DNA of 64,000 nt from Ferrovum sp. (GCA_010435995.1 JAAGNR010000066.1:1-64000); one strand, 5' to 3'; shown: positions 1 through 64,000, counted from the stretch's first letter. Notes: a model not told the origin generated them from the letters alone. Numbers and translations: made by a program.

Positions 1-236
1 CCCCAGCCTCGGCCGCCTCCCCATTGTCCGCGATTAAAACCTCCCCCGCGAGCATAACCTCCCCCACGAGCATAACCGCCTCCGCGCCCACCTCCATGAC
101 CACCACCTCCATGACCACCACCTCCATGACCACCCCCCCCTCCGTGCGCCCAAACGGATTGAGCCACGGGCAAACTCAAGATCAAAGGTGCGCAAACAGC
201 GACTAAGCACCTAGATATTTTTAAGGGGATTATCAT
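1..236 (-). CDS. Gly/His-rich secreted protein, 3' end off the left edge
   Basis: This gene is absent from the ORF track because it runs off the window without a stop. Reading leftward from the ATG at 236 gives 78 open codons. Residues 1-30 form a clear Sec signal peptide (short charged start, hydrophobic core, cleavage after VWA). The mature part starts with HGGGGGHGGGGH-type repeats and continues with Arg/Gly/Tyr-rich units (GGGYAR repeated). A GGAG lies about 8 nt upstream of the ATG. It is the last visible gene of a same-strand cluster with a Spy-like protein, Dps and a TPR/Gly-rich protein. Function is unknown; the regular histidines could bind metal, or the repeat may be structural. The start and signal peptide are well supported; the full length cannot be seen. 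Confidence 0.72.
   Translation of the reverse strand, partial: MIIPLKISRCLVAVCAPLILSLPVAQSVWAHGGGGGHGGGGHGGGGHGGGRGGGYARGGGYARGGGFNRGQWGGGRGW
91..135. repeat. 15-bp tandem repeat inside the Gly/His-rich gene
   Basis: Three consecutive copies of cctccatgaccacca (91-105, 106-120, 121-135, the last with one change) encode the repeated Gly-Gly-Gly-His-Gly units of the minus-strand gene. An adjacent imperfect pair of units around cataacc and ctccc (about 52-80) encodes the YARGGG repeats. Such in-frame tandem units can vary in copy number by replication slippage. Confidence 0.8.
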
Positions 237-282
237 GAGAAGCTCCGCTGAGAATACACGCCAAAACAGGGTGATACTTGTC

Positions 283-903
283 TCAAGGTTTGCTGGAAGA
301 CACGGGAGGGTGCCCCATCATCCCATGATGATGCCCCATCATTCCGTCACCCATCGTGGCACCAATAGCATAGGCTTGTTGCCAATAGAGATCAAAAATG
401 GTTTTTTGATTGGTATCAAGCACATCGTAAAATTTTTGCGTACTGGCCTGAAGTTTTTCCAACAACGCAACATGATCCTGCATTCGCTGGATTTCTACAC
501 GCATATGTTCTAAACCATGATTCATGCGTTCCGGCGTGGTCATACGGGCATGATCTTCCATACCGTGGGCAGCATTATCACGTTTTTCATGTTCAGCACG
601 CCAATGATCGATGCGTTCGGTTTGCGACTGGGTGATGGAAGCCACATCACCTGACCAGGCTTTCCACGCGTCTGCCTGCTCAGGAGTAATATTCAGGCGC
701 TCTTTCATATCGACCAACATGGCCTTACTATGCCTAACCCATTCATTTTCATGGGGATGGGGTTTTGCCATTGGAGCGGGCGCAACCGGGGGAGGAGGCG
801 CTGTAGCACTACCAGTCTCAGCCCATACGGTGGAGGCAGCCTGGCTCAGTACCAAAGCTCCTAACAAAGCAGTAATTTTTTTTCTATATGCAGGGAAAAG
901 CAT
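283..903 (-). CDS. Spy/CpxP-like (LTXXQ motif) periplasmic protein
   Basis: This 206-residue protein has a Sec signal peptide (about residues 1-28, ending VWA) followed by a Pro/Ala-rich linker. The helical body carries two LTXXQ-like motifs: LNITPEQADAW near residue 70 and LDTNQKTIFDLYW near residue 162. That arrangement is the signature of the Spy/CpxP periplasmic chaperone and stress-sensor family. The C-terminal tail (GDGMMGHHHGMMGH) is rich in Met and His and could bind copper or another soft metal; this is inference. The ATG at 903 has AGGAG about 7 nt upstream, and a good sigma-70 promoter lies just before it. The neighbours are Dps and glycine-rich secreted proteins, which suggests an envelope or metal-stress group. 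Family assignment is fairly sure; the substrate is not known. Confidence 0.72.
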   Translation of the reverse strand: MLFPAYRKKITALLGALVLSQAASTVWAETGSATAPPPPVAPAPMAKPHPHENEWVRHSKAMLVDMKERLNITPEQADAWKAWSGDVASITQSQTERIDHWRAEHEKRDNAAHGMEDHARMTTPERMNHGLEHMRVEIQRMQDHVALLEKLQASTQKFYDVLDTNQKTIFDLYWQQAYAIGATMGDGMMGHHHGMMGHPPVSSSKP

Positions 904-926
904 GAATATCTCCTGAAAAGGACCCA

Positions 927-954
927 GTTATAAAACAAACCCATCGGTTGTCAA
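927..954 (-). promoter_or_regulatory. sigma-70 promoter of the Spy-like gene
   Basis: On the minus strand there is TTGACA (949-954), a 16-bp spacer, and TATAAC (927-932), ending 24 bp before the ATG at 903. The -35 hexamer overlaps the 10-bp palindrome gtcaattgac (950-959), a possible operator. Confidence 0.6.
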
Positions 955-1007
955 TTGACCTTGCCGTTCACGTTTTGGTTCCCCTTGGCAGGGTCAAGAA
1001 GACCAAA

Positions 1008-1499
1008 TTATTTCGCCAGCAATGCGCGCAGCATCCATGCGGTTTTCTCATGAATATCCATACGTTGTGTCAGTAAATCCGCTGATGGCTGATCATTTGC
1101 CGCATCCGTCAAACGAAAACCCTCCCGCGCCTTCGCTGCCACTTGTTCGTGTCCTCTCACCAACCGAGCAACCATCTCCTCTGCGCGCGGGGGTTCGTCT
1201 GGAGCATCCGGCAAACTACCGAGTTTTTTGAAGGCGGCATAGGATCCGGGCGCAGGGAAACCCAAGGCGCGGATACGCTCCGCAATGGGATCCACCGCAT
1301 TCCACAATTCCGTGTACTGCGTCATAAACATCGTATGCAATGTATTGAACTGCGGACCGGTAACATTCCAGTGAAAATTATGAGTCGTCAGATACAAGGT
1401 ATAAGTATCTGCCAGAAGATGACTCAAACCCTCACAAATATCCTGCCGATCCTGTTCGGAAATGCCAATCTCCAGCCCTGATATTCGTTTTTTTGCCAT
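1008..1499 (-). CDS. dps: Dps family ferritin-like DNA-binding protein
   Basis: The product is 163 residues. Dps dodecamers oxidise Fe(II) with peroxide, store iron and protect DNA. The Dps ferroxidase signature is clear: HNFHWNVTGPQF near residues 46-57, followed by the helix with LWNAVDPIAERIRALG that supplies the Asp and Glu ligands. A basic N-terminus (MAKKR) could contact DNA. The ORF track begins at a TTG at 1517; the ATG at 1499 is preferred because a purine-rich GGGGGAAGGGA stretch lies directly upstream and the family starts near there. The gene lies between the Spy-like gene and a TPR protein on the same strand. No OxyR or Fur site was recognised upstream. Confidence 0.93.
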   Translation of the reverse strand: MAKKRISGLEIGISEQDRQDICEGLSHLLADTYTLYLTTHNFHWNVTGPQFNTLHTMFMTQYTELWNAVDPIAERIRALGFPAPGSYAAFKKLGSLPDAPDEPPRAEEMVARLVRGHEQVAAKAREGFRLTDAANDQPSADLLTQRMDIHEKTAWMLRALLAK

Positions 1500-1528
1500 G
1501 GTTTCCCTTCCCCCCAATGTTTATCCCC

Positions 1529-2356
1529 TCAGGTCCAATCTGACCCTGAATCCCCCGAACCCCAGCCTCCTCCATCAGAGGAAGAATCCCAACCGCCGCC
1601 ATCGCTAACCCCAAAATCCTTCCCCCCCAGATCTTGGTTACCGCCGCCTTCCGGAAAGGTATTTCCTCCAGAACCGGCAATTCCTTCCGACGATCCATCA
1701 ACCAGGTGATGGGCTAAGGCTTCGCCAGCCACCATCCCGGCACCCAGAGCAGCCCCTGTTGCCAAACTACCCATTAAACCTCCTCCTCCCCCACCCATGG
1801 GGCTCATGGGAGCACCGCCGCCCATGCCATTGTTGTAAAACCCACTGGGACCAGGACGCATGCCACCTGGATTCATCAACCCCGGGTTTTGTAAATTTTG
1901 CCGACGTACCAACCACATCACCAGCAACAATGCCAAACCTCCCACGGTCAGCAAGGTTCCCCATGGCGTATGGCTCCCTTCGCGCCCAACCCCTGCAGCA
2001 TTTGGCTGAATTCCTGCCGCGCCCACACCTGATGAAGAAGGATCCAACTCCCGTTGAAGCAGCTCTACCGACGAGGGGCTAGCAAAGCCCAAATTGGGCT
2101 GCAATTTTTTGGCCAGCGTCAATTCCACCCGCCCACCCGCCAAATCTCCAGAACGAGCCAATACTTCGGCTTCAACAAAATGAGCCTTAGCGCTGTTGGG
2201 GTGAGCACGCAATACTTCCTGCATCATGCTTTTGGCTTCAGAAAGCTGTCCACTGCGAGTTGCTTCATAGACCTGATCCAGTGTGGGTTCAGCCCAGACC
2301 TCCGCTGCTTGTATTAAAAGACCCGCCACCAGAATACCGCGCCATACATTTTTCAT
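1529..2356 (-). CDS. TPR protein with membrane anchor and glycine-rich tail
   Basis: The product is 275 residues. It has an N-terminal signal sequence (cleavage near VWAEP), then TPR-like helices in the first ~100 residues (for example AKSMMQEVLRAHPNSAKAHFVEAEVLARSGD). A transmembrane segment follows (GTLLTVGGLALLLVMWLV, about residues 133-150). A long low-complexity Gly/Met/Pro region contains a second hydrophobic stretch (GSLATGAALGAGMVAGEALAHHLVDG). The C-terminus is GGGW/GSGDS-rich and ends in SDWT. The start at 2356 has an ideal AAGGAGG Shine-Dalgarno 5 nt upstream; the longer ORF start is rejected. Similar architectures occur as uncharacterised membrane proteins in proteobacteria. I do not know the function. 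Confidence 0.7.
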   Translation of the reverse strand: MKNVWRGILVAGLLIQAAEVWAEPTLDQVYEATRSGQLSEAKSMMQEVLRAHPNSAKAHFVEAEVLARSGDLAGGRVELTLAKKLQPNLGFASPSSVELLQRELDPSSSGVGAAGIQPNAAGVGREGSHTPWGTLLTVGGLALLLVMWLVRRQNLQNPGLMNPGGMRPGPSGFYNNGMGGGAPMSPMGGGGGGLMGSLATGAALGAGMVAGEALAHHLVDGSSEGIAGSGGNTFPEGGGNQDLGGKDFGVSDGGGWDSSSDGGGWGSGDSGSDWT

Positions 2357-2422
2357 AAAACCTCCTTTCCCGGCAAAAAATCGAAATCCCCTCCTGCTCC
2401 TTTTATTGAAAAAGGGCATGGG

Positions 2423-4570
2423 TCAATGGTGACTAGATGAGGGCCCATGGCAGCCAGAACAAGTGACCGCCGCAAATTCCTGTGCATTTTTTTTCAGCAT
2501 CTCTTCGATTTCCCTCCGAGGAACCGGTGGGGAAAACAGAAATCCCTGTAAAAAGTCACATCCCAAGGCCGCCAGAGAGTCCCGCTGCAACACGGTTTCC
2601 ACACCTTCTGCTACTACGATCATTTGCGCCGATTTCCCTAGGGCCACAATCATGCGCACGATCTGATTATCCTCACTACTATTAGGAATATTCTGGATGA
2701 AACTGCGGTCTATTTTAATCGCATCCAAGGGCAACTGTTTGAGGTAGGACAGGCTCGAATATCCCGTACCAAAATCATCCAGCGCCAAATGAATGCCTAA
2801 TTTGCGCAAACGTTGCAGTACCTTGGCAGAGCGTGTAGGGTTGCGCAACACCATACTTTCCGTCAATTCAAATTCAATCAGTTTTGCCGCTGTACCCGTC
2901 TCTAATAGTATCTGCTCCACCGTATCGACAAACGCATCTGATTCGACTTGAAGAATCGAGAGATTAACGGCAACTCGATGGGGAGTAATCCCCATTCTTT
3001 CCCACACCACGACTTGCTCACAGACAGCGCGAATAACCCACTCACCAAGGGGGATGATTAATGCGGTTTCTTCTGCCACAGGAATAAAATAATCCGGCAA
3101 TACTGTTCCATAGCGGGGATGCTGCCAGCGAATCAAGGCTTCCAGACCACAGAGCCGGTTACTCGTCAGACATACCTTGGGTTGATAATACATTTCGAAC
3201 TCCTGATTCTGAATCCCGCGCCGCAGATCGCGCTCGACTTCGACACGCGCCATAGCTTGACGATTCATATCCACATCAAAGAAACGAAACCCCGACTTCC
3301 CTCCGGCTTTGGCGGCATACATAGCAGTATCCGCATGCTTCAGCAAAATTTCCGCTTCCTGACCATCCTCTGGATAAAGACTGATGCCGATAGAACTTGT
3401 GGTATGGAAATCGTACCCACCAAGGAATATCGGTTGCTCTATGGCTTGAATCAGTTTTTCCGCAATGGCCCCCAGCTCCTGGTGCCCCGAAGGTTGTTGC
3501 AACAACACCACAAACTCATCCCCACCGAGACGCGCCACGGTGTCTGACGAACGCACACTGGCCTGTAACCGCTGGGAAACGGAAATCAATAGCTGATCCC
3601 CTGTAGCATGACCGAGGGAGTCGTTAACCCATTTAAAATTATCCAGATCCAGAAACAACAATGCCAGTTTATGCTGATTCCGCTCTGCCAGACGAATCGC
3701 CCGCGCCAAGCGATCATGAAGGAGGTGCCGATTTGGTAACCCAGTCAATCGGTCATGATTGGCTTGATATATGAATCGGGCTTCGCTCTCCTTCTGCTCT
3801 GTAATATCCTTAAAGACCGCAATGTAGTTCACGATCTTCCGGCCTTCATCCCGCACCACACTCAAACTCAGCCACCGTGGATAGAGCGCTCCATCCTTCC
3901 GTTTGTCGAGCAACTCTCCTGCCCAGTAGTCCTTCTCCTCAACCATTTGCCAAACTTTTTCAAGAGGAGTTTCGTTGGGAATATGCACAGTTGACGCCAA
4001 CAATTCGGACCCCAGTACTTCTTGCTCGGTATACCCGGTAATTCTGGTGAATGCCTGATTTGCCGTTAACAAGCGTCGGTCTCTGGCAGCGATGACCATT
4101 GCATCGAGACTGCTATCAAACACTTGTGCCCAAAGGTTCTGCTTTGCCTGTTCGCGCATCCGCATGTTTTCCTGCCGTTCCATTTTGTCCGCCATCTCTT
4201 CTAGGGCATCGGCTACCACGGCGATTTCGTCCCGATGTTGGCCCCGCGCCCGAACCAAGGCACGGACAAAACCCAGGGTCACTCGATGTTGCTCACTAAA
4301 ATGTTCCACTGCTTCCTGTAATGCCCTGACGCGCCTGGCACTTTGCAACATCCAGCGACCGAGAATCACCATCAGAATGACGCCCACTACCAGGGGGGTT
4401 ATCACCAAAAATCCGATCCATTCCAAAGCATCGGATATGGGCCAGGAATGCCCATCCACATTATAAATTTCGTAGGAAATCAGCGCCAACAGGATGGCCA
4501 AGGCAACCGCTCCGATTACCAAACGGGAAATAGCCTGACGAGCGATGGAATGGAAATTTTTTTCCGGCAC
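2423..4570 (-). CDS. Membrane PAS-GGDEF-EAL cyclic-di-GMP protein
   Basis: This protein is predicted to make and/or degrade cyclic-di-GMP at the inner membrane. Two N-terminal transmembrane segments (LVIGAVALAILLALISYEIY and a second around FLVITPLVVGVILMVILG) precede a coiled linker and a PAS domain (FDSSLDAMVIAARDRRLLTA...). The GGDEF domain has an intact active site (RLGGDEFVVLL), and the EAL domain has EALIRWQHP, DDFGTGYSSL and KIDRSFI. Both active sites therefore look catalytically competent. The start is ambiguous. GTG at 4570 has GGAG 6 nt upstream and avoids overlap with the upstream TSUP gene; ATG codons at 4648 or 4672 would overlap that gene by 31 or 55 nt. Translation coupled to the TSUP gene is possible. 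Confidence 0.9.
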   Translation of the reverse strand: MPEKNFHSIARQAISRLVIGAVALAILLALISYEIYNVDGHSWPISDALEWIGFLVITPLVVGVILMVILGRWMLQSARRVRALQEAVEHFSEQHRVTLGFVRALVRARGQHRDEIAVVADALEEMADKMERQENMRMREQAKQNLWAQVFDSSLDAMVIAARDRRLLTANQAFTRITGYTEQEVLGSELLASTVHIPNETPLEKVWQMVEEKDYWAGELLDKRKDGALYPRWLSLSVVRDEGRKIVNYIAVFKDITEQKESEARFIYQANHDRLTGLPNRHLLHDRLARAIRLAERNQHKLALLFLDLDNFKWVNDSLGHATGDQLLISVSQRLQASVRSSDTVARLGGDEFVVLLQQPSGHQELGAIAEKLIQAIEQPIFLGGYDFHTTSSIGISLYPEDGQEAEILLKHADTAMYAAKAGGKSGFRFFDVDMNRQAMARVEVERDLRRGIQNQEFEMYYQPKVCLTSNRLCGLEALIRWQHPRYGTVLPDYFIPVAEETALIIPLGEWVIRAVCEQVVVWERMGITPHRVAVNLSILQVESDAFVDTVEQILLETGTAAKLIEFELTESMVLRNPTRSAKVLQRLRKLGIHLALDDFGTGYSSLSYLKQLPLDAIKIDRSFIQNIPNSSEDNQIVRMIVALGKSAQMIVVAEGVETVLQRDSLAALGCDFLQGFLFSPPVPRREIEEMLKKNAQEFAAVTCSGCHGPSSSHH

Positions 4571-4617
4571 TACCTTCTCCGAAAACCAGTTATTCAGTTC
4601 TGTTTTAAAAACACACG

Positions 4618-5424
4618 TCAGCCATGTAAATAAATCACCTTGAACCATAAACTCGTGGCAACTCCGAAGCATAACAAGGAAAACAATCTGCGCATATAAA
4701 TTTCACTGATGTGATGTGCCTGACTTCTCCCCACATAGATACCCATCAAGACCCCCCCCAGGAAAGGCCAGGTCAATGACCAGTCAACATCCCCCACTAC
4801 CGCCCACTGAAGGACCCCCCCCAGGGAAACAATGGTCAACACCATCAATGAGGTCGCAGTAACACTATGCATGGACAAAGGGGTATGGCGCCGCAATGCT
4901 GGAACCAGCACAAATCCTCCTCCCACGCCAAGCAATCCCGAAAGAAATCCCGTAGTCGCTCCCATACGCACCATGGCCTGAAAACAGGACGCATTCCAGA
5001 CAAACCGCCCGGTAATCGGATCAAGGGAACAGGGAGAGTCCCGATCCTGTCCCTGGTTCGGAGGCTTCCAGTAACGCCAACCTTGGTAAATCAGCACCAG
5101 AGCGAATGCTAGAAGCATCGGCGCATTGGGAATTATTCGCGCCAATCCGATCCCCAGGGGCGAAGTCATTAAACCCAGCAGGGACAGCAACAACGCCGCA
5201 CGGTACCTTACGATGCCCTGCCGCAAACCCATCCACGCCCCCAACCCTGCACCCACACTTACCGCCAACAAAGATACGGGCGAAGCTTCGTTAACCGATT
5301 GGTGCATAATAAGAATCAACAGAGGGGACGCAATCATCCCCCCACCTGCTCCTGTCAACCCCAATAACAAACCTGTCAAACCACCCAAAAAAAAGGGAAG
5401 AACCACGACCAAGCCCCTAAGCAT
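4618..5424 (-). CDS. TSUP (TauE/SafE) family anion exporter
   Basis: This is a 268-residue, highly hydrophobic protein with about eight predicted membrane segments in two halves. Each half opens with the family's Gly-rich motif: GLTGLLLGLTGAGGGMIASPLL near residues 14-35 and GFLSGLLGVGGGFVLVPAL near residues 158-176. TSUP permeases move sulfite, sulfoacetate or related organosulfur anions across the inner membrane. The substrate cannot be read from sequence, although SulP further along the window hints at sulfur-anion traffic. ATG 5424 lacks an obvious Shine-Dalgarno; GTG at 5406 with AGGGG upstream is an alternative. The 3' end runs into the start region of the GGDEF-EAL gene. Confidence 0.85.
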   Translation of the reverse strand: MLRGLVVVLPFFLGGLTGLLLGLTGAGGGMIASPLLILIMHQSVNEASPVSLLAVSVGAGLGAWMGLRQGIVRYRAALLLSLLGLMTSPLGIGLARIIPNAPMLLAFALVLIYQGWRYWKPPNQGQDRDSPCSLDPITGRFVWNASCFQAMVRMGATTGFLSGLLGVGGGFVLVPALRRHTPLSMHSVTATSLMVLTIVSLGGVLQWAVVGDVDWSLTWPFLGGVLMGIYVGRSQAHHISEIYMRRLFSLLCFGVATSLWFKVIYLHG

Positions 5425-5469
5425 AGAGAGTAATAACCATTCTAATGGAGAATGCCGTCCCTGCCGTGA

Positions 5470-5859
5470 TCAAAAGCCGGTTACGCGCATATATTCCGCC
5501 AAGGTGGCCCAGAAAAGCATCGCACAAGCAGGAATCACTCCTGGAAGGAGTGGTCCGGGCCAGAATATCGCCAGAGCACCGCAGAAGGTCAAGATTTTTA
5601 CCCCGCGCTTCAACAGAACCATACGCTGCCAGCGATACCATTCGTCCGCTACTGATTCGCCTTTTTTCTGCCAGAATCGCCTCATCCCTAGGGGGAAAAA
5701 CACCATAAACCATGCGCCCCAAGACAACAGACGAAACAAGGATCGCCCCATAAGTGGGGAATCCGTCATAGAAAGCACCTTGGATGCCGAATATAAGACG
5801 AATTCACCGCCCCAAAGCGCTTGATCTTGCATCATCTCCAAACCCCATGGAAGCCACAT
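5470..5859 (-). CDS. Small membrane protein downstream of traD-like gene
   Basis: The product is 129 residues with two to three likely membrane helices (LFRLLSWGAWFMVFFPLGM near 41-59; VKILTFCGALAIFWPGPLLPGVIPACAMLFWATL near 87-120). The segments are separated by a basic, Trp-rich loop. It begins 11 bp after the stop of the TraD-like gene with GGGAA about 6 nt before its ATG, so it is very probably the last gene of that operon. In SXT-type ICEs a small membrane protein gene also follows traD, but I see no diagnostic residues and do not assign homology. Function unknown. Confidence 0.6.
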   Translation of the reverse strand: MWLPWGLEMMQDQALWGGEFVLYSASKVLSMTDSPLMGRSLFRLLSWGAWFMVFFPLGMRRFWQKKGESVADEWYRWQRMVLLKRGVKILTFCGALAIFWPGPLLPGVIPACAMLFWATLAEYMRVTGF

Positions 5860-5870
5860 CTCATTTCCCT

Positions 5871-7496
5871 TTAAAAATCGCTATGTCGCACCCACGGTAG
5901 TCGCCCAACCACCAAACCACGCCCAGCAAAATATCCCACAAAGTGACGGTCTTGCATTTGACTCAAGAGGGCCTCAGGGATCAACGTCACTTCCTGTAAG
6001 GGACGCGCAATGGACGCCCCATGACCGTGGCGATTGAGCCACCCCACCCCCTGCTGCGCCTGTACCGAGGCCCCTGACTGGCGCACGCGAAGCAATACCT
6101 TACCCGCCCGTTCTACCAAAATTGTTCGGGAATCCGGGTCCAATGTACGCAATACCAACAGGTGGGCCGCATTACCCACCATCATTCGCGCTTCTGCTGG
6201 GCCTCGAAGTGCCACTTCCAGATCAGCCAACGTCTGCAAAGCCAGGGTTACCTGCAGACCACATTCACGCCCTTTATTCAGCAACTGCACGAAGGCTCCT
6301 CCAGAAACTTCAGCCGCTTCATCCACAAACACTTGAATCTTAGCCCCCTTTCCCAGCCCCTGACGATAACGGTCGCCCATCCAGGCCGCCAGATCTGCCA
6401 GCAATAACGCCCCTAACGCTTGGGCCACACGCACATCGGACAAAGCCCCCAAGCCCACATATAAAATCCCTCTCTGGGCCACGAGTTCTTCCACTGTCAA
6501 AAATGGCTTGGTCACCTCTTGGGGGCGTGTCAATAATTCCCCTAAAACACCCGTCGCCAAAATGTCCAGTAGCGGCATCAATGCCAAAATCATTTTGGAA
6601 TAATGCACTGACTCATGATTGGCCAAATCACGGATCCCTGCCAGCACTTGTGGTTCGACCTGAGGATGACGCAGCAACATACCGAACAGCGCTTTCCCCT
6701 GATCCAGAATATGCGCACGCAACTGCGGAAAATTGAGGGAATCGCCTAACCATAATTGGGCATTGATCACGCGATAGAGCGTCATCCAAGCAAATTGGGA
6801 AAACACGGTTCCCTGCTCCGCCGGGGGGAGCAACAGGGAAATGCGACTGGCCAACTCTGATGCGTGCCGACCATGGGCCAGCAAATCAAATGAACAACTT
6901 TCCTGTGGCTGGGCAACCACCAACTGATAGTAGGGTCGGCGGGTCAACTCGGACACCTCACGCAACGCCCTAGGCAAGGTGGTTCCCCCTTTGGGATCCA
7001 AAACCAGGACGATGTCGCCACGCGCAATGGCCTGCACTGCAAACAGCAAAAACGCCTGAGTTTTTCCCGATCCTGGTGCCCCCAATATCAACATGTTTCC
7101 GCGCGGTTCAAGGGGGATCTCCAAACGATGATGAAGCCACTGAGTATCCCGCATTCCCTGCATTGGATCCTGTGCCCCTCGCTCCATGAAGCGCTGCAGC
7201 AAATCCTTATTCCAATCGCCTCCCCATCCAAGCCACAGTTTCCCCCCATGGGGATGCATCCTTGACAGCAGTTGCCGGATGGTCAGTGAAGAAGAACCCG
7301 CGCGCCGCCACAGAAAATCTTTGCGCGTCAAAAATTCCAGCGCCATCAAAAAATTTAGACCATACCCCCATAATTCCCGAGTAAAGGAGCCATCCAAACC
7401 CAGCCATCGAGACAGCACCAACATCGCGATGGCCATGAAACTCCAATGCGCCACCCAAGTCAGGGTTGAGCGAGGGGCACTATTCCAGTTCACCAT
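5871..7496 (-). CDS. TraD-type (SXT/PFGI-like) conjugative coupling ATPase
   Basis: Two N-terminal membrane helices lead into a VirD4/TraD motor domain. Walker A is GAPGSGKT (about residues 139-146), followed by LVLDPKGG. Walker B is VFVDEAAE (about 389-396), followed by FVQLLNKGRECGLQVTLALQT, then DLEVALRG and VGNAAHLLVLR. That order matches the SXT/ICE TraD family, which has DE-x-NE, LINKGGGAGVQVTAYTQT and GN-x-NNLIMLR at equivalent places. The family couples relaxase-DNA complexes to a type IV secretion channel. All ATPase motifs look intact. The ORF track start (7724) would overlap the upstream gene by 235 nt; ATG 7496 overlaps its stop by only 7 nt and leaves a normal N-terminus (541 residues). 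No other transfer-channel gene is visible in the window. Confidence 0.82.
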   Translation of the reverse strand: MVNWNSAPRSTLTWVAHWSFMAIAMLVLSRWLGLDGSFTRELWGYGLNFLMALEFLTRKDFLWRRAGSSSLTIRQLLSRMHPHGGKLWLGWGGDWNKDLLQRFMERGAQDPMQGMRDTQWLHHRLEIPLEPRGNMLILGAPGSGKTQAFLLFAVQAIARGDIVLVLDPKGGTTLPRALREVSELTRRPYYQLVVAQPQESCSFDLLAHGRHASELASRISLLLPPAEQGTVFSQFAWMTLYRVINAQLWLGDSLNFPQLRAHILDQGKALFGMLLRHPQVEPQVLAGIRDLANHESVHYSKMILALMPLLDILATGVLGELLTRPQEVTKPFLTVEELVAQRGILYVGLGALSDVRVAQALGALLLADLAAWMGDRYRQGLGKGAKIQVFVDEAAEVSGGAFVQLLNKGRECGLQVTLALQTLADLEVALRGPAEARMMVGNAAHLLVLRTLDPDSRTILVERAGKVLLRVRQSGASVQAQQGVGWLNRHGHGASIARPLQEVTLIPEALLSQMQDRHFVGYFAGRGLVVGRLPWVRHSDF

Positions 7497-8398
7497 GATA
7501 AGCGCTTGTCCAACCATTGCTGCAAGCCGCAGCCAACTCTTACCCCAGCCACCGAGCGGTGAAATACCGGATGATGAATTCTCTCGATATCTCCGCTCAC
7601 CACGAGTTCCGCCATGCGCAAATTCTGCAGTCCTTGCTCCGGCGATAATGCCGGATAATGAGGCCACAATCGACACATTTCCCGGCAGATGTCTGCCACC
7701 GCCAAGGGATAAAGAAACATCCACCCCAGATCATCACGCCATAACTGCCCCGGTTTTTCGCCTACCCGCCAAACTCTGCGCTCCAGCAATGAATGTAGTG
7801 CCCGAAGGGTGGGTTCATGATGCGGCATTACAGCAACTTCGTTAGGCTTGTGCACAGTCAAATTTGGTACCGCACCCGATACGCCTAAAGATTCCAGATG
7901 GTGCCAAGCCTCCCCCGCCAAAATGCGTCCTGCAAGACAGGCTGGGGTTAACCAATACCCAGGGGGCCGAGGTTGCGGTTCGAGCATAACTCGTGTCGCA
8001 TGCATGCCCTCACTCCATCGAGTCAAACCAGAGCCAAACCCTCCCCAATAAACCGCATCATCGGGGGCAGAAACTTTCCAGAACAGAATCCCTGTATGTA
8101 GGGTTTCCACTAAGATAGCCAAGATCCTGGACAACTTGAGGGACCCGTCAACTTCATCCCGTACCCCTGACTGAGCCTTTTCTACGGCCTGATACAAGAG
8201 CCATGAACTGACATCCGATGAAATCGTCCTCTCTTCGATGGGAGCGGGCAAATTCATCACCCAACGGGTCATGCGCTGCAATGACGCATGGAGAACGCTC
8301 TCCAGATTCTGCGCGGGAAGATGACGCGCCAGTCGCACGAATGCGGGGCGCAAACAGGCCCCACATTCGTGCTCCGTGAGCAAAGTCCACGGCGTCAT
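7490..8398 (-). CDS. Probable degenerate MobH/TraI_2 relaxase-like protein
   Basis: The product is 302 residues. I compare it from memory with the TraI_2 (MobH relaxase) domain. The helix leading to LPAxxxxHHH..GGL..H..E corresponds here to RWVMNLPAPIEERTISSDVSSWLLYQAVEKAQ (about residues 45-76), and the HD-type LAALLHDxGK corresponds to ILAILVETLHTGILFWKV (about 92-109). The following W..xxGSLTxW corresponds to YWGGFGSGLTRW. The helices and the LP, W and G..LT.W landmarks are kept, but the histidine cluster and the His-Asp pair are gone, so nickase or metal-dependent activity is not expected. The start at 8398 forms an ATGA overlap with the flhC-like stop. The position before traD matches traI in SXT-like elements. 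Homology is inferred by eye; it could be an unrelated protein. Confidence 0.5.
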   Translation of the reverse strand: MTPWTLLTEHECGACLRPAFVRLARHLPAQNLESVLHASLQRMTRWVMNLPAPIEERTISSDVSSWLLYQAVEKAQSGVRDEVDGSLKLSRILAILVETLHTGILFWKVSAPDDAVYWGGFGSGLTRWSEGMHATRVMLEPQPRPPGYWLTPACLAGRILAGEAWHHLESLGVSGAVPNLTVHKPNEVAVMPHHEPTLRALHSLLERRVWRVGEKPGQLWRDDLGWMFLYPLAVADICREMCRLWPHYPALSPEQGLQNLRMAELVVSGDIERIHHPVFHRSVAGVRVGCGLQQWLDKRLSW

Positions 8399-8952
8399 AC
8401 ATAAGCCTGATAGGAGGATATACGACCCGCATCCGCATGTGACTTTTTGCCGATGGAGGAACGACACTCAGGACAACGATAACTATGACGAACACGTGCC
8501 CAGGGTTGCAGATACCGTGCCTGGCAACCCAGACAACGACATTGCTGCAAGTTCTTTATTTTGAGCGACTTCACCAACCACCATGCACGATCCAGAGTGA
8601 GTTGCGGACTCAGTCCACAGGATTGAATCCAACATCGCCATTGAATATACCCTTCGACAAGTAAGGTACAATCGTCGACAGATTCTTCCGTGACCTTCTC
8701 AAGACGTTGGTATATCTGGCAAAACAAAGAAGATTGGAGTAGATTTTTGCGCCGCAGATACCACTGATCCGAGTTGGGAATCTGCCCCTTGCTCGGAGCT
8801 TTGCCATTAATTTCCAGGGATAACTTGCGCAAGAACCAACTGGACAAGTGTGTCATGTCCATGACCACCGGAACCCGCGCACCCAAGCTCAACAATTTTT
8901 CGGCTTGACGATAACGAAAAATTTCCTGCTGCAAATCGCGCTTAGTGGACAT
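8395..8952 (-). CDS. FlhC-like (SetC/AcaC-type) transcription activator subunit
   Basis: The product is 185 residues. It aligns over its length with FlhC: the N-terminal AEKLLSLGARVPVV (FlhC: AMELITLGARLQML), SSWFLRKLSLEINGKAPSKGQIP (FlhC: [22 protein letters not shown]), LTLDRAWWLVKSL, and two zinc-binding pairs CLGC and CPEC near the C-terminus. FlhC binds zinc and forms a heteromer with FlhD that activates sigma-70 promoters. Paralogues SetC and AcaC do the same for conjugation genes in SXT ICEs and IncC plasmids. The start at 8952 has GGAGA 8 nt upstream and overlaps the flhD-like gene by 11 nt. Being co-operonic with traI/traD-like genes favours a transfer-type role over flagellar control, though flagellar genes may lie elsewhere. 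Confidence 0.85.
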   Translation of the reverse strand: MSTKRDLQQEIFRYRQAEKLLSLGARVPVVMDMTHLSSWFLRKLSLEINGKAPSKGQIPNSDQWYLRRKNLLQSSLFCQIYQRLEKVTEESVDDCTLLVEGYIQWRCWIQSCGLSPQLTLDRAWWLVKSLKIKNLQQCRCLGCQARYLQPWARVRHSYRCPECRSSIGKKSHADAGRISSYQAYV

Positions 8953-9250
8953 GATCGTACTCTCCTTCGCCCAATAACAGCGCCCTGGGCAAAGCAGTAT
9001 CTGTCCCCGTAGCATACTGACTCAAACATTCCCAGACCCGCGCCGAATGCCAGCGCAACCCCACCAGCAATACCGGTGATTGCGCCAGATGGCTTAATTC
9101 CTGAGCTGACAAAGCGAGCAATGTATCGGCTACTTTTTGAGTGATCCCCAGATTAAGCAACCCTTGGAGACGATCCTGCTGGAGTACCTCCCGTGCCAGG
9201 TACAGCATGCCCAGATTGATTTCCGCGATGGACTTGCCAAAACGACTCAT
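8942..9250 (-). CDS. FlhD-like (SetD/AcaD-type) transcription activator subunit
   Basis: The product is 102 residues and matches FlhD strongly through its helical core. It has IAEINLGMLYLAREVLQQDR (FlhD: [20 protein letters not shown]) and LLNLGITQKVADTLLALSAQELSHLAQ (FlhD: [27 protein letters not shown]). It is slightly shorter than typical FlhD because the C-terminal tail is reduced. The ATG at 9250 has GGGAGG about 10 nt upstream. It is the first gene of a five-gene minus-strand operon (flhD-like, flhC-like, relaxase-like, traD-like, small membrane protein). The 207-bp region before it contains the dcd terminator; TATAGT near 9300 could be a -10 but has no convincing -35, as expected for an activator-dependent promoter. 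Confidence 0.85.
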   Translation of the reverse strand: MSRFGKSIAEINLGMLYLAREVLQQDRLQGLLNLGITQKVADTLLALSAQELSHLAQSPVLLVGLRWHSARVWECLSQYATGTDTALPRALLLGEGEYDHVH

Positions 9251-9356
9251 ATTGAAATTCCCTCCCTAGTGATTGTTGATCCGCGACTGCGGGAAATCAC
9301 TATAAAGGGGAATGGAAGAACAAATTCATGGCAACAGGAAACCGCTCTCCTGAAAC

Positions 9357-9376
9357 AAAAAAATCCCTAAAGGATT
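9357..9376 (-). terminator. Rho-independent terminator after dcd
   Basis: On the minus strand AATCC (9372-9376), loop TTTAG and GGATT (9362-9366) form a 5-bp stem followed by a T run down to 9357. It lies about 80 bp downstream of the dcd stop and before flhD, separating the core genes from the flhDC-traD operon. The stem is short, so strength is uncertain. The rest of 9251-9457 shows no gene. Confidence 0.5.
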
Positions 9377-9457
9377 CAGAGAATAAAAATTTACAGTAAA
9401 GACAAACATCACCAAATGCATGACAAAGGTCTGGTGCGCGATGTGACAATCATCCCA

Positions 9458-10024
9458 TTAAATTTTAGGCAAGGTAACGCCACGCTGGCCTTGATACTTC
9501 CCACCACGATCACGATAGGACACTTCGCACGACTCATCGGATTCAAAAAAGAGTACTTGCGCCACCCCTTCATTAGCGTAAATTTTTGCCGGCAACGGCG
9601 TCGTATTAGAAAACTCTAAGGTGACAAACCCTTCCCACTCCGGTTCGAATGGGGTGACATTGACGATAATGCCACAGCGGGCATAAGTGGACTTCCCCAG
9701 ACAGACGGTCAACACGGTTCTGGGAATACGAAAATATTCTACCGTCCGCGCCAAAGCAAAGGAATTTGGAGGAATGATGCACACCGGAGCTTTGACATCC
9801 ACAAAGGAATTGGCATCAAAATTCTTGGGATCAACGATGGTGGAATTGATGTTGGTAAACAACTTGAATTCATCTGAACAACGAATGTCATAGCCGTAGC
9901 TTGAAGTGCCATAGGAAACGATACGCTGCCCATTCACCTCCTTGACCTGATGTGGCTCAAAAGGTTCGATCATCCCATGCTGCTCTGCCATACGGCGAAT
10001 CCAGCGATCCGACTTGATACTCAT
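9458..10024 (-). CDS. dcd: dCTP deaminase
   Basis: The 188-residue product deaminates dCTP to dUTP, feeding dTMP synthesis (thyA is in the same window). Family landmarks are [17 protein letters not shown] near the N-terminus, the core [23 protein letters not shown] with the catalytic Glu in the downstream [20 protein letters not shown] segment, and the C-terminal [19 protein letters not shown]. The length equals that of the E. coli/Neisseria-type enzyme. ATG 10024 is chosen over the longer ORF because GGAGAGG lies 3-9 nt upstream and the N-terminus [13 protein letters not shown] matches the family. It sits 56 bp downstream of apbC on the same strand, the usual betaproteobacterial order. Confidence 0.96.
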
Positions 10025-10080
10025 GACCTCTCCTGTTGACCCAAGATAAACTGGGGGCTCTGCCCCCAGTGCCCTCACTC

Positions 10081-11169
10081 TCAGGTATTTTGTACCACAA
10101 TCTTGGGAAACTTGACGCTGGGGTTTTCCCCTCGCTGGGCCACCTTGATGGCGACACGTTGGGCTATTTTACGATAGGTTTGGGCCAATGTGCTGGATGG
10201 ATCAGCAATCACTGTGGGAGTTCCCGAATCCGTCTGTTCGCGAATCCGAATGTCAAGGGGTAAAGCCCCAATCAACTCCGTCCCGAAATCAATACACATA
10301 CGAGCCGCCCCCCCCTGCCCAAAAATAGGCTCCTCATGGCCACATTGGGAACACCGGTGGGTGCTCATATTCTCCACCACACCAAGGATGGGAACCCCCA
10401 CTTTTTCAAACATTTTGAATCCCTTGCGCGCATCAAGCAAGGCGATATCCTGGGGCGTTGTGACAATCACCGCCCCAGTCACCGGCACCTTCTGAGCCAA
10501 GGTCAATTGTACATCCCCCGTTCCTGGTGGCATATCCACGATGAGGTAGTCGAGATCCTCCCAATGGGTATCGCGCAGCAATTGCTCCAATGCCTGGGTC
10601 ACCATCGGACCACGCCACACCATCGGCTGATCTGGGTCGATCAAAAACCCCACAGACATGGTCTGCAGGCCATGTCCCATCAATGGACGCATCGATTCTC
10701 CATCCTCATGACTTTCCGGATGACCCTGAATTCCCAACATGGTCGGCTGGGATGGACCGTATATATCGGCATCCAGCATTCCAACCCGAGCCCCCTCGGC
10801 TTGCAATGCCAAAGCCAGATTCACCGCCGTGGTGGACTTTCCCACGCCACCTTTACCCGATGCTACAGCGATGACATTACGGATTCCCCTGATCGGGTTC
10901 AGCCCTGCTTGCACCGCATGGGCTTTGACCTTTGCAACAACTTTTACTTCCACCGTGGTCACTCCTACCACCGCCCCCAACTCTGCAGCCAAGCCATCAA
11001 CCACTGCAGCGCCCAATGAATTCACGGGATAACCGACAGCCACTGTCACCGTCAACCGTCCATCCTGCAACGCCTGCGCTTGCAGCGCCTTGGCACCCAA
11101 TGCCTTACCCGTATTGGGATCGACAAAACCTTGAATGAGCGTACTGACCGCTTGCTCCGTAACAGACAT
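10081..11169 (-). CDS. apbC: Mrp/ApbC/NBP35-family Fe-S cluster carrier ATPase
   Basis: The product is 362 residues. An N-terminal DUF59-like region (about 1-85) is followed by a deviant-Walker P-loop ATPase: [12 protein letters not shown] near residue 105, [11 protein letters not shown], and [10 protein letters not shown] CxxC motif ([11 protein letters not shown], about residue 265-275) is the Fe-S binding site of this family. It is predicted to load [4Fe-4S] clusters onto apo-proteins in the cytoplasm. ATG 11169 has AGGAG 7 nt upstream, so the longer ORF is not used. It is divergent from metG, an arrangement common in proteobacteria. Confidence 0.95.
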
Positions 11170-11212
11170 TGTTATCTCCTGAAAGTGATCCATGGGAAAG
11201 ATTCAACAGGTC

Positions 11213-11218
11213 ATTATA
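11213..11218 (-). promoter_or_regulatory. Candidate -10 element of apbC
   Basis: A consensus TATAAT on the minus strand lies about 44 bp before the apbC ATG. No good -35 stands 16-18 bp upstream, so the call rests on the -10 alone. The divergent 168-bp apbC/metG region also holds a GGGGAT...ATCCCC hairpin (about 11291-11306) before metG of unknown role. Confidence 0.35.
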
Positions 11219-11337
11219 GTATGAGTCTCGAAAATCTCGCATGGGATTGATACAATATCCGATTTGCAGTGCTTTGCAGCGCCATACCAAGGGGATGGGA
11301 TCCCCCACCCTTTTGACCAACACGCCACAGGACCCCT

Positions 11338-13441
<2,104 letters not shown>

Positions 13442-13442
<1 letters not shown>

Positions 13443-16400
13443 TGCCCTCTCCGTCTTTCGTACACTTGCGCTTGCATACTGAGTTTTCCATCAGCGATGG
13501 CTTGGTTCGCATCGATTCCGCCATCGGATTGGCGCGCGACATGGGCATGGGGGCTTTGGCCCTGACCGACCTGAATAATTTATATGGCTGGATTCGCTTT
13601 TATTCGCAGGCGCGCAAAGCCGGCATCAAACCCATCGCGGGAGCCGATGTCTGGATAAAGGCGGATGCTCATCATCCACACCCCTTTAAATTACTTCTGT
13701 TAGCGCGTAATGCCCAGGGCTACCATGGCTTGTGCCGTTTGCTCAGCGACGCCTGGCGCGATCACCAGCACCAAGGGGTTGCCTATATCCCTCTGGCCCA
13801 ACTGGAACAGGAACGCGAAGGTTTGCTGGTACTCTCTGGTGCCACCCACGGCGACGTGGGACAAGCCCTCTCCTCAGGGCAACACCCTCTGGCATTAGAA
13901 CGAGCCCAGCGTTGGAAACGGCTCTGGGGTGATGACTATTATCTGGAGATCCAGCGCATCGGCGACCCTGCACAAGACCGTCAGTGCGAGCCGATCTTGC
14001 AGATTGCCGCCGAACTCGATATTCCTGTGGTGGCCACTCACCCCATCCAGTTCTCCCACGCTGCAGATTTCAAAGCCCACGAAGCCCGTGTCTGCATCGC
14101 CCAGGGGCGTCTCTTGGCCGACCCCCAACGGCCACGACTGTTTACCACAGAGCAATATTTCAAATCTCCAGAAGAGATGGCGGTTTTGTTCCACGATGTC
14201 CCTGCCGCACTGGAAAATTCCGTGGAAATTGCGCGCCGTTGCTCACTCCAAATGACTCTGGGGAAACCTCGCCTCCCCGACTTCCCCACCCCTCCAGGAG
14301 TCACTCTGGATGAGTACATGAAGCGATTGGCCTTGGAAGGATTGGAACGGCGCCTTCTGGAACTCTACCCCGATGTGAATTTGCGCCAGCAAGAACATAC
14401 CACCTATGTGGAGCGTCTCGAATTTGAGTGCCAAACGATTATTCAGATGGGATTTTCAGGGTATTTCCTGATCGTCGCCGACTTTATCAACTGGTCCAAG
14501 AAAAATGGGGTCCCTGTCGGTCCAGGTCGGGGATCAGGCGCAGGTTCTTTGGTAGCGTTCAGTCTGGGCATAACGGACATCGACCCCCTGCGTTACGACC
14601 TGCTGTTTGAACGCTTTCTCAACCCTGAACGGGTTTCCATGCCCGATTTCGATATCGACTTTTGTCAGGATGGACGGGATCGTGTCATCGACTATGTGCG
14701 TCAACGTTATGGCCGTGATTCCGTCTCTCAGATCGCCACCTTCGGCACCATGGCAGCGAAGGCCGTGATCCGCGACGTGGGTCGGGTGCTTGACCTGCCG
14801 TACAACTTCGTCGATCAATTGGCCAAATTGATCCCTTTTGAAATCGGCATGACCCTCGCCAAAGCGCGCGAAATGGAACCACAAATCGACCAACGTGCTT
14901 CTCAGGAAGAAGAAGTGGCCGAATTGCTGACTTTGGCTGAAACACTGGAAGGTTTGACGCGTAACGTAGGAATGCACGCCGGGGGGGTGCTGATCGCCCC
15001 AGGGAAACTCACCGACTTTACCCCCTTGTACCGTCAGGATGGGGCAGATGCTGTGGTCAGCCAATATGATAAGGATGACGTAGAAAAGGTTGGACTGGTA
15101 AAGTTTGACTTTCTTGGGCTACGTACCCTGACTATCCTTGATTGGGCTGAACGCCATATCCGTGCGCGACCTGATCCTGCTTCCCAGGATTTCCGACTGA
15201 GCGAGATTCCGCTGGATGATCCACAAACCTATGCCCTCTTTGGTTCTGGTAATACCACCGCAGTATTTCAGCAAGAATCACGCACTGCCAAGGATATGGA
15301 AAAACGGCTAAGGCCCGATACCTTCGAAGACATCATCGCACTTATGGCCCTCAATCGCCCAGGCCCTCTTCAATCGGGCATGGTGGATGACTTCATCTAC
15401 CGCAAGCAGGGAAAGGCGGCCGTCGATTACTTTCATCATTCTCTGGAACCTGTGTTACGACCCACCTATGGCGTCATCGTCTATCAGGAACAGGTCATGC
15501 AAATTGCCCAGGTATTGGCGGGCTATACACTGGGGGCTGCCGACCTGTTGCGTCGTGCCATGGGGAAAAAAGATGGCGCCGAAATGGCACGCCAGCGCAA
15601 TCGCTTCATCGAAGGCGCCACCAGTCGCGGGGTCAGTGTCAAACTGGCTACTCAGCTATTCGATCTGATGGAAAAATTTGCCGAGTATGGCTTCAACAAG
15701 TCACACTCCGCCGCATATGCCATGATTTCTTATCAGACAGCATGGCTCAAAACCCACTACCCCGCCGAATTCATGGCCGCAACGCTTTCTGGGGATCTCG
15801 ATGATACCGACAAAGTAGCACTGTTCGTCGAGGATGCCCAGCAAAATCAACTCATCATCCTTCCCCCCGACATCAATACCTCTGACTACCGTTTCCGCCC
15901 CATCAGTGATCGAGAAATTCGTTATGGCTTGGGATCAGTCAAAGGAACCGGGGAAAGTGCTGCACTGCATATTGTTCAGGAACGCACCGCCAATGGTCCC
16001 TTCAAACATCTCTTCGACTTTTGCCGACGCACAGACAAACGCATCGTCAACCGTCGCGTCATCGAAGCACTGATCAAGGCTGGGGCCCTGGACTCTCTGA
16101 ACGACAACCGCGCCGCCTCTCTGGCCATCGTGGAAGATGCTCTGAACCAAGCAGAACAAAATCAAATTCACAAAAACCAAAGCGGATTATTCGAGGAAAT
16201 GGAGGCCAATGACGACAGTGCCCCCCCTCTCAAAGCGGTCGCAGACTGGTCTCCCAATGACCGGTTGCACCATGAAAAATCGGTTCTAGGATTCTATTTC
16301 AGCGGACACCCTTTCGCCCATTATCGGTCCTTGCTCAGCACCTTGGGATTGACTCCCTTGGCCCAACTCGCTCCTCGGGCAGAACCTGTTCGTGTGGCGG

Positions 16401-16870
16401 GCATCGTGTTACAAAGCCGCGTTCAACAAACTCGACGTGGCCGCATGGGGATCATCAGCCTGGATGACAGTTCCGCTAAAATCGAAATTACCGTATTCAG
16501 CGAATTATTTGATCAGGTACGACCACTGTTGAAAGAAGACCGTTTGTTGGTGGTGGAAGGCAAAGCGTCCCTGGATGGGTACACCCAAGGGATTCGCTTC
16601 ACCGCAGAAAAGGTCCTATCATTGACCCAGGCGCGCGTTCAGTTTGCCCGTGGCTTGCGCCTCAATCTCTCGACCGAGCAGGGTCCACAAGCCATAAAGC
16701 TGTTGCTCCAAATAATCCCGCAACATACCCCAGGAACCCTGCCCTTTACGATACATTATCGTCGGCCCGATGCCTCCGGAGTGCTGGAACTTCCTCCCCT
16801 TCGACTTGATGAAGCTCTGGTGGATGCCATGACCCAAGCGTTTGGAGAAAAGTCTGTGGAATTGCTCTGA
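13442..16870 (+). CDS. dnaE: DNA polymerase III alpha subunit
   Basis: The product is 1142 residues, the normal length for DnaE, the replicative polymerase. It has an N-terminal PHP domain (FVHLRLHTEFSISDG at 6-20 and ALTDLNNLYG). The polymerase core contains PGRGSGAGS and the catalytic aspartates in MPDFDIDFCQDGRD, with a third Asp in VKFDFLGLRTL. The fingers follow (ALNRPGPL, GFNKSHSAAYA), then an HhH-like region and an OB fold toward the C-terminus (VAGIVLQSR). It starts on the last base of the tadA stop. It is convergent with pgl, with only 6 bp between the stops. Confidence 0.97.
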
Positions 16871-16876
16871 TCGAGG

Positions 16877-17578
16877 TCAGCCCACCCTGCCAGGCCAGGC
16901 ACTTTCCTCGATATACCAGTAAGCAGACCCCACCAAAGCTGCCGGCAACGGAGCGCCCTGACTCAGTTCACGAAGAATGGCGCGTTTGCTCGCGCCAGTC
17001 ACCAAAAAGATTCTCTCTTGAGCCTGTTGCAGCCAACCCAAACCCATGGAGATTCTGTCCGCTGGCGATTTGGGCGCGCCGTGCACTGGAACTGCTGCCT
17101 CAGTCAGTGCCAGAGCGGGATTTCCTGGGAATAGGCTGGCCGTATGACCGTCTTCCCCCAAGCCCAAAAGAGCCAAGTTGGGTGGCCCCAACTGCGTCAG
17201 TATACGCGCGTACTGTTGACTTCCTTCCTCGGCCCCCAATTCCGCGGGGACCGACTCAAAACGTGCGGCACCGGCGCCTGCAGGATCAACCAGCGTATCC
17301 CGAACCAAGGATTCATTGCGTTCCGGATGCCCCCAAGGGAGGCAGCGTTCATCTCCCAAAGACAATACCACCCTCGACCACTCCAGAGGAATCACTGCCA
17401 GTTGCCGATAGCAGGCCGCCGGCGTATTCCCCCCAGCCAAACTCAAATGAAAGCGTGGACGATGGGTCAACTCCGTAGACACACTGCGAGCGATGTGCTC
17501 GGCGGCGACCTGCGCCAGTTCTTCCGTACTTGGACACAGAATGACGTGCCCCAGCTTCCATTCAAAGGATGAAGTCAT
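16877..17578 (-). CDS. pgl: 6-phosphogluconolactonase
   Basis: The product is 233 residues and hydrolyses 6-phosphogluconolactone in the oxidative pentose phosphate pathway. DevB/NagB-fold landmarks are LSLAGGNTPAACYR near 46-60, VVLSLGDERCLPWGHPERNE, and LALLGLGEDGHTASLFPG. The ORF start at 17590 is a TTG; ATG 17578 with GAGGGG upstream is preferred and lies 8 bp after the zwf stop, so zwf-pgl form an operon acting in consecutive steps. Confidence 0.94.
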   Translation of the reverse strand: MTSSFEWKLGHVILCPSTEELAQVAAEHIARSVSTELTHRPRFHLSLAGGNTPAACYRQLAVIPLEWSRVVLSLGDERCLPWGHPERNESLVRDTLVDPAGAGAARFESVPAELGAEEGSQQYARILTQLGPPNLALLGLGEDGHTASLFPGNPALALTEAAVPVHGAPKSPADRISMGLGWLQQAQERIFLVTGASKRAILRELSQGAPLPAALVGSAYWYIEESAWPGRVG

Positions 17579-17586
17579 GTCGCCCC

Positions 17587-19077
17587 TCAATAGGGATGAA
17601 GATCTGCCCCGCTGGGGTCGAGACCATGACGCCAGAACTGGTCTTCATGAGAAAACAAGCGATAAGTTCCCCGTGGACCCCAAGTGCCTGCTGGGTAGGT
17701 TTGAATGAACTCTCTTTCTGTCGCCCAGACTTTGAGCACGGGATCCACCACTTTCCACGCGGCTTCGACTTCATCGATACGCAAAAATAGGGAATGGTCC
17801 CCCTGAATCACATCCAGCAATAACTCCTCATAAGCGCTGAAATCGGTTTCATCGCCCTGACGATAAGTCGCATCGAGACTGAGGGTGCGGGTTTGCAATT
17901 CCAGACCGGGCATACGTACCTGCAACTCGACACGTAAACATTCGTCGGGCTGAATCCCCAGCATGATCCAGTTGGGTTGGGTCGGACCCAAACGAGCCGA
18001 GCGCAACAGATCCTGGGGAGGGCTTTTGAAGCGAATATAGACAGCCGAGCTGTTTTCCGCCAAACGTTTTCCCGTACGCAGGTAGAAAGGCACTCCGGAC
18101 CAACGCCAATTATCGATAAAAAGTTTCATCGCTGCATAGGTTTCCGTGGTGCTGTCCTTAGCCACCCCCGCTTCTTCCTGATATCCCGCCACGGATTCAC
18201 CGCCGATACTCCCAGCAGAATATTGACCGCGAAATGCATGGGCATGAACCGCATTTTGGGGAATGGGACGAATGGATTGCAGGACTTTTACTTTTTCATC
18301 CCGCAAATGCTCCGCATCGAGAGACACCGGTGGCTCCATGGCCACCAAGGTCAATACCTGTAACAAATGGCTCTGAATCATGTCACGCAGCGCCCCAGCC
18401 CCCTCGTAATAATCAGCACGTCCTTCGATTCCCAAGGTTTCCGACTGCGTGATCTGGACGAAATCGATGTAATTATGATTCCATAGGGGTTCCAGCAATA
18501 CATTGGCAAATCGGAATACCAGTACGTTCTGCACGGTTCCCTTGCCCAGATAATGATCGATGCGATAAATCTGGTGTTCTTGCAAATGACGGTACAACCC
18601 CGCCTGCAAGGTTTCAGCACTCAGCAGATCATAGCCAAAGGGCTTTTCAATGACGACACGGCGCCACCCATTCTTTTCTTGCAATAAACCCTGCCCACCC
18701 AGTTGTTCAACGATCCCTGGGTAATCCGCTGGACGCACGGCCATATAAAAAACCTGATTGGCAGAAAACCGTGAAGTGTCCAGCAAGGTCTCTTTGAGGC
18801 TGAGATAGGAGCCCGCTTCGGTAGGTTCGATGCGCTGGTAATGCCAACGTGCCAGAAACTTTTCCAGGATATCATAGGGTTGCTCAGACAAAATCTGACG
18901 TACTTCCTCTTGCCAGGCATCCCGCGTGCGATCCTCCAGACTCAGCGCCAAAATGCTCAAAGATTCCGGAAACCGGCCCAAACGCTCTAATTGAAACAGG
19001 GCAGGAATCAGCTTACGACGCGCCAAATTTCCCGCCGCACCAAAAATTACCACTGTACAGGGATCAAGATTTTTCAT
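17587..19077 (-). CDS. zwf: Glucose-6-phosphate dehydrogenase
   Basis: The product is 496 residues. It oxidises glucose-6-phosphate to 6-phosphogluconolactone, reducing NADP+. The N-terminal nucleotide site reads VIFGAAGNLARRKLIPAL (most homologues have GASGDL). The catalytic signature YRIDHYLGK near residue 173 is intact, as are the downstream FANVLLEPLWN and YLRTGKRL. ATG 19077 is preferred over the adjacent GTG at 19080 in the ORF track. It is the first gene of zwf-pgl, and its 5' leader contains a long inverted repeat. Confidence 0.95.
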   Translation of the reverse strand: MKNLDPCTVVIFGAAGNLARRKLIPALFQLERLGRFPESLSILALSLEDRTRDAWQEEVRQILSEQPYDILEKFLARWHYQRIEPTEAGSYLSLKETLLDTSRFSANQVFYMAVRPADYPGIVEQLGGQGLLQEKNGWRRVVIEKPFGYDLLSAETLQAGLYRHLQEHQIYRIDHYLGKGTVQNVLVFRFANVLLEPLWNHNYIDFVQITQSETLGIEGRADYYEGAGALRDMIQSHLLQVLTLVAMEPPVSLDAEHLRDEKVKVLQSIRPIPQNAVHAHAFRGQYSAGSIGGESVAGYQEEAGVAKDSTTETYAAMKLFIDNWRWSGVPFYLRTGKRLAENSSAVYIRFKSPPQDLLRSARLGPTQPNWIMLGIQPDECLRVELQVRMPGLELQTRTLSLDATYRQGDETDFSAYEELLLDVIQGDHSLFLRIDEVEAAWKVVDPVLKVWATEREFIQTYPAGTWGPRGTYRLFSHEDQFWRHGLDPSGADLHPY

Positions 19078-19154
19078 CACGCTTCCATTTCAATCAGACA
19101 GTTAGAACAGCCATCCCATACCAATTCCAGAGGGTTTGCCCGCTTCCCGCACCC

Positions 19155-19197
19155 AGAATCCTGCTTCACCAAGGATCGCCTCTTTGGTCAGGATTCT
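19155..19197 (-). repeat. Long imperfect hairpin in the zwf leader
   Basis: Outer arms AGAATCCTG (19155-19163) and CAGGATTCT (19189-19197) pair perfectly over 9 bp. Inner arms ACCAA (19168-19172) and TTGGT (19184-19188) add 5 bp, with a 4-nt bulge on one side. There is no T run, so it does not look like a standard terminator. It lies between the HDOD gene and zwf (both minus), 78 bp before the zwf ATG. It could be a leader structure, a processing site or a dispersed REP-like element. Confidence 0.6.
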
Positions 19198-19236
19198 AGT
19201 CCGGCGACCCTACCGAGGTGTGTCAAAGTGTAGCGG

Positions 19237-20097
19237 TCAGGAAAACAATCGGGCCACTTCCCTAGCGTGATCCACGAATTTGACGCAAATCTCGTCTTTT
19301 TGCTCCGGATTGATGCTCAAGGCTTGCCAATATTCATCTTCTACTTCCCCTGTGAATGCGGCATCAATACCGAATACAGGGAGCAGACGTTCGATGAGAT
19401 AGACCATGGAAACCAAAACCCGCTGCTCGTCATCCAACGCCGAAGCTTTAGGCTCATGGTGAAACTTGATCACAGCGCGAATGTTGTCTGGTAACTCCCA
19501 ATGATGGGCGAGTAATTCCCCCAATTCTTCATGAGTCGTTTCCAGCACTTCGCTCTCTATGTCCTGAACCGGACGGGTTGGCTCCCGATCCACCTGCATC
19601 ATCAGCATATCCACAAGCTCCGGATGGAGATGATTCAAGACGATATAGCCCATATCATGAAGCAGTCCACTCAGAAAGGCTTCTTCCTCGCGCGGACGCA
19701 ACCGCATCGGCATGGCGCGCGCCAAAGTTTTCATGGCGAACGCCGCTGTCATACTGTGTTGCCAAAAACCCCGCGAATCAAACTTTCCTTTAGAAACCGC
19801 CGGGGTCACCGACATCACAGCGATCCCCAGAGCCAATACCTTGACATGATTCAGCCCCAGTAACATGGCAGCATCCGCCACGGATGTCACCCTTTTTGAG
19901 GGTCCAATCAGGGGGGTATTGGCCAAACCAATAATTTTGGCAGCAATCTGTGGGTCTTGTTCGATCAACTTGAGAAGCTTCGATTCTCCCTCGTCGGTAT
20001 TGATCTGAAGCGCCATAATTTTTTGCGCAATTTGGGGAATGGCGGGCAACAGATCAATGTGTTCTGCAGCCTCACGCAACTGGAAGGGTACAACCAT
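19237..20097 (-). CDS. HDOD domain signalling protein
   Basis: This 286-residue protein is almost entirely an HDOD domain, a non-hydrolytic relative of HD phosphohydrolases. Landmarks are LPAIPQIAQKIMALQ near 16-30, IEQDPQIAAKIIGLANTP, LLGLNHVKVLALG, LSGLLHDMGYIVLN and LLAHHWELPDNIRAVIKFHHEP. The HD pair in LLHDMG is present, which is not always so in the family. No receiver or GGDEF domain is attached. ATG 20097 is chosen for its AAGGAGA 7 nt upstream and because the residues before it in the ORF have no family match. HDOD proteins act in regulation of motility, stress or cell cycle; the exact role here is unknown. Confidence 0.88.
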   Translation of the reverse strand: MVVPFQLREAAEHIDLLPAIPQIAQKIMALQINTDEGESKLLKLIEQDPQIAAKIIGLANTPLIGPSKRVTSVADAAMLLGLNHVKVLALGIAVMSVTPAVSKGKFDSRGFWQHSMTAAFAMKTLARAMPMRLRPREEEAFLSGLLHDMGYIVLNHLHPELVDMLMMQVDREPTRPVQDIESEVLETTHEELGELLAHHWELPDNIRAVIKFHHEPKASALDDEQRVLVSMVYLIERLLPVFGIDAAFTGEVEDEYWQALSINPEQKDEICVKFVDHAREVARLFS

Positions 20098-20186
20098 GCC
20101 TGCTCTCCTTACGAAATAGTTATTTTTATGCACCACACCGCTTTGTACACCGGTTCTCGGCCATTTCCACCTCAGCACAAGCACGA

Positions 20187-20215
20187 ACAATATTACCCCA
20201 TCTGGACTTCGACAA
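20187..20215 (-). promoter_or_regulatory. Candidate promoter of the HDOD gene
   Basis: The minus strand has TTGTCG (20210-20215), a 17-bp spacer and TATTGT (20187-20192), about 90 bp before the ATG at 20097. It lies in the 325-bp divergent region 20098-20422 between the HDOD gene and recC. Apart from an open in-frame extension of recC, I see no other gene in that region. Confidence 0.35.
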
Positions 20216-20422
20216 ATAGTTTTCTTGCGCACTTTTGGAAGATCGCTTTTGCTTGATTTCACGATAAAATATTACGGTGGTTGCACCAATACCGACCTGC
20301 ACCTTCCAAGGCTTGCGCATTCCCCAAAAATGCGCGACCATCCCACGGGGTGGTTGATGATCGCCCTCCCAATCGACACTATCCGGCACACTTTTTCTTG
20401 CCTTTCTGGCCCACTCCCCATC

Positions 20423-23400
20423 ATGCCCACTCCGCTTTCTTCTGGTCTGATTTTCCTCCATGGAAACCGTTTGGAACTGCTCAGAGATGCACTCTTCACA
20501 TGGATAGAACAGCATCCTCTCGACCCCCTCGAGGAAGAAGTGATACTGGTCAACAGTAATGGAACCGCCGAATGGGTCAAAACTGCCTTGGCGGAATCCC
20601 TGGGAATTTGTGCTGCGACCCGGGTAGAACTGCCTGCACGCTTTCTTTGGCGGGTGTATCGCCAAATTCTTGGAAACCACGCCATCCCCACCAGTTCACC
20701 ACTCACTCAAGACGTCATGATCTGGCGCTTGTTGCGGCTCTGGTCAAACGCCCCCGAGGAGAGATCCCCCGCCTTCCTGCACGGAACCGACTTACAGAAA
20801 CGCCATCAGTTGGCTCAAAGAATCGCCGACTTATTCGACCAATATCAACTCTATCGTCATGATTGGCTCGACGCCTGGACCCTAGGACAGGATACTTGGC
20901 TACTGCCCAACGGTACTGTACGGCCCCTGCCCCCTGATCAATGCTGGCAAAGTCAATGCTGGCGCGATCTCGTCCATGATCTGGAAGAGTCGGAAAGAAC
21001 ATTGATCGCCCCAGCCATTCATCACCGCGCTTTGAGGGCGTTACAACAATCGCGCCAAACGACCAAGACCTTACCACGACGAATCGTAGTCTTTGGCGTT
21101 TCGACTTTGCCTGGGGTCATTCTGGAACTATTAGTCGCTCTCGCCCCCCATTGCCAGGTGCTTATTGCCCTCTTGAACCCTTGCCGCTATCACTGGGCTG
21201 ATACCCTTGATGGCCGAGAGTTGCTGCAAAACTTGCGCCATCATCAACCCCAGAAAAACCTGGTGGATCCGCGCAATCTCCCCCTTGAATTCATGCATGC
21301 CCATGCCCACCCGCTGTTGTCCGCTTGGGGACGGCAGGGACGAGACTTCATGCGCCAACTCGATCTTCTTGAGGAACGCACCCCCATCTCCGCCAACTGG
21401 TCACGCATCGAACTGTTCGACGAAGGCCCCTGCAACACCCTGCTTGAACAAGTTCAAACCGCGATCCGTGATCTCTTGCCCCTTGCCGATCACCCCAAGA
21501 GAGAAGTTCTGCACGATGATTCATCCATCGTATTTCATCAAGCTCATACCCCCCTACGGGAAGTGGAAGTTCTGCACGACCAGCTTTTGAACCTACTGGC
21601 CCAGGGCAGCATTCGCCCACGGGATATCGTCGTCATGGTCCCCGATCCTGAAGGGTATACCCCACTCATACAAGCAGTTTTCAACCAGTATTCGGTGCAT
21701 GATGCGCGCCATATCCCCTTTGAGATCAGCCAATCCCGCAACCACATCAGCCGTCCTTTGGTCTGGGCTCTGGAATGGCTGCTCAACTTGCCGAACCAAA
21801 GAATCACCCTGAGCGACCTCGGAGCGCTGCTGAATGTCCCCGCCATCGCCCAGCGCCTAAAGTTGGACAAAAATGGCAGCACTCAGTTGTTGCACTGGAT
21901 GAAAGACAGTGGCATTCGCTGGGGCCTGGACACACAGCACCGTCACTCTCTGAATCTGGGCGCCTGTGGTGCGCAGAATACCGCGTATTTTGGACTGGAA
22001 CGGATGATTCTGGGCTTTGCCCAAGGAGCCGGTGCAAGTTTTTCGGGAATTGAACCCTACACTGAAATCGGCGGACTGGAAGCAACGCTGGTGGGAAGTT
22101 TGGCCACCCTGATGGATCAATTGAACTTCTGGCGCGACCAATGCCAGAGTGATGCCACTCCCCTGGTATGGGCGGAACGAGCACGAACCTTGCTACAACA
22201 ATGGTTTTCAGCCGTCGATGAACGGGAACGCGTCACGATCGAAGCATTTGAACACGCTCTGGACGATTGGCTGGAGTCTTGTATGCAAGGCAGGTTTGAC
22301 CTGCCCATACCGTTGTCGATGCTGCGGCATTCATGGCTCCAGAATCTCGAGGAACCCCAGATCGGGGGAAGATTTCTCACAGGCGGAGTGACCTTTACCA
22401 GCATCATGCCGCTGCGCGCTTTGCCTTTCGAGATCATCTGTTTGCTGGGAATGAACCACGGCGATTACCCTCGTACGCCGCTTCGCGATGATTGGAATCT
22501 GCTGGAGCAAGCGGGACAATACCGTCCCGGAGATCGCTCTCGCAGAAACGATGATCGTTACCTTATGCTCGAAATCCTTCTTTCCGCGCGACGGATGTTA
22601 TCCATCAGTTGGTGCGGACAGCATCCTCGTGACAACAGTGAATTGCCCCCCTCCGTACTGGTATCTCAACTGCGCGACTACTTGGCCAATGGCTGGCGCG
22701 GTCCTGAGGGAGAGAACGGGGCTACCATGGTAGCGTGCCGTACCTTCCTGCATCCCCTGCAACCATTTAGTCGGCGCTATTTTGAGGACGGCGGACACCA
22801 TACTACCTGGGCCCGGGAATGGCAGGCTGCGCACCGAGCCAGGTCCGACTTTCCCGCACCACGGGTCCCTGATGCCGCGCTTCCTACGCTCTCTCTCGAG
22901 AATCTTCATACATTCCTAAAAAATCCGGTCAAGACTTTTTTTCGGTCTCGACTGGCAGTAAGCTTTGATGACGACTCGCCACTGATCGACGAGGAACCCT
23001 TTCAACTGGATGCATTAACACTCCATGGACTGATTCAGCAATTGGTTGCGGAACCGCGCCCCGCGTTATCAGCCATCGAAGCTACCCTCCATCAGCGACT
23101 GCAGCGACTGCGCGGCACGGGACAATTGCCCATCGGACCGGCGGGTGAAGTGGCGCTCACAGAACTCTACGCCATCGCTCGACCAATGCTCTCCTGTTGG
23201 GCCCAAGAAATCGCCCATTATCCACACCCCCTCGAAACCCAAGCACTGAGCCTTGAGTTTTCCGGGATCACGCTCCGCGACTGGGTAACGGATCTGCGCA
23301 CGGCCGATGAGAACCCCGTATGGCTCCGCCTCACGGCCTCACGCATACTCAATAATGTTTCACGCAAAGGGATAACCCCGGATAAATTACTGGATTCCTG

Positions 23401-23809
23401 GCTCTGGTTGCTGGCGACCAGCGCCCAAAACATTCCCGCGACCATTGTCCTGGTAGCCCAGGATGGGATGATCACACTGCGCCCCCCCGCCTCCGACCGA
23501 GCGCGTGACACGCTGGATAAAATCTGCCAGATATGGCGTGAAGGTATGATCCAACCTCTACCGGTGGCCCTGAAAACAGGATTGTCCTGGGCAACTGACC
23601 AGAGCCCAGAACAGGCCACCAAAATTTATGAAGGAAGCGAATATCGGCCATACGGCGAAAGAAACGAGCCCTGTCTCGCGAGGCTGTATCCCGACTTCGC
23701 TTCCCTGAGTGGCAGCGGTCGCTTTGCCGCTCTGGCCATGACTTTATACGGCCCCCTCGTGGAGTGGGCACAATACCAGGAGAGCCGTCCCCATGACCCA
23801 ATGGCTTGA
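20423..23809 (+). CDS. recC: RecBCD exonuclease V subunit RecC
   Basis: The product is 1128 residues. It is the subunit that recognises Chi and splits the strands in the RecBCD helicase-nuclease. The N-terminus (GLIFLHGNRLELLRDALFTWIEQ ... EEVILVNSNGTAEWVKTALAESLGICA) aligns with E. coli RecC (VYHSNRLDVLEALMEF ... EMILVQSTGMAQWLQ). Other typical segments are FHQAHTPLREVEVLHDQLLNLL and FTSIMPLRALPFEIICLLGMNHGDYPR. The ORF is open from 20225; I chose ATG 20423 because family similarity begins there, but no clear Shine-Dalgarno precedes it, and ATG 20357 is an alternative. It overlaps recB by 17 nt. Confidence 0.93.
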   Translation: MPTPLSSGLIFLHGNRLELLRDALFTWIEQHPLDPLEEEVILVNSNGTAEWVKTALAESLGICAATRVELPARFLWRVYRQILGNHAIPTSSPLTQDVMIWRLLRLWSNAPEERSPAFLHGTDLQKRHQLAQRIADLFDQYQLYRHDWLDAWTLGQDTWLLPNGTVRPLPPDQCWQSQCWRDLVHDLEESERTLIAPAIHHRALRALQQSRQTTKTLPRRIVVFGVSTLPGVILELLVALAPHCQVLIALLNPCRYHWADTLDGRELLQNLRHHQPQKNLVDPRNLPLEFMHAHAHPLLSAWGRQGRDFMRQLDLLEERTPISANWSRIELFDEGPCNTLLEQVQTAIRDLLPLADHPKREVLHDDSSIVFHQAHTPLREVEVLHDQLLNLLAQGSIRPRDIVVMVPDPEGYTPLIQAVFNQYSVHDARHIPFEISQSRNHISRPLVWALEWLLNLPNQRITLSDLGALLNVPAIAQRLKLDKNGSTQLLHWMKDSGIRWGLDTQHRHSLNLGACGAQNTAYFGLERMILGFAQGAGASFSGIEPYTEIGGLEATLVGSLATLMDQLNFWRDQCQSDATPLVWAERARTLLQQWFSAVDERERVTIEAFEHALDDWLESCMQGRFDLPIPLSMLRHSWLQNLEEPQIGGRFLTGGVTFTSIMPLRALPFEIICLLGMNHGDYPRTPLRDDWNLLEQAGQYRPGDRSRRNDDRYLMLEILLSARRMLSISWCGQHPRDNSELPPSVLVSQLRDYLANGWRGPEGENGATMVACRTFLHPLQPFSRRYFEDGGHHTTWAREWQAAHRARSDFPAPRVPDAALPTLSLENLHTFLKNPVKTFFRSRLAVSFDDDSPLIDEEPFQLDALTLHGLIQQLVAEPRPALSAIEATLHQRLQRLRGTGQLPIGPAGEVALTELYAIARPMLSCWAQEIAHYPHPLETQALSLEFSGITLRDWVTDLRTADENPVWLRLTASRILNNVSRKGITPDKLLDSWLWLLATSAQNIPATIVLVAQDGMITLRPPASDRARDTLDKICQIWREGMIQPLPVALKTGLSWATDQSPEQATKIYEGSEYRPYGERNEPCLARLYPDFASLSGSGRFAALAMTLYGPLVEWAQYQESRPHDPMA

Positions 23810-26800
23810 CCCCTTGCGTCAACCCCTGTGGGGCAGTCGCCTGATCGAAGCCAGCGCCGGCACAGGCAAAACCTGGACCATTGCAGCCCTGTACCTGCGC
23901 TTCGTGCTTGGGCATGGCGCAGCGGACACGTCCTCATTACCCCCCCTAGAGCCCGATCAAATTCTGGTAATGACCTTTACCCGCGCCGCTACCCAAGAGT
24001 TGACCAGTCGCATCCGCAACCGTCTGGCCCAGGCAGCCTCCTGCTTTTATGGCGACGATATACCGGCAGCGGAAGATGTTTTTTTACGGGCATTATTGGC
24101 TGACTATCCCGCCGAAAATTCACGCCTCCACGCCGCCTGGAGATTGGCACAGGCAGCCCAGACCATGGATAGCGCCGCCATTTTTACCATCGACGCCTGG
24201 TGCCAACGAATGTTGCGCGACCATGTTCTGGAACCGGGAGCCCTCCCAGAAGGCGCTCTCAATTATTCCAGTCAACTCTTCGAAGCTGAGGCTATCCGCG
24301 ATATATGGCGCCAGCAGATCTATCCGCTGGTGGGTAAGCCACACAATGAGATACTCAGGGTCTGGAAGGATTTTGAAAATTTCGCCCACGCCATGAAAGA
24401 TGGTTTGAAATCCTCTCCTGCGTCCCATGAGTCTGAGGGTGGGGACACCACTCCGCTGGGACTCCTTTGGACGCAAAAATGCGCCGAGAGGAAAAATGAC
24501 ATCGATGCCTTGGCTGCTGTATGGCTCCCTCGCCTTGAAGAGATTCGCCTCTGGTTTACCGCCCTCGACACCCCAGAGTCTTTTCCTTTCAAGAAAAATC
24601 TGCTCACCCCCGACAAAGTCCACGCTTGGATAGAGACATTGACCCACTGGTTTCAAGGCTCTCCAGCCCTTATCCCCCCTCTGTCGGAAGCCACGTGGAA
24701 CCGATTCACCTTATCCGGATTGCAAGATGCCTTACGCAAGGGGCAGACAGTCATCTTTCCAGACAGTTTTCAAACCCTGCAAAATCTGCGATCCTGCCTC
24801 GAAAATCTCCCCAATCCAGCCATCCCCCTGACTCAGGCGGCGCAGAAGTGGGTGCAATGGCGTCTGCAACAACTCAAGGATGCCGCTCACCTATATGATT
24901 TTATTGACTTGCAGAAACAATTGGAAAAGGCACTCCAAAGTGGCGAGGGGGAGCATTTGCAGGAAGTCATTCGGAGCCGTTATCCCGTGGCTCTGATCGA
25001 TGAATTTCAAGACACCTCTGCCCTCCAATTGCGGCTTTTTGATCTGATCTATCACATCGGTCCCGCTCATCAGGACCGCGCCATATTTTTGATCGGTGAC
25101 CCCAAACAGTCCATTTATGGATTTCGCGGCGCAGACATTTACAGTTATATTCAAGTACGTGCGCGTACAGCAGGACAACATGACGCTCTGGGAATCAATT
25201 ACCGTTCGACCACCTCTGTGGTTAGCGCCATCAACGCACTGTTTGGTCCCGCCGAACTGCGTGACGGAAGGGGAGCGTTTTACCTGCGACCAGATCCTTT
25301 GGCGTCAACCCCAGTTCCATTCATCGCCGTTCAGGCCAAGGGACGATCAGATACCCTGATCAGTGCAGGGCAGACTGTTCCTGCACTCACCTTGGCTTAT
25401 ACTCCGACCTTGGACAATAAAGCCGAGTTGATTCATTGCGTTAGTGCGGCATGTGCAGAACAGTTGGTGCACTGGCTAAATGCCTGCCAGAGCGGATTTT
25501 ACACGCTCACCGGAGAATATACCCCCCTGCGCCCCCGTGACATGGTCATCCTGGTTCATGATCGTCACGAGGCGGGGGCCATACGTCAGGCCTTGAGTCA
25601 ACGGGGCGTCAGGTCCGTTTATCTGTCCGACAAGGAGTCGGTATTTGCCAGCCCGGAAGCCAAGGATCTCCTGCGTTGGCTACAAGCAGCTGCGTACCCC
25701 CATAATGGCCGACTGGTGCGGGCTGCCATGGCCACCTCCATGATGGCGCAGAGTTTGGACGAAATGCTGGCACTGGCACATGATGACCTCACTTTTGAAA
25801 ATCTCATGGAACTGTGGCTGGGTTTGCATCACCGCTGGCACCGCCATGGGATTCTCCCCATGATCCATCAAGCTCTGCACCGTCTGGAGTTGCCGAGCCG
25901 CTGGCTGACTCAGGAACAGGGGGAACGCCGCCTGACCAATGTCTTGCATCTCGCAGAACTTCTACAACACGCCAGCACTCATCTGGAAGGCCAGGCTGCC
26001 CTGATCCATTGGTTAACCCAAGCCATGGCAGAAAATTCGGACGACGAGGGTCAAATCCTACGTCTGGAAAGCGAAGATGATTTGGTCAAAGTGGTCACCA
26101 TTCACAAGGCAAAAGGGTTGGAGTACCCCGTTGTATTTCTACCCTTCGGAACGATGGTTCGTGACACACCCGGTCCGGTCCCCGAGGATCCGTCGCAACA
26201 TCCGAATCCCGCCCGATTACAGGAAGATTTGCGTTTGCTGTATGTCGCCTTGACGCGCGCCCAGCACGCCCTGTGGGTGGGCCTGTCTCCCCTCAAAAAC
26301 AAAAAAAACGAACCCGACCTATTGTGGAAAAGCGCTATGGGTTACCTGCTGGGCGCCACCCCAGAATTGGGCGGCGAGTCCCTTCCCCGATTGTTGCAAC
26401 AACAGTTCCCCGGCATTCAGACCTCATCCTTGACTGAAATATGCCTGGTCCCACTGAACACCTCCTTGCCCACGACTCCTTTGCCCCCCGTCACTCCCCC
26501 TTCCCCCTTGAAGACACTCCCTGACTATACGGCATCCTTTGAGCGCGACTGGACCATCAGCAGCTTTTCTGCGTTGGTACGGGATATCCCCCGACAGAAC
26601 ACATCCCGTGACGAAGCGTTTTTCCCCTCCTTTACCCCGGAACCGACGTTACAAAGCGCCGCGCGACACCTGTTTCCCCGGGGATCCTATGCCGGAAAAT
26701 TTCTTCATGATCAGTTGCACTGGCTGGCCGAGCAGGGATTCGCACTGCGCACGAACCCCCTCTTGCCCGCCCGCTTGCAGCAACGCTGTGAACGACAAGG

Positions 26801-27392
26801 ATGGGGACAGTGGGCCACTGTAGTAGAAACCTGGCTGAAAGAAATTGTCACAACATCCCTGCCACCTCTGGGAGCCAGTTTGGAACAACTGACCCAGTTT
26901 CTCCCGGAAATGGAATTCTGGTTTCCGGTTCATGCCGTGGATTGCACCGCACTGGATCGCCTCTGCCAAACCTGGATACTCCCCAGTCTACCCCGTCCAC
27001 CGTTGACCCCGCGCACCTTGAAAGGGCTGATTATGGGATTTGCAGATCTGGTATTTGAATGGCAGGGGAAGTTATGGGTACTAGACTACAAATCCAATTA
27101 TCTTGGAAAGGTCGATGAAGATTACTCCCAAGAGGCCTTGGAAAAAACTCTGGTTGCTCACCGCTACGAGCTTCAAGGTGCACTTTATCTCACAGCCCTC
27201 TCCCGACTGGCCGCCCGGCGCCACTCGCCTCCCCTCCCTCTGGGAGGAAGTATCCACCTCTTTCTGCGTGGCATTCAAAGTTCTACGGGAGGCTGTATCG
27301 TCCTACCCGCTGAACCGACATGGTTGGTTCAAATGGAAGCGGCTCTGGGCCTCGCCCCCATGGATTCGCTGTGGTCGGAGGACCGGCCATGA
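23793..27392 (+). CDS. recB: RecBCD exonuclease V subunit RecB
   Basis: The product is 1199 residues and is the 3'-5' helicase and nuclease subunit. Walker A ASAGTGKTWTIAALYLR is near residues 18-34. Superfamily-1 motifs follow: VMTFTRAATQELTSRIR, FTIDAWCQRML, ALIDEFQDTSALQLRLFDLI, LIGDPKQSIYGFRGADI, VTIHKAKGLEYPVVFLPF and LLYVALTRAQHALWVG. The C-terminal nuclease site GFADLVFEWQGKLWVLDYKSNYLG carries the expected Asp-Asp-Lys. All motifs look intact. It overlaps recC upstream and recD downstream (ATGA), so the three subunits are made from one coupled message. A ptrA gene, present between recC and recB in E. coli, is absent. Confidence 0.96.
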   Translation: MTQWLDPLRQPLWGSRLIEASAGTGKTWTIAALYLRFVLGHGAADTSSLPPLEPDQILVMTFTRAATQELTSRIRNRLAQAASCFYGDDIPAAEDVFLRALLADYPAENSRLHAAWRLAQAAQTMDSAAIFTIDAWCQRMLRDHVLEPGALPEGALNYSSQLFEAEAIRDIWRQQIYPLVGKPHNEILRVWKDFENFAHAMKDGLKSSPASHESEGGDTTPLGLLWTQKCAERKNDIDALAAVWLPRLEEIRLWFTALDTPESFPFKKNLLTPDKVHAWIETLTHWFQGSPALIPPLSEATWNRFTLSGLQDALRKGQTVIFPDSFQTLQNLRSCLENLPNPAIPLTQAAQKWVQWRLQQLKDAAHLYDFIDLQKQLEKALQSGEGEHLQEVIRSRYPVALIDEFQDTSALQLRLFDLIYHIGPAHQDRAIFLIGDPKQSIYGFRGADIYSYIQVRARTAGQHDALGINYRSTTSVVSAINALFGPAELRDGRGAFYLRPDPLASTPVPFIAVQAKGRSDTLISAGQTVPALTLAYTPTLDNKAELIHCVSAACAEQLVHWLNACQSGFYTLTGEYTPLRPRDMVILVHDRHEAGAIRQALSQRGVRSVYLSDKESVFASPEAKDLLRWLQAAAYPHNGRLVRAAMATSMMAQSLDEMLALAHDDLTFENLMELWLGLHHRWHRHGILPMIHQALHRLELPSRWLTQEQGERRLTNVLHLAELLQHASTHLEGQAALIHWLTQAMAENSDDEGQILRLESEDDLVKVVTIHKAKGLEYPVVFLPFGTMVRDTPGPVPEDPSQHPNPARLQEDLRLLYVALTRAQHALWVGLSPLKNKKNEPDLLWKSAMGYLLGATPELGGESLPRLLQQQFPGIQTSSLTEICLVPLNTSLPTTPLPPVTPPSPLKTLPDYTASFERDWTISSFSALVRDIPRQNTSRDEAFFPSFTPEPTLQSAARHLFPRGSYAGKFLHDQLHWLAEQGFALRTNPLLPARLQQRCERQGWGQWATVVETWLKEIVTTSLPPLGASLEQLTQFLPEMEFWFPVHAVDCTALDRLCQTWILPSLPRPPLTPRTLKGLIMGFADLVFEWQGKLWVLDYKSNYLGKVDEDYSQEALEKTLVAHRYELQGALYLTALSRLAARRHSPPLPLGGSIHLFLRGIQSSTGGCIVLPAEPTWLVQMEAALGLAPMDSLWSEDRP

Positions 27393-29305
27393 CCCCCCAA
27401 CACCTCCTCGAGATACTCCACTATTGGTCAGAAACGGGCTTGATTCGGGCTTTGGACTATGCCCTCGCCCGCTGGATTTATACCCATGATCCCAAGGCTG
27501 ATTGGCGCGTACTATTGGCTGCAGCCCTGCTCTCTCATCTCGAAAGTCTGGGGCATACCTGTCTTGAGGTGAACCAGATCGCCTTCAATGACCCTACCGA
27601 ATCCCTTCAGGCATCGACGACGCCGGTGTCGCCGCCGCCCCCCCATCTCGTCCCTATCTGGCTCAACGCACTGAAACACTGTGTTCTGGTGGGTACCCCA
27701 TCGACCCTTACGCCCCCTCTGGTACTTCAGGGTTCCCGATTATATCTGCGACGCTACTGGCACTTTGAAACAATGGTGGCCCAAGAACTCCGGCTGCGCA
27801 CTGAATCCACCGCCCCCATGACGCCAGACGCTGATCTCGCCCACCACTGGATAAACCAGCTCTTCCCGGCTACGGTACGTTCACCCGTCACGCCTGATTG
27901 GCAGAAAGTGGCCTGCGTCCTGGCCCTGAAAGGTCGCTTTACGGTCATCACCGGAGGTCCGGGCACGGGTAAAACCCATACGGCGGCTCGGCTACTGACC
28001 TTGCTGCTCGCGCTCACCCCCCATGCCAGGACGATGCGCATTGCTCTGGCGGCACCCACGGGGAAAGCAGCAGCACGCCTCAATCAGGCCATTTTCTCGG
28101 CCTTACACGAACTCACCCCGCGCCTTGAAAAGGTACTGGATTTGTCTCCGTTGATCGCGCACCTGAGTCCTGCGTGCACCCTCCACTCCCTGCTGGGTGC
28201 CCGCTTCGGCACGCGTCAATGGCGCCACCATGGCGCCAACCCTGTGGCTTTGGACCTGCTGATTGTCGATGAAGCTTCCATGATCCATCTCGAGATGATG
28301 GCCACGCTACTTCAGGCAATTCCACCCCACTGCCGCCTCATTTTGATGGGGGACAAGGATCAGTTGTCCAGTGTGGAAGCCGGGGCCGTTCTGGGAGATT
28401 TATGTGAACTCGCCGAACAGGGAAACTACCGACCAGAGACCTTGTCCGCCATCCAGCACCTCTCCGGAGTTGAATTACCCCCCGAGTTCATGAATCCGCA
28501 AGGATCGAACTTATCCCAGCATCTGGTGATGCTGCGCCACTCCCACCGTTTTGGCAGTGCCATCGGACAATTGGCCTGCGCAGTCAATGCTGGAGATGAA
28601 GCTACAGTCCTCAACTGTTTGCACCAGGGAGAATCCACTGGGGTACGCTGGATTCCCCGAGGAGAACCTTCCCTCTTCGCGCACCTCGCCCTGGACTCAA
28701 AGCAGACCAATTATTTCGCTTTTTTTCAATGTATTCAATCTCGCCCGAAGGAACCAGACCAGCAGGAAAGCTGGATCCGGAAGGTCATTACGACCTTTGA
28801 CCGATTCCGTTTTCTCTGCGCGGTTCACGATGGCCCTTGGGGAGTGAATACCCTGAATCAAATGGTGGAACAACAGTTGACCGCATTCGAATGGATCAAA
28901 TCTCAGGGAGAATGGTATGAAGGTCGGCCCGTCCTAGTGACCCAAAACGATCATGAATTGGGAATTTTCAACGGAGATATCGGCATCACCCTGCGTGTGG
29001 TACCAGAGAAGTCTCCCTTACGCGTGTTCTTCGTCACTAACGAGGGCATCCGTTCCGTCAGCATCAGTCGCCTGAACCAAGTCGCCACGGCTTTTGCCAT
29101 GACCGTGCATAAGTCTCAAGGTTCAGAGTTTGAGCATACCTGTCTTATCCTGCCTGGAAATCACACGAACGTCACCCGCGAATTGATCTACACCGGAATC
29201 ACGCGGGCACGCGCCGCCCTGACGCTGATCACCGACTCCCCCCAAACTCTCACCCAGGGTATCGCCCGGCGCGTGCAACGCAGCAGTGGTTTGCTGGATC
29301 ATTAA
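27389..29305 (+). CDS. recD: RecBCD exonuclease V subunit RecD
   Basis: The product is 638 residues and is the 5'-3' helicase subunit. Walker A ITGGPGTGKTHTAARLL (about residue 188-204), APTGKAAARL, LIVDEASMIHLEMM (Walker B), LILMGDKDQLSSVEAGAVLGDL, and the C-terminal TAFAMTVHKSQGSEF and YTGITRARAAL form the complete SF1B set. The ORF start at 27320 is rejected in favour of ATG 27389, which gives an ATGA overlap with recB. Downstream lies fdxA in convergent orientation, with a 98-bp gap that shows no clear terminator. Confidence 0.96.
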   Translation: MTPQHLLEILHYWSETGLIRALDYALARWIYTHDPKADWRVLLAAALLSHLESLGHTCLEVNQIAFNDPTESLQASTTPVSPPPPHLVPIWLNALKHCVLVGTPSTLTPPLVLQGSRLYLRRYWHFETMVAQELRLRTESTAPMTPDADLAHHWINQLFPATVRSPVTPDWQKVACVLALKGRFTVITGGPGTGKTHTAARLLTLLLALTPHARTMRIALAAPTGKAAARLNQAIFSALHELTPRLEKVLDLSPLIAHLSPACTLHSLLGARFGTRQWRHHGANPVALDLLIVDEASMIHLEMMATLLQAIPPHCRLILMGDKDQLSSVEAGAVLGDLCELAEQGNYRPETLSAIQHLSGVELPPEFMNPQGSNLSQHLVMLRHSHRFGSAIGQLACAVNAGDEATVLNCLHQGESTGVRWIPRGEPSLFAHLALDSKQTNYFAFFQCIQSRPKEPDQQESWIRKVITTFDRFRFLCAVHDGPWGVNTLNQMVEQQLTAFEWIKSQGEWYEGRPVLVTQNDHELGIFNGDIGITLRVVPEKSPLRVFFVTNEGIRSVSISRLNQVATAFAMTVHKSQGSEFEHTCLILPGNHTNVTRELIYTGITRARAALTLITDSPQTLTQGIARRVQRSSGLLDH

Positions 29306-29403
29306 CCGAGCGATCACAATGACATCTACCGCTTATTGGCCTCGCACGGTATGGGTATCTCTGGCGCAGCCCGGATCATCAGAAAATACCTGATTAAACC
29401 CGC

Positions 29404-29730
29404 TCACCCGCGATCGAGCAAATGGGCCTTGGGCATGACTTCCTTCCATTCGTCAGCATCGGCAGGGGGGTCCTTGCGTTCGATGAGGGGTTTCCATAAT
29501 TTCGCCAATTCCGCATTGATGGCGATGAAGGCACGTTGATTTTCAGGAACGTCGTCTTCGGCAAAAATGGCTTCGGCCGGACATTCGGCAACGCAGAGCG
29601 TGCAATCGATACACTCATCCGGATCGATGACCAAAAAATTTGGACCCTCCCGAAAACAATCCACCGGACACACATCGACACAGTCCGTATACTTACAGCG
29701 GATACAGGATTCGGTCACCACATAGGTCAT
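29404..29730 (-). CDS. fdxA: 7Fe-type ferredoxin FdxA
   Basis: The product is 108 residues. The first cluster site is C9..C12..C17..C21-P ([20 protein letters not shown]), which with the spacing of this family binds a [3Fe-4S] and contributes to a [4Fe-4S] cluster; the second is [16 protein letters not shown]. The acidic C-terminal extension ending near [11 protein letters not shown] is typical of proteobacterial FdxA. It is an electron carrier in the cytoplasm. ATG 29730 has AGAGAGG upstream; the longer ORF start is not supported. It is divergent from trxA, with 191 bp between. Confidence 0.95.
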
Positions 29731-29812
29731 TTCACGCCTCTCTCTAATTGCCAAAACTGTCGTAGGAATTCTACCGTATCCCCGCCTTTGACGAAAGGGA
29801 TTCCGTGGCTTT

Positions 29813-29841
29813 TTGCGTTCTCGGGCATTTTGGTTTACGAT
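29813..29841 (+). promoter_or_regulatory. Promoter of trxA
   Basis: TTGCGT (29813-29818), a 17-bp spacer and TACGAT (29836-29841) make a reasonable sigma-70 promoter about 80 bp before the trxA ATG, in the fdxA/trxA divergent region. Confidence 0.45.
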
Positions 29842-29921
29842 GTATCCCCAATTCCGTTCTGAAACGGTCAACCCCCGTCCCCATTGATTTCTGCAACTCA
29901 AACCTAGTCGAGGACCTTCCC

Positions 29922-30245
29922 ATGAGTACTGTCCACCATGTCACCGATCGCTCTTTTGAACATGAGGTGCTGCAATCTCCCATTCCCGTGTTGCTCGACT
30001 TCTGGGCGGAGTGGTGTGGCCCGTGCAAACTGATTGGCCCTGTCCTGGAAGAAGCTGCAAGAGAGTATGACAACCGCATCAAAGTTGCCAAACTGAATGT
30101 GGATGACAACCCGGAAATAGCCAGAAAATATGGGGTGCGAGGCATTCCAACCCTGCTCCTATTCAAGAACGGCAGTGTCGAAGGCACCAAGGTTGGCGCA
30201 TTGTCAAAGTCCCAACTCAACGCCTTTATTGACAGTCACCTATAA
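29922..30245 (+). CDS. trxA: Thioredoxin 1
   Basis: The product is 107 residues, the usual length, with the redox-active WCGPCK at residues 31-36 and the cis-proline loop [12 protein letters not shown] near 73-84. It reduces cytoplasmic disulfides. ATG 29922 is preceded by GAGGA. It lies upstream of rho in the conserved trxA-rho-rpmE order. Confidence 0.97.
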
Positions 30246-30396
30246 ACCAGTTACTCTGCGCCACTGTGAACGACACGGTGGCGCCGCCCCTCTCGTTCCA
30301 ATAGTTCTCCATCCCTCCACGCCAGCATACGCTGAAAATTCAGCCTCAACCTGCGTCCTTCCCATTAGAACTCATTCAAATCACCACTCCTAATCC
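30246..30396 (+). promoter_or_regulatory. rho leader: strong hairpin plus C-rich, G-poor tract
   Basis: An 11-bp hairpin (30258-30268 with 30274-30284, loop aacga, one U-G wobble) follows the trxA stop, with no T run after it. The next ~110 nt (about 30285-30394) are rich in C and poor in G and look single-stranded, the property expected of a rut site. Rho in E. coli represses its own gene through termination in such a leader. The combination here suggests the same, but it is inference. Confidence 0.5.
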
Positions 30397-31656
30397 ATGC
30401 ATCTTTCCGATCTAAAAACACATCATGTCACTGAACTGGTGGAAATGGCCACCAAGTTTGAAATTGAAGGCGCCAATCGCATGCGCAAGCAGGAATTGAT
30501 CTTCGCTCTGCTGAAGAATCAGGCCAAACGCGGCGAAAGCATTTTCGGTGACGGAACGCTCGAAGTTCTACAAGATGGCTTTGGCTTTCTCCGCTCACCC
30601 GAGACCTCTTACCTCGCCAGCCCAGATGACATTTACATCAGCCCATCCCAGATACGACGCTTCAATCTGCATACGGGAGACAGTATTCAGGGCGAGATTC
30701 GCATCCCCAAGGAGGGAGAGCGTTACTTCGCCCTGGTTAAAGTAGACTCGGTGAATGGTGAGGCCCCAGAAAACGCCAAAAACAAGATTTTGTTTGAAAA
30801 CCTGACACCCCTGTTTCCAACGGAGGCCATGTCCCTAGAGCGCGACATTCGTGCCGAAGAAAACATCACCGGTCGGGTGATCGACATTATTGCCCCCATC
30901 GGCAAAGGACAGCGCGGACTGCTTGTCGCCAGCCCCAAGAGCGGCAAGACGGTCATGTTGCAACACATCGCCCATTCCATTGCCACTAACGCACCCAACG
31001 CCACGTTAATCGTTCTGCTGATCGATGAACGGCCGGAAGAAGTCACGGAAATGCAGCGGTCCGTACGTGGCGAAGTGGTTTCCTCCACCTTTGACGAACC
31101 CGCCACGCGCCATGTTCAAGTCGCTGAAATGGTGATAGAAAAAGCCAAGCGTCTGGTAGAGCATAAACGCGATGTAGTCATCCTGCTCGACTCCATCACC
31201 CGCCTGGCTCGCGCTTACAACACCGTGGTACCGTCCTCGGGAAAGGTATTGACTGGGGGCGTGGATGCCAATGCTCTGCAACGACCCAAACGTTTTTTTG
31301 GCGCAGCCCGTAACATCGAAGAAGGCGGTTCCCTCACCATTATTGCGACCGCCTTGGTAGACACAGGGTCGCGCATGGATGATGTCATCTACGAGGAGTT
31401 CAAAGGCACTGGCAATATGGAAATTCATCTGGATCGACGTATGGCGGAAAAGCGCATATACCCTGCTCTGAACGTCAACCGCTCGGGAACACGCCGCGAA
31501 GAACTGCTGATCAAACCTGATATCCTGCAAAAAATCTGGGTATTACGTAAACTGCTTTACCCCATGGACGAGATGGAGGCCATTGAATTTCTTCTCGACA
31601 AAATCAAGGCCACCAAAAATAACAGTGACTTTTTCGATTCCATGAGACGGGGTTGA
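30397..31656 (+). CDS. rho: Transcription termination factor Rho
   Basis: The product is 419 residues, a normal compact Rho. It is the hexameric RNA-dependent helicase that ends transcription. Domains: N-terminal helical cap ([18 protein letters not shown]), OSB-fold RNA site with [30 protein letters not shown] (about 57-88), and RecA-like ATPase with Walker [11 protein letters not shown] near 179, Walker [18 protein letters not shown], the Q-loop/R-loop region ([25 protein letters not shown]), and [15 protein letters not shown]. No Shine-Dalgarno is visible just before the ATG. Confidence 0.98.
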
Positions 31657-31671
31657 GGTTCTGTAGAGGAC

Positions 31672-31700
31672 TTGCCAATTACAAAAGTTTGGCTCATAAT
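31672..31700 (+). promoter_or_regulatory. Promoter of rpmE
   Basis: TTGCCA (31672-31677), 17-bp spacer, CATAAT (31695-31700), just after the rho stop. The predicted transcript would start near 31707 and begin with the rpmE leader hairpin. Confidence 0.45.
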
Positions 31701-31710
31701 TCAGGGTTTG

Positions 31711-31729
31711 GTGCCGTATACCCCGGCAC
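31711..31729 (+). promoter_or_regulatory. Hairpin in the rpmE leader
   Basis: GTGCCG (31711-31716) and CGGCAC (31724-31729) form a 6-bp stem about 19 nt before the rpmE start. Autogenous control of L31 in E. coli acts through its mRNA leader; a similar role here is only a guess. Confidence 0.35.
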
Positions 31730-31747
31730 ATTCTAAGGAACAAGCGT

Positions 31748-31954
31748 ATGAAAGCAGACATTCATCCCGCCTACGCGGACATCACCGTAACCTGCAGCTG
31801 TGGTAACTCTTTTGTCACCCGCTCCACGCTCGGCAAACCAGCACTCTCGGTCGAAGTCTGTGCTGCCTGCCATCCGTTTTATACCGGAAAGCAAAAAATC
31901 GTTGACACCGCTGGGCGGGTCGAGAAATTCCGTCAAAAATACGCTCGCAAGTAA
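31748..31954 (+). CDS. rpmE: Ribosomal protein bL31, zinc-containing form
   Basis: The product is 68 residues. It carries C16, C18, C38 and C41 (TCSCGNSF and [14 protein letters not shown]), the zinc-binding form of L31 rather than the zinc-free YkgM type. AAGGA lies about 9 nt before the ATG. It is third in the trxA-rho-rpmE cluster. Confidence 0.97.
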
Positions 31955-31958
31955 TTCC

Positions 31959-31977
31959 CGCCTTCACATCGAAGGCG
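31959..31977 (+). terminator. Stem-loop after rpmE
   Basis: CGCCTTC (31959-31965) and GAAGGCG (31971-31977) form a perfect 7-bp stem with a 5-nt loop directly after the rpmE stop. There is no T run, so it may stabilise the mRNA end or pause polymerase rather than terminate fully. Confidence 0.35.
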
Positions 31978-32005
31978 AGGATTGTCATCTCGCAGGGGGC
32001 GACCA

Positions 32006-33670
32006 GTGGCTTCAGCATTATTTGCCGGCAAATCCATCAACTTTGACGGCAACGCCAGCCCCTTTAAGATCTTTCTTTTCGTTCTGATCTGTGCGGCCTG
32101 GATTCTTCCCGGTCTCACTGGGCACACCCCCTGGAAATATGACGAAGCCGTCAGCCAGGGGATCGTTCATGGCATGCTTCAGGGAGGGTCTTGGCTCTCC
32201 CCTGAACTGGCTGGCGAACCCTACCTCGCTCACCCTCCGCTGTATTATTGGATAGCCGCCCTCCTGGTACGCCTATCCTTTAACCTGCTTCCTCACCACG
32301 ATGCCGCCCGTCTGGCCAGCGGCTTGTTCATGATCGGCACCTTCGCCGGCGTGGCCAGTGCCGCGCGCCACCTGTATGGAGATCGCACGCCGCGCCTCGC
32401 CGTGCTCATTCTGATCGGATGTGCCGGACTGGTCATTCGAGCCCACGAAATGAGTCCTGACCTGACCTGGCTCGCTGGCATATCCTGGGTTGCTGCATCC
32501 CTCCCCATGGGGCGCTCCCGACCAGCACGAGCAGGTCTGCTGGGGGGCATGGGATTCGGTATGGCCTTCTTGGCTCAGGGATCCTTAGTGTTCCCCTTGC
32601 TTCTTCCCCTGCTTTTACTCACTCCAGCACTGATCCCTGAATTCCGCTCACCACAACCCCTCCGTCATGTTCTCTGGTGGGCCTTGGGAGCACTCCCTTT
32701 TCTCGTCATTTGGCCCGTCCTTCTCATTTTGCAGTCTCCTTCGGCTTACGTGCTGTGGAAACCCGTGCTTCTTGGCCCGCTGTTACACCCCACGGTGTGG
32801 CTGGCAAGCGATGCCTCCCCGTTCTACTATATCGCCGTCTCGAGCTGGTTTGCCTGGCCTGCAGCGCCCCTGGCAGCAGGCATACTCTGGACTGGGGGAA
32901 AGCGTGTCTGGGACAAACCCCAAACCCGCTTTCTTTTACTCATGCTGGGACTGTGGTGGATCATACTGGGAATCACGACTTCGCCCAGAGAAGGGAATGC
33001 CTTGCCCTTATTGATTCCCTTTGTGTTGCTGTCTACTGGCGGCCTGGACAGCTTGCGTCGGGGTGCCACCAGCGCCCTGGACTGGTTTGGAATGCTTACC
33101 TTCGGCTTGCTGACCACCCTCCTATGGCTTGGCTGGATTGCCCAAATGACGGGGTGGCCTGTCGGTATCATTCATTATCTCGACAGTCAGTTGCCCGATT
33201 TTACAACCCACTTTCAGCTGTGGCCTTTCCTTTTTTCCCTGGTGATCACGGTTCTCTGGATACTCACCATCATTCACTCCCACCCATCCCCTCGGCGCGC
33301 CCTGATGAACTGGTCCGTGGGAATGACCGTCTCATGGTTACTGGTCATGACATTGTGGCTCCCTTACGTTGAAGCTTCGCGCAGTTATGAGGGGGTGATG
33401 CTATCACTCGGACGTGCGCTGCCAGCACACCATGGATGTATCATGAGCAGTGGGCTGGGTGAACCGCAGCGCGGGCTGCTCGACTACTCTCTGGATCTGC
33501 GCACTGAACGACGGGAACTCGACCCCAACGCCCAATGTTCTCTCTGGCTGGTCCAGTCCAATGGACAATCCAGCTTCCTGATCCCGCACGGATGGCATTT
33601 GCGCTGGAGTGGTGCGCGCCCCGGCGACCGCACGGAACGCTACCTCCTGATGAGTCGCAATGTCCGATGA
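32006..33670 (+). CDS. GT83/ArnT-like membrane glycosyltransferase
   Basis: The product is 554 residues and has about 11-12 membrane segments. After the first helix comes GHTPWKYDEAVSQGIVHGMLQGGSWLSPELAGEPYLAHPPLYYW, the luminal loop with the Asp-Glu pair and PPLYYW of the PMT/ArnT superfamily. These enzymes transfer a sugar from a polyprenyl carrier to lipid A or protein on the periplasmic side; the sugar and acceptor are unknown. The ORF track start is a TTG at 31982; GTG 32006 has AGGGGG 5-10 nt upstream and is preferred. A similar gene follows rpmE in other betaproteobacteria (from memory). The end overlaps hrpA by 4 nt. Confidence 0.78.
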   Translation: MASALFAGKSINFDGNASPFKIFLFVLICAAWILPGLTGHTPWKYDEAVSQGIVHGMLQGGSWLSPELAGEPYLAHPPLYYWIAALLVRLSFNLLPHHDAARLASGLFMIGTFAGVASAARHLYGDRTPRLAVLILIGCAGLVIRAHEMSPDLTWLAGISWVAASLPMGRSRPARAGLLGGMGFGMAFLAQGSLVFPLLLPLLLLTPALIPEFRSPQPLRHVLWWALGALPFLVIWPVLLILQSPSAYVLWKPVLLGPLLHPTVWLASDASPFYYIAVSSWFAWPAAPLAAGILWTGGKRVWDKPQTRFLLLMLGLWWIILGITTSPREGNALPLLIPFVLLSTGGLDSLRRGATSALDWFGMLTFGLLTTLLWLGWIAQMTGWPVGIIHYLDSQLPDFTTHFQLWPFLFSLVITVLWILTIIHSHPSPRRALMNWSVGMTVSWLLVMTLWLPYVEASRSYEGVMLSLGRALPAHHGCIMSSGLGEPQRGLLDYSLDLRTERRELDPNAQCSLWLVQSNGQSSFLIPHGWHLRWSGARPGDRTERYLLMSRNVR

Positions 33671-36600
33671 GGTCGGGACGCTCACGCTTTACCCTAGAGC
33701 AACAGGAACTGCGTCGCGCTACCTTGCCACGCCCCAGTCTCAACGCAGATCTTCCTGTTCTCCATGCGCAGGAGTCAATCCTACAAGCCATCCATAGCCA
33801 CCCTGTAATCATCGTCTGTGGCGAAACTGGTTCGGGCAAAACCACCCAACTGCCTCAACTCTGTCTTCATCTTGGGCGGGGAGTCAGCGGACTCATTGGC
33901 TGCACCCAACCACGCCGTGTGGCTGCGCGCAGCGTAGCACAACGACTGGCGCAGGAACTGGGGGGGACCGTAGGAGAACAAGTCGGCTATCAAGTGCGCT
34001 TTCATGACCAAGTGTCTGACCGCTCTTTCATAAAAATCATGACGGAAGGAATCCTGCTGGCTGAAATCAGTCACGATCCCTTGTTGCTGCGCTACGACAC
34101 CCTGATTCTGGATGAAGTCCATGAGCGTAGCCTGAACATGGATTTTCTCCTGGGTTACCTCCACCAACTCCTTCCTCAAAGACCCGACCTCAAGCTCATC
34201 CTGACTTCTGCGACCATTGATGCGGAACGGCTCTCCGCTCATTTCGGGCATACACCCATCATCGAAGTCTCCGGCCGTACTTACCCCGTGGAGACCCGTT
34301 GGCGTCCACCCACCCCTCTCACAGCAGAAGAAAAGGAAGGAGGTACCGAAGAGGAGGAAGATCGTCAGCTCCAGGCCTTGCTCCAGGCCGTGGATGAATT
34401 GAGCGAGTTTCATGATCGGGGAGATATCCTGATTTTTTTGGCGGGAGAAAGGGATATCAGGGTCACGGCAGAGGCCTTACGCAAACATCACCCGCCCCAT
34501 ACGGAAATTCTGCCTCTGTATGCACGCCAATCCGTGGCTGAACAAGATCGCGTATTTCGTCCCGGAACTGGACGGCGCATTGTGCTCTCCACCAATGTCG
34601 CCGAAACATCTCTGACAGTTCCCGGCATTCATTTCGTCATTGACAGCGGCTTCGCCCGAATCAACCGTTATAGTCTGCGCACCAAAATCACCCAACTCAA
34701 AGTGGAAAAAATTTCTCAGGCCGCCGCCCGTCAGCGCGCCGGGCGCTGCGGTCGAGTGGCAGCAGGCATATGCATTCGCCTCTATGATGAAACCGACTTT
34801 CTGGAACGCCCGCTCTTTACCACTCCTGAAATTCTGCGCACCTCCCTGGCCAGTGTCATCTTGCGCATGACCTGGCTCAATCTTGGCACCCTCGACACTT
34901 TCCCTCTACTCGATCGTCCGACACCACGGGCCATTGAAGAAGGGTATCGCCTGTTGAATGAATTGGGGGCTTGCGATGACAATAAGCAGTTGACGCCACT
35001 GGGGCGTGAACTGGCCCCTTTGCCTCTGGATCCCCGCTTGGGACGAATGTTGCTGGCAGCTCGGTCCTTTCAGTGTCTAAGGGAGATGCTCATTCTCACT
35101 GCTGCCCTGAGTGCGCAGGATCCGCGCGAACGACCTCAGGCAGACCGGGCCCGTGCCGACGCCCATCACGCTCAATTCCTGCGCGAAGGTTCCGACTTTC
35201 TGGCACTCCTGAGTGTCTGGAATGCCCTTCAGGAAGCTTTCAGTCATCGCAAATCCGGGCGCCAGCTGGCTCAGTTCTGCCGCAAGCAATATCTGTCGCT
35301 ACAACGAGTTCGTGAGTGGCGCGAACTCCATGGTCAGCTTGCAGCATTAGTCGCCGAACACCGTTGGCCCATGAATAATACCCCAGCGACGCCAGAACAA
35401 ATTCACCGCTCCCTCCTCAGCGGACTGCTCGGTCAAATTGGTCAACGCGATATGGACGCGCAAAATTATCTGGGACCACGCGGCATCCGCTTCTGGCTGG
35501 CTCCTGGAAGTCGTGCGCCCAAGGATCGTCCGCGCTGGCTCATGGCCGCCGAACTGGCGGAAACCACGCGCATCCAAGCGCGTCTTTGTGCGCCTGTCCT
35601 ACCCGAATGGATTGAAACCGCGGCAGGGCCGTTGCTTCAACGGAGCTATGGTGACCCATTTTGGGATGCCGCAGGAGAACAGGTGAATGCCTACGAAAAA
35701 GTCACCTTTTATGGATTGACTTTGATCACTCGTCGCTCGGTACGCTATGGCCCCCTAGCGCCCCAGGAAGCGCAGAAGATATTTATCCGCCACGCCCTGG
35801 TCGGCGGGGAATTGAAGCGCCCCCCCGCCTTTTTGCAACAAAACCTTGCTGCGATGGCGGAGATTCTGGCCCTAGAACATAAAGGACGACGTCAGGGAGT
35901 ACTGATTCCTGAAGAAGATCTCTGTGCCTTTTATGAGGATCAATTGCCTCAGGAAATCTGGAGCGGCCAACATCTTCATCGCTGGCTGCGCGAGCGTGCT
36001 CCAGCGCATCCGGATCCGCTGTTGATGACACGAGACTTCCTGATGTGTCATGCTGCGAGTGAGATTACCGAGGAACAATTTCCCGACCATCTGACCTGGG
36101 AGGGTCACAACTGGCCCTTGACTTACCGCTTTGATCCGGGCCACCCCCTCGATGGCGTCACTCTGACCCTTCCCTTGGTCTGGCTCTCGGCCCTCGGTGA
36201 AACTCCTTCGGACTGGCTTGTACCCGGCCTTATCCGCGAAAAAATCAGCCATCTCCTGAAAAAATTACCCGCTTCGGTTCGGCGTCAACTGGTCCCCTTG
36301 CCTCCCACCGTCACGGCCTTTCTGGAGAGACATGGCCCTGCCCAAGGGGCCCTTCTGCCGCAGTTGTCGGCTTTCGTCCGCCACCGAACCGGGCATAATC
36401 TGGCACCCAATGACTGGCCCTCTCTGCCCGATCACCTGCTCATGCGTCTGGTTTTGACCGATGACCAGGGAATCGAGTTGGCAAGCGGGCGCAATACTCA
36501 AAACCTGCGTCAGGAATGGGCGGCAGACGCCCATGCGGCATTGACCCCTGCCACCACATTGAACTGGAAACGATCCGATATTCTGCGCTGGGATTTCGAA

Positions 36601-37452
36601 GAACTTCCCCCTCCACAAGAAATCCAGCGCGGCGGAATTCCCCTGACCTTATATCCCGCACTGGTCGATCATGGCACCCATGTCTCCCTGGATGGTTTCG
36701 AAGATGCTGGTCTTGCCGAACTGAGCACCCGTCAAGGGGTACGCCGCCTGGCATGGCTGGCCCTTACCCCGTTACTCAAAAAGGGAACCGGTGCCCTCTC
36801 TGGAGTATTACCACTCCTCCCAGCGTATACCGAACTTCCCGGAGAGCTCCCGGCCAACGGCCAGGCAACAACAGACGCGCTGATTCAAACTCTGCTGACT
36901 CAGATGCTGTACCAATGGCTGCCCGAAGAGGCTTTGCCACCCCGCACCAGCCAACAATTTGTCAGCCAACTGCAACGATTTAAAAACCACCTGGACGCCG
37001 GCTTGAAAACGCAAATTGCGCTTTTTCTGCGTATCCTGACCCTCACTCAACATGCCCGAAAGCGCTTGGATGCTCTTCAGAAACATCGCGTTCTTCACCC
37101 CTCCTTGGTGGTGATCGCGCAGCATCTCACCTACTTGGTCAATAAAACCTCCTTGAGAGAAACGCCTCCGCGCCGTCTGCAACATTTTCCACGTTATGTT
37201 GAAGCCATCGGAATTCGTTTGGACAAGCTGCCCCGCGAGCCCCAGACAGATGCCCAAAAAAACACTTCCATCCTGCATCTCGAACGGTTATGGCAGCAAA
37301 CCATGAATCGCCGCGGACCTTCTCCAGATCTGGAAGAATTCCGCTGGCAACTGGAAGAGTTGCGTTGCGCCCTTTTCGCCCAATCCCTCAAGACCGAACA
37401 ACCGGTTTCGGTCAAACGCCTAGAAAAATTTTGGGAAACTCACCTGAAATAG
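33667..37452 (+). CDS. hrpA: ATP-dependent RNA helicase HrpA
   Basis: The product is 1261 residues, within the usual 1250-1300. It is a DEAH/RHA helicase: motif I GETGSGKTTQLPQL near 51, Ia TQPRRVAARS, II DEVHERS (DEVH variant typical of HrpA), III SATIDAERLSAHF, V STNVAETSLTVPGI and VI QRAGRCGR. The HA2/OB region follows, then the long C-terminal DUF3418 region (LLKKLPASVRRQLVPLP and so on). HrpA proteins remodel RNA and help rescue stalled ribosomes. The ORF start at 33535 is rejected; ATG 33667 forms an ATGA overlap with the glycosyltransferase stop. Confidence 0.96.
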   Translation: MRSGRSRFTLEQQELRRATLPRPSLNADLPVLHAQESILQAIHSHPVIIVCGETGSGKTTQLPQLCLHLGRGVSGLIGCTQPRRVAARSVAQRLAQELGGTVGEQVGYQVRFHDQVSDRSFIKIMTEGILLAEISHDPLLLRYDTLILDEVHERSLNMDFLLGYLHQLLPQRPDLKLILTSATIDAERLSAHFGHTPIIEVSGRTYPVETRWRPPTPLTAEEKEGGTEEEEDRQLQALLQAVDELSEFHDRGDILIFLAGERDIRVTAEALRKHHPPHTEILPLYARQSVAEQDRVFRPGTGRRIVLSTNVAETSLTVPGIHFVIDSGFARINRYSLRTKITQLKVEKISQAAARQRAGRCGRVAAGICIRLYDETDFLERPLFTTPEILRTSLASVILRMTWLNLGTLDTFPLLDRPTPRAIEEGYRLLNELGACDDNKQLTPLGRELAPLPLDPRLGRMLLAARSFQCLREMLILTAALSAQDPRERPQADRARADAHHAQFLREGSDFLALLSVWNALQEAFSHRKSGRQLAQFCRKQYLSLQRVREWRELHGQLAALVAEHRWPMNNTPATPEQIHRSLLSGLLGQIGQRDMDAQNYLGPRGIRFWLAPGSRAPKDRPRWLMAAELAETTRIQARLCAPVLPEWIETAAGPLLQRSYGDPFWDAAGEQVNAYEKVTFYGLTLITRRSVRYGPLAPQEAQKIFIRHALVGGELKRPPAFLQQNLAAMAEILALEHKGRRQGVLIPEEDLCAFYEDQLPQEIWSGQHLHRWLRERAPAHPDPLLMTRDFLMCHAASEITEEQFPDHLTWEGHNWPLTYRFDPGHPLDGVTLTLPLVWLSALGETPSDWLVPGLIREKISHLLKKLPASVRRQLVPLPPTVTAFLERHGPAQGALLPQLSAFVRHRTGHNLAPNDWPSLPDHLLMRLVLTDDQGIELASGRNTQNLRQEWAADAHAALTPATTLNWKRSDILRWDFEELPPPQEIQRGGIPLTLYPALVDHGTHVSLDGFEDAGLAELSTRQGVRRLAWLALTPLLKKGTGALSGVLPLLPAYTELPGELPANGQATTDALIQTLLTQMLYQWLPEEALPPRTSQQFVSQLQRFKNHLDAGLKTQIALFLRILTLTQHARKRLDALQKHRVLHPSLVVIAQHLTYLVNKTSLRETPPRRLQHFPRYVEAIGIRLDKLPREPQTDAQKNTSILHLERLWQQTMNRRGPSPDLEEFRWQLEELRCALFAQSLKTEQPVSVKRLEKFWETHLK

Positions 37453-37462
37453 GATTTCACCC

Positions 37463-37491
37463 TTGCAGTTTTGATGAATTTTTTGTATCTT
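37463..37491 (+). promoter_or_regulatory. Promoter of the PBP7-like gene
   Basis: TTGCAG (37463-37468), a 17-bp AT-rich spacer and TATCTT (37486-37491) lie in the 70-bp gap between hrpA and the peptidase gene, about 30 bp before the start. Confidence 0.5.
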
Positions 37492-37522
37492 AAAAGCATA
37501 TTGCCCACTCCGGAATTTGCCA

Positions 37523-38455
37523 ATGTCTTTCTCTGTATCACGCCTCTGGCTTCTGATGGGTTTTTTAACACTCCTCTCTGTTCATTCACCGTGGGCTGAG
37601 GCGCGTGTACGCCATCACCATCTCCACCATCATGCTAGGGTAAACTCTGATCCGCGTCAGATGTCACTTCTGTCTGAAACCGCGCTGGTGGTGGATGAAC
37701 AAACACAGAAGGTGGTCTTTGCCAAAAACCCGGAACCAATACACCCCATAGCCTCTATCACCAAACTCATGACGGCTCTGGTGGTACTGAACAACAAACA
37801 GAATCTCACCGAAACCCTTACCGTTACCCAAGAGGATGTAGATACCTTACGTTTCAGCCGCTCCCATTTGCGCGTAGGGACCCAGGCCACGCGTCTGGAA
37901 TTTTTGCGAATGGCTCTGGTCGCTTCGGAAAATCGTGCTGCGTCAGCGCTGGCACGCAATTTCCCTGGAGGCAAAGCGGCTTTTGTCCAGGGCATGAACC
38001 AGGAAGCCCTGAAATTGGGCATGAAGGACAGCCACTTCGAAGATTCCAGCGGGCTCAACAGCGCCAATGTCGCCACCGCTCATGACTTGGCCATACTTGT
38101 AGACACGGCCGTCAAGGTTCCTCTCATTCATGAGATCACCACGCAGGCTGAGGTTCAGGCCCCCATCGGGCGCGGAGGCCGTTTGGTTACGCTGCATAAT
38201 ACCAATCCTCTGGTGGCCCATGAAGGCTGGAACATTGGGCTGTCAAAGACCGGGTTCATCAATGAGGCCGGTCAATGTCTGGTGATGCAGGCCACCATCC
38301 GCCAACGCCCTACGATCATTGTTTTACTGGACTCCCATGGTCGTCATGCCCGTTTTGCCGATGCCAATCGCGTGCGCCGCTGGCTCGAAGTTCAGGACCA
38401 AACCACTCTGGGTGAAGTCAAAGCCAATCCTGCCGTAGGGGCTGCGGCGCTGTAG
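37523..38455 (+). CDS. D-alanyl-D-alanine endopeptidase (PBP7 type, S11)
   Basis: The product is 310 residues with a signal peptide (cleavage near AEA at 25-28). A His-rich stretch (RHHHLHHHAR, residues 30-39) follows, which is unusual and may bind metal. The penicillin-binding fold has SITK (78-81), SEN (135-137) and SKTGF near 248, the three catalytic motifs of S11 peptidases. PBP7/PbpG enzymes cut peptide cross-links in peptidoglycan. ATG 37523 is preferred to the TTG at 37517. It has its own promoter and lies 11 bp upstream of lutA. Confidence 0.88.
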   Translation: MSFSVSRLWLLMGFLTLLSVHSPWAEARVRHHHLHHHARVNSDPRQMSLLSETALVVDEQTQKVVFAKNPEPIHPIASITKLMTALVVLNNKQNLTETLTVTQEDVDTLRFSRSHLRVGTQATRLEFLRMALVASENRAASALARNFPGGKAAFVQGMNQEALKLGMKDSHFEDSSGLNSANVATAHDLAILVDTAVKVPLIHEITTQAEVQAPIGRGGRLVTLHNTNPLVAHEGWNIGLSKTGFINEAGQCLVMQATIRQRPTIIVLLDSHGRHARFADANRVRRWLEVQDQTTLGEVKANPAVGAAAL

Positions 38456-38466
38456 GGGTTTTACCC

Positions 38467-39195
38467 ATGCGCGTGGGATTATGGATCACCTGCCTAGTGG
38501 ACCTGATGCGTCCGGCCATTGGATTTTCCGCCTTAAAACTTTTGGAAGACAGTGGTTGCACCGTGGTGGTACCTCACCTGCAAACCTGTTGTGGACAACC
38601 TGGTTACAATAGCGGCGACCTTCAATCTGGCAAGGATTTGGCACTCAAATTTCTCCATGAATGTGAAGACTTTGATGCTGTGGTGGTTCCCAGCGGTTCG
38701 TGCGGCGGCATGATGCGCAAACATTACCCTACCCTATTTCAAGACAACCTTGAGCTGCAGAGCCGATTCACCGCCTTGGCAGGTCGTGTCTGGGAGCTTT
38801 CCGAATTTTTGCTACAAAGACCCCTCCCCCCATTGTCTACTCGGTTCAAAGGGCGTCTGACCTACCACGACAGCTGTTCTGGACTGCGCGAACTGGGCAT
38901 CCGTCATGGCCCACGCCAGTTGCTCCAACAGATTCCAGGCGTGGAACTGGTGGAAATGGCAGACCGTGACATTTGTTGTGGTTTTGGCGGCGCATTTTCG
39001 GTAAAACTGGGAGATATCTCTACCCGCATGGCAGAAAACAAGTGCCGCTCGATCCGTGCCACCGGTGCCCATGCCGTGGTAGGAGGTGATTTGGGATGTC
39101 TTCTCACCATTGAAGGACGACTGCGCCGGGAAGGGGACGACCAGACCCAGGTTTGGCACTGGGCCGAAATCCTGGCTGGAATGGCCTCACATTGA
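38467..39195 (+). CDS. lutA: Lactate utilization Fe-S oxidoreductase LutA
   Basis: The product is 242 residues and has two CCG cysteine-rich domains: CLVD...LQTCCGQPGYNSG at 9-50 and YHDSCSGLRELG ... DICCGFGGAFS at 137-178. These bind unusual Fe-S clusters. LutA/YkgE works with LutB and LutC as an L-lactate oxidising complex. The stop and the lutB start share one base (TGATG), and the whole lutABC set overlaps head to tail. Confidence 0.93.
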   Translation: MRVGLWITCLVDLMRPAIGFSALKLLEDSGCTVVVPHLQTCCGQPGYNSGDLQSGKDLALKFLHECEDFDAVVVPSGSCGGMMRKHYPTLFQDNLELQSRFTALAGRVWELSEFLLQRPLPPLSTRFKGRLTYHDSCSGLRELGIRHGPRQLLQQIPGVELVEMADRDICCGFGGAFSVKLGDISTRMAENKCRSIRATGAHAVVGGDLGCLLTIEGRLRREGDDQTQVWHWAEILAGMASH

Positions 39196-40607
39196 TGCAC
39201 AGCAAGGCTGACCACTTCAAGGAGAATTCGCGGCGCCAGCTCGGCGATGCCACACTGCAGCAGAATATGCGTCGTTTCGGTGGCCGCTTTGCCCAAGCTC
39301 GGGCTGTGGCCATGGAAGAATTGCCGGACCTCGAAGCCCTCCGCGATCAGGCGGCAGCCATTCGGGATCGCAGTTTATATCAACTGGACGAATGGTTGCT
39401 GCGTTTTGAAGCCCAGGCCAAAAATGCCGGTATCACTGTCCACTGGGCGGCCACGGGTGCTGAAGTCAATCGTATTGTGCTAGAAATTGCGCAGGCTGCG
39501 GACGTACGCAAGGTCGTCAAATCCAAATCCATGGTCAGCGAGGAAACCGGACTCAATGAGGCCCTCATCGGGGCCGGACTACATGTCGTGGAAACCGACT
39601 TGGGAGAGTATATTCTGCAGTTGGCAGAGGAGCCTCCTTCTCATCTGATTGCGCCTGCCCTCCATAAAAACGTGGAGGAAGTTGCGGATCTCTTTGCGGC
39701 CCACCACCATACTCCGCGCCAGACAGACATTCCCTCTCTTTGTCGCGAGGCCAGAGTACAACTTCGCCCCCATTTCCTTGATGCAGACATGGGAATCACC
39801 GGGGGTAATTTTTTGATAGCCGAAACCGGCTCCGTGGTACTGGTAACCAATGAAGGAAATGGCCGCATGGTTACCACCCTGCCACGAGTACATGTAGCCA
39901 TCACCGGAATTGAAAAAGTTTTGCCCACACTGGATGATCTGACCACCCTGCTGAAATTGTTACCGCGTTCCGCTACCGGTCAGAGCATCACCAACTATGT
40001 CTCTCTCCTGACCGGCCCGCGTCACGACGATGAAAGGGAAGGACCCAGCCAATCCCACATCATTCTGGTCGACGGCGGCCGTTCTGAAGTTCTTGGAACC
40101 GCTTTGCAACCAGCATTGCGCTGTATTCGCTGCGGCGCCTGCATGAATCATTGCCCGGTATACCAAAACATTGGCGGACAGGCCTACGGATGGGTTTATC
40201 CAGGCCCTATTGGCGCCATTCTCACTCCCGCCTATCTGGGGTTGGATCAGGCTCGGGATCTGCCTCAGGCCGCCACCCTATGTGGCGCCTGTGAAGTGGT
40301 ATGCCCAGTCCGTATCCCTCTGCCAGCACTGATGCGAGAATTGCGTCAGCAATCGGTACAACAAGGTTTGCGCCCATGGCGCGAACGACTGGGCGTGCGT
40401 CTATGGCACTGGTTAGCATTGCATCCTCGCAGTTACCGCTGGTTCAGTCGAGTGCTGATATGGGGTCTGAGCAAGATGGCGAATGCCCAAGGGATGGTCA
40501 CACGACTCCCTGGACTGGATGGTTGGACCCAGGGGCGAGATATGCCCGCTCCACAAGGAGCATCTTTTCATTCACTGTATCGAAAAACCTCACGGAAAAC
40601 GTCTTGA
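39195..40607 (+). CDS. lutB: Lactate utilization iron-sulfur protein LutB
   Basis: The product is 470 residues. An N-terminal LUD domain has KSKSMVSEETGLNEAL near 127-142, ETDLGEYILQLA and GITGGNFLIAETGSVVLVTNEGNGRM. Two 4Fe-4S sites follow (CIRCGACMNHCPVYQ near 316-330; CGACEVVCPVRIPLP near 366-380), then the C-terminal DUF3390-like region. It probably passes electrons from lactate to the respiratory chain. ATG 39195 overlaps the lutA stop; the ORF start 14 codons upstream lies inside lutA and is rejected. Confidence 0.94.
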   Translation: MHSKADHFKENSRRQLGDATLQQNMRRFGGRFAQARAVAMEELPDLEALRDQAAAIRDRSLYQLDEWLLRFEAQAKNAGITVHWAATGAEVNRIVLEIAQAADVRKVVKSKSMVSEETGLNEALIGAGLHVVETDLGEYILQLAEEPPSHLIAPALHKNVEEVADLFAAHHHTPRQTDIPSLCREARVQLRPHFLDADMGITGGNFLIAETGSVVLVTNEGNGRMVTTLPRVHVAITGIEKVLPTLDDLTTLLKLLPRSATGQSITNYVSLLTGPRHDDEREGPSQSHIILVDGGRSEVLGTALQPALRCIRCGACMNHCPVYQNIGGQAYGWVYPGPIGAILTPAYLGLDQARDLPQAATLCGACEVVCPVRIPLPALMRELRQQSVQQGLRPWRERLGVRLWHWLALHPRSYRWFSRVLIWGLSKMANAQGMVTRLPGLDGWTQGRDMPAPQGASFHSLYRKTSRKTS

Positions 40608-41239
40608 TTTCGTCCCGCGACCTTATTCTGCAACGCATTCGAGCGCGTCTTCACGGCGCTGTGATTCACGATGACACCATTGACCCGCAGCCGACTTCTG
40701 TCTTGCCTGCGCCCTCCCTTGAAGTGTTGCGTCAACGCTTCATGGATAAAGCATCCGCGCTGGGCTCCATGGTGCACCTCGTCCCTACGCGCGATGCAGT
40801 TCCCACGATTCTGGAAAATTTACTGCAGGAACTCGAACTTCCCCTGCAAGCAGTGTGCTGGCCAGCACTGGCCCCATGGTTGGACCAACATCATACTCGC
40901 TTGAATCTTTTCTTTCGCCCTGCAGAACCTGCTGATGCGGTGGGAGTAACGGGATGTCACTGTGCCATCGCCGATACCGGAACGCTGGTGCTGCGCACCT
41001 CCGCCCTCACTCCAGGAAGCGTCAGTCTATTACCTGAAACCCATGTGGCACTGGTATCAGAAGAAGATCTGGTAAGTGATATGAAAGCGAGTTGGCGACA
41101 TTTGGCGCGCGAGCCTTGGGCGCGTTCCGTCAATTTTGTCTCCGGACCTTCTCGCACAGCGGACATCGAACAAACCGTGGTGATCGGAGCTCATGGCCCG
41201 GCCCGGGTAATCATCCTGCTGTATGGATCAGCCCCTTGA
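40604..41239 (+). CDS. lutC: Lactate utilization protein LutC
   Basis: The product is 211 residues, an LUD-domain protein: VGVTGCHCAIADTGTLVLRTS near 114-134, SLLPETHVALVSEEDLV and VSGPSRTADIEQTVVIGAHGPARVIILL. The ORF track starts it 303 nt earlier inside lutB, which is a frame artefact. The best start is TTG at 40604, which overlaps the lutB stop (TTGA) and has GGA about 8 nt upstream; no in-frame ATG occurs before residue 46. The 3' end overlaps the convergent ABC transporter gene by 12 nt. Confidence 0.88.
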   Translation: MISSRDLILQRIRARLHGAVIHDDTIDPQPTSVLPAPSLEVLRQRFMDKASALGSMVHLVPTRDAVPTILENLLQELELPLQAVCWPALAPWLDQHHTRLNLFFRPAEPADAVGVTGCHCAIADTGTLVLRTSALTPGSVSLLPETHVALVSEEDLVSDMKASWRHLAREPWARSVNFVSGPSRTADIEQTVVIGAHGPARVIILLYGSAP

Positions 41240-43033
41240 AGCTTCGTCCTCGTCGGACTGTTGTAACGCCCATAATTCACTGTAGCGCCCCCCCTGTACC
41301 AACAGGGCACTGTGCGTTCCTCGTTCGATGATTCGTCCCCCTTCCATGACCAAAATCTGATCTGCATCCACGATGGTGGACAAGCGATGGGCAATCACCA
41401 AAGTGGTATGGTGACGTGCCATGGAAGCCAATTCTTCCTGAATATCCCGCTCAAAGTTGGAATCCAACGCCGAGGTTGCTTCATCAAACACCAGAATACG
41501 TGGTGCCTTGAGAAGGGTACGGGCAATGGCAACCCGTTGTTTCTCCCCACCCGACAACTTGAGCCCCCGTTCTCCCACGGGGGTATCATATCCTTCGGGC
41601 AGGCCTTCAATAAAATTATGGATGTGGGCAGCCTGAGCACAACGCAGCACCTCTTCACGGGTGGCATCGGGCCTTCCGTAGGCAATATTGGCATAAATCG
41701 TATCATTGAATAACACCGTATCCTGCGGCACGATGCCGATGGCAGCACGCAAAGATCCTTGAGTGACCGAGCGAATATCCTGGCCATCGATCAGAATACG
41801 TCCTTCTTGCACTTCATAGAAACGGAACAACAGGCGGGACAGCGTCGATTTTCCTGCGCCACTGGACCCCACCACTGCCACCTTCTGACCCGCTGGAATC
41901 TCAAAATCCACGCCATGCAAAATGGGACGGCGCGGGTCATAGGCAAAATTCACCGCCTCAAAGCGCACCACCCCATCTTGAACCTGTAGTGGAAGTGCCC
42001 CCGGCTGATCCTGAACTTCTGTTTGCACCGTGAGCAAACGAAACATCCGGTCCATGTCTGCCAAAGCCTGCTTGATTTCACGATACACCACCCCGAGAAA
42101 ATTCAGGGGCATATATAGCTGTAATAACAAAGCATTGATCAGCACGAGATCGCCCACCGTCAAATGTCCATGAGCCACACCCGTGGCAGCACGCATCATG
42201 AGAGCCACGGCACCGATGCCAATGATCAAACTCTGTACCCCATTGAGCAAGGCCAATGAGGTTTGACTCTTGACGGCAGCCTCTTCCCAGCGAGCCAGAT
42301 TTTCATCATAACGTTGGGCTTCCCAAGCCTCGTTACCAAAGTATTTGACGGTTTCATAGTTGATCAGGCTGTCAACGGCCCGTGCATTGGCCCGGGAGTC
42401 CAATTCATTCATACGACGACGAAATGCAGTGCGCCATTCGGTGATCACCACCGTCAAGGCAATATAGATTCCCAAGGTCACCAGCGTAATGATGGCAAAC
42501 CAGGCATCATATTTCCATGACAAAATTCCCGCGACCATGGCCATTTCCACCAACGTCGGGAAAATGCTGAAAAGGGTGAAGCGCATCAAGCTTTCTATTC
42601 CCCGCGTGCCGCGTTCGATGTCCCGGGATAGCCCTCCTGTGTGCCGCTCCAGGTGGAAACGCAAATTTAGGGCATGTAAATGTTGAAATACACTCAAGGC
42701 AATACGCCGGATAGCGCGCTGAGTGACCTTGGCAAAAACCCCATCGCGCAACTCGTTAAACAGTGTCGTGGAAAAACGCAAAGCCCCATACGCCAGCACC
42801 AGACTCACTGGAACCATGAGCACTCCTTGTCCAGGAGCCAATCGATCGATGATCTGCTTTAATACTAGGGGTATGGTGACATTGGCGACTTTAGCCAGTA
42901 TCAAACAGGCCAGAGCCAATCCTACCCGACCTTTAAAAGCCAGAAGATAAGGCAGCAAACCACGAATGGCGCGCCAATCACCCGAGGTAAACTGCTGCGG
43001 CGAGGGAGTACCTGAAGAACCATGGGGTCTCAT
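41228..43033 (-). CDS. ATM1/HMT-type ABC exporter (fused membrane-ATPase)
   Basis: The product is 601 residues, a half-transporter with six membrane helices followed by an ATPase. The transmembrane part has INYETVKYFGNEAWE, characteristic of the ATM1/ABCB7 class that exports glutathione-linked or Fe-S related compounds, sometimes heavy metals. The ATPase has Walker A GSSGAGKST, signature LSGGEKQRVAIARTLL, Walker B ILVFDEATSALD and the H-loop IAHRLST. The start lies within 4 nt of the truB stop (43030-43033 overlap), so it is the last gene of the translation operon by position. Substrate is not known. Confidence 0.9.
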   Translation of the reverse strand: MRPHGSSGTPSPQQFTSGDWRAIRGLLPYLLAFKGRVGLALACLILAKVANVTIPLVLKQIIDRLAPGQGVLMVPVSLVLAYGALRFSTTLFNELRDGVFAKVTQRAIRRIALSVFQHLHALNLRFHLERHTGGLSRDIERGTRGIESLMRFTLFSIFPTLVEMAMVAGILSWKYDAWFAIITLVTLGIYIALTVVITEWRTAFRRRMNELDSRANARAVDSLINYETVKYFGNEAWEAQRYDENLARWEEAAVKSQTSLALLNGVQSLIIGIGAVALMMRAATGVAHGHLTVGDLVLINALLLQLYMPLNFLGVVYREIKQALADMDRMFRLLTVQTEVQDQPGALPLQVQDGVVRFEAVNFAYDPRRPILHGVDFEIPAGQKVAVVGSSGAGKSTLSRLLFRFYEVQEGRILIDGQDIRSVTQGSLRAAIGIVPQDTVLFNDTIYANIAYGRPDATREEVLRCAQAAHIHNFIEGLPEGYDTPVGERGLKLSGGEKQRVAIARTLLKAPRILVFDEATSALDSNFERDIQEELASMARHHTTLVIAHRLSTIVDADQILVMEGGRIIERGTHSALLVQGGRYSELWALQQSDEDEASRG

Positions 43034-43998
43034 AGAGGGAGGGACTCCATCATGGGCAACCCAATGCGGTTTTCCCCCATCATACGAACTGGGACCAAAT
43101 GAGCGGTTGCCACATCGAATCTGACCAGACCATGAAAGGTTCCGTTTCCATACACTCTGAGTAAATCACCCGTCATAGCCCCTACCCAAGGGATTTCTCT
43201 TCCTTGAATCAAGGCACGCGCTGCTGTGGAATCCAGATCCAACCGGGGAACTCCAGCCAGTAAGGTATCCAGGGGCTGCAACCTCTGCTCCCGCTGTTCC
43301 AGCGTCATGGATTCCAGTTGTTCCAAAGTGACTGCCTGCGCTAATACAAAGGGGCCGGTCCCCGTACGTCTCAAACCGGCAAGGTAGGCTCCACACCCCA
43401 GAGCAGCGCCAATGTCCTGGGCTAAAACCCGAATGTACGTCCCTTTGCTCACCGTGACATGAATTTCTAGCTGTTGCTCCTCCCATGAGGTCAATTTCAG
43501 AGTAGAAATCTCAATGAAACGAGGTTGACGTTCGATGTCTTGACCCGCACGGGCGTGGAGATACAACGCTTTTCCCGCGACTTTCAGGGCTGAATGCATG
43601 GGCGGCACTTGCGTCTGTGGACCCAGAAATTGGCGCAATATCTCTTCCAGGTTATCACGAGTCCCCTGAAAAGGCTTGCCAACCTTCAATTCACCTTCAC
43701 CATCACCTGTCGAACTGGTCATTCCCAGTCTTAGAACAGCGTGATAGCTTTTGGGCGCTTCCAGAATCCATCCGGAATATTTGGTGGCCTCACCCAAACA
43801 CAATGGCAACAATCCGGTGGCATGAGGATCCAGAGTCCCCGTATGTCCCGCCTTGAGTGCTCCAAATAAACGCCGCACCCGCTGCAAGGCATGATTGCTC
43901 GATACCCCCCAAGGTTTATCCAGAAGGACAACCCCTGTAATCGCACGTCGCAATGGCGGCAACGCAGAGAGTCCCTCAGGGCTGGTGGCGTTCTTCAT
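43030..43998 (-). CDS. truB: tRNA pseudouridine-55 synthase
   Basis: The product is 322 residues and makes psi-55 in the T-arm of tRNAs. Landmarks are GVVLLDKPWGVSSNHALQRVRR near 21-42, catalytic Asp in GHTGTLDPHATGLLPLCLGEATK near 52-74, and VSKGTYIRVLAQDIG. A C-terminal PUA-like region follows. ATG 43998 overlaps rbfA by 23 nt; a TTG at about 43962 is another possibility, as no strong Shine-Dalgarno is seen. The ORF start at 44043 is unlikely. Confidence 0.94.
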   Translation of the reverse strand: MKNATSPEGLSALPPLRRAITGVVLLDKPWGVSSNHALQRVRRLFGALKAGHTGTLDPHATGLLPLCLGEATKYSGWILEAPKSYHAVLRLGMTSSTGDGEGELKVGKPFQGTRDNLEEILRQFLGPQTQVPPMHSALKVAGKALYLHARAGQDIERQPRFIEISTLKLTSWEEQQLEIHVTVSKGTYIRVLAQDIGAALGCGAYLAGLRRTGTGPFVLAQAVTLEQLESMTLEQREQRLQPLDTLLAGVPRLDLDSTAARALIQGREIPWVGAMTGDLLRVYGNGTFHGLVRFDVATAHLVPVRMMGENRIGLPMMESLPL

Positions 43999-44344
43999 CA
44001 GAGGCCACAGCAGCATCGATGAGATGCGATAGGGCCAAGGCACGCTCCACCGTATGATCCGCCAAGAAATGCAGCTGCGGCAAGGTATGTATCGTCAACC
44101 GCTTGCCCAAATGGTGCCGCAGAAAGCCGGCTCCATCTCGCAATGCTTGCAGGGAGCGGTCCAATACTTCATCCCCCTGCAAACTGCTGACAAAAACCTT
44201 GGCATGCGCATAATCCGCCGCGACTTCAACGGCGGTAAAAGTGACCATACCCAAGCGCGGATCCTTAAATTCGCGGCGTACCACCGCAGCCAACTCCTTC
44301 TGGAGTTGATCTGCTACCCGTTGTTGCCGTGAAAAAGTTCGCAT
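43976..44344 (-). CDS. rbfA: 30S ribosome-binding factor A
   Basis: The product is 122 residues. It is the cold-shock 30S maturation factor with a KH-type fold: RQQRVADQLQKELAAVVRREFKDPRLGMVTFTAVEV near 5-42, DYAHAKVFVSSL, and the C-terminal LHFLADHTVERALALSHLID. It starts 14 bp after the infB stop in the conserved nusA-infB-rbfA-truB order. Confidence 0.95.
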   Translation of the reverse strand: MRTFSRQQRVADQLQKELAAVVRREFKDPRLGMVTFTAVEVAADYAHAKVFVSSLQGDEVLDRSLQALRDGAGFLRHHLGKRLTIHTLPQLHFLADHTVERALALSHLIDAAVASDEERHQP

Positions 44345-44358
44345 GCCGAGTCATTCCT

Positions 44359-47238
44359 TTAGAGAGAACGCACCACTTCTACGACTTCAAACACTTCGAG
44401 CTTATCCCCCACCTGAATATCATTGTAATTTCTCAGGGACAGACCACACTCAAAGCCGGTTTTGACTTCGCGCACATCGTCCTTGAATCGTTTCAGTGAA
44501 TCCAGTTCTCCCGTGTGAACGACGACATCGTCACGCAAAAGGCGGACCTGGGCATTGCGTTTTGCGATCCCTTCCAGAACATAGCAACCCGCCACCGCGC
44601 CCACCTTGGAAATGCGAAATACCTCGCGAATATCTACCAACCCCAGAATGTGTTCCTTGCGATCCGGAGCAAGCATGCCAGAGAGGGCGGCTTTGACCTC
44701 ATCCACTACGTTATAGATGATGTCGTAATAACGCACATCCACTCCTGCACTGGCAATAAGCTTGCGTGCTGTCACATCGGCACGGGTATTGAAACCGATG
44801 ATCACCGCTTTAGAAGCGAGTGCCAAATTCACATCAGACTCCGTAATCCCCCCCACGGCTGCATGGACGATGTTGACGCGCACCTCATCCGTAGACAATT
44901 TTGACAGGGATTGGGTCAATGCTTCATAAGAACCCTGAACATCAGATTTGATGATCAGTGGCATGGTCTTGATTTCGCCATCGCCCATCTGTTCAAACAT
45001 ATTTTCCAATTTGGCTGCCTGCTGTCGCGCCAACTTCACATCACGGAATTTACCTTGACGGAACAAGGCAATTTCTCGCGCCTTGCGTTCATCATTGAGC
45101 ACCATGACATCCTCTCCCGCCACCGGTACCTCTGTGAGCCCCTGTATTTCCACAGGAATTGACGGACCAGCACTATCCACAGGGTGTCCAGCCTCATCCA
45201 GCATGGCCCGTACCCGTCCGTAAGCTGCACCGGCCAGCACCATGTCCCCACGACGCAATTGCCCTGATTGGACCAATATGGTCGCTACCGGACCGCGTCC
45301 CTTGTCCAGTCGCGCTTCGATGACAATGCCTTTGGCGGGAGTATTACGAGGAGCCTTGAGTTCCAATACTTCTGCTTGCAGCAACACGGACTCGAGCAAC
45401 TCGTCGATTCCCATTCCTGATTTGGCGGAAACCGCCACAAACTGTGCATCGCCACCATATTCTTCAGGCAGCACGCCTTGGGTCACCAATTCATTTTTAA
45501 TGCGGTCAAAATTGGCTTCCGGCTTATCCATCTTGTTGACGGCAACGACCACGGGGACCTGTGCCGCTTTTGTATGATGAATGGCTTCGATGGTCTGCGG
45601 CATGACTCCATCATCGGCTGCCACCACCAGAATCACGATATCCGTCACTTTTGCCCCACGAGCACGCATGGCAGTAAACGCTTCATGCCCTGGAGTATCC
45701 AGAAAAGTGACCATACCTCGGGGAGTCTCCACATGATACGCACCAATGTGTTGAGTAATTCCACCGGCTTCCCCGCTGGCTACCCGCGTCCGCCGAATGT
45801 AATCCAGCAAAGAGGTTTTTCCATGATCCACATGGCCCATCACCGTCACCACGGGCGCCCGTGGCTCAGGTACAGCATCCGTTAATGTTTCGCCCGATTC
45901 GGCCAACAGTGCTTCAGGATCATCCAGCTTGGCTGGCTGGGCTTTGTGGCCCATTTCCTGAACCACGATCATCGCCGTTTCCTGATCCAGCACCTGGTTG
46001 ATCGTCACCATCATGCCCATCTTCATCAATGTTTTGATGACTTCTGCCGCTTTTACGGCAATTTTCTGGGCCAATACGCCGACAGTAATGGTTTCCGGGA
46101 TCAGCACCTCATAAATAATAGGCTCAGTGGGCGCAGAAAAAGCATGGGCTTGGTTGGAATCCGACTTGTGAGATTTTCCATGACGTCCGTGGGGATCGCG
46201 CCATCCCGTCTGGGCCCCAGAATCACCGCGGGTTTTCAAAGCGCGGCGCTTATTTCCATCATCAGTCCACGCAGTGGCAGGTTGTTTATCGGCCTTCTTG
46301 GGAGCCTTTCGCACAGCACCCGCATCAGCAGCAGCGGGGGGGGTCGCAGGACGATGCAACGTACCAGATTTCTCTGCCCGCGCATCATTATTATTCCCTT
46401 TGGCAGGTTTGGCCGCAGCCAGCGCTGCTGCTTGAGCGACGGCCAAGGCTTTCTCTTCAGCTTCCTTGCGCAGTCGAACACGATCCAGCTTATCTTGGGC
46501 ATCCGCCGCTTGACGCGCACGCAGCTCGGCTTGTCGACGCGCCTCTGACTCGCGCAAAGCGCGCTGCTCCTCATCAATGGGAGAGGTGCGCTGCGGACGA
46601 ACCAATCGGGTCGACACCCGCACTTCACCCACAGGTTCCGTGACTGAAGCACTTTCGACAGCTGCTGGTGGAGTTTCTTCCTCCACCACTGGAGATGCGA
46701 CCTCTGGAAGCACTTCCATGGGTTCATCAAGGTTGACAGAAATCGGTAGTTCTTCCAAGACCGGAATCGGTTCTGGGGCCGAGGCTTCCTCTGCCATCTC
46801 CACCACAGGAGCGGGACTCGTGACCTCTTCCAACAAAATTTCCGGCATTGCTGTGGACTCTGGAATGTCAACTTCCGGCACGACAGCTTCACTCACCACC
46901 ACCCCAACCACTTCGTCATCAGCCAGTGCCGCTTCAGGAACATCCCGCTTGATCAGTACCCGTTTTTTACGGACTTCGACCTGAATGGTACGCGCCTTGC
47001 CAGTGGCATTATCCGCTTTGCGAATCTCGCTGGTTTGGCGACGGGTTAAGGTGATTCGTGTCTTCGGATCCGTACGTCCATGTTGCCCGCGCAAATGCTC
47101 GAGCAATGTCGCCTTATCCCTTTCCGTCAGCAAGTCCTGGGATGCCTTGCGAATACCCGCCGCGTGCAGCTGATCCAGCAACGCCTCCGGCGTCATTTTT
47201 AATTCTGCGGCCAAATCAGCCACGGTGGCTTGCGTCAT
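44359..47238 (-). CDS. infB: Translation initiation factor IF-2
   Basis: The product is 959 residues. It has an N-terminal IF2_N domain ([24 protein letters not shown]). A long low-complexity Pro/Glu/Ala and Lys/Arg/Ala linker follows (about 100-360). A second IF2_N module ([27 protein letters not shown]) precedes the GTPase domain: G1 [13 protein letters not shown]3 DTPGHEAF, G4 [10 protein letters not shown]-terminal domains end near [13 protein letters not shown]-2 delivers fMet-tRNA to the 30S subunit. ATG 47238 with GGAGAGA 5 nt upstream is chosen over the ORF start. Confidence 0.98.
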
Positions 47239-47251
47239 GTTATCTCTCCAA

Positions 47252-48727
47252 TTACTCGAACATCGGTGCACGGGCAGACATAATCAAGGCACTGGCACGT
47301 TCATGCTCCAACCCCGTCATTTCTTCCAGTTCATCCACCGCCAAATCGGCCAGATCCTGCACCGTGCGAATCCCTTTGGAAGCTAACAATACCGCCGTCT
47401 CTGGGTCCATCCCCACCATACCTTGAAGGTCTTCCAGGTCATGTTCCACCTTTTCCTCGGTGGCAATGGCTTCTGTCAGCAATGCGTTGCGCGCCCGACT
47501 CCGCAACTCATTGACGGTTTCTTCATCCAAGGCTTCAATGGCTAACATTTCATTCTTGGGCACATAGGCAACCTCTTCCAGCGTGGAAAAACCTTCCTGG
47601 ATCAGAATATCAGCAATCTCCTCATCCACATCCAGGCGTTCCACAAACAGCGTGCGGATATGGGTCGATTCTTCCGCATCCTTCTCCTGAGCCTGATCCT
47701 CCGTCATGATGTTCAAGGTCCAACCCGTCAGTTCCGACGCCAACCGGACATTCTGCCCATTGCGACCAATGGCCTGAGCCAGTTGTTCCTCATCGACCAC
47801 CACATCCATGCTATGTGCGTCTTCATCCACGCGAATGGAATTGACCTCTGCCGGGGCCAGCGCATTGATGACAAATTGAGCCGGATCCTCAGACCACAGG
47901 ATGATATCCACCCGCTCCCCGCCCAACTCAGAAATCACCGCCTGAACCCGTGACCCTCTCATCCCAACACAGGTACCAATGGGATCCAATCGACGATCAC
48001 GGGAATGCACCGCAATTTTGGCTCGAATTCCGGGATCCCGAGCAGCCGACTTAATCTCCAGCAAACCTTCCTCAATTTCCGGGACTTCCAGTTCAAACAA
48101 CTTCATCAAGAATTCGGGGACGACCCGCGATAAAATCACTTGCGGACCACGCCCCCCACGATCAACACGCAACATGAAAGCGCGAACACGATCCCCGACG
48201 CGAAGGTTCTCGCGTTGAATCAGTTGATCACGGGGCAGTAAAGCTTCTACCCGCCCTGATTCAATGATGTAACTTCCCCGTTCCTGACGTTTGACTGTTC
48301 CACTCACCAAATTATCCTGGCGCTGCAAGAAATCTGCCAGAATTTGTTCCCGTTCGGCATCACGAATTTTCTGAAAAATTACCTGTTTCGCCGCTTGCGC
48401 ACCGATGCGCCCGAATTCCACAGGTTCCAGAGGTTCTTCCACCACCTCGCCCGCCTGAGCTTCCGGATTATTTTCACGCACTTGAGACAAAGGCAACTCT
48501 TGAAACTCGGAAAGCCATTCGGCATCATTCACTACGCGCCAGCGCCTGAAGGATTGAAATTCCCCCGTATTGCGATCGATACTCACGCGCACATCAATAT
48601 CGTCTTCCCCGTGTTTCTTGCGCGTAGCCGATGCCAGCGCCTGTTCCAGAGCCACAAAGACGATTTCGGGAGAAACGGTTTTCTCGCGCGCCAATGCATC
48701 CACCAACAGCAATACTTCCTTGCTCAT
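47252..48727 (-). CDS. nusA: Transcription elongation/antitermination factor NusA
   Basis: The product is 491 residues. It has an N-terminal RNA polymerase-binding domain ([23 protein letters not shown]) and an S1 domain ([19 protein letters not shown] near 138-156). KH domains follow with [36 protein letters not shown], and then C-terminal acidic AR repeats with two HhH-like copies ([26 protein letters not shown] and [26 protein letters not shown]). GGAGA precedes the ATG. It lies 13 bp after rimP and 13 bp before infB. Confidence 0.98.
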
Positions 48728-48740
48728 AATCCATCTCCAC

Positions 48741-49169
48741 TCATAATTCAGGAACGAGGTGGGCCCGATCGATGTCAGCCCGCAAAAATTCCACAGCGCC
48801 CGTGGGAGTAAGCAGCACCAGAATATCCTCTGACACGGACTCTACATGCCCCAGAAAATTGCGCTGCCCTGACCGCGGCGTGCGCATTTTAAGTTTTACC
48901 TCGCGCCCCATGAAACGCTGAAAATCGGCGGTTTTACGCAACGGACGGTCTAACCCCGGAGAAGAAACCTCGAGTCGCTCATAGGGAATGTCTTCCACGG
49001 CAAAGAGTCGGGTCAACTGGTTACTGACCGCCATGCAGTCTTCAACACCCACCCCATCATCAGGCTTATCAATAAAAACCCGAAGGAGCCCACGCCCCGC
49101 ACGCTCGAGATCTACAAATTCATAGCCCAGACCCACCACCGTTTTTTCTACCAAAGCCACCAGATCCAT
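48741..49169 (-). CDS. rimP: Ribosome maturation factor RimP
   Basis: The product is 142 residues, required for 30S assembly. Family segments are [42 protein letters not shown] near 11-52 and [35 protein letters not shown] 49169 has a purine-rich AAGG upstream; the 20 extra residues of the ORF run into the pepA terminator and are rejected. It is the first gene of rimP-nusA-infB-rbfA-truB. Confidence 0.95.
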
Positions 49170-49202
49170 GATCCTAACCTTCTGTTGCCAACCCCGAGAA
49201 CG

Positions 49203-49227
49203 AAAATAAAAAAAGGGCCCAAGGCCC
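49203..49227 (-). terminator. Rho-independent terminator after pepA
   Basis: On the minus strand GGGCC (49227-49223), loop TTG and GGCCC (49219-49215) form a 5-bp all-GC stem followed by seven T, an A and four T. It lies about 45 bp after the pepA stop and 34 bp before rimP, so it separates pepA from the nusA operon. The remaining bases of 49170-49271 show no gene. Confidence 0.7.
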
Positions 49228-49271
49228 ACTGCGCTACCAAACTACAAAATATTCCCGCTTAACTCCGAATA

Positions 49272-50837
49272 TTATAAAGGGTTTTTCAGCCACTTGTCCA
49301 GAAAATCCGCCCCCCATCGGACTCCGAAGCCCGTCACTTCCGTTGCCACGGCACCCAACCCCTCTTTATGGGAAGACGCAGACAAATCCACATGCACCCA
49401 AGGGAGGTCGGCAGTGAAGCGCGCGAGAAATCGCGTCGCCAGAATATGATCAGCGTCGCCCTCGAGGGTACACTGCTTAACATCGGCCACTGTGCTTTCC
49501 AATGCACTGTCATAATCATCATCTTGGGGAAACACCAGCATTCTTTCACCGCTCTGTTCCCCAGCGCTCATGACCAGATCGGCCAACGAAGGGGATGTGG
49601 TAAAAGCGCCACTATAGCGACTGCCTAATGCAGTATGCATACTGCCGGTCAAGGTCGCAAAATCAACCATCAGGTCTGGCTGACCTCGCGCCGCCAAAAC
49701 CAGCGTATCCGCCAATACCATCCGCCCTTCTGCATCGGTATGCACCACTTCCAGAGTCGTGCCATCCAGGGCCGTCACCACGTCATTCTGCTTATAAGCG
49801 TTTGGCCCCACCGAGTTTTGCGCCAGGGCCAACCAGACATCGACCACCACCGGCACACGCAAACGTGACAAGCACTGAAGAAGCGCCAGAGCTACCGCCG
49901 AGCCATTCATATCTTCATGCATGCCCTGCATATACCGTGCCGGTTTGAGATTATGCCCCCCTGTGTCAAAACAGATGCCTTTTCCCACCAAGGCAATGCG
50001 TCTTGTTGCCCCAGCAGGAGCATAACGCACATGAACGATGGCCGCATCTTCTACAGCACTGCCCTGTGCCACTGCCACAAAAGCTCCGGCACCCATTTCG
50101 CGCAGTTGCGCCAAGGAATACTCTTCCCATTCCCAGCCTTCCTGGTTTGCCCAAGTTTGAACCTGAGCGCGGTAATACAGAGGCGTGAGTTCATTCGGGG
50201 GCAATACCGTTAGTGCCCGAGCCAACGTATTGGCTGCAGCCAATTGCCGAGCACGCTCCACCACTTCTGGGGCTGGAACATTTCCTTGTAAAACAAAACG
50301 ACGTACGCCTTGCCAGGGATCCTTTTTTCGCGACGGAAGGGCTTGGCCATTCACGGCCACCGTGTAGAGAACCTCTTCTGCATGAATCAGTGCATCCGCC
50401 CCAGAAAACCATACCGCCAGCGCTTCGGGCTTATCCTCCAACAAGGGATGCAATGCCTCCCGCACCCGCGTCAGTCTTTCGAAAGCATTCTTAGCCCCAT
50501 GAAGCCAAACCCAACTGATTCGTACCCCCTGTTCGTTCATGACCGTGTGAGGTTCAAAACCGTCAGGTTTCTTGAATTTTTTCTCTTTACCCAACGCCAG
50601 TTGATGCCGCAACCGATGGGCCACCAACGTCCGCAACCAGTTCCCTGCAGGTGAAGAACAAGAATCGCTCGGAGGCTCGGAAATTACCACCAGTACCTGA
50701 CCCATGCCTTGTTCAACCCAGGATTCTTCACCCGCTCCAAGCCAATTCCAAACCACACCTCCCCTCAACCTCTCCAATTCGGATTGAGGCGTAGCGGCAA
50801 CAGATTGGGGAGAAACAGGAAAATCGGACAAGGGCAC
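49272..50837 (-). CDS. M17 leucyl aminopeptidase family protein
   Basis: The product is 521 residues, a cytosolic metallo-aminopeptidase of the PepA/PepB family. The metal and catalytic region reads [25 protein letters not shown], and [16 protein letters not shown]. Family members usually have NTDAEGR, so the Asn is replaced by His here, while the Lys, Asp, Asp-Glu and Arg residues needed for metal binding and catalysis remain. The ORF track start (ATG 50903) is only 8 bp from divergent thyA. GTG 50837 has GGAG 4 nt upstream and leaves 74 bp for promoters, so I prefer it with moderate confidence. Confidence 0.85.
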
Positions 50838-50850
50838 AACACTCCAGATC

Positions 50851-50865
50851 GTGTGAGATTCACAC
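50851..50865. promoter_or_regulatory. Palindrome between pepA and thyA, possible operator
   Basis: GTGTGA-GAT-TCACAC is a perfect 6-bp inverted repeat with a 3-bp centre, lying in the divergent region if pepA starts at GTG 50837. It resembles a CRP half-site pair but the spacing is 3 rather than 6, so CRP is not claimed. TATCAT (50873-50878) is a possible -10 for thyA on the plus strand. Confidence 0.4.
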
Positions 50866-50911
50866 AAAATGGTATCATGGGCCCCGTTCCAATACAAAAC
50901 CATTTTCTCTC

Positions 50912-51895
50912 GTGCAACCCTACCTCGATCTTGTTCGCGACATTCTGCAGCATGGTAGCTGGCAGGATAACCGCACCGGCATTCGCACTCGCTCCCTCCC
51001 TGGAGCTTCGCTGCGCTTCGATCTGAAACTGGGGTTTCCCGCCATCACCACCAAAAAGCTCGCGTTTCGTACGGCCATGGGAGAACTCGTGGGATTTCTG
51101 CGCGGGAGTCGCAGCGCTGCAGAATTTCGCGCCTTGGGTTGTGGGGTATGGGACCAAAATGCCAATGAAAATGCTGCTTGGCTCGCCAATCCCTTTCGCC
51201 AGGGAGTCGATGATCTGGGGCCGATCTATGGGGTGCAATGGCGCAACTGGCCTGCCTATAAAGAAATTGATGTGGCACATCCACACCGTGCGCGACAGAT
51301 TGCTGCGGCGACCCAACAAGGCTTTCATACTCTAGGGACGGTGATCGATCACACGGGCAAAGAATCTCTTCTTCTCTACAAAGCCATCGATCAACTCCGC
51401 CACTGTCTGGACACCCTTATCCGTGACCCGGGCAACCGTCGCATCCTTTTCCACGGCTGGAATTGGGCTCAGCTGGATGAAATGGCGCTCCCTCCCTGTC
51501 ATCTGCTGTACCAATTTCTGGCGAATCCCCAAGAGCGGGAAATTTCTCTGTGTCTTTACATTCGCAGTAACGATATTGGTCTGGGTGCACCATTCAACAT
51601 CGCCTCCAGCGCAGCCTTGCTGACTCTTATGGGACGGCTGAGTGGCTATCATCCGCGATGGCTTACTTATTTCATTGGAGATGCGCATATCTACGAAAAT
51701 CACCTCCCCATGCTCGCAACCCAGCTGACTCGCGCTCCACTGGCGTTGCCCCAATTACGTTTGGCATCACGCATTCCCGACTATGCCACGACCCCAGTGT
51801 ATGCCCCAGAATGGTTGGACCAGGTGGAACCGGAGGACTTCATACTTGAAGGCTATCAACACCACCCCCCCCTCAAGGCCACCATGGCAGTCTAA
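50912..51895 (+). CDS. thyA: Thymidylate synthase
   Basis: The product is 327 residues and methylates dUMP to dTMP using methylene-tetrahydrofolate. N-terminal [23 protein letters not shown], nucleotide-binding [10 protein letters not shown], the catalytic Cys196 in [11 protein letters not shown] and [12 protein letters not shown] are present. It is longer than E. coli ThyA (264) because of an insertion of roughly 45 residues around 119-160, as in Lactobacillus-type enzymes. The start is a GTG without a clear Shine-Dalgarno; no ATG occurs before residue 56. Functionally it follows Dcd in dTTP supply. Confidence 0.95.
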
Positions 51896-51998
51896 AATTG
51901 GCTTCTAAAATACAAGCTCATCACCTTTTTCGGTGATAGTCAATTGATTTCAGGGCGGCTATGATAAGAATGTCCCCTCCTTGTCGAAGACATCCGCC

Positions 51999-52673
51999 AT
52001 GACCACCCCCCGCTCCCAGAGAAATACCGTACTCATCGTCGAGGATGAACCCGTCACCCGCGAACGCTTGGTAGAGGCTGTGAGCTCCCAACCCTTGCTT
52101 CAGGTGATGGCATCTACCGGATCGCTGCGCGCAGGACAAGAAATATTTGCCAATCATCATCCCCGCGTAGCCTTGATCGATCTCGGCCTGCCTGATGGCT
52201 CAGGGTTGGATCTGATTAGCCAGATACATCAGGCCAACTGTGGCACCGAATCTCTGGTTCTCACGGTTTTCGGAGATGAACAACATGTGGTATCAGCACT
52301 CAAGGCTGGGGCCCGCGGCTATCTGCTCAAAGACAGCTCCTTCGCAGCCATTGCCGATCATCTCCTCATGTTGATCGATGGCGGTAGCCCCATTAATCCG
52401 AAGGTGGCTCGATTTTTACTGGGGCAATTTGGTCAATGGGAAAAGCACTCCCCACCTGCCGACCAATCCGTCACCCTAACCGATCGTGAGAAAGAAATTC
52501 TCAATCACATCACCAAAGGCTATAAACGGGGGGAAATTGCCCAATTGCTGAATATCAGCAATAACACTGTGGGAACTCATATCCGCCGCATTTATGAGAA
52601 GCTCTCTGTCCATTCCAACATTGAAGCGACGCGGGAAGCCGTGAGTCTCGGACTGTTTAAAAACCCGCTCTGA
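51999..52673 (+). CDS. NarL/FixJ-family response regulator
   Basis: The product is 224 residues. The receiver domain has acidic residues at VEDE (14-17), phospho-acceptor Asp61 (LIDLGLPDGSG) and Lys in YLLKDSS. A LuxR-type HTH follows (LTDREKEILNHITKGYKRGEIAQLLNISNNTVGTHIRRIYEKL). It is predicted to bind DNA when phosphorylated by the histidine kinase encoded next, whose ATG shares a base with its stop (TGATG). The ORF start is a TTG; ATG 51999 is chosen. A small ATCACC/GGTGAT stem-loop lies in the 103-bp gap after thyA. Confidence 0.92.
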   Translation: MTTPRSQRNTVLIVEDEPVTRERLVEAVSSQPLLQVMASTGSLRAGQEIFANHHPRVALIDLGLPDGSGLDLISQIHQANCGTESLVLTVFGDEQHVVSALKAGARGYLLKDSSFAAIADHLLMLIDGGSPINPKVARFLLGQFGQWEKHSPPADQSVTLTDREKEILNHITKGYKRGEIAQLLNISNNTVGTHIRRIYEKLSVHSNIEATREAVSLGLFKNPL

Positions 52674-54526
52674 TGAAGATATTCCCTCTTTTTACCGCCC
52701 CCTTATTCAACCACAGAAGGACAGTACAACAGCGATTCTGGCTGTTTTTTCTCCTATGGATTTCCAGCGGACTGATTTTTTCCTACGCCCAGGCAGCAGA
52801 ACAATTTCCGAGTGTTGATCAGGGCTGGTTTGTATTTTCCTCGACTGATAGCCCCCCTCCGGCTTCCGCGACATGGACCCCCGTTCACCTGCCTGACAAC
52901 TGGAATGTCAGTCATCCGAATCAGGGGGGGACAGGCTGGTATCGTTTCCATATCCAAGGCACTTATCACGACTCCGAACTCTGGGGCATCTATTTACCCC
53001 GCCTCAGTGTCAATGCTCAGCTGTTTATCAATGGCCAGCTGGTGGGCTCAGGTGGCCGATTCATCGAACCGGTTGCCCACAACAGCTATCGCCCATTGTT
53101 TTTCGGTTTTCCCGGCCAGTTGCTACATTCCGGAGACAATGTCATCGATATCCGTTTGCTCGGCTACGCCAATGAAGGTTCTGGGCTGAGTCCATTCAAG
53201 ATCGGGCGGGCGGATGCCCTTGAAACTGACTATCAGCATCAATTTTCCCTGCAGGTCATAGCTCCCACCATATCCTTCGTGCTACTGATATTGCTGTCAC
53301 TGATGCTGTTCATCATTTGGTTGCGACGACGACAGGAAACCATTTATCTCATGTTTTCCCTCTGTGGCGGTTTTAGCACTCTCTATACCGCCGCTTTTTT
53401 TATTCAGGAAGTCCCGTGGCTTACCCATTCCCAATGGCTCTGGTTGATATTCAGTTCGGCCATGTGGTATGTGTACTGCGTGATGTTGCTCATCCACCGA
53501 TTTGTCAAGGTGCACCGACCCACCCTGGAAAAAGCGCTACTGGCCTATACCATTACCGGCCCCCTGATCATAGGAATCCTTCCCTCGAACTACCGCCTTG
53601 AACTCTTTGGCTTATTGGGACTGGGTTTCGCCGTACTTTCCCTATATGTATTGATCATCATTTTCCATTACCGTCATCACTGCAGCCGCAAGGAAACCTG
53701 GCTGCTATTCTGCTCCATTCTATTCTCAGCGATCATGGGATACCACGATCTGATCAACCTTCTCATCACGCAACGGGAAGTCCCCATTTACTACTTCTAC
53801 TGGGGATCTACTATCGTCGGAATCGCTATCGCTTTCCTGCTGTTGCTGCGTTTCGATCAGTCCCTGCATTTGTTTGAAGCCCTGAACCGCGACCTGCACC
53901 ATCTGGTAGAGCAAAAAAGTCGCGCGCTCAACCAGAGCTATCAAGAACGCCAAACACTGGAAACGCGTCAAGCCGTATTCAGGGAACGGGAACGAATCAT
54001 GCGCGATCTCCACGACGGGCTGGGCGGATATCTGGTCAGCGCCTTGGTTCAGGCAGAAAAACAGCCGTTACAAACCTTTCCTTTACAACAAACCTTGCGT
54101 GCAGCACTCAATGATTTGCGCCTGATGATCGACTCCCTGGATGGAGATCCCATAGATCTGGCCTCCCAACTGGGGAGTCTGCGGGACCGGTTAGAAACCG
54201 GCATGGATGCCAGCGGCGCTCAACTCCATTGGCTGGTGACAGACTCTCCTCACCTGCCCAACCCGAACGCTTCCAATAATCTGCAATTGATGCGCATGAT
54301 TCAGGAAATTTTCACCAACATTGCCAAACACAGTCGCGCGCACCATGTGTATTTCTGTGTGGCCCCAAATATTCTCGAGATCAAGGATGATGGTGTGGGT
54401 TTCGCGGTGGATAGTCCTCATCTTGGCCGAGGATTACCCAATTTGCGCCTGCGTGCCCACGAACTCGGCATTTCCCTGCACATCGATTCTTCCCCTTCAG
54501 GCACCGCGATTCACCTGACCTGGTAA
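52673..54526 (+). CDS. 7TM-DISM-like histidine kinase (HisKA_3 type)
   Basis: The product is 617 residues. After an N-terminal membrane/signal helix (FWLFFLLWISSGLIFSYAQA) comes a periplasmic beta-rich domain with a jelly-roll look (WTPVHLPDNWN ... GTGWYRFHIQG ... LFINGQLVGSGG ... NVIDIRLLGY). About seven membrane helices follow (roughly 195-395). The cytosolic part has a HisKA_3 box (RERERIMRDLHDGLGGYLVSALVQ) and an ATPase with MIQEIFTNIAKHSRAHHV, LEIKDDGVGF and GRGLPNLRLRAHELG. The layout matches 7TMR-DISM sensors, which often detect carbohydrate-like ligands; the signal here is unknown. Paired with the regulator upstream. Confidence 0.88.
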   Translation: MKIFPLFTAPLFNHRRTVQQRFWLFFLLWISSGLIFSYAQAAEQFPSVDQGWFVFSSTDSPPPASATWTPVHLPDNWNVSHPNQGGTGWYRFHIQGTYHDSELWGIYLPRLSVNAQLFINGQLVGSGGRFIEPVAHNSYRPLFFGFPGQLLHSGDNVIDIRLLGYANEGSGLSPFKIGRADALETDYQHQFSLQVIAPTISFVLLILLSLMLFIIWLRRRQETIYLMFSLCGGFSTLYTAAFFIQEVPWLTHSQWLWLIFSSAMWYVYCVMLLIHRFVKVHRPTLEKALLAYTITGPLIIGILPSNYRLELFGLLGLGFAVLSLYVLIIIFHYRHHCSRKETWLLFCSILFSAIMGYHDLINLLITQREVPIYYFYWGSTIVGIAIAFLLLLRFDQSLHLFEALNRDLHHLVEQKSRALNQSYQERQTLETRQAVFRERERIMRDLHDGLGGYLVSALVQAEKQPLQTFPLQQTLRAALNDLRLMIDSLDGDPIDLASQLGSLRDRLETGMDASGAQLHWLVTDSPHLPNPNASNNLQLMRMIQEIFTNIAKHSRAHHVYFCVAPNILEIKDDGVGFAVDSPHLGRGLPNLRLRAHELGISLHIDSSPSGTAIHLTW

Positions 54527-54579
54527 TAAAAGTTCTTTCTCAACTTCTGTGGATGTTTTTGGGTATTATTCAGCACCTA

Positions 54580-54609
54580 TTGCGAATGATAATGATTGTC
54601 ATTTACAAT
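54580..54609 (+). promoter_or_regulatory. Promoter of the cupredoxin operon
   Basis: TTGCGA (54580-54585), an 18-bp spacer and TACAAT (54604-54609) lie 31 bp before the cupredoxin ATG. The spacer is filled by the Fur box, so Fur-Fe(II) would block polymerase directly. Confidence 0.55.
54585..54603. promoter_or_regulatory. Fur box
   Basis: aatgataatgattgtcatt is a near-perfect 19-bp palindrome (8 of 9 paired positions). Its core tgataatgattgtca matches the 7-1-7 Fur consensus TGATAATNATTATCA with one mismatch. It lies between the -35 and -10 of the downstream operon. Confidence 0.85.
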
Positions 54610-54640
54610 AAACCCACCATCCATCCATTCAGGAGTAACC

Positions 54641-55000
54641 ATGAACCTCATCCGCCCATTGACCACCTTTTCCCTGCTGGCACTATTACTTCCCTTAAGT
54701 ATGGAAGCGACATACGCTGAGGAGAGTGAAGTCACGGTCACCTTGGTGCGCCTAGGCGGAAAGTTTTCGCCCTCCCCTTTGGTGGTTCCTGTCGGCCAAA
54801 AAATCCGTCTCGTAGTCGATAACCAAGACAATGACGCCATGGAATTTGAAAGCGCATCGCTGTTCTGGGAAATCGTGATCCCCCCACACCATAAAACCCC
54901 CATTCATCTCACTCCCTTAACAGCCGGCAACTATGACTACTTCAACGATGATAACCACCAGGAAAAGGGCATCATCACGGCAACGGCCAGTGCAAAATGA
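54641..55000 (+). CDS. Periplasmic cupredoxin-like protein, Fur-regulated
   Basis: The product is 119 residues with a signal peptide (cleavage after TYAEE near 25). The mature part is a short cupredoxin-fold domain: VTLVRLGGKFSPSPLVVPVGQKIRLVVDNQDNDAMEFES near 30-70 and a C-terminal TAGNYDYFNDDNHQEKGIITA. Similar small cupredoxin-like proteins accompany FTR1-type iron permeases in proteobacterial iron-uptake operons (from memory). The usual blue-copper Cys is missing; His and Met/Glu residues could bind copper or iron. ATG 54641 has AGGAG 6 nt upstream; the ORF extension into the Fur box is rejected. It overlaps the next gene by 4 nt. Confidence 0.82.
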   Translation: MNLIRPLTTFSLLALLLPLSMEATYAEESEVTVTLVRLGGKFSPSPLVVPVGQKIRLVVDNQDNDAMEFESASLFWEIVIPPHHKTPIHLTPLTAGNYDYFNDDNHQEKGIITATASAK

Positions 55001-55725
55001 TAAAAACCGTACCCCACCTGGTAACGCTTCTGGTCTTGCTGGGAACCAGTGAGAAGATTTGGGCAGACGATGATTTCATCGTCTATTCTCCCTTGGTGAC
55101 CTACGGACAATCTGAAGTGGAAATGCGCGGCTACCAGACTCAAGACGGTCGCTCTGCCATGAACGGGGCAGGTGCCTTCGAAACCTCCGTAGCTCACACC
55201 TTCACTGATTGGTGGAAGGTCGAATTCTATACTTCCGAATACAATGTGACGCCTGGATTAGGGACCCAATTCGCTGGTCAGGAACTGGAGAACACATTCC
55301 AACTCACGGAAGCTGGGCAGTATCCTGTAGATGTTGGGTTTCTTGCATCCTACCTGCAAAACCACTTACCAGGAATGCCCAACGGGGTAGAATTTGGCCC
55401 TTTGTTGCAATCCCAGATGGGGCCCACCAAACACATCCTCAATCTGATCTGGCAGAAGGATATAGGCGGGGCAGCCACCATGGGGTACAATTTCCGCGCC
55501 GCTTATAGTTTCAGCTATCACACCAGCACCGCGCTTTCTCCGGGATTGGAAGCTTACTATCGTCCAGTCGATCATGCACACCAAGTCGGCCCTGCCTTTT
55601 CTGGAGAGATGCGCATAGGTCATGGCGGCAAAGAACTAGAATATAGTGGGGCCCTGCTCTATGGCGTGAATTACGGTGCGCCGGACCGCACCCTGATAGC
55701 ACGGCTGGAATATGAGTTTTTCTGA
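54997..55725 (+). CDS. Predicted outer-membrane beta-barrel protein, iron-regulated operon
   Basis: The product is 242 residues. A signal peptide (hydrophobic HLVTLLVLLGT, cleavage near IWADDD) is followed by alternating polar/aromatic strands such as WKVEFYTSEY, ATMGYNFRAAYSFSYH, SGEMRIGHGG and LEYSGALLYGVNY. The last residue is Phe (ARLEYEFF), a strong hallmark of BAM-inserted barrels. The size suggests a small barrel of perhaps 8-12 strands. No TonB-plug domain is present. It starts on an ATGA overlap with the cupredoxin and so is under the same Fur box. I do not recognise a named family; role in iron or metal passage is inference. Confidence 0.72.
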   Translation: MIKTVPHLVTLLVLLGTSEKIWADDDFIVYSPLVTYGQSEVEMRGYQTQDGRSAMNGAGAFETSVAHTFTDWWKVEFYTSEYNVTPGLGTQFAGQELENTFQLTEAGQYPVDVGFLASYLQNHLPGMPNGVEFGPLLQSQMGPTKHILNLIWQKDIGGAATMGYNFRAAYSFSYHTSTALSPGLEAYYRPVDHAHQVGPAFSGEMRIGHGGKELEYSGALLYGVNYGAPDRTLIARLEYEFF

Positions 55726-56799
55726 TCACGTCCACTGCAGCAACACCGCTGCGGTCAAAAGAGAAAACCCCAGAAAGGGAAAGGAATACCGATGGAACTC
55801 CTTCCAGACCATGGGATCCTGCGCCATACGCAACGCAATCAGATTGGCCAATGAACCAATAAACAGACCGAATCCACCCGCATTCACTCCGTAAGCCAGC
55901 GCACGCATTGATCCTCCTGCGGACTCAAGAAACAACGTGGCGGGCACATTACTCATGACCTGCGACAGCAAGGCGGAAACGAACAGAGTGCGCAGAGGAC
56001 TAGGATGAGTTCCCATCAGGGTTAGTGGTGTCACAAAGGAGGAGAACTGAGAAACCGCCACAAAGAACAATGAAAATGTGAGCAATAATCCCCAATCTAG
56101 AGTTCGCCATAAAGTCCGGTAAACCGCCCCCAAGCCCATCGTCAGCAAGCACGCCAACCACGGATAGCCTTCATCCACCAATATCAGAAAGGGGAAATAT
56201 AACCATACACTGATCCAGAACATACGTCGATCTGGGAGAGCAGAGGGATCCTCCAGATGAACCGTTACAGCCTGTGCTGGAAACCGCCACCAGGTCAGCA
56301 GCAATAAACCCACCAACAAAATCAGCCCCCATGGAGCCATGAGACCAAAAAATTGCAAAAAAGGCTCGTGAGATCGCTGCCACAAAAAGATGTTCTGAGG
56401 ATTACCTATCGGCGAGAGCAGCGACCCGACATTCACTGCCAGAGTGATGAAAACAACGAACGATCGCCAAGGCAAATGAGCCTGCTGGCGTACAGCCAGA
56501 ACCAGGGGAATGACCACAAACAGAGTGATATCGTTGGTAAGAAGGGTGGAGAGAAGGACCGAGATGACGATCATGAACAAGGCCAGAACTCGTTCCTGCT
56601 GCAAGTGATTTAGGATATGACGCCCAATCCAGGGAAGAGTTTGACTCTGTTGAATGCCTTGTGTCAGCATCATCAGGCCACCTAAAACCATCAGCGTCGG
56701 AAGGTGGATGCTCTGCACAGCAGGAATAAACGCGCGGGGATGCAGACATCCCTGCACTCCTATCAATAGCGCCAAAACCCATAAAACGGGGTCTTTCAA
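55726..56799 (-). CDS. ArsB/NhaD/SLC13-superfamily permease
   Basis: The product is 357 residues with about ten membrane helices. Two hairpin motifs of the ion transporter superfamily are seen: SLLSPIGNPQNIFLW near 124-138 and SQVMSNVPATLFL near 284-296, each at a half-repeat. Members move arsenite, Na+/H+ or dicarboxylates; the substrate here is not resolved, and the protein is shorter than typical ArsB (~430). The start is TTG 56799, overlapping the SulA-like stop (TTGA); no in-frame ATG occurs before residue 37. Its stop is directly adjacent to the stop of the barrel gene on the other strand (TGATCA), leaving no spacer. Confidence 0.8.
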   Translation of the reverse strand: MKDPVLWVLALLIGVQGCLHPRAFIPAVQSIHLPTLMVLGGLMMLTQGIQQSQTLPWIGRHILNHLQQERVLALFMIVISVLLSTLLTNDITLFVVIPLVLAVRQQAHLPWRSFVVFITLAVNVGSLLSPIGNPQNIFLWQRSHEPFLQFFGLMAPWGLILLVGLLLLTWWRFPAQAVTVHLEDPSALPDRRMFWISVWLYFPFLILVDEGYPWLACLLTMGLGAVYRTLWRTLDWGLLLTFSLFFVAVSQFSSFVTPLTLMGTHPSPLRTLFVSALLSQVMSNVPATLFLESAGGSMRALAYGVNAGGFGLFIGSLANLIALRMAQDPMVWKEFHRYSFPFLGFSLLTAAVLLQWT

Positions 56800-57302
56800 G
56801 CACGCATTCCAGCACCAGGAGCCATGGATCGATGCCGAGGCATACTCACCTCAGTATGGGAATCTCGCAGAAATTGGCCGCAAAAGCAATTGGAGTTGAG
56901 CGCCAATTCGGCAAAATTTGCCTGATCCCGCTCATCCAGTTGGTCCCCCCAAAGGAATACCGCTGCCCCATGGGGATGATTCAGCGCTTGGCGTACCGCC
57001 CAATATTTTCCTTCACGCGAGTGGGCGGGAACAATCACCACACGGGAATCGGACAATCGTGGAAATAAACCGAATAATGTGCGAATTTCATAGGGAGGAG
57101 CGATCAGATAGACCCATTGTCGCCGTTCAGTCCATGCCTGCATAGCCGTAATCCACGGAGAGAGCTCAGTCACGCTACCGGTACTGGGTAAAATATGTAG
57201 CCCAGGCGCTGTAGAAGGCATATCGGTATCACGTTGATTTTGGCGCTTGCCCCTCTCATGCCCCCAGGAACGAACACCCAGTCCTGCCATCAATGTCCAC
57301 AT
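56796..57302 (-). CDS. sulA: SulA-like SOS cell-division inhibitor
   Basis: The product is 168 residues. The central region resembles SulA: GSVTELSPWITAMQAWTERRQWVYLIAPP (SulA: [26 protein letters not shown]), KYWAVRQALNHPHGAAVFLWGDQLDERDQANFAELALNSNCFCGQFLRD (SulA: [47 protein letters not shown]). It also resembles the related RecA-like ImuA. SulA blocks FtsZ during the SOS response. It follows lexA by 15 bp with AAGGAAG before its ATG, as in other lexA-sulA operons. No imuB/dnaE2 genes follow, which favours SulA over ImuA. Divergent overall, so function is probable rather than certain. Confidence 0.72.
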   Translation of the reverse strand: MWTLMAGLGVRSWGHERGKRQNQRDTDMPSTAPGLHILPSTGSVTELSPWITAMQAWTERRQWVYLIAPPYEIRTLFGLFPRLSDSRVVIVPAHSREGKYWAVRQALNHPHGAAVFLWGDQLDERDQANFAELALNSNCFCGQFLRDSHTEVSMPRHRSMAPGAGMRA

Positions 57303-57317
57303 AGCTCTCTTCCTTTG

Positions 57318-57929
57318 TTACTGCCCTGAGGCACGAATCAACCCGACCATACACCCTTCGATATGCAAGGTGCGCACTGTCAAATCTACGCAAATCACCG
57401 GAAAATCCGGATTTTCCGGGCGCAATTCCACTGAGTGTCCTGCCTGATAAAATCGTTTGACAGTCACCTCTTCATCCAGTCGGGCTACGACGATTTGCCC
57501 GTTTCTTGCAACGGGAGTTTGATGCACGGCAAGCAGATCTCCGTCAAGTATTCCCGCATTGCGCATACTCTCGCCTTTGACCCGCAGCAGATAATCCGCA
57601 GATGGACGAAACATGGCAGGATCTACCGAATAGCGTGACTCCACATTTTCTTGGGCCAGAATGGGCTGCCCAGCGGCAACCTGTCCCACCAATGGTAAAC
57701 CCAGTGACTCTACCACCACCTCCAACAAACGGATTCCGCGCGAGGCCCCGGCAACCAACTCAATGGCTCCCTTGCGTGCAAGGGCTCGAAGATGCGTTTC
57801 TGCGGCATTGGGGGAGCGAAACCCCATAGCCTGGCACAATGCCATTCGAGTTGGCGGCATCCCCGTGGACACCATATAATTCCTGATCCATGCAAGAATC
57901 TCTTGCTGCCGCGAGGTCAAAGCATCCAT
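57318..57929 (-). CDS. lexA: SOS repressor LexA
   Basis: The product is 203 residues. The winged-helix DNA-binding domain has [34 protein letters not shown], nearly the E. coli recognition helix. The autocleavage site is Ala86-Gly87 (VAAGQP), and the Ser/Lys dyad is Ser121 (GESM) and Lys158 (VTVKRF). It represses DNA-damage genes and is inactivated by RecA-stimulated self-cleavage. It is preceded by its own LexA box and is the first gene of lexA-sulA-permease. Confidence 0.97.
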
Positions 57930-57958
57930 GTGTCAGCCCCCATTCCTTGATCTATTAG

Positions 57959-57974
57959 CTGTAATTATATACAG
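57959..57974. promoter_or_regulatory. LexA (SOS) box
   Basis: CTGT-aattatat-ACAG matches the E. coli-type consensus CTGT-N8-ACAG exactly. It lies 29 bp before lexA and overlaps the lexA -10, consistent with autoregulation. It is also 48 bp before the divergent dioxygenase gene, which it might co-repress. Confidence 0.9.
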
Positions 57975-57991
57975 TATTTGTCTGAATGCAA
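57964..57991 (-). promoter_or_regulatory. lexA promoter overlapping the SOS box
   Basis: On the minus strand TTGCAT (57986-57991), a 16-bp spacer and a consensus TATAAT (57964-57969) are seen. The -10 is entirely inside the LexA box. Confidence 0.7.
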
Positions 57992-58022
57992 CCCCCCATC
58001 ATCCATAATTTCCAGGACGCCC

Positions 58023-58808
58023 ATGCCTACCCAGCCACTGCCTCACCCCGCTCTTTTTCTCGGTCATGGCACCCCTATGCATGCCATTGCTCCTGGACCA
58101 GTCGCCATGCACTGGCGTGAAATGGGTAAAAGTTTGCCCCGTCCGTCGGCTATCGTCGTCATATCTGCCCATTGGACATTATCCCACTGCGCCGTCACAG
58201 CCATGTCCCAACCGCGTACCATTCATGATTTTGGCGGTTTTCCCCGCGCCCTCTATCAGATCCAATACCCCTGCCCCGGCCAACCGGATTTGGCTCGCAG
58301 AATCGCTGATCTGCTTCACCCCCTCCCCCTCGAGCAAGATATGTCCTGGGGATTGGATCATGGTGCTTGGGCCGTCCTTAAGCACCTCTACCCAGCAGCA
58401 GATATCCCGGTGATTGAAGTCGCTCTAGATCTCACCCAACCCCCCATTTTTCATTACGAGTTGGGACAACGACTGGCTCACTTACGCAGTGAGCAAATCC
58501 TCCTGCTGGGCAGCGGCAACATCGTCCATCATCTGGGCGCTGTGCGTTGGGAAGCGGATGCGCCAGCTCACCCCTGGGCTCAGTTCTTTGATAATTGGGT
58601 CGTGGAAAAAATTCGCGCAGAAGATCATGGCGCACTATTGAACTGGGAAAACTGGCCAGAAGCCGCGCATCTCGCCGTCCCCACACCAGAACATTTCCTG
58701 CCATTGCTGGTTATTCTGGGTTCAAAAACACCCGCAGATGACGTTAGTTTTCCTTGGCGCGGCATTGAAATGAGCGCCATCAGCATGACCAGCGTCCAAC
58801 TGGGATAG
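58023..58808 (+). CDS. DODA-type extradiol dioxygenase (YgiD-like)
   Basis: The product is 261 residues, a class III extradiol ring-cleaving dioxygenase of the 4,5-DOPA dioxygenase family. It has ALFLGHGTPMHAI at 9-21 (His ligand), VVISAHWTLSHCAVTA near 46-61 (His ligand), HDFGGFPRALYQIQYP, GLDHGAWAVLKHLYP near 112-126, and LLLGSGNIVHHLGAVRW near 163-179. These positions carry the non-haem iron or zinc ligands of the family. The physiological substrate of bacterial YgiD homologues is unclear. ATG 58023 has AGGA 5 nt upstream; the ORF start inside the lexA promoter is rejected. Confidence 0.9.
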   Translation: MPTQPLPHPALFLGHGTPMHAIAPGPVAMHWREMGKSLPRPSAIVVISAHWTLSHCAVTAMSQPRTIHDFGGFPRALYQIQYPCPGQPDLARRIADLLHPLPLEQDMSWGLDHGAWAVLKHLYPAADIPVIEVALDLTQPPIFHYELGQRLAHLRSEQILLLGSGNIVHHLGAVRWEADAPAHPWAQFFDNWVVEKIRAEDHGALLNWENWPEAAHLAVPTPEHFLPLLVILGSKTPADDVSFPWRGIEMSAISMTSVQLG

Positions 58809-58827
58809 TCGTATCACACGCTCATAT

Positions 58828-60546
58828 TCAAACAACCGGATGCTGAGGCGGTGATGATGCACTGTCGATAACGGACAGCGCCTGATGCAACGTTGAGAAA
58901 ATATGTTCCGCTCCGATCACGGCGGTAATACCGTGCCGATCCAGATCGGAACGCAAGAACGCATTGACTCGCGCAAAGAGTACATTGATTCCGGAATTCG
59001 CCAAGTCCTCGCATAACTCACTGACGGAACGGGCTGCGGAATAGTCCATATCCGTGATGGCTCCTGCCTCGATCACCAGCCAGCGCACCGGATGAGGCGC
59101 TTGGTTCAGCAAAAGCCGCACTTCATCAACAAAAAAATGATCGTTAGCATAAAACAGGTCCGCATCAAAACGATAGACGACCAACCCTGGAGCGGTCTCG
59201 ACCCCAGGTTTTGCTTCAATCGATTGCCATTGTCCAGTTTCATTCTTGGTCATCACCATGGTGTGAGGTTGATAGCTATGGCGCACATGCCGTAACAGCG
59301 ATAAAACAATGGCCAGCAAAATCCCGTCCTCGACACCAATCAATACCACCATGGCAGCAGTCACCAGCGCCAAGATGAATTCCCCCGGACTTTCGCGTCG
59401 TATGGTGTCAAGACTCTTAACATTGATCAACCCAAGGGCAATAGTAAAAACCAGACTGCTCAACACACAATGGGGCAAATATTGCAATGCACTACTCAAA
59501 AATAGTAATACGCCCATAACCACTGCGGCAAAAATCAGCTGAGAAACTTGGCTGCGCGCACCGGCCATATCCGCCATGGCCGTTTGAGTCGGACTCCCGT
59601 TCACGACAAATGCTCCTGTCAAACCTGCAGCAGCGTTGGCCACCGCCAATCCGAGAATGTCTGAGTTTTCATCGAACGTTTCATGATAACGCTGAGCATA
59701 GGCACGACTGGTGGCCGCACTTTGCGCCAATATCATCACCACACAAGATGCTGCAACAGGGACGAGATCCAGAGCTTCCTGCCACCCGACTTGAGGCCAA
59801 CCAAAGGAGGGGAGCCCCCCCAAAACGGGCCCCAGAACGGCGATGCCATGACTCGAGAAATGCAGAAAATAACTCGCCGCCACACCCCCCACTACCAAAA
59901 AAAATGGCATAGGAAATCGGGGCCAAAAGTGTTTAGCGCAGAGAATCCCCGTCACCACCATCAATGAAATCGACAGGGTAGGAATATGGATCTGCGGCAG
60001 GTGAGAGATGAGATGGAGGAATTGATATACGGTGCGTGATGAACCGAATGCCATCCCCGTCATGTCGCCCGTCATGGCCACTGCAACCTGGACTCCGACT
60101 CCCGCCAAAAATCCTACCAATACGGTGCGCGAAAGAAAATCCGCCAAAAAACCAAATTTAAAGATACGGGCAAGAAATAAAAAACCGGCAGTGACAATGG
60201 CCACCATCCCAGCAAGGGCAATATAGGCCGCGCTCGACGCAGGAGCAAGGGATGAGAGGCGAGTGGCCAGAATGGTGGCCGTGGCAGAATCGGCCGCCAC
60301 CACCAGATGACGGGAAGCCCCGAAAATGGCGAATACGACCACGGGCAGAAATACCGAATACAACCCCGTGACTGCCGGCATTCCGGCAATACGCGCGTAA
60401 CCCAGCACCTGAGGGATATTCATCGATGCCAGGATCACACCCGCCACAGAATCACGCCACACAGTCCCGCGACTGAACGGTAGAATTCCCGAGAACAAAT
60501 GAATTCGCGTGAGCAACAGCCAGGATTTTATTTTACCCATCAACAT
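58828..60546 (-). CDS. SulP-family anion permease with STAS domain
   Basis: The product is 572 residues. About 12-14 membrane helices start near residue 30 (DSVAGVILASMNIPQVLGYARIAGMPAVTGLYSVFLP, the family signature). A C-terminal STAS domain (about 435-555) includes LVIEAGAITDMDYSAARSV and NVLFARVNAFLRSDLDRHGI. SulP proteins import sulfate or exchange bicarbonate, chloride or other anions in the inner membrane. No carbonic anhydrase is fused or adjacent. The ORF start is GTG 60558; ATG 60546 with CAGGCG upstream is preferred, and ATG 60540 is also possible. The 125-bp gap upstream holds a CCCTTT/AAAGGG stem (about 60565-60582) but no other gene. Confidence 0.9.
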   Translation of the reverse strand: MLMGKIKSWLLLTRIHLFSGILPFSRGTVWRDSVAGVILASMNIPQVLGYARIAGMPAVTGLYSVFLPVVVFAIFGASRHLVVAADSATATILATRLSSLAPASSAAYIALAGMVAIVTAGFLFLARIFKFGFLADFLSRTVLVGFLAGVGVQVAVAMTGDMTGMAFGSSRTVYQFLHLISHLPQIHIPTLSISLMVVTGILCAKHFWPRFPMPFFLVVGGVAASYFLHFSSHGIAVLGPVLGGLPSFGWPQVGWQEALDLVPVAASCVVMILAQSAATSRAYAQRYHETFDENSDILGLAVANAAAGLTGAFVVNGSPTQTAMADMAGARSQVSQLIFAAVVMGVLLFLSSALQYLPHCVLSSLVFTIALGLINVKSLDTIRRESPGEFILALVTAAMVVLIGVEDGILLAIVLSLLRHVRHSYQPHTMVMTKNETGQWQSIEAKPGVETAPGLVVYRFDADLFYANDHFFVDEVRLLLNQAPHPVRWLVIEAGAITDMDYSAARSVSELCEDLANSGINVLFARVNAFLRSDLDRHGITAVIGAEHIFSTLHQALSVIDSASSPPQHPVV

Positions 60547-60671
60547 GGTCGCCTGCACAGAACATTCCCTTTTTCAAGAAAGGGTAACATGAATTTCCTC
60601 TACCTTTGTGGTATTGCAGATACACCTATCGATACACTGAGCCAGCGAATTGGCAAAGACGGTTGAAATGT

Positions 60672-62120
60672 TTAAAGTTTAGAATGCTGACTGGTATTAG
60701 CGACCAAAGGGGATCCGCCCAATGCCACGAATAGTCGAACAACATCCAAATAGCGCTGCAACTGTGCTTCTTCACATTTGAATTGCGCCTGGATCAGGGA
60801 TCGATGTGCTGTTTCCACTTCCAATCTGGAGGAATTTCCCGCGTTTTGACTTTGGCGGGTCAGGTCCAGGGAAGACTGGGCGATCTGTAGCATCAAGGTC
60901 GTGATCTTGAGCGTATCCTCGTCATTGGCCAAAGCCGTCAATGCATCGGCCACTTGGCTGAAGGCATGTACGACAGTTTGACGATATTCGGCGAGAGAGG
61001 CTTGATACCCATGAATCGCTTCCTGCTTTTCAGCGGCGAGTGTTCCGCCATCGAACAACGGCATGGATATTCCCCCAAGCAGCGCCCAGGCATTACCGGC
61101 ACCCAGGAATAGGTTTGAGGGGGTCAAGGCTTCCTGTAACATATTAGCCGTTAGGGTCAAGGCAGGATATTGATTGGCCATCGCCACACCCAAGGATGCG
61201 CTGGCGGCTTGCAAACCAGACTCGGCCGCCAGGATATCCGGCCGGCCATGAACCAGTGTCGTAGGCAAAGCCACCGGTAATAATGGGGGCAGAGTCAATT
61301 CCTCAAAACGTAACGTAGTAAGACTCCAGTCTGCCGGCGCTTTGCCCAATAACACCGAAAGCATGTGCAAATTCAAACTGGATTGCTGCTTGAGGGGGGG
61401 AATGAGCTGGCGATCCTGCGCCAAGCTTGCCTGAGCATTCAGAATATCGCTTTGAGTAGCCGCCCCGACGAGGACTGCCGATTGAATCATGTCCAAGTTT
61501 TTTTCATCGGACTCCACCAGTCCCTGGACCGTGACCAACTCGGACTTCACTGCGGCAAGTTGAATCGCCTGCGACACCACATTTCCAGTCAATTCCACAT
61601 ATAAAGCATCGAGCTCGTGTTTTTGATAAGCAGCCAACGCCTGTTGACGCTCGATTTGGTGTTTTCCCCCACCAAAAATGTCAGGGGTCCAACTCAGGGA
61701 AGGGCCCACTTCATAGTAGGTAAAAGGGGGAATCACGAAATTCGAGGGACCGAATAACGCCACGCCATACTTTTGTCGGCCTGCCAAGGCATTCAGCGAC
61801 ATCTGGGGCATCAGGCTTCCCTGCTGTGCATCAACCGCGGCTTCAGCCTGAGACAGAGTTTCGCGCGCCGCTTTCAGATCATAATTATCTCCAACGGCAT
61901 GCTGAATTAAGTTATTCAATGCCACCGAAGAAAATATGGTCCACCACTCCGCGTCCATAGGTTTCCCCAAGGCAATATTGGACGCCGATTCGCGGGTTTC
62001 CTGGGGCGCAGTATAGTGATCCGCAGCACTCTGCGTGGGAGGGACGTAGTCCGGACCAACCGCACAGGCTGACAGTAACAGGGGCATCATAAGCTGCCAT
62101 GCACGGTTATAAAAAGTCAT
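60672..62120 (-). CDS. Outer-membrane efflux lipoprotein (OprM/NodT family)
   Basis: The product is 482 residues. A lipoprotein signal ends in LLLSAC (lipobox, Cys19), followed by AVGPDYVPPTQ, the classic start of NodT/OprM family factors. Two repeated helical/beta regions carry family segments such as LPTTLVHGRPDILAAESGLQAASASLGVAMANQYPALTLTAN. It forms the trimeric outer-membrane channel of a tripartite efflux pump. It begins 2 bp after the emrB-like stop, so it is the third gene of emrA-emrB-channel. Confidence 0.93.
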   Translation of the reverse strand: MTFYNRAWQLMMPLLLSACAVGPDYVPPTQSAADHYTAPQETRESASNIALGKPMDAEWWTIFSSVALNNLIQHAVGDNYDLKAARETLSQAEAAVDAQQGSLMPQMSLNALAGRQKYGVALFGPSNFVIPPFTYYEVGPSLSWTPDIFGGGKHQIERQQALAAYQKHELDALYVELTGNVVSQAIQLAAVKSELVTVQGLVESDEKNLDMIQSAVLVGAATQSDILNAQASLAQDRQLIPPLKQQSSLNLHMLSVLLGKAPADWSLTTLRFEELTLPPLLPVALPTTLVHGRPDILAAESGLQAASASLGVAMANQYPALTLTANMLQEALTPSNLFLGAGNAWALLGGISMPLFDGGTLAAEKQEAIHGYQASLAEYRQTVVHAFSQVADALTALANDEDTLKITTLMLQIAQSSLDLTRQSQNAGNSSRLEVETAHRSLIQAQFKCEEAQLQRYLDVVRLFVALGGSPLVANTSQHSKL

Positions 62121-62122
62121 GA

Positions 62123-63646
62123 TTAGTCCATGAGTGCGGGTTCTGGACCCTTGGACGATTTTGGGGCGGGGCGCAACAGCAGCAGCAACGGAATTACCGC
62201 AAGGGTCACGATCATCATCAGTTGGTAGTCGTCATTGTACGCAATCATGGTGGCTTGGTGGGTGATGACCCCATTGAGCACCAGAGGACTGGAGACGTGG
62301 AGCAAATTCATGGATGAAGACTCCATAAATGGGGAATGCTGGGGGTACGGCGTGATGTGCTGCACCAAAGTGGCGTGGTTGATTTGAGTATTCCGGGTAA
62401 GAAGCGTCTGAACGATGGAAATGCCAATGGCACTACCAATATTCCGCAACAGATTAAAAAATGCCGTGCCCTCATTTCTAAGACTGGAAGGCAAGGAACT
62501 GAACGCCACGGTAGACAAGGGAACATAGGATAATCCAATCCCAAACCCTTGTATCAGTCCGGTGTAGATGATGGGGTTTTTGTCCATCAATAGGTCAAAA
62601 TGCGTCATTTGCCACAGGGAAATGACGGTCATTCCCAATCCTACGGCCATAATCAGTCGAACATCATATTTTCCAATCAACCGCCCCACCAACATCATGG
62701 CCAGCATGGTTCCCATCCCCCTGGGTGCAGTGACAAAACCGGTCAGCATGACGGGATAATTCATTTCATTCTGAAGCATGGGCGGAACCAAGGCCAACGT
62801 CGCGAACAGCACCACCCCAATCATGAAAATAAAAATATTGGATGTCAGAAAGTTTCGATCTTTGAACAAGGCAACACTGAGAAAAGGACGCTCTGCCGTG
62901 AGCGTATGGATCCAGAACAGATAGAAAGCCATGCTGGCCATCAGCGCATAGCCGATGATTTCCCCAGAACCAAACCAATCTTTCAGTTGGCCCCTGTCGA
63001 GAAATAACTGAAGCGCACCGATGCCTATGCTCAAGGTAAGAAATCCGAAAATATCAAAGGCCCCAGGAATTTTTTTGGTATTCGGCATGAAGCTTGCCAA
63101 CCCCAAATAGGCCAAGATGCCAATGGGGACATTGATATAGAAGACCCAACGCCAACTGTAGTGATCTGTGAGCCACCCTCCCAATGCCGGGCCCAAAATG
63201 GGACCCATGGTGACGCCTACTCCCCAGATGGCCATGGCTCGGCCATGGTTTTCACGAGGGTTGATGTCGAACAGAACGGCCTGAGACAAAGGAACCAGAG
63301 CAGCGCCGGCAATGCCTTGTAGAAATCGAAACAAGACGATTTCCGGTAGGGTAGTAGCAAGTCCGCACAGTGCTGAAGTCACAGTAAACCCCATGACAGA
63401 CAGCAAAAAAACCGGTTTTCGACCAAACCGCTGAGCCAACCACCCCGTGAGGGGAATCATGATGGCGGCAGCCACAATGTAGGAAGTCAGAACCCAGGCA
63501 ATTTCATCCTGGGAAGCGGATAGCGTTCCCTGCATTTTTGGCAAGGCCACATTGGCAATGGTGGAGTCAAGAGCCTGCATGATAGTGGCGGCCATCACGG
63601 AAATGGAAATCAGACCCCGATTGAGGGGGGCTGCTTCAGTGGTCAT
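62123..63646 (-). CDS. emrB: DHA2-family (EmrB-type) MFS drug efflux permease
   Basis: The product is 507 residues with 14 predicted membrane helices. N-terminal ATIMQALDSTIANVALPKMQGTL is the DHA2 motif. Motif A is GWLAQRFGRKPVFLLSVMGF, and motif C is near WGVGVTMGPILGPALGGWL. It exports hydrophobic drugs or weak acids using the proton gradient together with EmrA and an outer-membrane factor. The start is taken as ATG 63646, overlapping the emrA-like stop by 11 nt with GGTGGA upstream; ATG 63655 is an alternative. Confidence 0.93.
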   Translation of the reverse strand: MTTEAAPLNRGLISISVMAATIMQALDSTIANVALPKMQGTLSASQDEIAWVLTSYIVAAAIMIPLTGWLAQRFGRKPVFLLSVMGFTVTSALCGLATTLPEIVLFRFLQGIAGAALVPLSQAVLFDINPRENHGRAMAIWGVGVTMGPILGPALGGWLTDHYSWRWVFYINVPIGILAYLGLASFMPNTKKIPGAFDIFGFLTLSIGIGALQLFLDRGQLKDWFGSGEIIGYALMASMAFYLFWIHTLTAERPFLSVALFKDRNFLTSNIFIFMIGVVLFATLALVPPMLQNEMNYPVMLTGFVTAPRGMGTMLAMMLVGRLIGKYDVRLIMAVGLGMTVISLWQMTHFDLLMDKNPIIYTGLIQGFGIGLSYVPLSTVAFSSLPSSLRNEGTAFFNLLRNIGSAIGISIVQTLLTRNTQINHATLVQHITPYPQHSPFMESSSMNLLHVSSPLVLNGVITHQATMIAYNDDYQLMMIVTLAVIPLLLLLRPAPKSSKGPEPALMD

Positions 63647-64000
63647 GACTGACATCCACCGTTACGGAAGCACTCAATCCAGACCGGAGCAAATGACTGG
63701 CATCGGCATCCTCGATCCGGATCCGGACTGGCAAACGTTGCACGACTTTAACCCAGTTGCCGGTGGCATTTTCGGGGGGCAACAGAGAGTAACTGGACCC
63801 TGTACCCGGGCTTAAACTTTGAACTCGACCATGAAATTTTTTCCCCGGATACGCATCGATTTCCACGCTACTGGGTTGCCCCGGATGCAAGCGAACCAAG
63901 TCGGTTTCCTTGACATTGGCTTCAACCCAAACATCTTGAGCAGATACCAAAGCAAATAGCGGAGCTCCTGGCGTGACATACTCTCCCGGTTGCAACAGCT
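63636..64000 (-). CDS. emrA: EmrA-type membrane fusion protein, 5' end off the right edge
   Basis: Only the C-terminal ~120 residues are in the window. They contain LLQPGEYVTPGAPLFALVSAQDVWVEANVKETDLVRLHPGQPSSVEIDAYPG, the second lipoyl half and beta-barrel region of HlyD/EmrA adaptors, then VVQRLPVRIRIED and the end SHDH. The ORF track starts it at an internal TTG at 63995; the frame is open to the window edge and the true start lies beyond 64000. It bridges EmrB and the outer-membrane channel in the periplasm and overlaps emrB. Confidence 0.92.
   Translation of the reverse strand, partial: LLQPGEYVTPGAPLFALVSAQDVWVEANVKETDLVRLHPGQPSSVEIDAYPGKKFHGRVQSLSPGTGSSYSLLPPENATGNWVKVVQRLPVRIRIEDADASHLLRSGLSASVTVDVSHDH

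Follow-up and report, generated by a model that had tools for sequence, protein, structure and literature searches.

Ferrovum (Ferrovaceae) is an acid-mine, iron-oxidizing bacterium, and chromosomal VirB type IV secretion systems (T4SSs) exapted from conjugation exist, e.g., in Bartonella and Xanthomonas. In integrative and conjugative elements (ICEs) of the SXT/R391 group, the traIDJ operon is served by the activator SetCD (PMC4344509), whose counterpart in IncA/C is AcaCD (PMC4207636). The activator of ICEclc is BisDC, whose BisD component is ParB-like; that study detected no FlhD domain in BisD (PMC7423338). For Ferrovum itself, all genomes have been reported to carry a nearly complete VirB/D4 gene set, from which D4 is missing in F. 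myxofaciens (PMC4725956; PMC4886054) and VirB1 and VirB7 are lacking (PMC4886054). Both papers take these genes as a signature of conjugation, and a text search of either for flhD or traD gave no match.

The DNA analyzed here is a 64,000-nucleotide stretch (the window) from a draft Ferrovum sp. genome estimated to be 87% complete. Five tightly packed ORFs of 102, 185, 302, 541, and 129 aa occupy positions 5470–9250 on its minus strand, and all were found where a first-pass annotation had placed a five-gene operon. Successive ORFs overlap by 11, 4, and 7 nt, followed by an 11-nt gap ahead of the last gene, which suggests one transcription unit. From upstream to downstream the features are:

9298–9304, minus strand: TATAGTG, resembling a −10 box and lying ahead of flhDL in its gap to dcd, recognized by eye and conserved in all genera aligned
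8942–9250, minus strand: flhDL, which opens the operon, predicted FlhD-like protein of 102 aa (Pfam PF05247, 6.7e-16); adjoins dcd across Ferrovaceae
8395–8952, minus strand: flhCL, predicted FlhC-like protein of 185 aa (Pfam PF05280, 4e-27); overlaps flhDL by 11 nt
7490–8398, minus strand: mobL, 302 aa, predicted shortened and divergent TraI_2 (MOBH TraI-like) protein, from a profile match to TraI and from its fold
5871–7496, minus strand: traDL, 541 aa, predicted SXT-type TraD coupling ATPase (TrwB_AAD_bind, TraG-D_C, SXT_TraD)
5470–5859, minus strand: p129, predicted 129-aa membrane protein in the TraJ position of traIDJ (two predicted TM segments, profile matches)

Domain searches upheld the FlhD, FlhC, and TraD-like assignments of the first-pass annotation and left the 302- and 129-aa products without a match in Pfam, NCBIfam, or PHROGs. 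FlhDL (58.8 bits) and FlhCL (95.5 bits) both scored above the Pfam gathering score (cut-off 27 in each case), and an alignment of 17 FlhCL rows contains four conserved Cys near the C-terminus. TraDL matched TrwB_AAD_bind (3.4e-9) and TraG-D_C (6.2e-7) above their gathering scores, as well as the NCBIfam model SXT_TraD (TIGR03743; E = 1.6e-89) at 301 bits, under the 366-bit cut-off, and has Walker A (GAPGSGKT) and Walker B (VFVDEAAE) motifs. A p129 profile matched proteins adjoining traD in L194 and L236 (1.4e-6 and 3.2e-5, respectively). The comparison with SetCD/AcaCD and with traI-traD-small membrane protein operons, which the annotation had drawn, holds in its FlhD/FlhC domains, probable SXT-type TraD, and matching gene order.

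These features (an FlhC/FlhD-type activator, the traI-traD-small membrane protein order, and a TraD of probable SXT type) are common to SXT/R391, IncA/C, and the Ferrovum locus. Unlike those systems, Ferrovum has a regulator pair that heads the operon, a shortened TraI, and a P-type VirB pore, and its locus is without integrase, xis, or att and is chromosomally fixed across a bacterial family. With ICEclc BisDC it shares an FlhC-like activator, and FlhDL shows a weak match to DUF2857 (1.7e-5, under the cut-off); unlike BisDC, the Ferrovum pair has true PF05247 and PF05280 domains and no mobile element. As in T4SSs of the Bartonella and Xanthomonas type, the VirB apparatus has been kept vertically and a mobile element is no longer its user, whereas the FlhDC-like regulator, the TraD-type coupling protein, and the distribution of loci over three sites set Ferrovum apart.

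No integrase, tRNA, or Rfam element was seen in the window, the flanks of the operon are housekeeping genes in which no flanking repeats were found, and the GC content of the operon is that of its surroundings; the annotation had likewise seen neither integrase nor att site. Its remark that no other T4SS gene is in view is accurate for the window and wrong for the genome. Beside the operon, a TSUP (TauE) gene (window positions 4618–5424) lies 46 nt beyond the operon end; a TSUP gene also follows p129 in genomes G007 and G023 and is missing there in F. myxofaciens-like genomes. Considered as an anti-phage system, the operon gave one weak ATPase match, to mad8 (9.3e-12), which we judged generic.

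The genome encodes P-type VirB2–VirB6 and VirB8–VirB11 at two loci apart from the operon. Contig C17 carries VirB11, VirB2, VirB3, VirB4, VirB5, and VirB6 beside tldD, ilvE, and waaF genes, and contig C4 carries VirB8, VirB9, and VirB10 beside aroC and leuCD. VirB4, VirB6, VirB11, VirB8, VirB9, and VirB10 were identified by Pfam, and VirB2, VirB3, and VirB5 by family alignments (VirB3 also by Pfam in L098); no VirB1 or VirB7 was noticed. These are probably the VirB genes of the VirB/D4 T4SS described previously for Ferrovum (PMC4725956; PMC4886054). A conserved membrane protein of ∼77–87 aa ends the virB11–6 block (L104:5697–5960, L098:5576–5809, and equivalents). A genome search for F/SXT-type T4SS genes had been proposed in the annotation; for the F type, TraC alone was looked for, and its sole match was the P-type VirB4 (50 bits vs. 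a cut-off of 567). On this TraC result an F-type system was rejected; the T4SS that the genome does encode is P-type.

Both VirB loci hold the same chromosomal places in relatives, the VirB11–6 block lying between alr and waaF/ilvE in most family genomes. VirB4 relatives at at least 44% identity occur in 25 of the 32 family genomes, and VirB9 and VirB10 domains each in 30 of 32, the copies in genus g3 belonging to other elements. Genus g6 has a single cluster, flhDL-flhCL-mobL-traDL-membrane protein-virB11-virB2-virB3-virB4-virB5-virB6. TraDL is present in all eight genus genomes, at ∼44–48% identity to that of the window, and across the family it occurs in 21 of 32 genomes. Because VirD4/TraG (PF02534) was not found in the window's own genome or in G001, G002, and G005, and is absent from g6 genomes save for a partial match in G022, sequence searches of these genomes turned up no coupling protein other than TraDL. 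It is a good candidate for the D4 reported missing in F. myxofaciens. The parts of the T4SS are not strictly co-inherited, since G010 holds the VirB loci without TraDL and G013 holds VirB8–10 without TraDL and VirB4, both genomes at 99% completeness; either loss has advanced to different points in the two genomes, or the VirB proteins are used there without a coupling protein.

We consider it likely, with some room for doubt, that the operon supplies regulation and coupling for a P-type VirB T4SS that is fixed in the chromosome of Ferrovaceae, is inherited vertically, and derives from an flhDC-traI-traD-virB conjugative element. The VirB/TraD system probably works without conjugation today. 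The operon is a fixed chromosomal locus: the order apbC-dcd-flhDL-flhCL-mobL-traDL-p129, with metG divergent, recurs in genera g5, g7, and g8 and in every member of the genus whose contig reaches far enough, and g2 has the same block inverted beside dcd. In these members of the genus, the operon lies between dcd and GGDEF/TSUP genes. Synteny in related genomes, which the annotation had put forward for checking, thus places it at the same site in the genus and four other genera. Pairwise dS of the operon and VirB genes resembles that of metG, apbC, and dcd. Values of dN/dS were 0.03–0.10 for FlhDL, 0.08–0.17 for FlhCL, 0.13–0.17 for TraDL, 0.19–0.32 for MobL, and 0.03–0.34 for the VirB genes, and the reading frames of TraDL and the VirB proteins are intact in the genus. 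Core, coupling-protein, and VirB trees, in which several deep nodes are poorly supported, are congruent apart from one well supported difference inside g6. Domestication, one of the options first raised for this locus, finds support in the vertical divergence, the fixed site, and purifying selection.

Other Burkholderiales (L193, L195, L231, L233, L243) have flhDC-traI-traD(-virB) blocks with matching gene order. L195 reads flhC-traI-traD, with no VirB11–6 block in the stretch read, and L243 reads flhD-flhC-traI-traD; both encode a full-length TraI (665 and 614 aa, respectively), unlike Ferrovum MobL. Elements of the L195/L243 type resemble what the ancestor of the Ferrovaceae locus may have been. 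In genus g20 of family f13, several genomes (L193, L231, L232, L233, L245) have FlhD-FlhC-MobL-TraD-VirB11–6 between shared chromosomal neighbors, and the operon is contiguous with a VirB11–6 cluster in g6, f13 g20, and others. The FlhC ORF of f13 g20 is ∼450 aa long and by eye resembles two tandem FlhC domains, where Pfam reports one.

MOBH relaxases have a catalytic histidine/aspartate motif of the HD type. A profile of 17 MobL proteins matched full TraI proteins with hhalign probabilities of 93–97, vs. 0.6 or less for all 38 unrelated and 15 shuffled controls. The only significant PDB fold match of the MobL AlphaFold model (mean pLDDT 85.5) was 3kq5 (Foldseek, E = 3.4e-6, TM 0.46). We take this match to represent a TraI_2 domain because a five-sequence TraI profile retrieves the same entry by sequence (6e-12); a single TraI sequence searched directly against PDB found nothing. 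At ∼300 aa, MobL is about half as long as mobile TraI (614–665 aa), and the invariant columns among its 17 homologues (W118, L125, W128, W210, L229, P231, D236) include no His. PF07514 (TraI_2) gave nothing over the cut-off in the 32 family genomes and no match to the window's own MobL; its sub-threshold matches fall on mobL in G023, G027, and G031. Profile and model together identify MobL as a TraI_2 (MOBH) domain that has been shortened and has diverged. The earlier description of the 302-aa protein as relaxase-like is thus right as to its TraI_2 kinship, but what is left is a shortened relic and not a recognizable relaxase. The relaxase families covered were MOBP and MOBH, and MOBP was not found in the window's own genome, in G001, G002, and G005, or in any g6 genome. 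Given its halved length, the lack of an invariant His, the absence of PF07514 matches over the cut-off, and the absence of MOBP, nicking by MobL is unlikely.

Working conjugation would require MobL to be a divergent but active relaxase at an undiscovered oriT, with the three loci forming an Hfr-like donor apparatus. MobL is indeed under selection and adjoins its ancestral partner TraD, and TraI-like proteins of the plasmid/ICE type (L195, L196) likewise show no clear His-rich motif where they align. Against this, the reduced length and missing histidine of MobL, the PF07514 and MOBP results, and the absence of integrase and att make conjugation an unlikely present role.

FlhCL forms a clade distinct from that of the flagellar FlhC proteins in the same genomes, and the window's own genome has a separate flagellar flhDC copy on contig C41. 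Four genomes of non-motile g3 relatives, two of which are assembled into 3 and 6 contigs, keep flhDL-flhCL directly after dcd (L278, L279, L280, L281), and in these four no flagellar FlhC, TraDL, or family-type VirB block was found. The pair also stands alone after dcd in G010 (L277), which is without flagellar FlhC and TraDL and has kept its VirB loci. Because the pair persists in relatives without TraD/VirB and flagella, FlhDL/FlhCL probably have further targets beyond the T4SS. A search for k-mer dyads in three upstream regions found no consistent operator shared by the operon and the two VirB loci, the window genome's own virB11 upstream region being outside the assembly because contig C17 ends there. 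As no shared operator was found, control of the VirB loci by FlhDL/FlhCL is suggested by analogy with SetCD, AcaCD, and BisDC. The sequence AAGATACCACA lies between virB8 and a divergently oriented membrane-protein gene (L173:2061–2854; equivalents L174–L189), and nearly every genus retains it. It was not taken as an operator, since it fits an extended −10 (TGTGGTATCTT) belonging to that membrane-protein gene.

We put at about even odds the proposal that an FlhDC-type activator that came with a conjugative element has become a core chromosomal regulator in Ferrovaceae, where it controls a VirB/TraD secretion system that is dispersed and non-conjugative, together with a further regulon. If true, this would explain the survival of the pair in lineages without flagella and TraD/VirB genes. 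A different reading would make the pair a core regulator of unrelated genes, with mobL-traD-p129 as co-transcribed passengers of a decaying T4SS. It accommodates the lone pairs of g3 and G010, both without traDL, the lack of a motif in common with the VirB promoters, and the partial losses in G010 and G013, but conflicts with the intact frames and low dN/dS of TraDL and VirB in the genus and with the recurrence of the flhDC-mobL-traD-virB block in f13 g20, and we regard it as improbable.

The annotation had also raised a separate DNA-translocation device. The operon does hold just these genes in most genera, as expected if TraD, MobL, and the membrane protein worked independently of a T4SS, but with a VirB apparatus in the same genome, an operon contiguous with VirB11–6 in g6, and no competing VirD4 in the window's own genome, G001, G002, or G005, such a device is very improbable. 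Homology to SXT TraD, TraI, and FlhDC notwithstanding, an ordinary recent ICE remnant or flagellar locus fragment is scarcely credible, the former being rejected on fixed synteny, vertical divergence across genera, normal GC, and dS (and the suggested minimal remnant being at odds with a VirB T4SS at two other fixed loci), the latter by the flagellar flhDC on C41 and the distinct FlhCL clade.

In the favored reading of a regulatory and coupling module for the VirB T4SS, FlhDL and FlhCL would form a heteromeric activator of their own operon and perhaps of the VirB operons too. TraDL would recruit the substrate and, with VirB4 and VirB11, drive its passage through the VirB channel, and MobL may serve as a non-nicking adaptor aiding TraDL. 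With neither MOBP nor MOBH relaxases found in the genome, self-transfer is less likely than the export of protein, or of DNA set free without nicking at a classical oriT.

The locus would then show how a conjugative element was tamed step by step among free-living acidophiles, a course in which the relaxase was reduced and the machinery spread over three chromosomal sites, the coupling ATPase and channel stayed under selection, and the regulator outlasted the loss of the rest. The reading of Ferrovum VirB genes as a sign of active conjugation is thereby put in question. A second family (f13 g20), which shares the block and has conserved chromosomal flanks of its own, suggests that taming happened more than once, so that the move from DNA transfer to a different role in secretion can be compared.
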